From assembly GCA_029884455.1 (NCBI GenBank), contig JAOUHU010000009.1, positions 17,498 through 81,497 on the forward strand: a stretch of DNA of 64,000 nucleotides, written 5' to 3'. Shown here one piece after another: positions 1-64,000 of this stretch (position 1 is its first letter; each line of letters starts with the position of its first letter). A program made the translations under genes and the position numbers. This stretch comes from Gammaproteobacteria bacterium (lineage in GTDB: Bacteria; Pseudomonadota; Gammaproteobacteria; Steroidobacterales; Woeseiaceae). The notes under the pieces are model-generated. The model ran no database searches. It saw nothing but the letters and a program-made list of their open reading frames with translations, and was not told the origin of the DNA.

Positions 1-1533
<1,533 letters not shown>

Positions 1534-1693
1534 ATGTTTCAGCCATGGGCGCGTTAAGGTCGGGTATTTCCATTACTCGTCAATTAGCATGGACCTATAG
1601 CTGGTGTACAGTTCTGCATTACATTTCTGCCGGCGTCATGTTGAACTGTTGGCATAGCCGGATCCGGGGAGAGCATTAACGTGGCTGGAACAG

Positions 1694-3644
<1,951 letters not shown>

Positions 3645-3645
<1 letters not shown>

Positions 3646-4880
3646 TGAACAGGCATTCCGGAACCGGCCCGCTCGGGCATGTTCGTGTGCTCGATCTCAG
3701 CCGGATCATGGCGGGCCCCTGGGCCAGCCAGATACTCGCCGACCTCGGCGCGGACGTGATCAAGATCGAACGACCGGGTGCCGGCGACGACACGCGCAGC
3801 TGGGGGCCGCCTTTCTTGCAGGACACGGCTGGGAACGAGACCCGGGATTCTGGCTATTACCTGTGTGTCAATCGCGGCAAGCGTTCGGTGACACTTGATA
3901 TATCCAGGCCTGAAGGCCAGGCTGTTGTGCGTCGCCTCGCTCGCGAGTGCGATATCGTGCTGGAGAATTACAAGGTCGGCACACTCGCGCGTTACGGTCT
4001 CGCCTTCGAGGACCTGCAGCGTGAAAATCCGGCGCTGATCTACGCGTCCGTGACCGGCTTTGGACAGGATGGGCCGCGCAAATCGCAGGCCGCTTACGAT
4101 TTCATGATCCAGGCGATGGGCGGCCTGATGAGTATTACGGGCGAGGCCGACGACAAGCCGGGCGGTGGCCCGCAAAAAGTCGGTTTACCAATCGTCGATC
4201 TCATGACCGGCATGTACGCCACGGTTGCGGTGCTGGCGGCACTGGCGCGACGTGCCGAAACCGGCAAAGGTGACTACATCGATCTTGCCATGCTCGACGT
4301 GCAGCTCGGCTTTCTCGCAAACCAGTCCATGAATTTCCTGCTCACCGGGAGGTCACCAAAACGGCATGGCAACAGCCATCCAAATATTCAGCCGCAAAAC
4401 GTTTATGCGTGCCGGGATGGCAAGATCGCCGTCGCGGTGGGCAATGATGATCAGTTCGCAAAGTTCGTCGAGCAGCTGGGGTGCGCTGAAATGGCGGACG
4501 ACGCACGTTTCAAAAGAAATTCGGACCGGGTGCATAATCTTGCGGCCTTGAACGCGATGATTACTGACGCCCTTGCGTGCGATGACATGGCTGCGTGGGT
4601 AGGCCGCATGGAAAACGTCGGCGTACCGTGCAGTCCCATCAACTCGATTCCGGATGTGTTACAGGAGCCGCAGCTTAAACATCGTGGCATGCTGCGCGAG
4701 CTCGATCACCCACTGGCCGGAAAAGTGCCGCAGATCGTGAGCCCGATGCGGTTCCGGAATGCTCCGTTGCAATTTGAGCGGGCGCCGCCGGTCCTGGGTC
4801 AGCACACGGACGAGGTACTGCAACAGCTGGGGCTGGATACCGCAGCGGTCCAGGAATTGCGGGACAAAAATGTCATCTGA
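3645..4880 (+). CDS. CaiB/BaiF family (class III) CoA-transferase
   Basis: VLDLSRIMAGPWASQILADLGADVIKIERPGAGDDTR and GFGQDGPRKSQAAYDFMIQAMGG; start MNRHSGTGPLG overlaps ligI stop. Confidence 0.9.
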
Positions 4881-5865
4881 GCGAGTTACCCGGCACAGCA
4901 TGGACAACAGGATATTGGTTGCCCCGATGATGGATTGGACCGACCGGCATTGCCGTTATTTCATGCGGCTGCTGTCGCCGAGCGCACGTCTATACACAGA
5001 GATGGTAACGGCTGCGGCGATCGTGCACGGCGACCACGAGCATTTGTTGCGTTACAACGCGGCCGAGCACCCCATCGCGCTGCAGCTCGGTGGCAGCGAC
5101 GCCGGCTGGATGGCGACGGCGGCGCTCGCTGCGGCCAACTATGGTTACGACGAGATTAATGTCAATGTGGGTTGCCCGAGCGACCGCGTGCAGAGCGGGC
5201 AATTTGGTGCCTGTCTGATGGCGAGCCCGGATATTGTTGTGCGCTGCTACAAGGCGATGCGCGCAGTCGTCGCTATACCGGTCACGATCAAGACGCGCAT
5301 CGGTATCGACGCGCACGACAGCTACGACTTTCTGCGGCGATTCGTTGATCCGCTGATTGATGCAGGCTGCCGAACTTTTATCGTGCACGCGCGCATTGCA
5401 CTGCTTGATGGCTTGAGCCCCAAGCAGAATCGTAGCGTGCCGCCGCTTGACTACGAACGCGTCTATCGCCTGAAAAGCGACTACCCGGATTTACAGGTCG
5501 TGCTGAATGGTGGCGTGCGAACGCTGGCACAGGTCGATGAGGTGCTGCCTCATGTCGACGGCGTGATGATCGGTAGACAGGCCTACCAGCAGCCATACTT
5601 TCTTGCCGAGTTAGAGCAGCATCTGCATCCGGAGTGGCCGATGCCGGGGCGTCGCGCCGTGGTGGAGCAGATGCTCCCGTATATAAAGAGTGAACTCGCC
5701 GCGGGCGAGCGCCTGTCGCGCATTACGCGCCACATGTCGGGATTGTTTGCCGAACAGCCGGGTGCGCGAGCTTGGCGCCGCACGCTTGCAGAAAATGCGT
5801 ATCGAGAAGGCGCGGGCATTGAAGTTGTTATCGCCGCCCTCGACACAATGTCGATGGCGGCCTAA
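4870..5865 (+). CDS. dusA: tRNA-dihydrouridine(20/20a) synthase (start 4870 or 4900)
   Basis: NRILVAPMMDWTDRHCRYFMR, NVNVGCPSDRVQSGQFGACLM, VHARIALLDGLSPKQNR, GVMIGRQAYQQPY. Confidence 0.92.
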   Translation: MSSERVTRHSMDNRILVAPMMDWTDRHCRYFMRLLSPSARLYTEMVTAAAIVHGDHEHLLRYNAAEHPIALQLGGSDAGWMATAALAAANYGYDEINVNVGCPSDRVQSGQFGACLMASPDIVVRCYKAMRAVVAIPVTIKTRIGIDAHDSYDFLRRFVDPLIDAGCRTFIVHARIALLDGLSPKQNRSVPPLDYERVYRLKSDYPDLQVVLNGGVRTLAQVDEVLPHVDGVMIGRQAYQQPYFLAELEQHLHPEWPMPGRRAVVEQMLPYIKSELAAGERLSRITRHMSGLFAEQPGARAWRRTLAENAYREGAGIEVVIAALDTMSMAA

Positions 5866-5922
5866 GGATTCCGCCGTTACAATATCGGGTCCTGCAACAG
5901 CAACCGAGCGATAAATCCCCAG

Positions 5923-6747
5923 ATGAGCGCGAAAACAGCGAACCAAGGAAAGCAGCCATCAATGGCTGACCTGGCCGACATACATGAACTTTATGAGGAG
6001 TCGGTACAGAACGTCGAGCACGAAGTTGCCTTCCTGAAGGCTACGTTTGCCGAACGGACGGGCCGCGTTGCGCATACTCTGCGCGAAGATTTTTGCGGCA
6101 CGGCCAGCCTCGCCTGCGAATGGGTCAAACAGGGGGGCGATTATTCCGCCATCGGGGTCGATATCGACGCGGCCGTGCTGGACTGGGGCAGGCAGCATCG
6201 CGTCAGCCGCCTGGCCCCGGCGGACCAGGCCCGCGTCAGGCTGATTGAATCGGATGTGCAGACCGTCGAAACGCCGCCGGTGGACCTGCTCGTGGCGTTC
6301 AATTTCAGTTACTGGATATTCGATGAGCGGGCGCAAATGCTGAATTACCTGCGCCGTTGCTACCAGGCAATCAAGAGCGATGGCCTGTTGTTCCTGGACC
6401 TGTTTGGTGGTCCCGAATCCATGGAAGAAACCAAGGAAAAGACCAAGCACGACGGTTTCACCTATATCTGGCACCAGGCAAAATTTCACCCGGTAACCAA
6501 TCACCTGCAGTGCTACATACATTTCAAGTTCAAGGACGGTTCCAGGATCAAGCGGGCATTCAGCTATTCCTGGCGGCTTTGGACGGCGCCTGAGATTCGT
6601 GACCTGCTGCTCGATGCCGGCTTCAGCAATGTGACAGTCTACTGGGAGGGCGAGGACGAACACGGCGACGGCAATGGCGAATTCACGCCAAATGCCAAAG
6701 GCGAGGCCGACTTGGCCTGGGTTGCCTATGTGGTCGCTGAAAAATAA
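5923..6747 (+). CDS. Class I SAM-dependent methyltransferase
   Basis: 274 aa; LREDFCGTASLACEWV / GVDIDAAVLDWG SAM-binding pattern and LLVAFNFSYWIF. Confidence 0.75.
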   Translation: MSAKTANQGKQPSMADLADIHELYEESVQNVEHEVAFLKATFAERTGRVAHTLREDFCGTASLACEWVKQGGDYSAIGVDIDAAVLDWGRQHRVSRLAPADQARVRLIESDVQTVETPPVDLLVAFNFSYWIFDERAQMLNYLRRCYQAIKSDGLLFLDLFGGPESMEETKEKTKHDGFTYIWHQAKFHPVTNHLQCYIHFKFKDGSRIKRAFSYSWRLWTAPEIRDLLLDAGFSNVTVYWEGEDEHGDGNGEFTPNAKGEADLAWVAYVVAEK

Positions 6748-6777
6748 CCTTGTATTTTAAACAGTTACATACGCGGA

Positions 6778-7674
6778 ATGGCTAAGGACCTGGAAGTTGC
6801 GATCTTGTTTGCTGACGTCGTTGGCAGTACCCAGCTATATGACAAGTTCGGTGACACCAAGGCCAGCGAAACCGTTGCCAAGTGCGTCGAAGTAATGAAG
6901 GACGCGACCCACCAGTTTAACGGCACGGTGATCAAGACCATTGGCGACGAGATCATGGCGACGTTTCCATCCGTGGACGAGGCCATGGCTGCTGCAATCC
7001 TGATGCAGGCGCGCATATCAGCTGAAAACAAGCAGGAAGGTCGAATCCCGGTATCCATTCGCATTGGTTGTCACTTCGGACCGGTCGTGCAGGAACAGAA
7101 CGATATCTTCGGCGCGGCGGTGCACACCGCCAATCGCATGACTTCGCAAGCCAAGGCCAGGCAGATCGTCATCTCCGGCGATACGGTCAAGAAAATGACG
7201 GACAAGTACCGTGAGCAGACGCGACAGATTGATGTGGCGACGGTGCGCGGCAAACTTGATGAGGTAGCGCTGTACGAGTTGTTGTGGAATCCCGATGAGG
7301 CAACCAGCATGCTGCCGACCATCGAATGGGAGGGGCAGGAGCGTAAGGACGCCAAGGTTGAGCTCTCGTTTCGAGAGCAGAAAGTCGTGGTCAGCGACAA
7401 GTGCAAAAGTGTCACCCTCGGTCGTGCCGATGACAATGATCTCGTGATCAAAGGTAACCTGATTTCGCGAATCCACGCGAAGGTCGAGATGCGGCGCGGC
7501 AAGATCATGATCATTGATCAAAGTACCAATGGCACGTTTCTGCAGAACGTGCAGGGCGTCGAGAGCTTCGTGCGCCGCGACAGCATTGAATTGCAGGGGG
7601 AAGGTACCATCGGTCTTGGCAAGGCCGAAGAGCCTGGCGCATCGCTCGCTATCCACTACCGGACGCTGGCCTAG
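6778..7674 (+). CDS. Class III adenylate/guanylate cyclase catalytic domain fused to C-terminal FHA domain
   Basis: ILFADVVGSTQLYDKFGD, GTVIKTIGDEIMATF, GCHFGPV (CHD) followed by VTLGRADDNDLVIKGNLISRIHAKVE...DQSTNGTFL (FHA). Confidence 0.88.
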   Translation: MAKDLEVAILFADVVGSTQLYDKFGDTKASETVAKCVEVMKDATHQFNGTVIKTIGDEIMATFPSVDEAMAAAILMQARISAENKQEGRIPVSIRIGCHFGPVVQEQNDIFGAAVHTANRMTSQAKARQIVISGDTVKKMTDKYREQTRQIDVATVRGKLDEVALYELLWNPDEATSMLPTIEWEGQERKDAKVELSFREQKVVVSDKCKSVTLGRADDNDLVIKGNLISRIHAKVEMRRGKIMIIDQSTNGTFLQNVQGVESFVRRDSIELQGEGTIGLGKAEEPGASLAIHYRTLA

Positions 7675-7685
7675 GAAAAGAAAAA

Positions 7686-7723
7686 GGGGTCAGAGCCCTT
7701 TCTTGAGAAAGGGCTCTGACCCC
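7686..7723. repeat. Palindromic repeat copy 1 (17-bp perfect arms GGGGTCAGAGCCCTTTC / GAAAGGGCTCTGACCCC, TTGA loop)
   Basis: Arms at 7686-7702 and 7707-7723; shares core GGGGTCAGAGCCCTTT with copy at 36156-36224; lies between convergent genes. Confidence 0.9.
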
Positions 7724-7730
7724 GTTTGCT

Positions 7731-9473
7731 CTATCCCAATTCCTTGGCGATGCGTTTTTGCTCGGCGCGAAGCTCATCGGGCAAGCGCTCGCCGTAACTC
7801 TCGAGGTACACGCCGATAGCGTCGATTTCAGCGCGCCACTCATCCTCGTCAATCGAAGTCAACGCCGACATGTCATCGTCGCTGACCGCCAGCCCGGTCA
7901 TGTCGATGTCACCGCTCGCCGGCAGGTAACCGATGGCGGTTTCGACCGCCGCGACACGCTCCTCGCAGCGCTCGATGATCCAGCGCAGCACGCGCAGGTT
8001 ATCGCCGAAACCGGGCCACAGGAATTTGCCATCCTGGCCCTGACGGAACCAGTTGACATGGAATATTTTCGGCAATCGAGGGGAACGGTCGGCAAACGAC
8101 AACCAGTGTGCCCAGTAATCGGCGAAGTTATAGCCGCAGAAGGGCTTCATCGCCATCGGGTCACGACGCACCACGCCAACCTTGCCGACATTGGCTGCGG
8201 TTGTCTCTGACGCGACCCCGGCACCGACCAGCACACCGTGCCGCCAGTTCTTCGCCTGGTACACCAGCGGTGCTACGGACTTGCGGCGGCCGCCAAAAAC
8301 GATGGCGGAAATTGGCACGCCTTGCGGCGCTTCGGCGAGCCTGGAATAGGCCGGATTGTTCTGCGCGGCAACCGTGAAACGCGAATTCGCGTGCGCTGCC
8401 TTGCCGTTCGCCGGATCGTACGGCCGCCCCTGCCAGTCAATTGCCGGTGCGCCCTCGTTCTTCCCTTCCCACCACGGCTCGTTATTCGCGGTACGCGCCA
8501 CGTTGGTAAAAATGGTGTCATGCCGGATCATGGCGTAGGCGTTCCTGTTGGTCTCTTCGTTGGTACCCGGTACCACGCCAAAGTAACCGGACTCCGGATT
8601 GATGGCGCGCAAGGTGCCCCCGTCATCGAGATGTAGCCAGGCGATGTCGTCGCCAAGCGTCCAGACTTTCCAGCCGGGCTGCGACTCGGGCGGGATCAGC
8701 ATGGCAAGATTGGTCTTGCCACAGGCCGACGGGAAAGCACACGCAATGTAGTGTGTTTCCCCATGCGGATTTTCAATGCCAACGATCAGCATGTGCTCGG
8801 CGAGCCAGCCTTCCTTCCTGGCCTGGTAGCTGGCGATGCGCAGTGCATGGCATTTCTTGCCCAGCAGGGCATTGCCGCCGTAGCCCGAGCCGATGCTTTT
8901 GATGGACAGCTCTTCAGGGTAGTGCATGATGAAACGCCGTTCCGGATCCAGGTCGCCGGTAGAATGCAGGCCTTTCACGAAGCTGCCGTCGCGTTCGATG
9001 CGTGCCAGCGCTGCCGAGCCCATGCGTGTCATGAGCTTCATATTCACTGCTACATACGCGCTGTCGGTGATTTCCACGCCGCAGCGGGAATACGGCGAGT
9101 CGATCGGCCCCATGCAATACGGGATAACATACAGGGTGCGCCCGCGCATCGCGCCCGCAAACAGCGCATCCATTTTCGCGTGGCCATCGGCCGGGCTCAT
9201 CCAGTGATTGTTGGGTCCGGCATCGATCTGCCGCTCGGTACAGACGTAGGTCAGGTGCTCGACGCGCGCAACGTCACTCGGATCGGACAGATGCAGGTAG
9301 CAATTTGGATAGCTGTCCTGGTTCAGCGCCGCCAATGTGCCATCGTCCGTCATTTGACGGATCAGGTCTGCAAATTCTTCGTCGTCTCCCGTACACCAGT
9401 GTATGGCTTCAGGCTGAGTAAGCCGTGCGACCTCATCAACCCACTTTCGCAGGGGTGAGTGGTTAGCTGTCAT
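7731..9473 (-). CDS. pckG: Phosphoenolpyruvate carboxykinase (GTP)
   Basis: 580 aa; FPSACGKTNLAMLIPP kinase loop, YGGNALLGKKCHALRIAS, GVVPGTNEETN. Confidence 0.95.
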   Translation of the reverse strand: MTANHSPLRKWVDEVARLTQPEAIHWCTGDDEEFADLIRQMTDDGTLAALNQDSYPNCYLHLSDPSDVARVEHLTYVCTERQIDAGPNNHWMSPADGHAKMDALFAGAMRGRTLYVIPYCMGPIDSPYSRCGVEITDSAYVAVNMKLMTRMGSAALARIERDGSFVKGLHSTGDLDPERRFIMHYPEELSIKSIGSGYGGNALLGKKCHALRIASYQARKEGWLAEHMLIVGIENPHGETHYIACAFPSACGKTNLAMLIPPESQPGWKVWTLGDDIAWLHLDDGGTLRAINPESGYFGVVPGTNEETNRNAYAMIRHDTIFTNVARTANNEPWWEGKNEGAPAIDWQGRPYDPANGKAAHANSRFTVAAQNNPAYSRLAEAPQGVPISAIVFGGRRKSVAPLVYQAKNWRHGVLVGAGVASETTAANVGKVGVVRRDPMAMKPFCGYNFADYWAHWLSFADRSPRLPKIFHVNWFRQGQDGKFLWPGFGDNLRVLRWIIERCEERVAAVETAIGYLPASGDIDMTGLAVSDDDMSALTSIDEDEWRAEIDAIGVYLESYGERLPDELRAEQKRIAKELG

Positions 9474-9830
9474 TTAACTTATGCTCGACTGGACGCAGCC
9501 TCGCGGCGGTGCCCGATTGAGAAGGTGCGTAATTATACGCGCCGTGACCTTGCTGGATGCAAGCCGCAAAATTTCGAAGCAGCACAATCGCGATATGCCG
9601 CAAACCAGCGCTTTTGAATTGACATATTCGTGCTGCTACGACGGCAAAAAAAGTGCTGCAGGCCTCGCCGGCAAAGGCCTGGCAACTGTGAGCGACTTCA
9701 CGAGCAATCTGTGAGGCCGTTCACAAACCGGCGACAAATAGGGGTTTCTCCGTGCGTTGCTTCATCAATTCGCCGACAGTTCCAAGGGCCGCGCATTGAA
9801 GCGTCGGCGCTCCTGCGAGAGGAACAAATC

Positions 9831-10844
9831 TTGAAGACAGTAAACCAGCGACTCGCTGCAATGTCCGCACAGCTGCAAGCAACATTATGCGCTTGCGTGT
9901 TTATCATCTTGTGCACGACAGCCGGCGCCGTAGGTACACCGGTTGGCACGGTGATTCAGAACACAGCGACTGTTACATTTGATCTTGCCGGCACTCCGGT
10001 CACGCTGCAGTCGAACGTCGCCACGATTACCGTGGTCGAGCGCATCGACGTCATCGTGACGCGGCAAAGTCCGCAAATCCTGGTCGCGCCGGGTGATACC
10101 GGTCGCGCGATCCTGTTTACCGTGAGCAATACGGGCAATGGCAGTGAGGCTTTTGCACTGGCAATTGACAGCCTGATTGGCGGCGACGATTTCGATCCGG
10201 TCCCGGCTGTGCCGGCAATCTATTTCGACACCGACGCTAGCGGCGATTTCAATATTGGCGACGTGGCCTACAACCCGGGCGTAAATGATCCGGTGCTGGC
10301 GGCCGATGCATCCCAGAATTTCTTCATCGTCAATGACATTCCGGCGCTGGTCGTGAATAGCCAGATTGGCTTCAGCCAACTTACGGCGACTGCGCTGACC
10401 GGTTCGGGTGCACCCGGCACCGAATATCCTGGCCAGGGTGACGGCGGCGTTGATGCCGTCATAGGTACGACCGGCGGCGAGGACGCTGATATCGGAGAGT
10501 ACCTGGTCTCGGATGTGGTCCTGAACGTCGTGAAATCGCAGCTCGTCAGTGACCCGTTTGGCGGTACACAGCCGGTTCCCGGCGCAACGATTACCTACAC
10601 GGTTACGGTCGAGGTCACGTCGAGCGGCACAGCTACCGCGAGTGTCTTCAGTGACCTGATCCCGACCTACACAAGCTTCGTGCCGGCCAGCATCGCGCTG
10701 AACGCGTTGGCGCTGACAGATGCCATCGACGCTGATGCAGGTGAGTACGACACGGCAGGTGCGCCACGCGTGGTGGTGCGCCTGGGCGACCTGACACAGG
10801 CGGACGGCGTCCAGACCGTCGTCTTCCAGGTGACCATTGATTAG
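9831..10844 (+). CDS. Secreted DUF11-like repeat protein (first gene of surface cluster; TTG start proposed)
   Basis: Signal-like N-terminus (LQATLCACVFIILCTTAGAVG) then VIQNTATVTFDLAG and PGATITYTVTVEVTSSGTATASVFSDLIPTYTSFVPASI (DUF11-like); AGAGGA about 8 nt upstream of TTG at 9831; alternative ATG at 9861. Confidence 0.7.
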   Translation: MKTVNQRLAAMSAQLQATLCACVFIILCTTAGAVGTPVGTVIQNTATVTFDLAGTPVTLQSNVATITVVERIDVIVTRQSPQILVAPGDTGRAILFTVSNTGNGSEAFALAIDSLIGGDDFDPVPAVPAIYFDTDASGDFNIGDVAYNPGVNDPVLAADASQNFFIVNDIPALVVNSQIGFSQLTATALTGSGAPGTEYPGQGDGGVDAVIGTTGGEDADIGEYLVSDVVLNVVKSQLVSDPFGGTQPVPGATITYTVTVEVTSSGTATASVFSDLIPTYTSFVPASIALNALALTDAIDADAGEYDTAGAPRVVVRLGDLTQADGVQTVVFQVTID

Positions 10845-10884
10845 GGTAATTCCTGATGTAACGAGCGATGAAAAGGGGAACGCA

Positions 10885-11367
10885 ATGAAATACCTGATGA
10901 GCGCAACTTTAACCCTGCTACTGCTGAGTCTGCCTGTGGCAGCCCAGGAGCAGGGATCTTTGAACGTCATGACGACGGTGCAGAAAGAAGAAGTTTTCGT
11001 CAATGACGCGGGCGAGAGCGAAACACGACTGGTACCGGCCAACACCGTGGTGCCGGGCGAAGCCGTTATCTACACGATCACATTTCAGAATGTGGGCGAC
11101 GAACCGGCCGGCAATGTCGTCATCACCAACCCGATTGCAGAGACACTGAGCTATGTAGACGGTTCTGCATTCGGCCCGGGCATGCAATTGCAGTTTTCGG
11201 TTGATGGCGGGCAAAACTTTGCTGCCGCAAACGCCTTGACTGTCGAGGAAGACGGGACCGCGCGACCGGCCGGTCCTGCTGACTTCACTCACATTCGCTG
11301 GGTGATGCAAAACGAACTGGCAGTGAACGCAATGGCAACAGCGCGTTTCACCGCTGTATTGAAATAG
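10885..11367 (+). CDS. Small secreted DUF11-like protein
   Basis: MKYLMSATLTLLLLSLPVAAQ signal peptide; VVPGEAVIYTITFQNVGDEPAGNVVITNPIAETLSYV matches DUF11 pattern. Confidence 0.75.
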   Translation: MKYLMSATLTLLLLSLPVAAQEQGSLNVMTTVQKEEVFVNDAGESETRLVPANTVVPGEAVIYTITFQNVGDEPAGNVVITNPIAETLSYVDGSAFGPGMQLQFSVDGGQNFAAANALTVEEDGTARPAGPADFTHIRWVMQNELAVNAMATARFTAVLK

Positions 11368-11392
11368 TTTTAACCACAAAGGGAGTACCGTG

Positions 11393-12523
11393 ATGAAAGT
11401 AGCAATACACAGTCTCAGTCGGAGCTTGCGGCTGGGCATAACCGCCGGTGCCCTGTTGCTTGCGCAACAGGCGCTGGCATTGGGTACGGACGCGGGTGTG
11501 ACGGTGTCGAACCAGGCAACTGTTGCCTACACCGTTGGTACCGCCGCACAGACGCCGATCGAGTCCAGCCCGACAGGCAACGCGACGCCGGGAGCAGGCG
11601 CTCCGACCACGTTCCTGGTTGACCGGCGTGTCGACTTCACGCTGGTCGAGACCAGCGGTGGTCCGACCACACCGGTCGCGCCGGGTGATGCCGATGTCAT
11701 CGCCTCGTTCACGCTGACCAATAACGGCAATGCGATCATGGACTTTGATCTTGCGGTAGCCGACTTCGCAGGCGCTGTCTTTGGCAATGCAGACACGACC
11801 GATCTCGGCAACTACCGGATTCGTGTCGCTAACGGCGATGGCGCTGGTGGCGTACCCGACCTGGGAACCGACCTGGATTTCGTCGACGAGCTGGCGGAGG
11901 ACGCGGTGGTTGAGATTTACGTGTTCGCCGACGCGCCACTGACAGTAAGTAACGGTGACTACGCTAACATCCAGCTCACCGCAACGGCAGCCGACGATGC
12001 CGACGCAGTCGCGACGCCCGGTACACTCGACGCCGTGCTGGCAGAAAGCCCCGGAGTCGACGATCCGGCAGTTATCGAAAGCGTGTTTGCCGATACTGAC
12101 AACAACGGATTCGAGCAGGCAGAAGACAGCTACGAAATTATTTCTGCCGCCCTCGAAATCACCAAAGTTGCAACCGTGTTTTCCGATCCATTCGGCTCCG
12201 GCAAAGCGCTGCCCGGTGCTGTTGTCGAATACATTGTTACCATCGACAACACCACCGGCGCGGCTGATGCAACCGGCATAACGCTGACCGATCTCATCCA
12301 GATCGCGGACGTTGTGCTGCAAAACGGTGTGTATAACGCCGGCGCATCGAACATCTCGTTTAACGCTGGCGCTTCGTTCTGCAATGCCGACGATGCGGTC
12401 GATACGGACGCTGACGGTTGTTCCTATGACATCGGCACTGGCGCGCTAAGCATTACGGTTCCCGATGTCACAGCAGGGACGTCAACTACTGTCCGATTCC
12501 AGGTATTGATCCCGAATACCTAA
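11393..12523 (+). CDS. Secreted DUF11-like repeat protein
   Basis: Signal-like MKVAIHSLSRSLRLGITAGALLLAQQALA; VSNQATVAYTVG N-terminal motif and PGAVVEYIVTIDNTTGAADATGITLTDLI. Confidence 0.75.
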   Translation: MKVAIHSLSRSLRLGITAGALLLAQQALALGTDAGVTVSNQATVAYTVGTAAQTPIESSPTGNATPGAGAPTTFLVDRRVDFTLVETSGGPTTPVAPGDADVIASFTLTNNGNAIMDFDLAVADFAGAVFGNADTTDLGNYRIRVANGDGAGGVPDLGTDLDFVDELAEDAVVEIYVFADAPLTVSNGDYANIQLTATAADDADAVATPGTLDAVLAESPGVDDPAVIESVFADTDNNGFEQAEDSYEIISAALEITKVATVFSDPFGSGKALPGAVVEYIVTIDNTTGAADATGITLTDLIQIADVVLQNGVYNAGASNISFNAGASFCNADDAVDTDADGCSYDIGTGALSITVPDVTAGTSTTVRFQVLIPNT

Positions 12524-12546
12524 GTCGACAGCGATGACTGATCACG

Positions 12547-15500
12547 GTGCTTAACGGACCTCAGAAGTCCAACGGGCGACGGGCCACCCGCAAGGGTGGC
12601 CCTCGCTACGTTCTGGCGCGGCGATTTGTCGCGTGTCTCGGGGCCTTGCTGGTCACCGGGATTGCGTTCGCCAGTCCACCGGGGGCAGTCATTTCAAACC
12701 AGGCAGAGCTCGCTTATCAGCCGACGCCCGGGGTGAGCGTCACGGTCACCAGCAATGCGGTAACTGTCACCACGGCGGTCGTGCGAGCACCGTCGAGTGT
12801 GGAATTCACGCGAGTGCTCGGCGCGGGCACCGGCAGCTACCAGGAAACGGTTGGGCCCGCGGCCTGCGAGCAGGGTGGGAGTTTCGTCTTGCTGGCCGAT
12901 CCGGTGCTTATCGGTGGTGTTCTGATCGACCCGACGCAGCTGCACGAGGTCAGTGCCGCGGCCGCCTACACGTTGGCTGAGTCGGCCTTCATGCGCCTGG
13001 CGGATGCAGACCAGAACCTGGACTTCCAGTTAATTGACTACGCCGTGGTCACCGTCAGCAATACGACCAGCGGCGATACCGAAACCATTCGCCTCAGCGA
13101 AACCGGTCCCAACACCGGAGTATTCGCAGGATTTGTACCCCTGGCTGGCGGTACTGCAAGCAGCGGCGACTGCGCGCTGCAGGGCCAGTCCGGTTCGTCG
13201 ATCGTGGTGCAATACGTCGACCCGGCCGATGGCGGGGATACTGCCAGCGATACGGCCTTGCTCGATCCGGTGCAGCGAGTTTTCGAATCCGTGTCAGGCA
13301 CTGCAATCAGCAATGCCAGCATTGAACTGGTCTATGCCAGCAGCGGATTGCCCGCGATTGTCTACGGCAATGATGGCGTAAGCCAGTTTCCGTCAGTTAT
13401 CAGCAGCGGTGGCACCGTGATGGACAGTGCAGGAACGTCGTACACGTTTGGTCCGGGTGAGTACCGCTTTCCGGTTGTTCCCGATGGCGACTATCGACTA
13501 CTGGTGACGCCGCCGCCCGAATACACCGCACCATCCCTTGTATCGATCAGCGACCTGCAAAATCTGCCCGGGGCGCCTTACGCGCTGCAGCCGGGATCTT
13601 TTGGCAACGCCTTCAGCAAGTCAGGCGGCATTACATTTTCGCTCGACATTCCCGTCGATCCGCGCGAATCCGCGTTGTTCCTGCAGAAGGCAACGACGAC
13701 CACCGTCGCAGCGCCAGGTGATTTCGTGCGCTACGAGTTACAGCTTGAAAACAGTTCCACGGCCGGAACGTTCAGCGACGTGCAGATCGTCGACCAACTG
13801 CCACCGGGCGTGCGATATGTTGCGGATTCAACCCGCATTGATGCACAGGCTGCACCCGACCCGGTACTGGGTGCGGATCTGCGCACGCTCGAATTCCGCA
13901 TCGCGACTCTGGCTGTCGGGCAGCGTGTAACGATCACCTACGTGGTCGAAATTATCGGTGGCGAGCGCAACCAGGACCTGGTTAATCGTGCCACCGCCAC
14001 GACCAGCGCCGGGCTGGTCTCCAACGAGGCGAGCGCCACAATTCGCCTCACCGAGGACCTGTTCCGGAGCACTGGCACGATCATCGGCCGTGTACTGGAA
14101 GCGGGCTGCAGCCAGCAAACATTTTCCGAAGAACAGGGCGTAGCCAATATACGCGTTTACCTCGAGGATGGACGCTATGCCGTCAGCGATGCGGGAGGCC
14201 GCTTCCATTTCGAAGGCTTGGAGCCTGGAACCCACGTTGCACAACTCGATACCTTCACGGTACCCGAATACTTTGATGTCATCGGCTGTGACGATGCGCC
14301 GGCCTTCGCCGGCCGCGCCGATTCCCAGTTCGTCAAGCTTGCTCCGGGCAGCCTGCTGCGCGCCGATTTCTACCTGCGACGCAAACCACGGCCCGAAGGG
14401 CGCATTGACCTCGAATTGCAGAGTTCCGGGACCGACAGTGCGGAACAGGTCGCCTACGAATTGACGCTGCGCGGCAAAGGCAACGTGGCGGTCGACAATA
14501 TCAGGCTGATGTTCCTGCTGCCGGACGGAGTGCACTACCTGCCGGGCACGATGCGTATCGGCGATGCGCATGCCGGCGATCCGGTGATTCAGGACAGCAT
14601 GCTGTCGATGCCGATTGCAGATCAGTTCGGCGACTGGCTGAGCACCGTCCGGTTTGTCGCCGCGATCGATGCTGATGTCACCGGCGAACATTCGACCAAA
14701 GCGCTGGCAAGATTCGATTCGCCGATTGCGGCAGATCAGCAGACGCCGGTCGCTGAAACAAAGATGGTTCGGGATGCCGCGGTGAGCAAGAATGAAGGCT
14801 ACGTTCTGGACCTGAAGTTCGACGTTCTGTCGGCGAGCCTCTCCGCCGAGGACGAACTCAAGCTTGACCTGCTGATCGAGGACTGGCAGGGCGTCAGTGA
14901 CATTCGTATTGTCGCCACCGGGCATAGCGACAGCGCCAGGATCAGTGCACGAAACCAGCACCTGTTCGAAAACAATTACGTATTGTCAGAGGCGCGTGCC
15001 ATGGCCGCGGCATTCTATGTCGCAGATGCGTTGCAGGTGCCCAGGGAAAATATCCAGGTGACCGGTCGTGGTGCTGACGAGCCGGTAGTCAGTAACGACA
15101 CCGCCGCCGGTCGCCAGGCTAACCGGCGCGTGGAAATGGTGCTGTCGGGTTCGCGCCGCAGCAAACCGTCGTTCCTGCAGGTGACCCAGGAATCCAGCGG
15201 TACCATGGTGACGCCGACGCTGGGGGCGATTCCTGGTGAGGAGACAGAGCGTAATCGCGCCAGGTCCGATGACGAACTGGATGCCGGAATGCCGGCGTCG
15301 CAAGTTGAGCCGGGTATCGAAACATTGCAGCCGGGCGTCGCATTGCTGCTGCCGCAGAGAGGTTTCCAGCCGGCTTTGCCGGTGACCAAGGTATCGGTGC
15401 AGCATGAGCCGACCCAGAGCATCAAGATCTATCTCAATGACAGCCCGGTGAGCGAGCTGAACTTTGATACTACGGCAGTGAATGCTGCGAAAACCGTCGC

Positions 15501-18408
15501 CGTTTCCCGTTGGAAGGGTGTTGATCTCAAGGACGGCGACAACCAGATCCGTGTCATTGTTTCCAATGCCGATGGCAGCCGCGCTGCTGCCTTTACACGC
15601 AGTGTGTACTATTCCGGAGCACCGATCCGCGGTGAGTTTGTCGCCGGCCGGTCGAGCCTGGTCGCCGATGGCAAAACGCAGCCTGTTGTTGCTGTGCGCA
15701 TGTTTGATCGCGCCGGCAAACCATCGCGTACCGGCACCATCGGTACTTATCGCGTCGATGCCCCGTATCGGTCGGCATGGGACGTGGACAACGAACGCAA
15801 GAACAAGCTGGTCAGCATTGGTCCGCGCGAACCGAGTTATCGTGTCGGTGCTGACGGCATCGTGCTGATTGAACTCGAGCCAAGCACGCAGTCGGGCGAG
15901 GTAGTACTCAACTTCAAATTTGACCATGAACGCGAACAGCAGCTACGCGTGTGGCTGAAGCCCGCCGATCGCGAGTGGATCCTGGTCGGTTTCGCGGAAG
16001 GCACGGCGGCCTACGACACCTTGTCGGACAACCTGTCAGCTGCCTTGGCCGCAGGTCATGAGGAAGGTTACGTCGACGAGGGGCGGGTAGCATTCTTTGC
16101 CAAGGGCAGCATCAAGGGCAAATACCTGATGACTATTGCCTACGATTCAGACCGCGAACGCAGCGAGACGCGCAACAGTTTTGACACGGTGGTCGATCCG
16201 AACGCCAATTACCCGTTGTATGCGGACACCAGCGAACAGCGCTTCGAGGCGCCAAGCCAACGAAAGCTCTACGTCAAGCTCGAGCGCAGCCAGTTCTATG
16301 CATTGTTCGGTGATTACGATACCGGCTTGTCGGTTACCGATCTGGCGCGCTACGAGCGGCGCTTCAATGGTTTCAAGAGTGAATACCGTGGTGACAACAT
16401 CGGCTATACCGCGTTTGCTGCAGAAAGTAACCAGGGTTTTCATCGGGACGAGATTCGCGGCGATGGAACCTCAGGCCTGTACCGCCTGAGTGTTGCGCCG
16501 ATCATCGCCAACAGCGACAAGGTACGCCTCGAAGTACGCGACCGTTTTGACTCTGGCCAGGTGATCAGTACTACCAATCTGCATCGCTTCCTGGACTACA
16601 ACCTTGATGCGCAGAACGGCAGCCTGTACTTCAAACGACCGGTGCCAAGCCGTGACCAGGATTTCAATCCGGTCTATATAATCGTCGAGTACGAGTCGGC
16701 ATCCGACGCGGATCAAGACATTGTGGCCGGCGGTCGAGTATCGATCGGCAATGCCGTACGAACACTGGAAGCAGGTGTGACCTACGTCAGTGACGACACT
16801 GCTGGTGCCGAGGCGGACCTGAGCGGCGTCGATCTGCGCTGGCAGGTTAATCCGCAGGCGGAATTCAAAGCCGAACTGGCAAGTACCAGCTCGATCGTCG
16901 CGGGTGTGCCGCAAGACGGCACGGCGAAATCGCTCGAACTCGAGTACAACGGCGAGAAAGCGGACGTGCGCGCCTTTGTCCGCGAAGTCGAAAACGGTTT
17001 TGGACTCGGCTATCAATCGGCCGCTGACCGTGGATTCCGCCGGCTCGGCGTCGAGGCGCGCGGCAAATTCAGCGAGCAATGGGCAGTCGAGGGCGAGGCG
17101 GGCTGGCAACAGAATCTGGAAACTGAAGACATTCGCGTACTTGCTATCGGGCGCGTGCGCTACGAACGCGACTCATTTAGTACCACGCTGGGCCTTACGC
17201 ATGCTGAAGACGAGTTTGAAGACGGCGAGACGCGATTGAGCGACATTGCCGAACTTGGCGTGGCGCAGCGCATGTTCGACGATCGATTGACGCTTCGTGC
17301 CAGCGGCAGCTCGGCGATTTCCGGGGATGCCGAAAATACTGATTATCCAACGAGTTTCGTGCTGGGTGCGGATTACAAGCTGCTAAAGGATGTATCGCTG
17401 GTAGGCGAGTACGAAGATGCCAGTGGTGTTGGTCTGGACGCGACCATGACGCGAATTGGCATTCAGGCGACGCCGTGGAACCGCACGCAAGTGAATACGT
17501 TTGTTACCAACGAGGTGACCGAATTCGGGCCGCGCCTGTTTTCCAATGTCGGCCTGGTGCAGGGATTCCAGCTCAACGAACGCTGGTCGCTGGACTTTGG
17601 CGTTGACCAGAGCAATACCTTGCGAGATGCCGATGCCCGCCAGTTCGACCCGGATCGCGAGCTGGCCACGGGATCGAACCAGGAGGACTTCCTGGCAGCT
17701 TATGTCGGTGCCATGTACAGCGCCGGGATGTGGAGCGCGAATTCGCGCTTCGAGCACCGCAATTCCGATCGAGAAGAGCGCAATACCTTGCTGGCAGGAT
17801 GGTATCGCGAGCCGGTCGCCGGTCATGGCATGTCAGCGGGCATGACCCTGCTGCAAAACGATACCATTGGCGGTGACGATATGACCTCAGTGGCGTTAAA
17901 GGGAGGCTGGGCCTATCGCAAGTCGGACAAGCGCTGGTCCTTCCTGAATCGCACCGACCTGATCTTCACTGATGCAACCCAGGGCGGCCAACAGTTGTTG
18001 TCCTGGCGCCTGATAAATAATTTCAATGCCAATCGGCGCCTCGGCGCCGCGGCCCAACTGTCGTTGCAATATGCATTCAAGTTTGTGCGCAGTGAATTCG
18101 ACGGCGATGGCTACTCGGGGTTTACCGACCTGATCGGGGTCGATTGGCGCCGCAGCCTCAGCCAACGCTGGGATTTCGGCGTCAATTCCAGTATTTACCA
18201 TGCCTACCAGTCGGGCGTTTTCGACTATGGTGCCGGCATGGATGTCGGCTTCCGCTTGCTGGACAATATGTGGCTTAGTGCGGGATACAATGTCAGCGGT
18301 TTTTACGATGCCGATTTTACCCAGGCACGTTACACGGCACAGGGACCGTTCCTGCGATTCTCAGTCAAGGCCGACCAGCACTTTCTGCAGAAAGTAACCG
18401 CCAGATAG
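12547..18408 (+). CDS. Giant 1953-aa outer-membrane protein: DUF11 repeats, SdrD-B-like domain, internal OmpA-like domain, C-terminal probable beta-barrel
   Basis: VISNQAELAYQPTPG N-term; GDFVRYELQLENSSTAGTFSDVQIVDQLPPGVRY (DUF11); GVANIRVYLEDGRYAVSDAGGRFHFEGLEPGTH (SdrD-B-like); VLSEARAMAAAFYVADALQVPRENIQVTGRGADEPVVSNDTAAGRQANRRVE (OmpA-like); last ~600 aa rich in alternating amphipathic strands. Confidence 0.8.
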   Translation: MLNGPQKSNGRRATRKGGPRYVLARRFVACLGALLVTGIAFASPPGAVISNQAELAYQPTPGVSVTVTSNAVTVTTAVVRAPSSVEFTRVLGAGTGSYQETVGPAACEQGGSFVLLADPVLIGGVLIDPTQLHEVSAAAAYTLAESAFMRLADADQNLDFQLIDYAVVTVSNTTSGDTETIRLSETGPNTGVFAGFVPLAGGTASSGDCALQGQSGSSIVVQYVDPADGGDTASDTALLDPVQRVFESVSGTAISNASIELVYASSGLPAIVYGNDGVSQFPSVISSGGTVMDSAGTSYTFGPGEYRFPVVPDGDYRLLVTPPPEYTAPSLVSISDLQNLPGAPYALQPGSFGNAFSKSGGITFSLDIPVDPRESALFLQKATTTTVAAPGDFVRYELQLENSSTAGTFSDVQIVDQLPPGVRYVADSTRIDAQAAPDPVLGADLRTLEFRIATLAVGQRVTITYVVEIIGGERNQDLVNRATATTSAGLVSNEASATIRLTEDLFRSTGTIIGRVLEAGCSQQTFSEEQGVANIRVYLEDGRYAVSDAGGRFHFEGLEPGTHVAQLDTFTVPEYFDVIGCDDAPAFAGRADSQFVKLAPGSLLRADFYLRRKPRPEGRIDLELQSSGTDSAEQVAYELTLRGKGNVAVDNIRLMFLLPDGVHYLPGTMRIGDAHAGDPVIQDSMLSMPIADQFGDWLSTVRFVAAIDADVTGEHSTKALARFDSPIAADQQTPVAETKMVRDAAVSKNEGYVLDLKFDVLSASLSAEDELKLDLLIEDWQGVSDIRIVATGHSDSARISARNQHLFENNYVLSEARAMAAAFYVADALQVPRENIQVTGRGADEPVVSNDTAAGRQANRRVEMVLSGSRRSKPSFLQVTQESSGTMVTPTLGAIPGEETERNRARSDDELDAGMPASQVEPGIETLQPGVALLLPQRGFQPALPVTKVSVQHEPTQSIKIYLNDSPVSELNFDTTAVNAAKTVAVSRWKGVDLKDGDNQIRVIVSNADGSRAAAFTRSVYYSGAPIRGEFVAGRSSLVADGKTQPVVAVRMFDRAGKPSRTGTIGTYRVDAPYRSAWDVDNERKNKLVSIGPREPSYRVGADGIVLIELEPSTQSGEVVLNFKFDHEREQQLRVWLKPADREWILVGFAEGTAAYDTLSDNLSAALAAGHEEGYVDEGRVAFFAKGSIKGKYLMTIAYDSDRERSETRNSFDTVVDPNANYPLYADTSEQRFEAPSQRKLYVKLERSQFYALFGDYDTGLSVTDLARYERRFNGFKSEYRGDNIGYTAFAAESNQGFHRDEIRGDGTSGLYRLSVAPIIANSDKVRLEVRDRFDSGQVISTTNLHRFLDYNLDAQNGSLYFKRPVPSRDQDFNPVYIIVEYESASDADQDIVAGGRVSIGNAVRTLEAGVTYVSDDTAGAEADLSGVDLRWQVNPQAEFKAELASTSSIVAGVPQDGTAKSLELEYNGEKADVRAFVREVENGFGLGYQSAADRGFRRLGVEARGKFSEQWAVEGEAGWQQNLETEDIRVLAIGRVRYERDSFSTTLGLTHAEDEFEDGETRLSDIAELGVAQRMFDDRLTLRASGSSAISGDAENTDYPTSFVLGADYKLLKDVSLVGEYEDASGVGLDATMTRIGIQATPWNRTQVNTFVTNEVTEFGPRLFSNVGLVQGFQLNERWSLDFGVDQSNTLRDADARQFDPDRELATGSNQEDFLAAYVGAMYSAGMWSANSRFEHRNSDREERNTLLAGWYREPVAGHGMSAGMTLLQNDTIGGDDMTSVALKGGWAYRKSDKRWSFLNRTDLIFTDATQGGQQLLSWRLINNFNANRRLGAAAQLSLQYAFKFVRSEFDGDGYSGFTDLIGVDWRRSLSQRWDFGVNSSIYHAYQSGVFDYGAGMDVGFRLLDNMWLSAGYNVSGFYDADFTQARYTAQGPFLRFSVKADQHFLQKVTAR
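12581..12602 (+). promoter_or_regulatory. Perfect 9-bp hairpin with GCAA tetraloop at the start of the giant surface gene
   Basis: GGGCCACCC-GCAA-GGGTGGCCC read directly; no following U-tract. Confidence 0.5.
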
Positions 18409-18446
18409 CCCTGCGATTTCTGGTTTAAACGTGTACTCTCGGCGGC

Positions 18447-20366
18447 GTGATCTCGCTCGCTGATTTTTTTTCCATCGATAGTCCGTTGCAACAATTGCTG
18501 CCGGGGTTCCAGCTGCGCGCCGGGCAGGCCTGGATGGCCGAAGCAGTCGCCGATACCATTGCCAGCGGCAGCAAACTGGTGGTCGAAGCCGGCACCGGTA
18601 CCGGCAAGACTTTCGCTTACCTGCTGCCGGCCTTGCAGAGCGGCAAGAAAACCATCATCTCGACCGGCACCAAGGCCTTGCAGGACCAGTTGTATCATCG
18701 CGATTTGCCGCTGGTCGGCAAGGCGATCGGGCGGCCCGTCAGCACGGCGCTGCTCAAAGGCCGTGCCAACTACCTGTGCCTGCATCGACTCGACCAGCTT
18801 GCGGAGGTTGGCAGCACGCTGCGCGACGATCTGCGCGAGATTCGCGAATGGCGTTATCGAACCCGCAGCGGTGATCGCGCTGAACTCAGCGAGGTTGCAG
18901 AGGACTCCGGCGTCTGGCCGCTGGTGACTTCGACGGTTGACAACTGCCTTGGCCAGAAATGCCCGGAGTACGCCAATTGCCATGTTGTGAAAGCACGTCG
19001 CGCTGCCCAGGAGGCCGATCTGGTCATCGTCAATCATCACCTCTTGCTTGCCGATCTCGCCATGAAGGAACACGGTTTCGTCGAGTTTCTGCCAGGTGCA
19101 GAGGCATTCATCCTCGATGAGGCACACCAGATTCCGGATCTTGCGGTGCAGTTTTTTGGTGTCAGCCTGGGCAGCCGCGAGCTGGAACGCATAGTCGAGG
19201 AAATTCGTGCTGCGACGCTGCCGTTCCAGCAGACCGAGCTGCAGCGCCGCATTGACAAGTTGCAGCTAAGTATCCAGTCGCTGCGCGCGCACGCACCGCG
19301 CCAGGAGGGCAAGCACCAGCTGGCCGAAGTGCTGCCGGACATTCGCGACGACTTGCAGGCACTGCAATTGGCACTGGGCGACATGCAACGGGCGCTTGCA
19401 GAGTTCGCGGATTCTGGTGTCGATTTGCAGCAATTGCATGTACAGGTCATGACAGCGCTCGAGCGCCTGGCATTGCTGGTAAATGATGAAACGTGGGATG
19501 GACTGCGCTGGCTGGAAGTCAATCCGCGCTCATTGCGGCTGCACCTGACGCCCCTCGATGTCTCGGCGACACTGCACGGCATGTTCAACAATCCGGGCCA
19601 GGCCTGGATATTCACTTCGGCAACGCTGGCCGTCGCCGATGATTTTTCGCACTTCCTCGCGCGCGCGGGTCTTGTCGGGGTCACCGCGCTGTCATTCCCG
19701 AGTCCATATGAGGTACACGAGAATGGGTTGGTGTATCTGCCGCACCATCTTCCGGAACCGTCAAACGCATTGCATACCGCCGCCATGCTTGAGTCGGTGG
19801 TTCCGTTACTGGACCTGACCAGTGGCGGCGTGTTCTGCCTGTTTACCAGCCACCGTGCCTTGAACAATGCCCGGCAGTGGTTCAAGACTCACAAAAAGGT
19901 CCTGGCTGGCCGCAAGCTGCTGGTGCAGGGCAGTGTGCCGCGCGATGATCTGTTGCGACGTTTCCGTGACGCAGGAAATGCGGTACTGCTTGGCACCGGC
20001 AGCTTTTGGGAAGGGGTCGATGTGCGCGGCCAGGCGCTGACGATTGTGGCGATCGATAAGTTGCCGTTTGCATCGCCCGCGGATCCGTTGCTGCTGGCGC
20101 GGCTTGAATACATCCGGCGGCAGGGCGGTAACGGATTCACCGAACACCAACTGCCACAGGCGGTGCTGGCGATGAAGCAGGGCGCAGGCCGATTGCTGCG
20201 TGACCAGGATGATTATGGCGTCATTGTGCTATGCGACCCGCGCATCATGAGCAAGAGCTATGGCGGGATGTTTCTCAACAGCCTGCAGCCGATGCCATGC
20301 ACCTCGTCGCTGGACGATGTTGCACGATTCTTCGCGCGGCACGAGAACCGGCGGGCCAGCGCATGA
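18447..20366 (+). CDS. DinG/YoaA-family ATP-dependent DNA helicase
   Basis: VEAGTGTGKTFAYLLPAL Walker A, ILDEAHQ, Fe-S cysteines (YLCLHR...NCLGQKCPEYANC), VLLGTGSFWEGVDVRG. Confidence 0.9.
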   Translation: MISLADFFSIDSPLQQLLPGFQLRAGQAWMAEAVADTIASGSKLVVEAGTGTGKTFAYLLPALQSGKKTIISTGTKALQDQLYHRDLPLVGKAIGRPVSTALLKGRANYLCLHRLDQLAEVGSTLRDDLREIREWRYRTRSGDRAELSEVAEDSGVWPLVTSTVDNCLGQKCPEYANCHVVKARRAAQEADLVIVNHHLLLADLAMKEHGFVEFLPGAEAFILDEAHQIPDLAVQFFGVSLGSRELERIVEEIRAATLPFQQTELQRRIDKLQLSIQSLRAHAPRQEGKHQLAEVLPDIRDDLQALQLALGDMQRALAEFADSGVDLQQLHVQVMTALERLALLVNDETWDGLRWLEVNPRSLRLHLTPLDVSATLHGMFNNPGQAWIFTSATLAVADDFSHFLARAGLVGVTALSFPSPYEVHENGLVYLPHHLPEPSNALHTAAMLESVVPLLDLTSGGVFCLFTSHRALNNARQWFKTHKKVLAGRKLLVQGSVPRDDLLRRFRDAGNAVLLGTGSFWEGVDVRGQALTIVAIDKLPFASPADPLLLARLEYIRRQGGNGFTEHQLPQAVLAMKQGAGRLLRDQDDYGVIVLCDPRIMSKSYGGMFLNSLQPMPCTSSLDDVARFFARHENRRASA

Positions 20367-21058
20367 AAATACTGGCGCTGGATACGTCATCGATTGCATG
20401 CAGCGTTGCGCTGCAGATCGGCGACCGCAAGGCTGCGCGACATACTGAGCACGAGCGCGAACACACGCGATTGCTGCTGCCGATGATTCGTGCGGTACTC
20501 GATGAATTGGCTGTTGAGCTCAAGGATCTTGATGCAATTGCGCTGGGTAATGGCCCGGGCTCGTTTATTGGCATGCGCATCGGCGCATCCGTAGCACAGG
20601 GCCTGGCGCATGCTGCGAACCTCCCGATTGTGCCGGTTTCATCATTGGCCGCCGTCGCGAGCGAGGTATTTGCCGAACAGCATGCTGCTGAAGTCGTCGT
20701 GACCCAGGACGCACACATGAATGAGGTGTATCTCGGTTATTTTTCGCGGGATGCGGCCGGCCTGCCGCTGGCACTGATAACAGAGCGACTGCACCGGCAC
20801 GAGGCAATTGCAGAGCTTGCCGCGGCGCGCAGCGGCGCGCGCCTCGCGGCCGGCGCTGGCTGGGCCTGCTATCCGGCACTGCTGGCGGCAAACCGCCAGT
20901 ATTTCGATGGCACCAGCAAGGTGTTGTACCCGAGTGCCACCGCGGTGTTGCGCATCGCTGTGCAGGCCCTGGCTAACGGTGCTGGCATTGCACCGACTGA
21001 GGTGGTTCCTGCCTATTTGCGGCATGTTGTGGCGGCAGTGCCGGCGGGGAGTTCGTAA
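20363..21058 (+). CDS. tsaB: tRNA threonylcarbamoyladenosine biosynthesis protein TsaB
   Basis: MKILALDTSSIACSVAL, ALGNGPGSFIGMRIGASVAQGLA; ATG overlaps helicase stop. Confidence 0.93.
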   Translation: MKILALDTSSIACSVALQIGDRKAARHTEHEREHTRLLLPMIRAVLDELAVELKDLDAIALGNGPGSFIGMRIGASVAQGLAHAANLPIVPVSSLAAVASEVFAEQHAAEVVVTQDAHMNEVYLGYFSRDAAGLPLALITERLHRHEAIAELAAARSGARLAAGAGWACYPALLAANRQYFDGTSKVLYPSATAVLRIAVQALANGAGIAPTEVVPAYLRHVVAAVPAGSS

Positions 21059-21126
21059 CAGATCTGTAATATAGTGCTGCTGTAATGTTCGGGCCGCGCG
21101 CCATGGCGCGCTTTCAAGAACCGAAG

Positions 21127-21822
21127 ATGACTGCGACCAAGATACTGATTGTTGAAGACGAAGCGCCGATTCGAGAGATGATTGCCTTTCACCTCGGGCG
21201 AGCCGGTTTTGTCGCAATCGAGGCTGCAAATTGTCGGGATGCGCGTGAACTGCTGGCGAATGAGCGACCTGACCTGGCGCTGGTGGACTGGATGCTGCCG
21301 GACATGAGCGGCCTGGAGCTTACCCGGATGCTGAAACGGGATCGGGCGAATGATGACCTGGCGATCATCATGCTGACAGCGCGTGCCGACGAGTACGACA
21401 AGGTCGCTGGCCTGGAGGGTGGTGCCGACGATTACATCACCAAGCCATTCTCGCCGCGTGAGCTGGTTGCAAGAATCCAGGCGGTGCTGCGACGAGCCGG
21501 CCATATTGACGACGAGCCGCTGGTCGCGGGTGATTTGCACCTCGATGCCGCCGGACATCGGGTGAGTGTCAATGGCAAGGAAATTCGGCTCGGACCCACA
21601 GAGTATCGGTTGCTGCATTTTCTTATGACCCACCCGGACCGGGTTTTCAGCCGGGCGCAGTTGCTGGACCGCGTCTGGGGCGCCAACGTCTATATAGAAG
21701 AGCGTACCGTCGATGTGCACGTGCGCCGTCTGCGCAAGGCACTCGCGGCCGGGGCGGGCGCGCAATACATTCAGACCGTGCGCGGCGCCGGCTATCGATT
21801 TTCGGCCAAAGACAAGAGCTGA
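21127..21822 (+). CDS. phoB: Phosphate regulon response regulator
   Basis: KILIVEDEAPIREMI...LVDWMLPDMSG...KPFSPRELVARIQAVLRR with winged-helix C-terminus; followed by PhoR. Confidence 0.93.
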   Translation: MTATKILIVEDEAPIREMIAFHLGRAGFVAIEAANCRDARELLANERPDLALVDWMLPDMSGLELTRMLKRDRANDDLAIIMLTARADEYDKVAGLEGGADDYITKPFSPRELVARIQAVLRRAGHIDDEPLVAGDLHLDAAGHRVSVNGKEIRLGPTEYRLLHFLMTHPDRVFSRAQLLDRVWGANVYIEERTVDVHVRRLRKALAAGAGAQYIQTVRGAGYRFSAKDKS

Positions 21823-21828
21823 CCGCGT

Positions 21829-23118
21829 GTGAGTGAGTCGGGGCGAAAAGTAGTCATTGGCATCGGCCTGCTGTTGGCCACTGGTGCGCTGATCGGTTGG
21901 AGCTATGGCCACGTTGAGCGCGGCCTGTTGATTGCGGCACTGCTGATATTGGTCTGGATGCTACGCAGTCTTATTATCTTCGAACGCTCGATTCATAGCG
22001 GCGAGTTCAACGCCTTCCAGTATGGCGATGGCATCTGGCAGCAAATGGCGTCGCGATTTCGTTACGAGCGTGACCGCGGTGACCGGTACAAAAGCCAGCG
22101 ATTGCAATTGCTGAAGGAAATCCGCAGATCGACGCGCGCCATGCCGGATGGCGCTATTATTCTCGATGAACAGCTGGAGATCATTACCTGTAACCGGGCA
22201 GCAAAAACCCTGGTCGGGCTGAAACCGAAGAAAGACCGTGGCCAACGGGTCGACAACATCATTCGCGATCCTGCGTTAACCGAGCTGCTGCGGGCCGACG
22301 ACCCGACCATGACGGTCGATATCGAATCGCCGATGCAGGACAGCGCCTGGCTGAATTGTCGCCTGGTGCCCTACGGGGCGGGCCAGAAATTATTGATCAT
22401 TCGGGATGTTACTGAGCGCATTCGGCTGAACAAGATGCGGCGGGATTTCGTCGCCAATGCCTCGCACGAATTGCGCTCGCCGTTGACGGTTATTTGCGGA
22501 TACCTCGACAGTTTGGCCGGTGATGCTGCCGTGCCGGAGGACCTGCGGCAGCCGATCCTGCAGATGCAGGCGCAGGCGCAACGCATGTCCATCATAGTTG
22601 CAGACCTGATGCAATTGTCGCGGGTCGAGAGCAGCGGCCGTGCCGGCGACGAGGAACATGTCGACGTCACAGCTGTCCTGACGGCGGCTGCGCGTGCCTA
22701 TGCGGGCCTGGAGTCGTCGCCGGACATCCAGGTTGAGGGCGACGCGTCGATCCGGATTCTCGGCATCACTCGTGAAATCGAGTCCGTCGTGGCGAACCTG
22801 ATTTCAAACGCGGTCCGGCATACACCTAAATCCGGGCACCTTAAGCTGTGCTGGCGCAAGGCAGAAAATGGTGCCGAACTTATCGTCAGCGACGATGGCG
22901 AGGGTATCGCCGAGGAACATATACCGCGATTGACCGAAAGGTTTTTTCGCGTCGATCGCGGCCGCAGCCGCGAGGGTGGCGGCATCGGACTGGGCCTGGC
23001 CATCGTCAAGCACATCCTGCAGCGGCACGATGCGCGGCTCGAGATCAGCAGTACGCCGGGCCAGGGCAGCGAGTTTCGTTGCTGTTTTCCCGCGGCGCGC
23101 ATTTCCGCGGCAACGTAG
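21829..23118 (+). CDS. phoR: Phosphate regulon sensor histidine kinase (GTG start)
   Basis: Two N-terminal TMs, PAS region, RRDFVANASHELRSPLTV H-box, GGGIGLGLAIVKHILQRHDARLEI. Confidence 0.92.
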   Translation: MSESGRKVVIGIGLLLATGALIGWSYGHVERGLLIAALLILVWMLRSLIIFERSIHSGEFNAFQYGDGIWQQMASRFRYERDRGDRYKSQRLQLLKEIRRSTRAMPDGAIILDEQLEIITCNRAAKTLVGLKPKKDRGQRVDNIIRDPALTELLRADDPTMTVDIESPMQDSAWLNCRLVPYGAGQKLLIIRDVTERIRLNKMRRDFVANASHELRSPLTVICGYLDSLAGDAAVPEDLRQPILQMQAQAQRMSIIVADLMQLSRVESSGRAGDEEHVDVTAVLTAAARAYAGLESSPDIQVEGDASIRILGITREIESVVANLISNAVRHTPKSGHLKLCWRKAENGAELIVSDDGEGIAEEHIPRLTERFFRVDRGRSREGGGIGLGLAIVKHILQRHDARLEISSTPGQGSEFRCCFPAARISAAT

Positions 23119-23122
23119 TTTT

Positions 23123-23194
23123 GTCACAAAAATGCAATATTTCGGTCACCATTTCGAAATACAAAGCCCGTAGCTTGTCGTCACAATTTCGAAA
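23123..23194 (+). promoter_or_regulatory. Repeat-rich upstream region of porin gene; possible Pho-box-like/regulator site
   Basis: GTCACCATTTCGAAA (23145-23159) and GTCACAATTTCGAAA (23180-23194), plus a further GTCAC at 23123, 22 bp before the second; directly after phoR. Confidence 0.45.
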
Positions 23195-23211
23195 CAGGGA
23201 CATGACTTGCA

Positions 23212-24309
23212 ATGAAACTGATACATGGCACGTGCGTTGCGTTAATTTCGTTGATGCTGCTGGCGCCCGCATCGAACGCGGCGGAAGAGAACTGGGCGGA
23301 TCGAATCACTTTCAGTGGCGACTTGCGGCTGCGTTATGAAGTCATCGAACTGGAACTGGCTGAAAAGCGCGATCGGGCCCGGTACCGCGCACGCCTGGCA
23401 ATGGCCATGCAGGCCAGCGACTCGGTGAGCCTGGTTATGCAGCTTGCATCCGGTGCCGAGGATCCGGTGTCCAGGAACGTCACCTTTGACGGCGGTTTTT
23501 CCGGCGACGACATTGGCTTCGACCTGGTTTATGCGGACTGGACCGCGGCCGAAGGCCTGCACGTATTGGCAGGCAAGATGAAGAACCCCCTGTACCGGGC
23601 TGGCGGCAATTCGATGACCTGGGACAGTGACCTGAACCCGGAGGGCCTGGCGCTGACCTACAGCAAGGGACTGTTTTTCGGTACCGCCGGCCGATTCTGG
23701 GTCGAGGAGCGTGCCAGCGACGACGACTCAACACTGACAGCCGTGCAGCTGGGTGGCAAATTCGATGTCACGGAGAACGCCGTAATCACCGCTGGCGTTG
23801 GCTATTTCGCCTTCAGTAATACGGTCGGTAACACTCCGTTCTACAACGGCTTGCCAAAAGGTAACTCGGTTGACACACAACTCCTGTATCTCTACGAATA
23901 CAAGGACACCGAAGTATTTCTGCAATTCGATACCAAGGTCGGTGACATGCCGCTGCAACTTTTCGCGCATACCACGCGCAATGGCGAGGTTGACGAGCAG
24001 GACAACGGCCTGGCATACGGCGCCAGGCTGGGGTCAGCCAAAGACCCGGGCCAGTGGGAAGTTGCACTGGCCTACCACGACATCGAAGCGGATTCGCTGC
24101 TTGGTACTTTCAACGATTCGGACTTCGGTGGCGGTGGCACGGGCGCAAATGGGCTTATTTTCAAGACCAGGTATGTCGTGGCGAAAAATATCGCGCTGGC
24201 CGGCAGCTACTTCAGCAACACGGTCAACGCCAATTCCTCGAGCATTTCAAGCCTGCCCGAACTGGACTATGATCGGTTGCAACTCGACGTCGAATTCAGG
24301 TTTAACTAA
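23212..24309 (+). CDS. Putative outer-membrane porin
   Basis: Signal peptide MKLIHGTCVALISLMLLAPASNAAEE, beta-barrel pattern, terminal ...LQLDVEFRFN ending in aromatic-Asn. Confidence 0.8.
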   Translation: MKLIHGTCVALISLMLLAPASNAAEENWADRITFSGDLRLRYEVIELELAEKRDRARYRARLAMAMQASDSVSLVMQLASGAEDPVSRNVTFDGGFSGDDIGFDLVYADWTAAEGLHVLAGKMKNPLYRAGGNSMTWDSDLNPEGLALTYSKGLFFGTAGRFWVEERASDDDSTLTAVQLGGKFDVTENAVITAGVGYFAFSNTVGNTPFYNGLPKGNSVDTQLLYLYEYKDTEVFLQFDTKVGDMPLQLFAHTTRNGEVDEQDNGLAYGARLGSAKDPGQWEVALAYHDIEADSLLGTFNDSDFGGGGTGANGLIFKTRYVVAKNIALAGSYFSNTVNANSSSISSLPELDYDRLQLDVEFRFN

Positions 24310-24325
24310 GCAGGTCTACCCAAGC

Positions 24326-25033
24326 ATGCAAGCATCTGACCTAACTCAGCACATCTCGCGGCGCTTTAACGAGGATCTGGAAGAGCTGCGTAACAAGGTA
24401 ATGGCGATGGGCGGTCTCGTTGAGTCGCAACTGTCGAAAGCAATAGCCGCCGTTGTCAGCGGCGACAGCGAGCTCGGGCTGGAAGTCGCCAACGACGACT
24501 ACAAGGTGAATGCTCTTGAGGTCAGTATTGATGAAGGTTGCAGCCGCATCCTTGCAACGCGCGCCCCGGCGGCGGGTGACCTGCGGCTGATTGTTGCGAT
24601 CATCAAGACTATTACCGATCTTGAACGCATTGGTGACGAGGCCGAAAAAATCGGCTTCCTTGCCTCGCGACTTGCGGCCATGGACCGGCCACCGGATTCG
24701 TACCGCGAACTGAAGACGCTGGGCATGCATGTGCTGCAAATGCTGCGCGATTCGATGAATGCATTTGCACGACTGGATGATGCGGCGTCGATCAAAATCG
24801 TGCACGAGGACGAACGAGTCGACGATGAATACGAGGCAATCCAGCGCCAGTGCATTACGTTCATGATGGAGGACCCACGAACAATCAAGCGTGTTATGAA
24901 CGTGACCTGGGCGGCACGCTCGCTGGAACGGATCGGCGATCACACCAAGAACATTTGCGAGTATGTAATTTACATGGTGCAGGGCCGCGACGTCCGGCAT
25001 ACTGACCTGTCTGAGTCTGCACCGGAAAAATGA
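24326..25033 (+). CDS. phoU: Phosphate transport system regulator PhoU
   Basis: MQASDLTQHISRRFNEDLEELRNKVMAMGGLVESQL; ITDLERIGDEAEKIG; RSLERIGDHTKNICEYVIYMVQG. Confidence 0.95.
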   Translation: MQASDLTQHISRRFNEDLEELRNKVMAMGGLVESQLSKAIAAVVSGDSELGLEVANDDYKVNALEVSIDEGCSRILATRAPAAGDLRLIVAIIKTITDLERIGDEAEKIGFLASRLAAMDRPPDSYRELKTLGMHVLQMLRDSMNAFARLDDAASIKIVHEDERVDDEYEAIQRQCITFMMEDPRTIKRVMNVTWAARSLERIGDHTKNICEYVIYMVQGRDVRHTDLSESAPEK

Positions 25034-25040
25034 AACGACC

Positions 25041-25535
25041 GTGGTCCTGCCGGCAAAACGCGTACTGAATTTCGCAGCCTTCCTGGCCTGCGCCGGCATG
25101 ATGGCTTTCGCGCTGTTTGCGCAGCATGTGCTGCTTCTGGAACCGTGTCCGCTTTGCGTACTGCAACGAGTGGCTGTGATTGGCAGCGGCATTGCGTTCC
25201 TGGTCCTGGCGCTGTGCAACAGGAATTCTGGCTGGGTACAGCGAATTTTTCTTGCGTTGCTCGGACTGTTTTCTCTGGGTGGCCTGGTCGTGGCCGGCCG
25301 GCACGTCTGGCTGCAGCATTTACCGCCCGACAAGGTGCCATCCTGCGGGCCCGGTCTCGGCTACATGCTGGACAATTTCCCATTCGCGGACGCGCTGAAG
25401 ATGGTGTTCACGGGGTCGGGAGAGTGCGCCAAGATCGACTGGTCGCTGCTTGGAATTTCGATGCCCGGCTGGGTATTCATTGCGTTGCTTACGCTGCTGG
25501 TTTTCGGCCTGTGGAATAATCTGGCACGTTCCTAG
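25041..25535 (+). CDS. dsbB: Disulfide bond formation protein DsbB
   Basis: LLLEPCPLCVLQRV, four TM segments, second Cys pair SCGPGLGYMLDNFPF...GECAKIDWSLLGISMPGW. Confidence 0.9.
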   Translation: MVLPAKRVLNFAAFLACAGMMAFALFAQHVLLLEPCPLCVLQRVAVIGSGIAFLVLALCNRNSGWVQRIFLALLGLFSLGGLVVAGRHVWLQHLPPDKVPSCGPGLGYMLDNFPFADALKMVFTGSGECAKIDWSLLGISMPGWVFIALLTLLVFGLWNNLARS

Positions 25536-25556
25536 CTTGCGCTTTGCTGCAACGGA

Positions 25557-26729
25557 TCAGTCGGCGTTCGGCCGCAATAGCAGCAGCTCCATGATACGAC
25601 GGTACATGGACGTCAGCGTGATGACATCGCCGATCGCAACATGTTCATCGATCTTGTGGATTGTTGCGTTGACCGGGCCAAGCTCGACGACGTCGGTTCC
25701 GGCCGGTGCGATAAAGCGGCCATCCGACGTGCCACCGCCCGTGGACAGGAGCGGTGCCTTGCCGGTGTGTTCCTGAATTGCGGTCTTCACTGCCTCGATG
25801 AGATCGCCGGCCGCGGTGAGGAACGGTTCACCGGACAGGTGCCACTTGAGTTCATAGTCAAGATCATGTGCCGCGAACACCGCCTCGACTCGCGCCTGCA
25901 GGGTTTGGTAGGTCCACTCGGTGGAATAGCGGAAATTGAAACGCGCCTTGAGTTCGGCCGGGGTGACATTCGGAAAACCAGTTCCGGCCTGAAGGTCGAC
26001 GACCTGAAAGCTCGTGGGCGGGAAAAATTCATTACCCCGGTCCCACTCGATCGTATGCAGTTCAGCCAGCAGCGGTGCGAAGCGCCGGATCGGGTTGTCC
26101 GCCAGTTGCGGGTAGGCTACGTGCCCCTGAATGCCGCGCACCGTCAGTTTGCCGCTGAGTGAGCCGCGCCGGCCGATGCGGACCATATCGCCGAGCTGGC
26201 CGTCGCTGGAGGGTTCACCCAGTACGCACCAATCGATGTGCTCGCCGCGTGCCTGCAGTGTCTCAACCACGCGCAGCGTGCCGTCACGAGCGCACCCTTC
26301 CTCGTCGCTGGTAATCAGGACCGCAAGGCTGCCGGCGTACTCCGGGTTGGCGGCGATAAACTGCTCGATTGCCACAATCATGGCGGCAAGCCCGCTTTTC
26401 ATGTCTGCTGCGCCGCGGCCATACAGGCTGCCGCCGCGGACGGTCGGTTCGAATGGCGGCGAGCTCCAGTCGCTCTCGAGACCCGGTGGCACGACATCGG
26501 TATGCCCGGCGAAGCACAACACCGGGCCAGATTCGCCGCGTCGCGCGTACAGGTTGCTGACCTCGGCAAAGGGCATGCACTCGCATTTGAACCCCAGCGC
26601 GGCGAGCCGCTCGGCAAGTATTGGCTGGCAGCCGGCATCGTCTGGCGTGACTGAACGACAACGCAACAGTGACCGCAGCAGTGCCATACTTGGATGCTCG
26701 AGCTGGTCTTTATCCGGACTTTCAGTCAA
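25557..26729 (-). CDS. dapE: Succinyl-diaminopimelate desuccinylase
   Basis: CFAGHTDVVPPG, YGRGAADMKSGLAAM, LITSDEEG, LSTGGGTSDGRFIAPAGTDVVELGPVNATIHKIDE. Confidence 0.94.
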   Translation of the reverse strand: MTESPDKDQLEHPSMALLRSLLRCRSVTPDDAGCQPILAERLAALGFKCECMPFAEVSNLYARRGESGPVLCFAGHTDVVPPGLESDWSSPPFEPTVRGGSLYGRGAADMKSGLAAMIVAIEQFIAANPEYAGSLAVLITSDEEGCARDGTLRVVETLQARGEHIDWCVLGEPSSDGQLGDMVRIGRRGSLSGKLTVRGIQGHVAYPQLADNPIRRFAPLLAELHTIEWDRGNEFFPPTSFQVVDLQAGTGFPNVTPAELKARFNFRYSTEWTYQTLQARVEAVFAAHDLDYELKWHLSGEPFLTAAGDLIEAVKTAIQEHTGKAPLLSTGGGTSDGRFIAPAGTDVVELGPVNATIHKIDEHVAIGDVITLTSMYRRIMELLLLRPNAD

Positions 26730-26744
26730 TTCTCAGTAACCCTC
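26723..26744 (+). promoter_or_regulatory. Candidate Pho-box-like 11-bp direct repeat upstream of pstS
   Basis: CAGTCAATTCT CAGTAACCCTC, two tandem 11-mers sharing CAGT-A; weak match to PhoB site architecture. Confidence 0.3.
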
Positions 26745-26895
26745 ATAACTATAAGAAAATGCTACAAAAAAAGGAAAAGCCTGAGTCGACCATGGGAGCA
26801 TCATTGGCACCCGATTGCAACAATTCGGTAACAATCCATCGCTATGCTGTGCGCAGCCTGAACGTCGGGCCTGCTTTCCATAACGGAGGAAATTC

Positions 26896-27960
26896 GTGGC
26901 AAACAAAAGTACAGCGTTGGCAACATTCACCTGTGGCCTGATCCTGGCCGCATTATGCGGCACGGCCGGCGCACAGTCAGCCCGCGATCATATCTACATT
27001 GTCGGTTCGTCGACGGTTTATCCATTTTCCACGGTTGTTGCCGAGCGTTTCGGACGTGGCAGCGATTTCAAAACGCCAAAGGTCGAGTCCACCGGCACCG
27101 GAGGCGGCCTGAAACTTTTTTGTGACGGTGTCGGCGTCGACTATCCGGATATTGCGAACGCCTCACGCGCAATTAAAGCATCCGAATTGGCGAGTTGTGC
27201 GGCGAACGGCGTTGATGACGTGATCGAAGTCAAGATCGGTTACGACGGCATCGTGCTCGCAAATTCACAGCGTGCGCCGTCGATGGCCTTATCACGATTG
27301 GAAATATTTCTTGCGCTGGCCAAGCAGATACCGGGCGAAGGCGTGCATGAGCTGGTCGACAATCCACACCGGCTCTGGTCGGACATTAACCCGGCATTGC
27401 CGGCGACGCGTATCGAGGTACTTGGTCCACCACCAACCTCGGGCACGCGGGATGCATTCGTCGAACTTGCAATGGAAGGCGGTTGTTCGGCGATTGCCTG
27501 GATCAAGGAATTGAAAAATACCGATGAGGCTCGCTACCGCTCCATATGTCACTCCATTCGCGAGGATGGCGCGTACGTGGAAGCCGGCGAAAACGATAAT
27601 CTGATCGTGCAGAAGCTCGACGCGAACCTCAGCGCGATGGGCATTTTCGGCTTCAGCTTTCTTGACCAGAACGCGGAGCTGGTGCGTGGTGCCGCCGTAG
27701 ACGGCATAGTACCAAGCTTTGACGCAATCGCGGATGGCTCCTACCCGGTGGCCCGGCCGTTGTATTTTTATGTGAAGAAGACGCACGTCGATGTCATCCC
27801 CGGATTACGCGGTTTTCTGCGCGAGTTTTCCAGCGAACGGGCCTGGGGTGATGACGGCTACCTGTCCGAGCGTGGACTGATTCCGATGCCGGCCGAGGAA
27901 CGTGCCCTGGTAGCGGCAACTGTGCGCGATTTGGTGCCAATGGACGTGGCGAGTAATTAA
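26896..27960 (+). CDS. pstS: Phosphate ABC transporter substrate-binding protein
   Basis: IVGSSTVYPFSTVVAERFG, GTGGGLKLFC, PPTSGTRDAF; first gene of pstSCAB. Confidence 0.93.
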   Translation: MANKSTALATFTCGLILAALCGTAGAQSARDHIYIVGSSTVYPFSTVVAERFGRGSDFKTPKVESTGTGGGLKLFCDGVGVDYPDIANASRAIKASELASCAANGVDDVIEVKIGYDGIVLANSQRAPSMALSRLEIFLALAKQIPGEGVHELVDNPHRLWSDINPALPATRIEVLGPPPTSGTRDAFVELAMEGGCSAIAWIKELKNTDEARYRSICHSIREDGAYVEAGENDNLIVQKLDANLSAMGIFGFSFLDQNAELVRGAAVDGIVPSFDAIADGSYPVARPLYFYVKKTHVDVIPGLRGFLREFSSERAWGDDGYLSERGLIPMPAEERALVAATVRDLVPMDVASN

Positions 27961-27971
27961 CCGGGCAGAAG

Positions 27972-29360
27972 ATGCAGGGCAACACTCTCATACTGATTCT
28001 GGCCGCAACCAGCGTCGTGGCCTTTTTCATGGGGCGAGCCCGCTCGCTCAAGCTTGCCGGCGCGCCGCGGATTCGCGGCGCGCTGCATTCCTTGCCCGGC
28101 TATTACGGTTATTTCACCGCGATCTGGTGCCTGCTGCCGGCGTTGCTGGTGCTGTCATTGTGGCTGAGCCTGGAGTCACGCCTGATTATTGCTTTACTGG
28201 TGGAGCAGTTGCCTGCCGCGCAGCAGGCTTTGTCGGCTGGCGAACTGAATCTCTTGCTGAATAATATCCAGAACCTGGCCAATGGCGACGCGATCAGCGG
28301 TACCGCCGACGCGATGCTGCAGGACGCCGCCAGCCGGTACTCAAGTTACATGATCGCCAGCCGCCGCTTGCTTGCGGTAGTGACGCTGGCGGTGGCAGGG
28401 ATTGGCGGTGTGCTGGCCTGGCGGCGCGTCCATCCGGCACTGCGGGCGCGCAACAAGGTCGAGCAGATCGTGCTGGTCTTGCTGGTGGCAGCGTCGAGTA
28501 TTGCGATCCTGACGACCATCGGCATCGTGCTGTCGGTGGTGTTCGAAGCACTGCGGTTCTTCCAGAAAGTACCGTTATCAGAATTCCTGTTTGGGCTGAA
28601 CTGGAGTCCGCAGACGGCGATACGCGCCGACCAGGTCGGGTCATCCGGCAGTTTTGGTGCGCTGCCGCTGTTTGCGGGCACACTATTGATTACCAGCATT
28701 GCAATGGTGGTAGCAGTTCCGGTTGGCCTGATGACCGCGATCTACCTGGCGGAATATTCGTCGCGCGCAGTGCGTGCGGCCGCCAAACCGTTGCTCGAAA
28801 TCCTGGCCGGAATACCGACAGTGGTTTACGGTTTTTTTGCTGCACTCACGGTGGCGCCCTGGGTACGGCGAGCTGGCGAGGCGCTGGGACTGGAAGTTGC
28901 GTCCGAGAGCGCACTTGCAGCGGGCCTGGTCATGGGTGTCATGATCATTCCGCTGGTCTCGTCACTGACGGATGACGCTATCAACGCGGTGCCCAGTGCC
29001 ATGCGCGACGGTGCGCTGGGGCTTGGCTCGACCCGCTCCGAGACCATGCGCAAGGTGATTTTGCCGGCGGCGTTGCCGGGTATTGTCGGCGGGGTCCTGC
29101 TTGCCATCTCGCGCGCGATCGGCGAAACCATGATCGTGGTGATGGCAGCCGGCCTGGCCGCCAACCTGACCGCAAACCCGTTTGCAGCAGTTACCACGGT
29201 CACGGTGCAGATCGTGACATTGCTGGTTGGTGACCAGGAATTCGACAGCGCCAAAACCCTGGCCGCGTTCGCGCTCGGCCTGATGCTTTTTACGGTAACC
29301 CTGAGCCTCAATGTTGTGGGGCTGCGCGTGGTGCGCAAGTATCGAGAGCAGTATGAGTGA
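27972..29360 (+). CDS. pstC: Phosphate ABC transporter permease PstC
   Basis: GVLLAISRAIGETMIVVMAAG, EILAGIPTVVYGFFAALTVAP. Confidence 0.92.
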   Translation: MQGNTLILILAATSVVAFFMGRARSLKLAGAPRIRGALHSLPGYYGYFTAIWCLLPALLVLSLWLSLESRLIIALLVEQLPAAQQALSAGELNLLLNNIQNLANGDAISGTADAMLQDAASRYSSYMIASRRLLAVVTLAVAGIGGVLAWRRVHPALRARNKVEQIVLVLLVAASSIAILTTIGIVLSVVFEALRFFQKVPLSEFLFGLNWSPQTAIRADQVGSSGSFGALPLFAGTLLITSIAMVVAVPVGLMTAIYLAEYSSRAVRAAAKPLLEILAGIPTVVYGFFAALTVAPWVRRAGEALGLEVASESALAAGLVMGVMIIPLVSSLTDDAINAVPSAMRDGALGLGSTRSETMRKVILPAALPGIVGGVLLAISRAIGETMIVVMAAGLAANLTANPFAAVTTVTVQIVTLLVGDQEFDSAKTLAAFALGLMLFTVTLSLNVVGLRVVRKYREQYE

Positions 29361-30624
29361 GGTGACGCGCGGCAAGGTCAGCGCCGGCCTGGCCCGGCGG
29401 CGGCGCAAGGAGCGTTTGTTCCGCTTGTGTGGAATGCTGGCGACCACCGTCGGCATCGTGTTCCTGGTGGTGTTTTTTGCGGACCTGATCGGCAAAGGTA
29501 GCAGCGCGTTCCGGCAGACTTTCCTGCGACTCGAAATAAGCTTCGACACCGCGGTCATCGCGCCGCAGGGCAGCATCGATCTGCAATACGCGGATTTTGA
29601 CCTGCTGGCGAGAAACGCATTGCGTGACCTTTTTCCCGACGTCAGCGGCCGCAACCCGTTGCGCGAGCTGAATCGCTTGCTGAGCGTCGGTGCCGGTTAC
29701 CAGCTGCGCGACATGCTGCAGCAGGACCCAGGTTTGCTTGGCTCGGTGCAAAGTGTCTGGCTGCCGGCCTCGTCCAGTGTGGACATGCTGCGAAAGGGCA
29801 ACATTGATGCATCGATCGACGCTGCACTGCGACCGATCAGCGATGCGCAACTCGCCTGGGTAGCCGCGTTGCAGCGCGACGGGCGGCTGGAATTGCGCTG
29901 GAATCGTGCTTTCTTCAGTAACGGCGACTCCCGCGAGCCGGAGCTCGCGGGTATTCGTGGCGCATTGATGGGCTCTTTTTACATGTTGCTGGTGACGCTG
30001 GCGCTGGCATTACCGATCGGCGTCGCTGCTGCGATTTACCTGGAAGAGTTTGCGCCACGCAATCGCTGGTCCGACCTGATCGAAGTCAATATCAATAACC
30101 TTGCAGCGGTGCCGTCGATTGTCTTTGGCCTGCTGGGCCTGGCCGTGTTCATTAACTGGGCAACTCTGCCGCGATCCGCGCCGCTGGTCGGCGGGCTGGT
30201 CCTGGCACTGTTGACGTTACCGGTGATCATCATTGCCTCACGCGCAGCGATCAAGTCGGTGCCGCCGTCGATACGTGACGCGGCGCTGGGTCTCGGCGCA
30301 TCCAGAATGCAGGTGGTATTTCACCATGTGATGCCACTGTCGCTGCCCGGCATGCTGACCGGAGCGATTATTGGCATGAGCAGGGCGCTCGGCGAGTCTG
30401 CGCCACTGCTGATGATTGGTATGGTGGCATTCATCGTCGACGTGCCGGGTGGCTTTTCAGATCCGGCAACGGCGCTGCCGGTGCAGATTTACCTTTGGGC
30501 CGATAGCCCTGAACGCGCCTTCGCAGAGCGGACCTCAGCGGCCATAATGGTACTGCTGGGATTCCTGATGCTGATGAACCTGGCGGCCGTGGTCTTGCGC
30601 AAGCGTATGGAACAAAAGTGGTAG
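29353..30624 (+). CDS. pstA: Phosphate ABC transporter permease PstA (with extended DUF3333-type periplasmic insertion)
   Basis: NINNLAAVPSIVFGLLGLAVF, MSRALGESAPLLMIG; ~170-aa segment between TM1 and TM2. Confidence 0.92.
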   Translation: MSEVTRGKVSAGLARRRRKERLFRLCGMLATTVGIVFLVVFFADLIGKGSSAFRQTFLRLEISFDTAVIAPQGSIDLQYADFDLLARNALRDLFPDVSGRNPLRELNRLLSVGAGYQLRDMLQQDPGLLGSVQSVWLPASSSVDMLRKGNIDASIDAALRPISDAQLAWVAALQRDGRLELRWNRAFFSNGDSREPELAGIRGALMGSFYMLLVTLALALPIGVAAAIYLEEFAPRNRWSDLIEVNINNLAAVPSIVFGLLGLAVFINWATLPRSAPLVGGLVLALLTLPVIIIASRAAIKSVPPSIRDAALGLGASRMQVVFHHVMPLSLPGMLTGAIIGMSRALGESAPLLMIGMVAFIVDVPGGFSDPATALPVQIYLWADSPERAFAERTSAAIMVLLGFLMLMNLAAVVLRKRMEQKW

Positions 30625-30635
30625 GAGTGGACTGA

Positions 30636-31478
30636 GTGTCGGATCGAATGTCAAAAGCAAAAGACACGCTGCCGGAGCAGCCGTCCGACATTGGCAAGAC
30701 AGTTGGCAATGTTCGCAGTGCCAACCCGTACGTTGTTGCCGAGAATGTCAATGTCTACTACGGCGACAATCACGCCATCAAGAACGTGTCACTCGAGATC
30801 GGCACGAAGGAAGTTATCGCCTTGATCGGTCCGTCCGGTTGCGGCAAATCGACCTTTCTACGCTGCCTGAATCGCATGAATGACTCTATCGAAAATGCCA
30901 GGGTCAGCGGTCATATCAGCCTGGCCGGTACAGATATCTATAGTAAGGACCTGGATCCGGTCGCATTGCGGGCACGAGTCGGCATGGTATTCCAGAAACC
31001 GAATCCGTTCCCGAAGAGTATTTACGACAATGTTGCCTACGGGCCGCGCATTCACGGTCTCGCCGCGAACCGAGCCGAACTCGACAATATCGTGCATACC
31101 AGCCTGGAAAGAGCCGGCCTGTTGAAGGAGGTCATTGACCGGCTCGACGAACCGGGTACCGGCCTGTCGGGCGGCCAACAACAACGGCTGTGTATAGCGC
31201 GGACCATCGCGGTCGATCCGGATGTCATCCTGATGGACGAACCTTGTTCCGCTCTTGATCCAATCGCTACCGCCCGCATCGAAGACCTGATGTACGAGCT
31301 GTCAGAAGATTATGCAATCGTCATCGTCACGCACTCGATGCAACAGGCCGCGCGAGTATCGCAACGCGTCGCGTATTTTCACCTTGGATCACTGGTCGAA
31401 GTCGACGAAACGAACAGGATCTTCACCAACCCGCGGCACCGGCTTACCGAGGACTACATCACCGGTCGGATTGGATAA
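30636..31478 (+). CDS. pstB: Phosphate ABC transporter ATP-binding protein
   Basis: [62 protein letters not shown]. Confidence 0.96.
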
Positions 31479-31586
31479 CCTGCTGACCAATTCGATGTTG
31501 GTCGTGAGTGACGTGTTTTTCGACCGAAGTAAAGCGCAGCGTCAGCGAGCCATGAGGGAGAGAAATACGTCATTCGCGACCAGTCT

Positions 31587-31937
31587 CTAACGGTTTTGCA
31601 GGAACTCCGAGAAGCGTTTTTCAGAGAAACCGACCGCGATGAAATGATCATCCTCGAGTACCGGGCGCTTGATGAGCGTCGGGCTTTCGATCATGACTGC
31701 CAGCGCCTTGTCATGCGTCAGCTCATTGCGGTCGACCTCGGGTATCTTGCGCCACGTCAGGCTGTTCTTGTTCAGCAGGCGCTGCCAGCCGATGCGCTGC
31801 ACCCAGCGTTCCAGCATCTGGATACTGAGTCCGTCTTCGCGTAAATCGTGAAACCTATGCTCGATGTTCCTGGCCCGCAAAAAATTCCTCGCGTTCCTGC
31901 AGGTCTCGCAACTCTTGATGCCGTAAACCGTCAGCAA
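31587..31937 (-). CDS. ArsC/Spx-family (YffB-like) protein
   Basis: MLTVYGIKSCETCRNARNFL...SPTLIKRPVLEDD. Confidence 0.85.
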   Translation of the reverse strand: MLTVYGIKSCETCRNARNFLRARNIEHRFHDLREDGLSIQMLERWVQRIGWQRLLNKNSLTWRKIPEVDRNELTHDKALAVMIESPTLIKRPVLEDDHFIAVGFSEKRFSEFLQNR

Positions 31938-31942
31938 TGCAA

Positions 31943-32773
31943 TCAGCCTGGCTCGATATTACGCAGCAATTCATTGAGGCTGGTTTTGGCGCGCGTCTTT
32001 TCGTCCACGCGTTTGACAATAACCGCGCAGTACAATGAGTACTTGCCATCCCTGGATGGCAGGTTTCCCGATACCACCACCGACCCCGCCGGTACCCGGC
32101 CGTAGCTTATGCTGCCGCTGTCGCGATCATAAATTCGTGTGCTCTGGCCGATGTACACTCCCATTGAGATCACTGAGCCTTTCTCAACGATAACGCCCTC
32201 GACGATTTCCGAGCGTGCGCCGATAAAACAATTGTCCTCGATGATTGTTGGTGCTGCCTGCACAGGTTCCAGTACACCGCCGATGCCAACGCCACCGGAC
32301 AGGTGCACGTTCTTGCCGATCTGGGCACAGCTGCCGACGGTGGCCCAGGTATCTACCATGGTGCCGGAATCAACGCGGGCACCGATGTTGACGTAACTCG
32401 GCATCAGCACCACATCCTTGGCGACGAACGCACCGCGACGTACGATGGCATCGGGAACAACGCGCACGCCGTCACGTCGGAAATCGGCGGCCGTGTAGTC
32501 GGCATACTTGAGCGGCACTTTGTCGAAAAACCGGCTGTGCGAGCCGGCCATGACCGCGTTGTCCGTGAGGCGAAAACTCAGTAACACGGCTTTCTTAAGC
32601 CATTGATTCACATGCCAGCCATCGGCTTGCGGTTCTGCAACCCGAACCGTGCCGGCATCGAGCAGCGCCACTGCATCGCGCACCGCCGCGCGAAGCTTCG
32701 CGGCGTCCGCCGCATCGGGCATCTGGCCGCCGTGCTCAAAACCGCGTTCGATGATATCGATCATGTCTTGCAT
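31943..32773 (-). CDS. dapD: 2,3,4,5-tetrahydropyridine-2,6-dicarboxylate N-succinyltransferase
   Basis: [65 protein letters not shown]. Confidence 0.95.
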
Positions 32774-35358
32774 TTATTGTCCAGTTTATCGACTAAAGCG
32801 TTCTGCAGGCGAGTTTTTGCGGATTCATCGAGCGGTTTGCCGGCTTCGTCGCAAATATAAAATACGTCCTCGGCGCGCTCGCCAATGGTCATGATTTTAG
32901 CAGCGTCAATATCGATGCCGAGATCGATAAAGACCTGCCCAACCTTGCTCAGAAGCCCTGGCTGGTCAGCGGCGACCAGGTTCATTACGGTGCGCCCATC
33001 CGGTGTGTTCTTGCCAAATTGCACGCTGGTATTGGTGTTAAACATGCGCAGGCGACGCGGCGCGGTGCGAGTTACCTTCGCTGTCTTCTCGTCGGCTGCG
33101 GTCAGTATGCGCGTTAGCGAGCGGCGAATCTTGCTAAGCCGCGCCTCGTCTATTTCCATGCGCTTGTCCAGCTCCATAAAAATGTAGGTATCGATGCTGT
33201 AGCCATCGGCGATCGGCACGATACGGGCGTCGACGATATTCATTCCCAATTCGTCGAGCACCGCCGTGGCATGCGCAAACGTATGCCGTATTCGCGGTGT
33301 GTAGAGCACCGCCTCGACACCGTCGCCGTTCTCCTGCAGGCGTACATCGACCAGGCTATCGGTGCCCTGGCGATCAGCACGCGCCAGCAGTTCCGTGTGC
33401 CAGACGATTTCATCGCTGCGGTGACGCAGGTAGTAACCGTCGCTGAACAACTTCCAGACCGCGTCGACTTGCTCGCTGCGCATCTTGCGTTCCGCGAGCG
33501 TCTGCTTCGCCTGGGATTTTTTCTCGCTGATCAGCTGCTCGCGATCCATAGGATTTTCCAGGCCGCGGCGTAATGCCCGCTGCGTCAACTCGTACAAGTC
33601 GCCGAACAGCGTCGACTTCCACGAGTTCCACAGCTTCGGATTGGTGCCCCGCACGTCGGCGACCGTGAGCACATACAGGTAATCGAGGTGCAGCGGATCG
33701 CGGACCAGCGATGCAAACTCGTCGATTACGGCCGGGTCGCCGAGGTCTTTTTTCTGTGCGGTGGTCGACAGGATCAAATGATTGCGTACCAGCCAGGCAA
33801 CGACGCGAGCGTCGTATTCACTCATGCCGTGTTCAAGGCAAAACGCCTCCGCGTCAACGGCACCCAGTTCGGAGTGATCGCCACCCCGACCCTTGGCAAT
33901 GTCGTGAAACAGGCCGCCGAGGTAGGCAATTTCCGGTTTCTCAAACGACTGCATGATCTTGCTGCAGCGCGGATACTCGTGATCGAAACGCGACAAGGCA
34001 AAGCGGCGCAAGTTGCTGACCACGAACAAGGTGTGTTCGTCTACCGTATAGGCGTGAAACAGGTCGTACTGCATGCGACCAACGATCCGGCCGAATGACG
34101 GTATGTACAGGCCGAGTACGCCATAAAGATTCATGCGCCTGAGTTCGTGAGTGACGCCGGCCGGGGCCCGCAGGATGGCAAGGAACAGGCGATGATTCCG
34201 CGGGTTCTGCCGGAACTCTTCATCGATCAGGTGCAGATTGCGCTTGATCAGGCCGACCGTATAGGCGCTGACACCGCGAATTTCCGGATTTTGCTGCAGT
34301 AGCAGGAACAGTTCGAGCAAGGCGGATGGATCGCGCCGGAAGACTCGGTCATCGACCGTCTGCAGATAGCCGTTCTTCACCTGGAATCGCTGGTTTAGCG
34401 GCACTGGCTCGGCCGACGGGTCCATCAGGATTGCTTCTTCGAACAGCTGCAACAACATTTCGTTGAGACGGCTCAGGTCCATCACGGTGCGGTAGTAGCG
34501 CTGCATCAGTTGTTCGACCGCCAATGTGTAGCGAGCATCTTCGTAACCGAGCATTTTCGCCAGGTTGATCTGGTGATCGAACAGCAACCGGTCCTCGCGC
34601 CGGCCGGTCAGGATATGCAGGGCAAAGCGGATGCGCCACAGGAACTGCTGGCCTTCGTGCAGGCGCCGGACCTGGCCCGGCGTCAGGAACCGGTGTTGTA
34701 CCAGCTCGGCCAGTGTGTCCACGCCGAAATAACGCTTCGCCACCCAGCCAATCATCTGGATATCCCTGAGTCCACCAGGGCTGCTCTTGACGTTGGGTTC
34801 CAGCTTGTACGCGGAATCGTCGTAGCGATGATGGCGCTCGATCTGCTCCTTGCGCTTTTCAGCAAAGAATTTCGCGGGCGGCCAGATCCTGTCGGCCGCG
34901 ATCGCTGCCTGCATGTCGATATAGAGCTCCGCCGGACCCGTAATCAAGCGCGACTCCATGAGCGTCGTGACCACCGTGAGGTCGGCCTTGGCCTCGTCAT
35001 GGCATTGCGCCACGGTGCGGGCGCTTTGGCCGATCTCCAGGCCGACGTCCCACAAGGCGGTGATGAAATTTGACAGTTGCGCCTTGCAGGTGTCGGAAAA
35101 CTTTTTCGGCAGCAGTACAAGAATATCGACGTCGGAATAGGGGTGCAGCTCGCCGCGGCCATAGCCGCCGACCGCGACCAGGGCAGCCGTGCCGACACAG
35201 TCCGGCGCGTATTCTTGCCAGAGCTGGGTCACGATCGAGTCAACCACGGCTGCACGCTCATGCACCAGCACAACAACCGACTCGCCGGCCAGGAATCGGG
35301 CTCGAATATCGGCGTTGGCAGCGTCCAGCTCGGCGCGATTCGTGACTAAATAACTCAT
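32761..35358 (-). CDS. glnD: Bifunctional uridylyltransferase/uridylyl-removing enzyme (PII)
   Basis: [19 protein letters not shown] nucleotidyltransferase motif, HTLFVV...[19 protein letters not shown] domain, two ACT-like regions; dapD-glnD-map synteny. Confidence 0.95.
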
Positions 35359-35376
35359 TGAAATATCAAGCTAAAA

Positions 35377-36141
35377 TTATCTATCAGCGGAGCCAAGCGT
35401 GAGTACCTCGTAGCCGGTTTCGGTCACCAGCACGGTGTGCTCCCACTGTGCCGACAAACTGTGGTCCTTGGTGACCACGGTCCAGCCATCGGGCAGCAGT
35501 TTTACCGCCGCCTTGCCGGCATTCACCATGGGTTCCACGGTCAGCGTCATACCTGCCTTGAGCTCAAGTCCGGTACCGGCTGAACCGTAGTGCAAAACCT
35601 GCGGGTCCTCGTGAAATACGCGGCCGATACCATGGCCGCAGTACTCACGGACGACCGAAAACCGGTTTTTTTCCACGTGCTTCTGAATTGCCGCACCAAC
35701 ATCGCCGAGCCGTTTGCCTGCGGCGAGCTCCGCAATGCCCAGCCACATACCCTCAAACGAAACATCCGACAAGCGCTGCGCCTGTACGCTGGGCTTGCCT
35801 ACAAAGTACATGCGGCTGGTATCGCCATGAAATCCATCCTTGATTACCGTAACGTCGATATTCACCACGTCGCCGCTCTTCAGCGTGCGTTCGCCGGGGA
35901 TTCCGTGGCAGACCACGTGATTCACCGAGGTACAGATTGATTTGGGGAAGCCGCGATAGTTGAGCGGTGCCGGAACGGCCTTCTGCACTTCGACAATATA
36001 GTCATGACAGATCGTATCCAGCTGCCCGGTAGTCACGCCGGCCTGCACGTATGCGCCGATCATGTCCAGCACGTCGGCCGCCAGGCGGCCCGCGACACGC
36101 ATTTTGTCCTGTTCTTCAGCTGTTTTGATCGTAACTGTCAT
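35377..36141 (-). CDS. map: Methionine aminopeptidase type I
   Basis: [60 protein letters not shown]. Confidence 0.96.
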
Positions 36142-36155
36142 CGTGCGCTCAAAAA

Positions 36156-36224
36156 GGGGTCAGAGCCCTTTTTCTACCACATATGGGTTACGCCCATATC
36201 TGGGAAAAAAAGGGCTCTGACCCC
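36156..36224. repeat. Palindromic repeat copy 2 (18-bp perfect arms, inner 7-bp palindrome ATATGGG/CCCATAT)
   Basis: GGGGTCAGAGCCCTTTTT (36156-36173) / AAAAAGGGCTCTGACCCC (36207-36224); same core as copy at 7686-7723. Confidence 0.9.
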
Positions 36225-36250
36225 GGTCGGTTTATGTAGTGGCAAGGCCA

Positions 36251-36279
36251 TTGTTGCTAGCGACCGGCTATGGTATAAA
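36251..36279 (+). promoter_or_regulatory. Sigma70-type promoter for rpsB-tsf
   Basis: TTGTTG (36251-36256), 17-bp spacer, TATAAA (36274-36279), then GC-rich GCGCGCGCC discriminator. Confidence 0.65.
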
Positions 36280-36308
36280 GCGCGCGCCCTAGAGGCAATT
36301 AATCCACA

Positions 36309-36370
36309 CGAACACCGTCACGTCACGCTGGGTGCCCCACCAAAAAAGGGGTTGCGAGTCGGGGTGTTCG
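36309..36370 (+). promoter_or_regulatory. Structured rpsB 5' leader (likely S2 autoregulatory leader)
   Basis: CGAACACC (36309-36316) pairs with GGTGTTCG (36363-36370), internal CCCC(ACC)AAAAAAGGGG hairpin; position matches known rpsB leader control in Gammaproteobacteria. Confidence 0.5.
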
Positions 36371-36393
36371 GAGGCCTAACCCGGAGAAATAAC

Positions 36394-37386
36394 ATGGCAG
36401 ACGTATCCATGCGCCAGATGCTTGAGGCTGGCGTGCATTTTGGTCACCAGACCCGTTACTGGAACCCGAAGATGGCACCCTACATCTTTGGTGAACGTAA
36501 CAAGATTCATATCATCAATCTTGAAAAGAGCCTGCCCATGGCTCGTGAAGCCGCTGCATTCGTCAAAGCGACGATTGCCGATGGCGGCAAAGTCCTGTTT
36601 GTCGGCACCAAGCGCGCCGCGCGCGAGTCGATGCGCAATCACGCTGTGCGCTGCGGCATGCCATTTGTCAGCTATCGCTGGCTCGGTGGCATGCTGACGA
36701 ACTACAAGACCATTCGCCAGTCCGTGAAGCGACTGATGACGCTGGAGAAAATGGCGGAAGAGGGCGGTTTTGAAGGCCTCACCAAGAAGGAAGTGCTGGG
36801 TCTGAGTCGCGAGCAGGAAAAGCTTGAGCGCAGTCTTGGCGGCATCAAGGAAATGCCCTCTTTGCCCGACGCCCTTTTTGTTGTCGACGTTGATCACGAA
36901 GACATAGCAGTTCGGGAAGCACGCAAGCTCGGTATCCCGGTAGTCGCCATTGTTGATACCAATTGTTCGCCGGAGGGCGTGGATTACATCATTCCGGGTA
37001 ATGACGACGCGATGCGCGCGATCGAGCTGTACGCCGGCATGATTGCCGATGCGGTGCTGGACGGTAAGGCATCGCTGCCTGAAGTTGCCCTGGGTGAGGA
37101 CGAGTTCGTGGAACTGGACTCCGAGGGCAACGTCAAGAAGGCCGCCGGGCGGAAGAAAAAACCGGCAAAGAAGGCGACGATCAAGAAGAAAGTCGCTGCC
37201 CGACCTGCAATCGATATGGCCGAGGCGGCGGCGCCAGTCGACGCAGAAGATGCTGCCGAGGCGAAAGTAGCGGCCAGGCCCGAGGCACCGGCGAAGAAGA
37301 CTACCAAGAAGGCCGGCAAGACAACCACAAAGAAGACCGCCAAAAAGTCCGTCAGGAAAGCGGATGGAGATGGCGATGACGATTAA
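36394..37386 (+). CDS. rpsB: 30S ribosomal protein S2 with Lys/Ala-rich C-terminal extension
   Basis: [45 protein letters not shown]; 330 aa with tail [17 protein letters not shown]...[30 protein letters not shown]. Confidence 0.97.
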
Positions 37387-38251
37387 TGCTGCGCTCGTCA
37401 AGGAGCTGCGTGAGCGTACCGGTGCCGGCATGATGGAATGCAAAAAAGCACTGGTTGAGGCGAGCGGGGATCTGGATGCCGCGGCGGAAGTGTTGCGGAT
37501 CTCCGGCCAGGCGAAGGCTGACAAGAAGGCCAGCCGCATTGCTGCCGAAGGCCGGGTGGTTGTGGCGGAGGGCAATAACGAAGCCGTCATTGTGGAGATC
37601 AACTCCGAAACCGACTTCGTTGCGAAAGACGAAAATTTTGTCGCGTTCGCCGATGCAGTTGCAGCAGTTGCGCTGCAGTCGGACGCCAGGGACGTGGTCG
37701 AGCTGGTTGAGCAAGAACTCGCTGATGGCAACACTGTCGAAACCGCCCGCACGGAACTGATCGCGAAAGTTGGCGAGAACATCAGCGTGCGCCGCATGGC
37801 ACGCGTCGCATCCAGCGGCGTAATCGGCAGCTACTTGCACGGCGCCCGCATTGGCACGCTTGTAGCGCTGCAGGGTGGCAGCGCGGAATTGGCGCGCGAT
37901 CTCGCAATGCATGTCGCGGCCAGCAATCCGCAGTGTATCGATGAGTCCGGAGTGCCTGAGGCGGTACTTGAATCGGAACGCCGCATCGAGACGGAGAAGG
38001 CGCAGGGTTCCGGCAAGCCGGCCGAAATCATCGCAAAGATGGTGTCCGGCCGGATCAACAAGTTCCTCAAGGAAATAACCCTGCTGGGCCAGCCCTTCGT
38101 CAAGGATCCGGATACCAGCGTTGCCAAGCTGCTGGCGGCAGCCAATGCCACTGTGACCGCGTTCGTGCGCTTCGAGGTTGGCGAAGGCATCGAAAAAAAG
38201 GTCGACAATTTTGTCGAAGAGGTCATGGCCCAGGTCAAGGGTGCGCGCTGA
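37376..38251 (+). CDS. tsf: Elongation factor Ts (start 37370 or 37376, overlapping rpsB end)
   Basis: [55 protein letters not shown]. Confidence 0.96.
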
Positions 38252-38372
38252 GGTTTCTCGCTTAAGCTATTGATTTAATAGAGACCAGTAACAGCGAATA
38301 CGCTAGAATAACGGCCGCCCCGGGGGTTACCAAAGCGCCCGGCAGTCGTTTCACAACAGAGAAGGCTTGCTG

Positions 38373-39095
38373 ATGAGTGATTCCCCGGTCCGGTACCGTC
38401 GCGTCCTGCTAAAGCTTAGCGGCGAAGCATTGATGGGTGACCTGGACTACGGAATCGAGCCGCAGGTAATTCAACGCATGGCCGCCGAGATCGCAACGGT
38501 GCAGAAGACCGGCATCGAAATTGCGATCGTCATCGGTGGTGGCAATATCTTTCGTGGCGCAGGCCTTGCGCGCGCCGGTATGGACCGCGTTACCGGCGAT
38601 TACATGGGCATGCTGGCAACCGTCATGAATGCGCTCGCCATTCAGGATGCGCTCGAGTCCAAAGGCGTTTTTGCACGCGTCATGTCCGCGTTGCAGATTC
38701 ACGACGTCTGCGAAGACTATATCCGGCGCCGCGCCGTGCGCCACCTTGAGAAAGGGCGCGTGGTGATTATGGCGGCCGGTACTGGCAATCCGTTTTTCAC
38801 GACTGACACGGCGGCAAGCCTGCGTGCTATCGAAATTGGTGCCGATATTTTGCTCAAGGCCACCAAGGTGAACGGGGTCTACGATTCGGACCCGGTGACC
38901 AACCTTCGCGCCAAACACTATAAGACGGTGAGTTTTGATACCGTGCTTGCTGACAAACTGATGGTCATGGACGCGACAGCAATTGTGATGTGTCGCGACA
39001 ACTGCCTGCCGTTGCGGGTATTCGATCTCACGCGTGAAAATGCCTTGGTCGAAGCCATGTCCGGTCGGGAAATCGGCACCCTGGTGACCGCCTGA
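38373..39095 (+). CDS. pyrH: UMP kinase
   Basis: [41 protein letters not shown]. Confidence 0.97.
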
Positions 39096-39129
39096 CGGCA
39101 GCAGCAAATATGAATTAGGGGCAAGTATT

Positions 39130-39687
39130 GTGTTGAATGAAATCAAGAAGCAGGCGGCCGATCGCATGGCAAAGAGCGTCGCGGCTCTGAAACTGGAGTT
39201 GACCAAGCTGCGTACAGGTCGGGCACACACCAGTTTGCTGGATCATATAACGGTTGAGTACTACGGCAGCCAGGTGCCGCTGAACCAGGTTGCCAATGTC
39301 GGCGTCGAGGATTCGCGCACGCTCACCGTGTCTCCGTGGGAGAGGAACATGGTGTCAGTGATCGAGAAGGCAATTATGACCTCCGACCTCGGATTGAATC
39401 CTGCATCGGCCGGCAACCTGATCCGTGTGCCGTTGCCGGCGCTGACCGAGGAACGCCGCAAGGACATGATTCGCGTAGTACGCAATGAAGCCGAAGGTGG
39501 TCGTATCGCAATTCGCAATATTCGGCGCGATGCGATCAGCGATATCAAGGAATTGCTCAAGGAAAAGATGATCGGTGAAGACGAGGAGCGTCGCGGTGAA
39601 GACGAGATTCAGACGATCACCAATAAGTATGTCGCCGAGATCGACAAGGTACTGGCCGACAAGGAAGCTGAGTTACTCGAGGTCTAG
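39130..39687 (+). CDS. frr: Ribosome recycling factor (GTG start)
   Basis: [64 protein letters not shown]. Confidence 0.97.
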
Positions 39688-39714
39688 AAACCTTCCCGGG
39701 TATTGCAGCTCTCA

Positions 39715-40449
39715 ATGACATCAAATCCGAACATTCCCAAGCATGTTGCCGTAATCATGGACGGTAATGGCCGGTGGGCGCGAAAGCGTGGCTTGCCGCG
39801 GCATATGGGGCATCGTTCGGGTGTATCGGCGGTACGCAATATTGTCGAGGTCGCCGCGAAACGTGGTGTTGATTACCTGACACTGTTTGCATTCAGCAGT
39901 GAGAACTGGAACCGGCCACGCGAGGAAGTCAGCAAGTTGATGGGCTTATTTGTCGAAGCTCTGCAACGAGAAGTTGATGAACTGCATCGTAATAATGTAA
40001 GGCTCGAATTTATCGGCGCGCGACAGCAGTTGCAGGCAAAGTTGTGCGACATGATTTCGGCCGCCGAGCGGCAGACGCACGCTAATAACGGCCTGCGCCT
40101 GCAGGTGGCCGTGGCTTACGGCGGTCGCTGGGACATTGTGCAGGCAGCGCAGTCGCTGGCGAAGCAGGTCGCAGCCGGTGAGCTGCAGCCGGGTGCCATT
40201 GACGATGCGGCATTCTCGAACGAGTTGGCACTGAAGGGAGTTCCTGATCCTGATTTGCTCATCCGCACCGGTGGCGAGCAGCGCATCAGCAATTTTCTGC
40301 TGTGGAATCTCGCCTATGCGGAATTGTGGTTTTGCGACACCCTTTGGCCCGATTTCGGCGAGCAGCAGTTCGACAATGCGCTGGAATTTTATGCGCAGCG
40401 TGAACGCCGTTACGGGCATACTGCTGAACAGGTAGAGGCGGCCAGTTGA
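39715..40449 (+). CDS. uppS: Undecaprenyl (isoprenyl) diphosphate synthase
   Basis: HVAVIMDGNGRWARKRGLPRHMGHRSG; LFAFSSENWNRP; LIRTGGEQRISNFLLWNLAYAELWF. Confidence 0.96.
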   Translation: MTSNPNIPKHVAVIMDGNGRWARKRGLPRHMGHRSGVSAVRNIVEVAAKRGVDYLTLFAFSSENWNRPREEVSKLMGLFVEALQREVDELHRNNVRLEFIGARQQLQAKLCDMISAAERQTHANNGLRLQVAVAYGGRWDIVQAAQSLAKQVAAGELQPGAIDDAAFSNELALKGVPDPDLLIRTGGEQRISNFLLWNLAYAELWFCDTLWPDFGEQQFDNALEFYAQRERRYGHTAEQVEAAS

Positions 40450-41231
40450 TGAAGCAGCGAATTCTGACCGCGATAATTGCGTTGGCGATTCTCGGCGTGC
40501 TGTTGTTTTTCTCGCCGCCATTCTTGGTCAGTGCCGTCATTGGCTTGCTGTTGCTTGCAGGCGCTTGGGAATGGTCCGGGTTCCTGGCCAGGCGCAACAA
40601 TACAACGCGTGTCGTATACGTTCTCATGATTGGTGTCCTGATCGTCGCCATGACGACTGTGCCGGCACCACACAAGGAAATAATTTTGATGTTCAGCCTC
40701 GCCTGGTGGGCGATTGCGCTGTTCTGGACGTTTTTTTTTCCGACACCGATTGCCGAACCTGTGCGCTGGCTGGTCGGCGTATTGGTGCTGGTGCCGCTGC
40801 ACGCGGCATTGATGCTGTTGTATGCCGCTGGTCCGACTGTCCTGTTGTTCGCGTTGTTGGTTGTCTGGGTTGCGGACAGTGGCGCTTACGCCGCGGGCAA
40901 GACGCTCGGCCGGGTGAAGCTAGCGCCGCAAATCAGCCCGGGCAAGACCTGGGAAGGTGTTATTGGCGGATTGCTTGCGGTCATGTTGTTGATTGGCCTG
41001 CGTTCCTTCAAGGTCGAAACCAATTTCGCCGTGCTGGTGCCGTTTTGCCTCGGCGCTGCTGCTTTGTCGGTAGTCGGTGACCTGACGGTCAGCATGTTCA
41101 AGCGCACCGCTGGCTTGAAAGACAGTGGCACGCTGTTCCCTGGCCACGGTGGCGTGCTGGATCGCATCGACAGCGTGGCTGCCGCAGCACCATTGTTTGC
41201 GCTTGGACTGAAGTGGGCAGGTGTCCAATGA
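40449..41231 (+). CDS. cdsA: Phosphatidate cytidylyltransferase
   Basis: Polytopic; VADSGAYAAGKTLGRVKLAPQISPGKTWEGVIGG, SMFKRTAGLKDSGTLFPGHGGVLDRIDS. Confidence 0.95.
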   Translation: MKQRILTAIIALAILGVLLFFSPPFLVSAVIGLLLLAGAWEWSGFLARRNNTTRVVYVLMIGVLIVAMTTVPAPHKEIILMFSLAWWAIALFWTFFFPTPIAEPVRWLVGVLVLVPLHAALMLLYAAGPTVLLFALLVVWVADSGAYAAGKTLGRVKLAPQISPGKTWEGVIGGLLAVMLLIGLRSFKVETNFAVLVPFCLGAAALSVVGDLTVSMFKRTAGLKDSGTLFPGHGGVLDRIDSVAAAAPLFALGLKWAGVQ

Positions 41232-41348
41232 AGCAATATTCAGTTGCTGTTCAGTTGCGCTGGCTCAGAGTCAGTGCATTGTCGCGGGAACCGGCCGGCT
41301 CGGCCGTGGTCCACTTGTACAGGAAACCAGACGGGGCGTCGATTGCCA

Positions 41349-42692
41349 ATGGGTGACTTGCTGATCAGTTTGCTGGCTTTCATCGTCGCGATAAGCGTGC
41401 TGGTCGCCGTGCACGAATATGGCCACTACATAGTCGGTCGTTGGACCGGCATGAAGGTATTGCGGTTTTCGATTGGCTTTGGCAAGCCGATCGTCAGCTG
41501 GGTGCGCGGCAAAGATCGCACCGAGTATTGCCTGTCCGCGATTCCGCTTGGCGGCTATGTGCGATTTCTCGACGGTCGCGAAGGCCCGGTGTCGCCGGAA
41601 GACCAGGGGCGTGCGTTTGATCATCGTCCTGTCGCCGCCCGTATCGCAGTCCTGTTAGCAGGCCCGGCATTCAATTTCCTGTTCGCTATCCTTGCCTACT
41701 GGGTGATTTTCGCGAGCGGCGTGCCGACGCTGTTGCCCGCGGTCGGTGAGGTCGCGCCCGGATCACATGCGGCCCGTGCCGGATTGCAGACCGGTGACCG
41801 TATTCTCGCGGTGGGTAACGCGAATACCGGCGACTGGGAAACGGCGCTGGTTGGGATGCTTGATCAGATGATCAGCGGTGGCGACATAACGTTGACCTTG
41901 CGTAATGACGCTGGCGTGCAGCGTTCCGCGACACTTGTCGTCGGCAGTGACGCGGCGCGGCTGACCGAACCGGGCATGTTGTTTGACGGTCTCGGCTTCG
42001 TCCCCTGGCAACCGCCGGCCGTGATTGCGAATGTTACGCCGGGCGGCGCCGCCAGCGAAGTTGATCTTGTTGCCGGTGACCGGGTAATTGCCGTTGCCGG
42101 TAGCCCGGTGCGTACCGCGGATGACCTGATCCGCGAGGTGTCGTCACGGCCCGGCGAAACGGTTGCCCTGCAATATTATCGTGACCAGGAGTTGCGGGAT
42201 GTTGACATCACTATCCGCGCAGAAACCACGCAGCAGGGAGTGATCGGTCGCATCGGCGTTGCCGTCAGCAGCGATTATGGCGATCTTGCCTACTTGCGCA
42301 AGTTCGGCCCGCTGGCCGCCGTGAGTGAGTCTGTTGAGAAGACCTGGGCGACGATGACCTTCACGGTCCGCATGCTGGGGCGAATGGTGACTGGCGATGT
42401 CTCGTTGCGGAACATTAGCGGGCCTATCAAGATTGCGGAATATGCCGGCGACTCCGCGGCACGCGGCAGCCGCGAATTTTTGACATTTCTGGCGCTGGTC
42501 AGTATCAGCCTCGGCATTCTCAATCTGCTGCCTGTGCCAGTACTTGATGGCGGGCAGATCGTATTCCAGACCGTCGAGCTGCTCAAAGGCAGCCCGGTTT
42601 CGGAACGCTCGCAAATTCTCGGCCAGCAGTTCGGTATCGTTGCCTTGATATTGCTGATGAGCTTCGCGTTTTACAACGACTTGACGGGATAG
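41349..42692 (+). CDS. rseP: RIP metalloprotease RseP
   Basis: VAVHEYGHYIVGRWTGMKVLRFSIGFG, PDZ regions, NLLPVPVLDGGQIVF. Confidence 0.95.
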   Translation: MGDLLISLLAFIVAISVLVAVHEYGHYIVGRWTGMKVLRFSIGFGKPIVSWVRGKDRTEYCLSAIPLGGYVRFLDGREGPVSPEDQGRAFDHRPVAARIAVLLAGPAFNFLFAILAYWVIFASGVPTLLPAVGEVAPGSHAARAGLQTGDRILAVGNANTGDWETALVGMLDQMISGGDITLTLRNDAGVQRSATLVVGSDAARLTEPGMLFDGLGFVPWQPPAVIANVTPGGAASEVDLVAGDRVIAVAGSPVRTADDLIREVSSRPGETVALQYYRDQELRDVDITIRAETTQQGVIGRIGVAVSSDYGDLAYLRKFGPLAAVSESVEKTWATMTFTVRMLGRMVTGDVSLRNISGPIKIAEYAGDSAARGSREFLTFLALVSISLGILNLLPVPVLDGGQIVFQTVELLKGSPVSERSQILGQQFGIVALILLMSFAFYNDLTG

Positions 42693-42702
42693 CGGTATTG
42701 CA

Positions 42703-45090
42703 ATGAAGAATTGCAGCAAAATCGGGTTCGCCCTGCTTATGACATGGTTGCTGCTACCGCCGGCTGTCGTGGCGGATGAGTTCGTCGTAACCGACATGCG
42801 GGTGGAAGGCCTGCAACGAATTTCCGAGGGTACGGTGTTCAACTATTTGCCAGTCAATATTGGCGATACGGTCGACGACATCCGTATCCAGGAGTCGATT
42901 CGTACACTGTATTCACAGGGTCTTTTCGACAACATCGAAATGCGTCGCGACGGCGGCCTGTTGATCATAGCTGTGCATGAGCGGCCGTCGATCGAGAGCT
43001 TCCAGATTGAAGGTAACAAGGACATCAAGACCGAAGACCTGACGGAGTCGTTGCGCGGTGTCGGTCTTGCCAAGGGACGTACCTTTGATCCTTCCATCCT
43101 GGAAAACGTGCAGATGGCGCTGCGCGAGCAATACTATGATCGCGGCAAGTACGCCGTTAAGGTTGATTCGTATGTTCAGGAACGGCCGAACAACACGGTT
43201 CGCGTCGGTTTCAATATTGTGGAGGGCGACCGGGCCAGGATTCGGCAGGTGAACATCGTCGGCAACCAGATTTTCAGCGAGGAAGATATTCGCGAGAACT
43301 TTGAACTTGATACCGCCAACTGGCTGTCATGGTTCAGGCAGGACGATCGTTATTCGAAGGAAGCTCTCGAGGGAGACCTTGAAAAACTGCGATCCTTTTA
43401 TATGGACCGCGGCTATGCGGATTTTCGCGTCGACTCAACGCAGGTCGCGATTTCGCCGAACAAGAAGGATATTTTCGTCACCGTAGGCGTGCATGAAGGC
43501 GAGTTGTACAAGATTTCCGAAGTAAAACTGGTCGGCGACATGGTGATTCCCGACTTGCTGCTCAGGGCGATGGTGCTGGCGCAGCCTGGCTCGATCTTCA
43601 ACCAGGCATTATTGACCCAATCGGTCGAACTGATGAAGTTCCGGCTTGGCGAACAGGGTTACGCGAATGCCGAAATTGAACCTGTGCCGGAACTGGATTA
43701 CGACACCAAGGAAGCGGCGGTTACTTTTTACGTAGATCCGAAAAGTCGCGTCTATGTGCGTCGTATCAATTTCAAAGGTATCGACCAGGTCGACGATGAG
43801 GTTTTGCGACGCGAAATGCGCCAGATGGAGAGCGCCTATCTTTCCAATCGGCTTGTAGAGAGATCCAAGATCCGACTGCAACGCCTGCCGTACATCGAAT
43901 CGGTGGAAACCAAAAACGTGCCGGTGGCCGGAAGTCCGGATCTGGTCGATGTTGATTTCGAGCTCAAGTACCGGATGCCGGGCCAGTTCAGCGGTGGTAT
44001 CGGCTACTCGGAATCGCAGAGCCTGATGTTGAACGGTAGTATCGTACACACAAATTTTCTTGGTACCGGCAACCGCGTTGCGCTGGAGCTGGTATCCGGT
44101 CGTTACCAAAAGCTGTACAGCCTGTCGCACACCGATCCGGCAAGGACTATTGACGGTGTGCGGCGCACTGTTGGTGTCAACTATCGCGATATCACTCAAT
44201 TCACCTCGTCATCATCGGATTTCTCGACCACCAGCGCCGGCGCTACGCTGGATTACGGTTATCCCATCTCCGAATTCCAATCGGTATCTTTCGGTCTGAA
44301 CTACCAACATGCGGAATTGCTGTCGTCAACCAACAGTACGCAGCAGGCGCAGGACTGGGTGCTGAATAACGGCGATCCGTTTCTCGAAACGGTTGGTAAT
44401 GGCGGTGTGTTTTTTGGTACGGCGTACGATGCGGTCGAACTGGTAGCGGGTTGGTCATTCGATAGCCGCAATCGGGCTTTGTTTGCCGATCGCGGTACCT
44501 CGCAGCAGGTCTATGCCGCGGTGACGATTCCCGGCAGTGACGTCGAGTACTACACAGCGCGTTACAATTTCACCAAGTATTTTCCGCTCAGCCGGCGCTG
44601 GACGCTGGCCTATAATCTCGAGACAGCAATCGGCCAGGCGTTGGGCGACACCACGGCAATACCGCCATATAAACAGTTCTACGGAGGTGGTCCCAATTCT
44701 GTGCGCGGCTTCAAGGAGTCCTACCTCGGACCCCGTGACACCTTCGGTAATCCCTACGGGGGCAACGTTATGTTTGCCAGTCAGTTAGAGCTTATACTGC
44801 CGCTGCCGCAAAAGTTCGCGACCCAGGCCCGGGCGAGCCTGTTCTACGATCTCGGCAACGTTTTTAATACCGGCGAGGTCAATTTCACGGACAAGCTGGG
44901 ATCGCCGGTAGAATACAAGCCGGACTTCGACGAACTGCGTGCGTCGGTAGGTATTGGCGTACAATGGCTGTCCCCGATGGGATTGTTCCGATTCAGCTAT
45001 GCGTTCCCGCTGAACGAGTATGCAGGCAACGACAGGTACTACAAAGATGAGCTGGAACGATTCCAGTTCTCCATTGGACAAGCGTTTTAA
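42703..45090 (+). CDS. bamA: Outer membrane protein assembly factor BamA
   Basis: DMRVEGLQRISEGTVFNYLPVNIGD POTRA repeats; YGGGPNSVRGFKESYLGPRD; terminal FQFSIGQAF. Confidence 0.96.
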   Translation: MKNCSKIGFALLMTWLLLPPAVVADEFVVTDMRVEGLQRISEGTVFNYLPVNIGDTVDDIRIQESIRTLYSQGLFDNIEMRRDGGLLIIAVHERPSIESFQIEGNKDIKTEDLTESLRGVGLAKGRTFDPSILENVQMALREQYYDRGKYAVKVDSYVQERPNNTVRVGFNIVEGDRARIRQVNIVGNQIFSEEDIRENFELDTANWLSWFRQDDRYSKEALEGDLEKLRSFYMDRGYADFRVDSTQVAISPNKKDIFVTVGVHEGELYKISEVKLVGDMVIPDLLLRAMVLAQPGSIFNQALLTQSVELMKFRLGEQGYANAEIEPVPELDYDTKEAAVTFYVDPKSRVYVRRINFKGIDQVDDEVLRREMRQMESAYLSNRLVERSKIRLQRLPYIESVETKNVPVAGSPDLVDVDFELKYRMPGQFSGGIGYSESQSLMLNGSIVHTNFLGTGNRVALELVSGRYQKLYSLSHTDPARTIDGVRRTVGVNYRDITQFTSSSSDFSTTSAGATLDYGYPISEFQSVSFGLNYQHAELLSSTNSTQQAQDWVLNNGDPFLETVGNGGVFFGTAYDAVELVAGWSFDSRNRALFADRGTSQQVYAAVTIPGSDVEYYTARYNFTKYFPLSRRWTLAYNLETAIGQALGDTTAIPPYKQFYGGGPNSVRGFKESYLGPRDTFGNPYGGNVMFASQLELILPLPQKFATQARASLFYDLGNVFNTGEVNFTDKLGSPVEYKPDFDELRASVGIGVQWLSPMGLFRFSYAFPLNEYAGNDRYYKDELERFQFSIGQAF

Positions 45091-45105
45091 GGAATGGAAT
45101 TTAAT

Positions 45106-45642
45106 ATGAGTTTTGTAAAGAAAGGTGTTTCGGTATTTATTGGGATTGCGTTGATCGCCGGGTTTGCATTGCCGGCCGATGCACAGAATCTTCGCATTGG
45201 CGTTGTGAACATTCAGGCGCTGATGGAACAGGCACCACAAACAAAATCGGCAATGGATGCGCTGCAGGAAGAGTTTGCACCAAGGCAACGCGAGTTCATT
45301 GCGAAGCAGAAGGAATTCGAGGACCTGCAGGCGAAGGCGCAAAAAGATGCGGCCGTGATGGGAGAGACCGAGCGACGCAATGCAGAGAAGGACTTGCGCG
45401 ACCTGCAACGTGAAGTTACACGTTTGCAGACTGAGTTTCGCGAAGACCTGAATCTGCGACAGAATGAGGAACTCGGCAAACTGCAGCGCGCGCTGCTCAA
45501 GGAAGTGCAGGACTATGCGCAGCAGGAAGGCTACGATCTTATCGTGGGGGATGGCGTTTTGTTCGCAAGCACGGCGGTGAATATTACACCGGCTGTGCTG
45601 CAGGCCGTCGAAGCGAATTTCCAGGCCACAGGCGCACGTTAG
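45106..45642 (+). CDS. skp: Periplasmic chaperone Skp/OmpH family
   Basis: Signal peptide then LRIGVVNIQALMEQAPQTKSAMDALQEEFAPRQREF, coiled coil, YDLIVGDGVLFAS. Confidence 0.9.
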   Translation: MSFVKKGVSVFIGIALIAGFALPADAQNLRIGVVNIQALMEQAPQTKSAMDALQEEFAPRQREFIAKQKEFEDLQAKAQKDAAVMGETERRNAEKDLRDLQREVTRLQTEFREDLNLRQNEELGKLQRALLKEVQDYAQQEGYDLIVGDGVLFASTAVNITPAVLQAVEANFQATGAR

Positions 45643-45682
45643 TATCGGCGTTGCCAGGTTGGCCGGATTTGTGGCTCCAGTA

Positions 45683-46696
45683 ATGCCAATCCGTCTCGGA
45701 GAACTCGCCAGGCAATTCGACTGCAAGTTGTTGGGTGACGCCGAGGTGCAGATCGCATCTGTCGCCTCGCTTGGCAGTGCCGGTCCGGACGCGCTGAGCT
45801 TTCTCTCGGGTGCTGCATTCAAGCAGCAGCTGGCGACTACCAGGGCAGCTGCCGTTATCGTCAGGGCGGCCGATGCGAAGGACTGTCCGACAGCAAGCCT
45901 GGTCCATGAAAATCCGTATGCGTGCTATGCGCGTATCGCCGACTTTCTGTATCCGCCGCCGGCTATCGAGCCCGGCATCCATCGATCGGCTGAGCTTGCC
46001 GCGAGCGCTCGCATTTCACCTTCCGCACAAATCTCTGCACATGTTTGCATCGGCGAGCGCTCGATCATTGGTGACCACACGTACATTGCGCCTGGCTGTA
46101 TCATCGGCGATGACTGCAGGATCGGTAGCAACGGCAGGATGCTGGCGAACGTTACGGTAGTGAGCAGGGTTACGATTGGTAATCGTTTTATACTGCACCC
46201 GGGCGTGGTAATTGGTTCCGACGGGTTTGGCAATGCAATGACGCCCCAGGGCTGGGTCAAGGTGCCGCAACTGGGCGGAGTACGCGTCGGCGACGATGTG
46301 GAAGTCGGTGCCAACTCAGCCATCGACCTTGGCGCGCTGGAAGACACAGTGATTGGCGACGGCGTACGCATCGATAACCTGGTGCACGTAGCGCACAACG
46401 TCAAGATTGGCGCACATACCGCCATTGCGGGGCAATGTGGTTTTTCCGGCAGCGTGACCATTGGTCAGCGCTGCATGTTCGGCGGCCAGTCCGGTGTGGC
46501 CGGCCACCTTACGATCTGCGACGATGTGATCGTAAATGGCAAGGGACTGATTACCAAGAGCATCACGCAGCCCGGCGTATACAGCTCTGCTTTCCCGTCC
46601 GAGCCTGTCAATGAATGGAATCGCATCGTGGCCCGGATCCGGCGGCTGGGCAATTTGATCGAGCGCATCAGCAAACTGGAGAAACGCGAGTCGTGA
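45683..46696 (+). CDS. lpxD: UDP-3-O-acylglucosamine N-acyltransferase
   Basis: Left-handed beta-helix hexapeptides; HPGVVIGSDGFGNAMTPQGWVKVPQLGGVRVGDDVEVGANSAIDLGALEDTVIGDGVRIDNLVHVAHN. Confidence 0.95.
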   Translation: MPIRLGELARQFDCKLLGDAEVQIASVASLGSAGPDALSFLSGAAFKQQLATTRAAAVIVRAADAKDCPTASLVHENPYACYARIADFLYPPPAIEPGIHRSAELAASARISPSAQISAHVCIGERSIIGDHTYIAPGCIIGDDCRIGSNGRMLANVTVVSRVTIGNRFILHPGVVIGSDGFGNAMTPQGWVKVPQLGGVRVGDDVEVGANSAIDLGALEDTVIGDGVRIDNLVHVAHNVKIGAHTAIAGQCGFSGSVTIGQRCMFGGQSGVAGHLTICDDVIVNGKGLITKSITQPGVYSSAFPSEPVNEWNRIVARIRRLGNLIERISKLEKRES

Positions 46697-47463
46697 TTCA
46701 TGCAACTGCAATCGTGTCTGGCAGTGCGAAAATTGCGGATGACGTCGAGATCGGCGCCTATGCCATCATTGGCGACAATGTCGAGATTGGCAGTGGCACT
46801 TGTATCGATTCACACGTAGTTGTCAGCGGCCCGACCGTTATTGGCAAGCACAACCATATCTATCAATTTGCGTCGATAGGCGACGATCCCCAGGACAAGA
46901 AATACGCCAATGAACCGACACGACTGACTATTGGCGATCACAATACGATTCGCGAATTCTGCACGATCAGTCGTGGCACGATTCAGGACCAGGGACTGAC
47001 AACTCTCGGTGATGACAACTGGATCATGGCGTACGTGCATATTGCGCACGACTGCCGGATCGGCAGTCACACGATCATGGCCAATAACACCACTTTGGCT
47101 GGACATGTGCACGTTGGCGACTGGGTGATAATGGGCGGCTTTTCCGGCGCACACCAGTTCTGTCATATTGGCGCGCATGCGTTTCTTGGCATGTATACCG
47201 GCATCAATCGCGATGTTCCGGCCTACGTCATGGTCTCGGGAAATCCCGGCGTACCACGCGGTATCAATAGCGAAGGCCTGAAACGGCGAGGCTTCGATGC
47301 CGATCAGCTTCGAAACATAAAGAACGCGTACCGCCTCGTTTATCGTGATGGTCTGAAATTAACCGAGGCGATCGCTGAACTTGAACAGCGGCTGCCAACA
47401 CAGCCCGAACTCGGCATTCTTATTGCTTCGCTGCGCATGTCCGAGCGCGGCATAGTTCGCTAG
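46693..47463 (+). CDS. lpxA: UDP-N-acetylglucosamine acyltransferase (GTG start overlapping lpxD stop)
   Basis: VIHATAIVSGSAKIADDVEIGAYAIIGDNVEIG, NTIREFCTISRGT, MGGFSGAHQFCHIGAHAFLG. Confidence 0.95.
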   Translation: MIHATAIVSGSAKIADDVEIGAYAIIGDNVEIGSGTCIDSHVVVSGPTVIGKHNHIYQFASIGDDPQDKKYANEPTRLTIGDHNTIREFCTISRGTIQDQGLTTLGDDNWIMAYVHIAHDCRIGSHTIMANNTTLAGHVHVGDWVIMGGFSGAHQFCHIGAHAFLGMYTGINRDVPAYVMVSGNPGVPRGINSEGLKRRGFDADQLRNIKNAYRLVYRDGLKLTEAIAELEQRLPTQPELGILIASLRMSERGIVR

Positions 47464-47468
47464 TCGAA

Positions 47469-48629
47469 ATGCGTATTGCCCTGGTTGCTGGTGAAGCCTC
47501 CGGCGATTTGCTCGGCGCCGGCCTGATTCGTGCCGTACGCGAGAAGATTCCGGGTGCCCAATTTCAGGGCGTTGCTGGTCCGGCCATGATCGCGGCCGGT
47601 TGCGAACGGCTTGCCGATAGCGAGTCGCTTGCGGTGATGGGGCTGATCGAACCGCTGGCTGAAATACCAAAACTGCTGCGGCTGCGCCGCGCACTGACCA
47701 GGCGGTGGCAGGCGTCACCGCCGGATGTGTTTGTCGGCATTGATGCGCCGGACTTTAATCTTGGACTGGAAAAGGCGTTGCGCAAGTCGGGCATACCTAC
47801 GGTGCATTACGTCTGCCCGTCGATATGGGCATGGCGCGCCGGTCGCATCAAAACGATTCGCAAGGCAGCGGATCGTGTACTCTGCATCCTGCCGTTCGAG
47901 AAAAAAATTCTCGATGCACAGGGCGTTGATGCCGTATTTGTCGGTCACCCCAAGGCAGATCACCTGGCGACTGATATCGATGCGGAGTCAGCGCGTCGCA
48001 TCCTTGACCTTGATGGTCGAACGGTTATTGCGGTGTTGCCTGGCAGCCGCAAGAGCGAGGTGACGCGGCTTGGCCCGGTATTCGTGGCCGCAGCGGCTAT
48101 CCTCGCGCAGTCCGACGAGCAGTTGCGGTTTGTTACGCCGGTTGCCGCACCACGGCTGCGGCCATTGATCGAAGCCCAGATTGCGGCCGCCGGCATGCGC
48201 GACCGCTTTACACTGATTGACGGGGATTCGATCGAGGCGATGTCCGCTGCGCATGTCGTGCTGCTGGCCTCAGGCACCGCTGCGCTGGAGTCTGCGCTGT
48301 TGTGCAAGCCAATGGTGGCAGCGTATCGTGTTGCTGAAATAACCGCCCGAATCCTCGATATTTTCGGCCTGGTGAAGACGCCGTATTTCACCTTGCCGAA
48401 CCTGCTGACCGAGGAGCCGCTGGTGCCGGAACTGATTCAATGGGCGGTGACTCCGGATGCGGTGGCGGCGGCGGTACAGGCCATGCTTGCGGACCCCGAA
48501 CGGCGAGCGGCGATTGCCGGTCGATTTGCTAAACTGCGTGTGGAACTTGCGCTCGATGCGGATCGCCGTGCCGCCGACGCAGTAATCGATCTCGCAACCA
48601 GGACCGGGCAACACCATCCGACGCCGTAA
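47469..48629 (+). CDS. lpxB: Lipid-A-disaccharide synthase
   Basis: [61 protein letters not shown]. Confidence 0.96.
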
Positions 48630-49231
48630 TGCTGCAAGGACTGCTATTTCAATCTGATGGCCCCATCGCCGGGGTCGACGAAGCCGGCCGCGGCCCGCTC
48701 GCGGGCCCGGTGGTTGCTGCGGCCGTGATTCTCGATCCGGCGCGGCCAATCGCAGGGCTGGCGGATTCGAAAAAGTTGTCCGCAGCACGGCGCGAAGAAC
48801 TGGCGGCTGCCATCCGCGTCAACGCCACAGCCTGGTCGGTGGCGTGGGCAGACCCAGCCGAGATAGACGTGCTAAATATCCTGCGGGCCACGATGCTGGC
48901 GATGCGCAGGGCCTTGCTCGGCCTTGCGATTGTGCCGGCAGCGGTACAGGTGGACGGCAACCGCTTGCCGGACTTGCTTATCGGCTACCGCTGGTTGCGC
49001 GGTGAGGCCATCGTCGGCGGCGACGACAAGGTGGCCGCTATCAGCGCGGCCTCGATTATTGCGAAAACGACCCGCGATCGAATCATGTGCGAGATCGATC
49101 AGTTGTATCCGGCCTACGAATTTGCGCGCCACAAGGGTTACGGAACCGCGGTGCACCGCATGCGCCTGCGGCAGCACGGTCCCTGCGAACACCATCGGCA
49201 GAGTTTCGCGCCGGTAAGGATGGCTATGTGA
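48629..49231 (+). CDS. rnhB: Ribonuclease HII
   Basis: [44 protein letters not shown]. Confidence 0.95.
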
Positions 49232-52200
49232 CGGCGACGCCATTTGTGCACCTGCATTTGCACACCGAGTTTTCGCTGCAGGACAGCACAGTTCGTATTC
49301 CGGAACTCATGCAACACTGCGTCGCCGACGGCATGCCGGCGGTTGCAATGACCGACCTGAACAATCTGTTTGGCATGGTCAAGTTCTACAAAAAAGCCGT
49401 TGCCGCCGGCATCAAGCCGTTAATTGGTGTCGATCTCAGGATCAGCAACGACGACGAGCCGGAGCGGCCCTTTCATCTCGTTTTGTTGTGCCAGGACACC
49501 GTCGGCTATCGCAACCTGACACGGCTTGTGAGCCGCTGCTATCTTGAAGGCCAGGTTCGAGGAGAGCCGCGGGCCCGCCGTGAATGGCTGGATCGCAGCA
49601 GCTGTAAGGGTCTGATTGCGCTGTCAGGCGGCATGCACGGTGACGTCGGACGCGCGTTGCTCCTGGGCCACGAGGACGCGGCCCGCAATCGATTGGCTGC
49701 GTGGCGCGAGCTGTTCGGTGATCGTTACTACCTCGAGTTGATTCGAACCGGTCGCCCCGGTGAGGAGGACTGTGCACGTGCGAGTATCCGGCTGGCGGGC
49801 GCCGAGGGTGTCGCAGTGGTTGCCAGCAATGACGTGCGATTCATCAGTCGCGACGAATTCCAGTCCCACGAGGCGCGAGTTTGCATTCGCGAAGGGCGCG
49901 GCCTGGCGGACCCGGACCGGCCGCGCAATTACAGTGACAACCAGTACCTCAGAAGTTCGGCCAAGATGATCGAGTTGTTTGCCGACGTACCGGCGGCGAT
50001 CGAAAACGCAGTCGAGATCGCGCGACGCTGCAGCCTGGACCTGGAATTTGGCAACAGCGCATTGCCCGCATTTCCGATTCCGGAAGGACAGACCGAAGCG
50101 CAGTACCTGGCTGCGCAGGCGAGCCGTGGCTTGCAATCCAGGCTCGCGGAGATTTATCGCGTCGGCGCTATTCCCTCGTCGGAGCACGCAGCCAGCAGCG
50201 CGCCGTACCTAGAGCGCCTGCAGTCCGAGCTGCAAGTCATCGGCGGCATGGGCTTTGCCGGTTACTTCCTGATTGTCGCCGACTTCATACGCTGGGCGCG
50301 CGACAACGATATCCCGGTCGGCCCGGGACGAGGCTCAGGCGCGGGTTCGCTGGTTGCCTGGGTGCTCGGCATCACGGATCTGGATCCGCTGGCGCACGAC
50401 CTGCTGTTTGAGCGCTTCCTTAACCCGGAACGAGTGTCGATGCCCGACTTCGACGTCGACTTCTGTATGGAGGGGCGAGACCGGGTGATCGAATACGTGG
50501 CAGATCGATACGGGCGCGATCGCGTTGCGCAAATCATTACTTTCGGCACCATGGCGGCAAGAGCTGTGATTCGTGATTGCGGCCGTGTGCTCGGACAACC
50601 CTATGGTTTCGTCGATCGCATTGCGAAACTGGTGCCCTTCGAAATTGGCATGACCCTGGATAAGGCGCTGGAACAGTCGGAAGAACTCGCCAGCATGTAC
50701 CGGGACGACGAGGAAGTGGAGGCGATTATTGATCTTGCGAAATCGCTTGAAGGATTGGCACGTAATGCCGGCAAGCACGCCGGCGGAGTGGTGATCGCTC
50801 CCGGACAACTGACCGATTTCACTGCACTGTACTGCGAAGACGGCGGCACTCAGATCATTACGCAGCTTGACAAGGACGACGTTGAGGCGATCGGCCTGGT
50901 CAAGTTCGACTTCCTTGGCCTCAGGACACTTACCATCATCAATTGGGCGGAGCGCATTATTAATGCGACGCACGCGAATGCCGATTTCGACATCGATCGA
51001 ATTCCGCCCAATGACGCTGATACTTTTGCGTTATTGCGAAGTACGCAAACTGCCGCGGTCTTCCAGCTCGAGTCCAGCGGCATGCGCGACCTGATCAAGC
51101 GCATGCGACCGGATCGGTTTGACGACCTGGTCGCACTGGTGGCGCTGTTCCGGCCTGGTCCCTTGCAGTCGGGCATGGTGGACGACTTCATCGCGCGGCG
51201 GCATTCGGCCAACCAGGGCGAAATCGACTACCTGCATCCGGACCTCAAACCTTTGCTCGAGGAGACTTACGGCGTAATCCTGTATCAGGAACAGGTGATG
51301 CAGATTGCGCAGTTGCTGGCCGGTTACACGCTCGGCGGTGCAGACCTGTTGCGGCGTGCAATGGGCAAGAAAAAGCCCGAGGAAATGGCACTGCAGCGGG
51401 AAATTTTCGTGCAGGGCGCTACCGAGAGAGGTGTCGCGGAACATACGGCGACACGGATATTCGATTTGATGGAAAAGTTTGCCGGTTACGGCTTCAACAA
51501 GTCGCACTCGGCGGCATACGCAGTACTTGCCTACCAGACCGCCTACCTCAAGGCGCACTATCCGGCGGAATTTATGGCTGCGGTCATGAGTGCCGAGCTG
51601 GATAACACCGATCGCCTGGTGACGCTGAAGGATGATTGCCGCAAGCAGAACCTCAAGCTGATTGCGCCTGCGATCAATAAGTCGGCTTATGCCTTCAGCG
51701 TCGCCGACAAGCACAGCATCCTGTACGGACTGGGCGCCATCAAGGGCGTGGGCAGGGCCGTGGTCGAAGCCGTGATCGCCGAGCGCGAGTCGCGTGGACC
51801 GTTTAGTGGGCTGGTTGAATTCTGCCGCCGCGTTGACCACGACAAGATAAACCGGCGCGCAGTACTGGCAATGATCAAGTCCGGTGCGATGGACGAGTTT
51901 GGGCTATCGAGGCGGGGTTTAAGTGAGCAACTCGACGAAGCGATGGCGAGTGCCGACCAGGCGGCGCGGGCGGCTGCCGCGGGGCAAAACGACATGTTTG
52001 GCTTGCAGCTTGAGGGACATGTACCGACTGCGACAGTCAAGGATGCAGCGGGACAGCTTGTGCTGACAGTGCCGGAGTGGACCGACCGCGAGCGGCTGAA
52101 CAATGAGAAGGAAGCGCTGGGCCTGTACCTGGCCGGCCATCCATTCGATGCAGTGCGCGCAGACGCGATGTATTTCGTGGATGGCTGCCTCGCCGACCTG

Positions 52201-52770
52201 ATCGCCGAGCCTGCGCCGCAGAATACCCGTGGTGAACGCGACTACAGCCAGGCGCGCCGCGAGGTAACCGTCGCCGGCCTGGTTTCGGAGATACGCAAGC
52301 GTGGCAACCGCATCAGCGTGGTGCTCGACGACGATACGGCGCGCATGGAAGTCAGCCTGTTTAACGAAGCATTCCAGGAGTTTCGGCACCTGCTGGTGAA
52401 AGATGAAATCGTGGTCATCAGCGGCCCGCTGCGTTATGACGATTTTCAGGGTGGCTGGACAGTCAATTGCAAGAACGCTTTGCTGATCGACAACGTCATC
52501 GAGTCGCGCGCCAAAGGATTGTTGCTGTGCATTGCGCCAAACGGCCGGGGCAGACAGTTGCTCAGCCGACTGCACGATGTATTGCTGCCTTACCGCGATG
52601 GCGCTTGCGATGTCGCGATCCAGTATGTTGGCGACAGTGCGGCCGCCAGGCTCAGTCTTGGGCCGGAATGGTCGGTCCGGCCGAGCCGCGAATTGCGCGA
52701 TCAGCTGACCGAGCTACTGGGCAGCAATAATGTCCGGCTGCTCTACGCACCTGGCCGGGAAATCATGTAG
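49228..52770 (+). CDS. dnaE: DNA polymerase III alpha subunit (GTG start overlapping rnhB)
   Basis: [25 protein letters not shown] domain; [45 protein letters not shown]. Confidence 0.97.
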
Positions 52771-52803
52771 AGTCGATCCTCCGGCCCCGAGTCACGTATT
52801 CCT

Positions 52804-53763
52804 ATGGACATGAAATTTCTGGATTTTGAACAACCTATAGCGGAACTCGAAGCTAAAATCGAGGAGTTGCGCTTTGTCGGTGTCGATTCCGAAATAAACA
52901 TAAATGACGAAGTGGCCAGGCTCAAAGCGAAGAGCGAAGCGCGTACCAGGAGCATTTTTGCGAAGCTCAGCGCCTGGCAGACCGCGCAGGTCGCACGCCA
53001 CCCGGCGCGCCCCTACACGCTCGACTACCTGGGCCTGATCATGCCGGACTTCCAGGAGTTGCATGGCGATCGCATGTATGCGGATGACCCCGCAATCATC
53101 GGCGGCGTTGGCCGGCTTGATGGCCGTGCGGTCATGATTATCGGCCACCAGAAAGGCCGCGATACCAAGGAACGTGTGCGCCGCAACTATGGCATGCCAA
53201 AACCAGAAGGCTACCGGAAAGCGCAGCGCCTGATGCGCCTGGCAGAAAAATTTTCGCTGCCGATCGTGACGTTTATCGATACACCTGGCGCCTACCCCGG
53301 AATTGGTGCCGAAGAACGCGGCCAGAGTGAGGCGATCGCGTATTGCCTTTACCTCATGGCCGGACTGAAGACACCGATCATCAGCGTCGTAATTGGCGAG
53401 GGCGGATCGGGTGGCGCATTGGCTATCGGCGTATCGGATCGCCTGCTGATGTTGCAGTACAGCATCTATTCGGTCATATCACCTGAGGGCTGCGCCTCGA
53501 TCCTCTGGAAAAGTGCCGAGCGCGCCGAGGAAGCGGCCGAAGCGATGCGCATTACGGCAACACACCTGAACGAGTTCGGCCTGGTTGACCAGGTACTTAC
53601 GGAACCGCTGGGCGGCGCGCACCGCGACCCGGCGGCCACGGCCGAGGTTATTCGCAATGCGCTGCAGAAATACCTCGCGGAAATGGATCAATTGTCAGTG
53701 AAAGAATTGCTGCAGCAGCGGCAGCAACGATTGGCCAGTTTCGGCAAGTTCAAGGGCGCGTGA
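52804..53763 (+). CDS. accA: Acetyl-CoA carboxylase carboxyltransferase subunit alpha
   Basis: [66 protein letters not shown]. Confidence 0.97.
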
Positions 53764-55097
53764 CGCTCAGCAGCGCCTCCCTGCTGCAAATACTCGCGGC
53801 ACATGCAGCATCAGCGGGTCCGCCGCGGCGTTACCTGGTCGCCTTCAGCGGTGGCCTCGATTCAACGGTGCTGTTGCATGCGCTGGCAATGACTGCCGCA
53901 GAGCACAAGGTCGCGTTGCTGGCGGTACACATCAATCATGGCCTGCAATCGGCGGCAGACGAGTGGAGCCAACATTGTCGCGCCGTGGCCGAGGCGCTCG
54001 GCGTCGAATTCCGCGTTGAGCAGGTATGCGTGGATCTGGCCGGCGGCCAGGGGCTCGAGGCCGCGGCCCGGGATGCACGTTACCGGGCTCTTGGACCGTT
54101 GATCCAGCCGGGCGACTGGTTGCTGAGTGCGCATCACCGGGATGACCAGGCCGAAACTCTGCTGCTGAACCTGCTGCGCGGCGCCGGCCCTATGGGCCTG
54201 GCGGGAATCGGCGCTTTGCGGCCATTTGCTGATGGCTGGCTGGTCCGTCCATTGCTGTCTTACTCGCGGAGTGACCTGCGGGCCTATGCTGCCGAGCAGC
54301 AACTAACCTGGATCGACGACCCGAGCAATGCAGACCAGCTCCGCGACCGCAACTTTCTGCGGCACGAAATTCTGCCGCGGCTCAAGTCGCGCTGGCCCGA
54401 CGCGGTTGCCTGTTTGCAGCGCAGCGGCCGGATCGCGGGCGATGCGGTTTTATTGCTGGATGATCTCGCTGCGATGGACGCCATTGCTGTTCATGCCGGT
54501 TACGATCGGCTGCGCATCGATGCGCTGCGCCGTTTATCCGCGGTACGGCAGCGCAACGTACTGCGTTACCTGATTCGTCAGCAGGGCCTGCCGACTCCGA
54601 GCGAGGCGCGCTTGCAACAGGTGCTCGACACTGTCCTGCCGGCACGCGAGGATGCCGAGCCTTGCGTTGGCTGGGAAGGCGGGCAGGTTCGGCGCTATCG
54701 CGAGCATTTGTATCTGCTGCAAGGCGAGCTGCCTCCTGTGCCCGACATCCCGGGCGATTTTGGCGGTGGCGACCGCCTGCTGCTGGCATCGGGCCTGGGT
54801 ACGCTGCACCTCGAGGCCGGTGCGCCAGAAGGGCTGTCAGAGGCGCTGGTCCGAAGTGGACTTGAGCTGCGCTTTCGTCGCGGTGGCGAAAAATTCAGGC
54901 CAATGGGCCAGGCCCATACGAGGAAACTCAAGAAATTACTTCAAGAGGCGGGCATCGTGCCCTGGATGCGTGATCGCATCCCGTTGTTGTACTCGGGCGG
55001 TGAACTCGTGGCGGTCGCGGACCTGTGGCTTGCGGCTGGCGCGGCGAGCCAGCCGGGGGTGGCAGTTCGCTGGGAAAATCGACCGTCGATTCACTAG
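53760..55097 (+). CDS. tilS: tRNA(Ile)-lysidine synthase (GTG start overlapping accA stop)
   Basis: [57 protein letters not shown]. Confidence 0.93.
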
Positions 55098-55138
55098 TCT
55101 TTGATTGTTTCGCCGCAGGTGTTCTGTTAACGTCTAAA

Positions 55139-59041
<3,903 letters not shown>

Positions 59042-59052
59042 ATCCTAAGTAG

Positions 59053-59370
59053 TTGCGAGCGGAATTGGGGATCCACTTGGGAACAAATCGCTTGTTATTG
59101 GTTGCACTTGCGTCGGTCGCACTGGCCTTGCAGGCGCAGCTGTGGTTTGCCGATGCCGGTTTCGCCAAGACCCGGAATTTACGCGCGGCGGTTGCCGAGC
59201 AACGCGCCCAGAACGAACAGTTATCACGTCGCAACCAGGCACTCGAAGCTGAAGTCATTAATCTCAAGCAGAGCTCCGAGGCAGCTGAAGAACGCGCGCG
59301 AACCGACCTCGGCATGATCGGCGCCAGGGAAACGTTTTTTCAGGTTGTGCCGTCACCCGGTACGTCCTGA
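59053..59370 (+). CDS. ftsB: Cell division protein FtsB
   Basis: Small single-TM protein with coiled coil (NLRAAVAEQRAQNEQLSRRNQALEAEVINLK) and ARTDLGMIGARETFFQVV, directly after eno. Confidence 0.88.
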   Translation: MRAELGIHLGTNRLLLVALASVALALQAQLWFADAGFAKTRNLRAAVAEQRAQNEQLSRRNQALEAEVINLKQSSEAAEERARTDLGMIGARETFFQVVPSPGTS

Positions 59371-59388
59371 GTCTCCCTGCCAGGCTGC

Positions 59389-61040
59389 CTAATTCAGGTG
59401 CCTCTTGAGGAACCGGTCAACGGACTCGTACGCACGCTGCCGGTTGTTATTGCTGTCGATGTCGTGGGTACCCATTTCCAGCTCGACAAACTGAAAATCC
59501 CGATTGCGCGTCGTTGCGCCCGATTTGCTGCGGCTGGCCTTGGCGCGAAAATCGGTGAACTGATCGAACGCCACTTCCGAATCGTACTCGCCGTGCACGA
59601 GCAGCGTTGGCACCGAGATGCGGTCGACATTGAATACGGCGGATGCACGATCGAGCCTGGTGCGCAGCAGTCAGCGCAACGAAGCCGCCATAGCCAATTC
59701 CGAGGATGCAAGCCTTCGTGGTGTCGACAGTGTCCTGTTCAGCCAGCCAGTCGATGCCGTCATACGTGTGCGTAAACGAGCAGTGCTGGTAAATCCCCGT
59801 CCAGTGAAGCCGGCAGTGTCAGGTAACCGGTAAGCGAGGTGCCATCAGCGGCGACGAAGGAAATAGTTTCGGTCTCGCGCAGCGCGACAGATTCGAGCTG
59901 CGGATATTCACTGAACCAGACGCCGGCCGCCTTGGATTCGAAATCGATCCACAAGTATTTTGGCGGCGAGTCGCTTCTGCTTGCCGTTACGATAATTCGC
60001 GACGCATCCCCGCTCATGCTCGCGATGGATACGTCAAAATCCGGCAGCACGGATTTCGCAGCTTGTTGCAAGGTCGTGTACTTTGATTCGAAAAAGACCT
60101 GCTCGAATTTATCGGCGATGTAGCTGGCACCAATAATGTGCTCGTGATCGTAGTCCCAGATCACGTTGGCCAGGTCGTAGGAATCAGTGCCAAAGATTCG
60201 CGGGCCGAACGTCTGGGCTTCGAAGTCGTAGTCCCACAAACTGACGAAGCCCGCTTCGCGGCCGCTCCAGACCACGGCCCTGCCGCCATTGACAAGCACG
60301 GGCAGAAACAATTCCCGACTCTCATAGGGCTCGAGTTTGTATTCAATCCAGTCCTTGGTAGCGAAGTCGCGATACTCATGTACGAATAGCTTGCGGCGAA
60401 ATTCCGGCTGAATGTTGAGCACGGGATTGGCGTTGGTATCCAGTATCCAGAGCTGTGCTTCGCCGGCACCCAGCAGTTGCTTTTCGTAGCGATTATCGTA
60501 AATGTTCAGCTTGTAGACATGCCGGCTACTGGTGCGTGACTCGAACAGTTCGATCAGTACTCGGTCCGATTCGGCCGGTAGCAAGGAGAGCAAGCGACCA
60601 TGCTCAGGCCGACGAGTATCGAATCTGGTCGGATCGCCAGGCGTGGTTACACCCCATATCAGGTTGGTTGGTTCGCTGCCGTCCCGGTTGACTGCGTGTA
60701 ACTGGTGTCGTTGCAGCCGCTTGCCCTGATAACGGTCGGTATAGTTCACAGTTACGATCAGTCGATCATCGTTAGCCCATTGGACCGCCGCGATCCGATC
60801 GTTCGAGTGATTGAGTCGCAGGATTGTCGTCAGTTCCTGGCTGCCGAATTCGGCTGTGACAACGGCGGGAAACTCACCCGTGTTCATTACCGCCGCGATA
60901 TAGCGGCCATCGGGCGACAGCTCGGGTTTCTCAATCGCGGGAATCTGGCCAAAACTTGCCGATGGCAGTTCGGCTGCCGCTGTGCCCAGGAAGACGAACA
61001 TTCCTAATGCGACCCCGGGTATGGCAATGAGCCTGTTCAT
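59389..61040 (-). pseudogene. Degraded S9 (prolyl oligopeptidase-type) peptidase
   Basis: N-terminal ORF 59760..61040 stops at ...LLVYAHV*; homology to the intact neighbour (61050..63044) continues in two other frames: YDGIDWLAEQDTVDTTKACILGIGYGGFVALTAAHQ, then LDRASAVFNVDRISVPTLLVHGEYDSEVAF...VDRFLKRHLN. Confidence 0.88.
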
Positions 61041-61049
61041 GGCAGTTCC

Positions 61050-62996
61050 CTAGTTAAGGTATTTACGCAGGAACTCATCCACCGCTTTAAATGTCGCGAG
61101 ACGATTCCTGTTGTCGTCGAGGTAATGGGTGCCAAATGGCAGCTCGATGTATTCAAGCGGGAATTGCGGTTCATTGGGGTTGCCAAAATAGTCATTGCCG
61201 GTCGCCTTTCTTACAAAGTCGACTGACTGCGTGATCCGCACCTGGGTATCGCGGTCGCCGTGGATTACCAGTACCGGCCGCTTGATCGCGCTGATGTTCT
61301 GAACGGGTGATGCGAGATTCAGCTCGCGTTTCTGCTCATTGTCCGAAATATCACCTATGACCTTGTAGGCGACAATCCGCCCGGTATCCCAGTAGGATTC
61401 CGCGAGTACCTGGGCGGGCAGGTCGCTGACTCCGGCCATACTGACGAAGCAGGCGAATGCCTCGGGTTGCTGGAAGGCCGCAGTAAGCGCCACGTAGCCG
61501 CCGTAGCTGGCGCCGACAACGCACATGCGCTCTGTGTCGACCAGGTCCTGCGCCCTGAGCCAGGCTATGGCGTCGTACACGTCGTCCTGCATTTTGCCGC
61601 CCCATTGCCGGTAGCCGGCCGCTTCAAACGCCGAGCCGAAACCGGTCGAGCCACGAAAGTTGACCTGCAGCACGGCGTAGCCGCGATTGGAAAACAGTTG
61701 CAGCATCGGATCGAAATACTGGTAATCGCGTGCATGTGGTCCGCCGTGCGGATAAACGACGAGTGGCGGCTTCTTGCCGTCCGCCCGTGACGGCATCGTC
61801 AGATAGCCGCGGATCTTGAGTCCGTCGCGGGCATTGAACTCGTACGGCGTCACCTTGGTTAGCGGCTGGCCCTCCAGTTCCGGAAACTGGCTGAACCAGG
61901 CGCCGGCTTTCTGTGCCGTGATGTCCAGCCAGAAGTACTTGGTTGGCGAATCATCGCGTTGCGCCGAGACGATCATGCGGCTCGAATCGCGGCTGCGACT
62001 CTCCACAAAGGTTTCAAATTGAGAAAAACTTTGTCTTACCAGCTGGTGAACATTTGCGTCAGACTCGGAAAAATAATGGCGTCTCTGGAAGTGATCGTAA
62101 TAGGCGGCACCGACAACCTGCCGTTTCTCCGGATCAAGAATCGCTGCGTTCACATCATATTCGTCCGCGGCAAACAGCAATTCGTCAAACTCGCCACGTT
62201 GAATGTCGTACCACCACAGCGCCTCACGCCCCAGTTCGTGGTCACTGATGACAATCGCCTTGCCGTTTGCAATCGACACCGGCCAGAATGTCTCATCTGC
62301 AACAACGATTTGTGTATGCAGCAATGCAAACTCGTCCTGGCCCCGCTCGCGATACCAGATAGAGCGCGTTTCCTTGTCGTAGCCGATGCCGAGCGAGACA
62401 TGGCCAGTGTTGTCCGCGACCCAGGTTGATACCCGGTACTTGTTAACAAACTGCTTGTCGAATCTGTTCCTGGTGATATCGACCTTGAAGACCGAGGTCG
62501 CCTTATCGGCAGGGTCGTACAATTCGAGCAGAATATGCTTCGGTTCGTCCGGCAGGAACGATATGACCCGATCCTTGTCAACGTAATAGGAATCCCGGGT
62601 CACACCTTTATCGGACCTGCGCGAAATCTGTTGCAGATCCGTGCCGTCCCGATTGACAACGTACAGCCGGTTCAGGCGAAAACGAATTGAGTTCAGCACA
62701 GATGAGAAACTGGCCGAGATCAGTATCTGCTCATCGTTAGCCCATTCGATCCACTCAATCCGGTCGTCCGCGTATTGCAACTGCAGGATTTTGCTGATGT
62801 CCGTACTGCCAAACGGTCCCACCGCCACGGCCGGCGTCTCTCCCGTGTTCAGTACGGCAGCGACGAACTGGCCGCTTGGCGATACCGAGGGCTGGTCGAT
62901 AACGGGCATGTGGCCAAAACTCTCGATCGGTAGCTCGGCTGTGAACGCTGGCGAGAAGAATGCAATAATGACGGCGACTAACAGGATTCTTTGCAT
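61050..62996 (-). CDS. S9 family peptidase (prolyl oligopeptidase fold), secreted
   Basis: Signal peptide MQRILLVAVIIAFFSPAFTAE; VVYPHGGPHARD, CVVGASYGGYVALTAAFQ nucleophile motif, VLVIHGDRDTQV, GTHYLDD. Confidence 0.9.
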   Translation of the reverse strand: MQRILLVAVIIAFFSPAFTAELPIESFGHMPVIDQPSVSPSGQFVAAVLNTGETPAVAVGPFGSTDISKILQLQYADDRIEWIEWANDEQILISASFSSVLNSIRFRLNRLYVVNRDGTDLQQISRRSDKGVTRDSYYVDKDRVISFLPDEPKHILLELYDPADKATSVFKVDITRNRFDKQFVNKYRVSTWVADNTGHVSLGIGYDKETRSIWYRERGQDEFALLHTQIVVADETFWPVSIANGKAIVISDHELGREALWWYDIQRGEFDELLFAADEYDVNAAILDPEKRQVVGAAYYDHFQRRHYFSESDANVHQLVRQSFSQFETFVESRSRDSSRMIVSAQRDDSPTKYFWLDITAQKAGAWFSQFPELEGQPLTKVTPYEFNARDGLKIRGYLTMPSRADGKKPPLVVYPHGGPHARDYQYFDPMLQLFSNRGYAVLQVNFRGSTGFGSAFEAAGYRQWGGKMQDDVYDAIAWLRAQDLVDTERMCVVGASYGGYVALTAAFQQPEAFACFVSMAGVSDLPAQVLAESYWDTGRIVAYKVIGDISDNEQKRELNLASPVQNISAIKRPVLVIHGDRDTQVRITQSVDFVRKATGNDYFGNPNEPQFPLEYIELPFGTHYLDDNRNRLATFKAVDEFLRKYLN

Positions 62997-63068
62997 TGTG
63001 AGTGCTCCTCCGTCGGTGTTGCCCGGTATTATGCCGCTATTCATCCAACAATTCTCCCGGAACTAACC

Positions 63069-64000
63069 GTGCCGGCTCTTCCAGAGTGGGCGACCGCTTA
63101 CGATCGACTCGGACTTGACGTCGAGATTCGACGCGAACCAGCCGATTTCCAGGTTATGGAGCATCTCTCATACGCGCTCGATGGCGCCGGTGAGCATGAG
63201 TATCTCTGGATAGAAAAGAGCGGTGCCAATACCAGCTGGGTCGCCGCAAGGCTGGCGAAATTCTGTGGCATCAATGCGCGCGATGTTGGTTATGCTGGCA
63301 TGAAAGACCGGCATGCGATTACTCGGCAGTGGTTCAGTGTTTGTCATCGCAAGGATGTACGCTGGGACGAATTCGCTGAAGTCGGTATTGCGATTCTCGC
63401 GCACCGACGTCATAGCCGAAAACTTCGTCGCGGCGCGCACACTGGAAACAATTTCAAAGTTGCGCTGCGTGCCGGGGACATTCAGATACACGAGGCGCGC
63501 CTCAGCGAGCGCCTCGCGCTGATCGCAGCGCAAGGCGTGCCCAACTATTTTGGCGAGCAACGCTTCGGCCGCGACGGCGGCAACCTGTCACTTGGCAAAA
63601 CGCTGTTCGCAGGTCGCCGCATGTCGCGTTCCAAACGCAGTATTGCGTTGTCCGCAGCGCGCTCCCTGATTTTCAACACGATCCTGGACGAGCGAGTCCG
63701 GGGCGGGACGTGGAATACGTTGCTGCCCGGGGAACTTGCAAATCTCGACGGCTCCGGCAGCGTTTTCGCCGTGGACTCTGTCGATGCGGCATTGGTTGCG
63801 CGCTGCACCGCCCTGGACATCCACCCGACCGCTTCGTTGTGGGGGGACGGATCGCCGCGCGGTGGCAGTGCGGTCGCTCTGCTCGAATCGTCGGCCGTGG
63901 TGCCGCACGCGGATATCGCAGCAGCACTGGTTGCCACGCGCATGCAGCCCGCGAGTCGTGCCTTGCGCCTGCGCGTATGCGATTTGCACTGGCACTTTGA
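63069..64000 (+). CDS. truD: tRNA pseudouridine(13) synthase TruD (GTG start; 3' end outside window)
   Basis: Own translation from 63069: VPALPEWATAYDRLGLDVEIRREPADFQVMEHLSYALDGAGEHEYLWIEKSGANTSWVAARLAKFCGINARDVGYAGMKDRHAITRQWFSV...GVPNYFGEQRFGRDGGNL. Confidence 0.92.
   Translation, partial: MPALPEWATAYDRLGLDVEIRREPADFQVMEHLSYALDGAGEHEYLWIEKSGANTSWVAARLAKFCGINARDVGYAGMKDRHAITRQWFSVCHRKDVRWDEFAEVGIAILAHRRHSRKLRRGAHTGNNFKVALRAGDIQIHEARLSERLALIAAQGVPNYFGEQRFGRDGGNLSLGKTLFAGRRMSRSKRSIALSAARSLIFNTILDERVRGGTWNTLLPGELANLDGSGSVFAVDSVDAALVARCTALDIHPTASLWGDGSPRGGSAVALLESSAVVPHADIAAALVATRMQPASRALRLRVCDLHWHF

Follow-up and report, generated by a model that had tools for sequence, protein, structure and literature searches.

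Very probable exchange of the MEP for the mevalonate pathway in Woeseiaceae, and the slot left by ispD and ispF between ftsB and truD

The classical bacterial mevalonate pathway, found in Firmicutes and in Coxiella, relies on HMG-CoA synthase (HMGS), class II HMG-CoA reductase (HMGR), mevalonate kinase (MVK), PMK, MDD and the IPP isomerase IDI. Its use by some Gammaproteobacteria, namely Coxiella and Legionella, is already known; according to a 2026 survey, Legionella lack PmvK and most of them also lack HmgS (PMC13001223). The Woeseiaceae/Woeseiales genome literature that we examined mentions neither mevalonate nor isoprenoids, and a limited search did not bring up any account of HMGR fused to MVK or of a pathway swap in Dyella. 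The gene order against which the present locus can be read is the gammaproteobacterial block ftsB-ispD-ispF-truD-surE-pcm-nlpD-rpoS: relatives belonging to the Woeseiaceae keep all the flanking genes and their order and are devoid of ispD and ispF, and the genome studied here carries, in addition, two S9 peptidase genes in the junction.

The window, i.e., the whole stretch of 64,000 nucleotides analysed, probably comes from a member of the Woeseiaceae, the named loci nearest to it by truD being largely of this family (48-61% truD identity). Its eno (enolase) gene (57764-59041, forward strand; PF00113/PF03952 and synteny in relatives), the upstream marker of a conserved pyrG-kdsA-eno-ftsB block, is followed by ftsB (59053-59370, forward strand, TTG start as listed; PF04977 DivIC, E 6.7e-20, and synteny), which marks the left side of the slot once occupied by ispDF. 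The right border is truD (tRNA pseudouridine synthase D; 63069-63998, forward strand, GTG start; PF01142, E 8.1e-47), which is incomplete, the end of the window being the end of contig C135, 81497 nt in length. The 3698 bases from the end of ftsB to the start of truD contain neither ispD nor ispF, and harbor, on the reverse strand, a degraded S9 peptidase paralog (59392-61040) and an intact S9 family (prolyl oligopeptidase-like) peptidase gene encoding 664 aa (61050-63044; PF00326, E 2.9e-41). A preliminary description of the locus had located this absence correctly, and the ftsB-ispD-ispF-truD order that it regarded as conserved was indeed seen in most outgroup loci and in two other families of the same taxonomic order; within that order it is kept at L138 (genome G134) and L042, and sister families retain it together with Dxs.

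The absence extends well beyond the slot. The IspF HMM had no match in the window's own assembly (3.33 Mb, 88.9% complete, 151 contigs), where the IspD HMM retrieved sub-threshold nucleotidyltransferases only and no true IspD, the best of them being GlmU and another MurU, both of which were rejected. IspF was found in none of the 107 genomes of the family, 45 of which are of high quality (at least 90% completeness and at most 5% contamination), the same search being positive in nine control genomes, and a class-wide sample revealed it in 178 of 229 genomes. Moreover, concatenated E. coli queries detected none of Dxs, Dxr, IspD, IspE, IspF, IspG and IspH in seven Woeseiaceae genomes (the own one, G000; G105, which consists of one contig; G011, G072, G020, G107 and G108), and the same queries detected MEP enzymes in the control genomes G114 and G109. 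Weak partial matches to the C-terminal part of Dxs (E 1e-12 to 1e-3), located in ORFs at least about 330 aa long, are read as ketoacid-dehydrogenase or transketolase relatives. Full-length Dxs, sought in 147 genomes sampled from the order, turned up in several families, but the 24 members of the window's own family were all devoid of it.

The junction was also compared in 76 other genomes of the family having ftsB and truD on one contig. The gap was measurable in 54 of them and, between the aligned parts, did not exceed 75 bp in 52; in the 22 further genomes ftsB and truD were matched as one continuous hit. Only G068 (277 bp) and G067 (1642 bp) depart from this, the latter being the closest relative found; its gap embeds an unrelated ORF of 538 aa on the ftsB strand (L136:4079-5695) that has no Pfam match. 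Given this ORF, the ftsB-truD junction seems open to lineage-specific inserts. All the named Woeseiaceae loci with both ftsB and truD have neither ispDF nor S9 genes between them, and no S9 gene was detected in the slot in any relative examined, G067 included.

A mevalonate cluster is present in the own genome on a contig different from that of the window (L012, corresponding to C123:42000-61999, 20 kb), in the order ispA, then MDD, PMK-like kinase, HMGR-MVK fusion and IDI-1, then HMG-CoA synthase; dinB and ispA run together, the genes from MDD to IDI-1 diverge from them, and the HMG-CoA synthase gene lies on the opposite strand. MDD (TIGR01240, 230.9 bits vs. a cut-off of 171.35; its PDB relatives are MDDs) and the type 1 IPP isomerase (TIGR02150, 147.9 bits vs. 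105.8) are both above their curated thresholds. The same is true for the two halves of a 688-aa ORF, in which HMG-CoA reductase covers residues 1-385 (TIGR00532, 352.1 bits vs. 259.95) and mevalonate kinase residues 405-661 (TIGR00549, 228 bits vs. 163.05), its PDB relatives being class II HMG-CoA reductases for residues 2-398 and mevalonate kinases for residues 395-678. This fusion (L012:14041-16107) places consecutive steps in one ORF throughout the genomes inspected. The names of two further proteins rest partly on context, since both fall below the NCBIfam cut-offs: the PMK-like GHMP kinase of the operon (best TIGR01220, 101 bits vs. 165.7) and HMG-CoA synthase (TIGR01835, 158.1 bits vs. 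360.35), the latter exceeding the gathering scores of PF01154 and PF08540.

MDD occurs in 101 of the 107 family genomes and in all the 45 of high quality, the six genomes without a match being incomplete assemblies; in the one-contig genome G105 the cluster is arranged as in the own genome, and MDD is listed in at least three other Dxs-less groups of the order (f180, f181 and f170-g221). The idea that the operon landed exactly in the dxs slot found no support: a sister locus with the MEP pathway (L104) reads xseB-ispA-dxs, and in the own genome the operon is divergent on the other side of ispA, with dinB following ispA. Compared with the classical pathway, the cluster appears to include the same enzyme families, with MDD over its curated cut-off; however, it differs in having HMGR and MVK in one ORF, a type 1 IDI, a location beside ispA, HMGS and PMK-like proteins below curated cut-offs, and in being fixed across a free-living marine family. 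Like Legionella, the Woeseiaceae would be Gammaproteobacteria assigned to mevalonate use; unlike what is reported for Legionella, the cluster described here has both a PMK-like kinase and a putative HMGS.

On the whole, we consider it very probable that the Woeseiaceae swapped the MEP for the mevalonate pathway, that ispDF were lost with the former, and that the S9 pair was inserted later. Accordingly worded as a sequence of events, the whole set of MEP genes (dxs, dxr, ispD, ispE, ispF, ispG and ispH) would have been lost in a distant ancestor, leaving the family to make its isoprenoid precursors from acetyl-CoA via mevalonate, a flux predicted from gene content; the loss of ispDF would have made ftsB and truD direct neighbours and, later, in the lineage of the window, two S9 genes would have entered the junction on the opposite strand, one of them decaying. 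The mevalonate operon appears to be the functional replacement for ispDF. Beyond the absences, presences, synteny and distribution observed, we infer both that the operon was acquired horizontally and in which order this acquisition and the loss of the MEP genes occurred.

Other explanations have to be weighed against this one. The preliminary description assumed that ispDF were either relocated or replaced by the peptidases. As to relocation, the incompleteness and the fragmentation of the own assembly might indeed let one think that the two genes lie elsewhere, or that gaps or errors in the assembly of the MAG account for their absence, the organism running on the MEP pathway. However, the genome-wide and family-wide searches yielded no IspF or true IspD anywhere, either in the own genome or in its relatives, which rules relocation out as such, and the fact that the high-quality assemblies also lack IspF, and that Dxr, IspG and IspH are absent even from the one-contig genome, makes this whole explanation extremely improbable. 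The same holds for the displacement of ispDF by the S9 genes in a single event, which we find scarcely credible: the peptidase genes do occupy the slot today, but the comparison of the locus in relatives revealed that the loss of ispDF is shared across the family and that S9 genes are absent from the slot, nearly all the 76 other genomes having ftsB beside truD without space for an S9 gene (only two gaps exceed about 75 bp) and the gap of the closest relative holding a different gene.

It might also be argued that the cluster is devoted to a secondary product, as in some Streptomyces whose mevalonate operon is employed to make prenylated phenazines (PMC7591250), and that isoprenoid precursors are obtained by salvage or through an unknown route. 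Nevertheless, the presence of the cluster in every high-quality genome of the family, its linkage to ispA and the complete absence of the MEP pathway render this idea very improbable, even if slightly less so than the previous two, and the pathway swap remains the reading that we prefer.

The swap would concern an essential pathway at the root of the Woeseiaceae, which are among the commonest bacteria of marine sediments, and from it one would expect these bacteria not to respond to the MEP inhibitor fosmidomycin, and their isoprenoids to come at another cost in carbon and redox equivalents.

The S9 genes themselves are not equivalent, even though both had initially been taken for peptidase genes. 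The protein encoded at 61050-63044 has the triad Ser513/Asp599/His640 (assigned by motif), an apparent N-terminal signal sequence, and acylaminoacyl/dipeptidyl peptidases as PDB relatives. The 59392-61040 copy, delineated through frame translation and tblastn with its intact neighbour, keeps the propeller half (33% identity over the propeller); in the hydrolase half two stretches equivalent to residues about 434-490 and 526-571 are gone, each of these internal losses shifting the frame (near 59766 and 59660), and Gly stands in place of the catalytic Ser, the GxSYGG motif being GIGYGG. This copy is a pseudogene. Among the genomes sampled, the pair is specific to the lineage of the window and younger than the loss of ispDF, since ftsB adjoins truD across the family without room for an S9 gene.

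A further question concerns DXP, which is the product of Dxs and the substrate of both PdxJ (vitamin B6) and ThiG (thiamin). Each of the seven Woeseiaceae genomes searched contains PdxA and PdxJ, and there are PdxH-like matches as well; ThiG and ThiC were not found in the same seven genomes, pointing to a lack of de novo thiamin synthesis. The PdxJ sequences of eleven Dxs-less genomes of five families (the own one at L142:5318-6031, contig C125; other loci L143-L158) are identical to the E. coli enzyme at all the 14 residues checked, whose positions we take to be those of the active site of that enzyme, and six Dxs-bearing relatives have the same residues there. A loss of PdxJ function was discarded, the active-site residues being unchanged, and so was PdxS as a substitute source of PLP, as it exceeded the cut-off in none of the 147 genomes of the order. 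The persistence of PdxJ without its substrate seems less likely, since PdxJ is conserved. The unchanged PdxJ, the retention of PdxA and of PdxH-like proteins, the lack of PdxS and the absence of Dxs from several families of the order together lead us to give about an even chance to the idea that the Dxs-less clade still produces pyridoxal phosphate with PdxJ and makes the DXP for it by an unrecognised Dxs-independent route, which may be a DXP synthase of a new type, an enzyme recruited from another function or a salvage shunt.

Unknown alternatives to Dxs have been inferred for bacteria otherwise using the MEP pathway, the methylthioadenosine shunt being one candidate (PMC10663253). The two cases are alike in that a DXP-using enzyme remains in the absence of Dxs; however, those bacteria require DXP for isoprenoids via an otherwise complete MEP pathway, whereas in the Woeseiaceae it would be needed only for PdxJ. 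A survey of holes in the pyridoxal phosphate pathway assigns, in the sections consulted, the majority of the absent genes to its early steps, and a missing Dxs is not addressed there (PMC9997740). DXP being a precursor of both isoprenoids and vitamin B6, the loss of Dxs with the retention of PdxJ would expose a missing enzyme or a hidden route, which a comparison of families with and without Dxs within one order can help to track down.

A parallel to the Woeseiaceae is offered by Dyella flava, D. lipolytica, D. choica and D. psychrodurans and by a Lysobacterales MAG (L141, L128-L132; L034, L035, L038, L044 and L074), which also lack ispDF in the slot. They possess MDD and the HMGR-MVK fusion (deduced at L140/L141 from the presence of the two domains in a single frame of one stop-free ORF) in the same MDD-PMK-(HMGR-MVK)-IDI operon order; they keep Dxs and are devoid of IspF, IspG and IspH. 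D. ginsengisoli keeps the MEP pathway. The transfer of the operon between the Woeseiaceae and these Dyella/Lysobacterales groups is likely, and the Dyella swap, with the same fused operon, would provide a natural replicate for how an essential pathway gets exchanged. Dxr-like matches persist without IspF, IspG and IspH in D. flava, D. lipolytica and D. psychrodurans (G110, G111 and G113, respectively), with an identity of 46% in G111 and of 34% in G110 and G113, and G111 also keeps IspE (49%).
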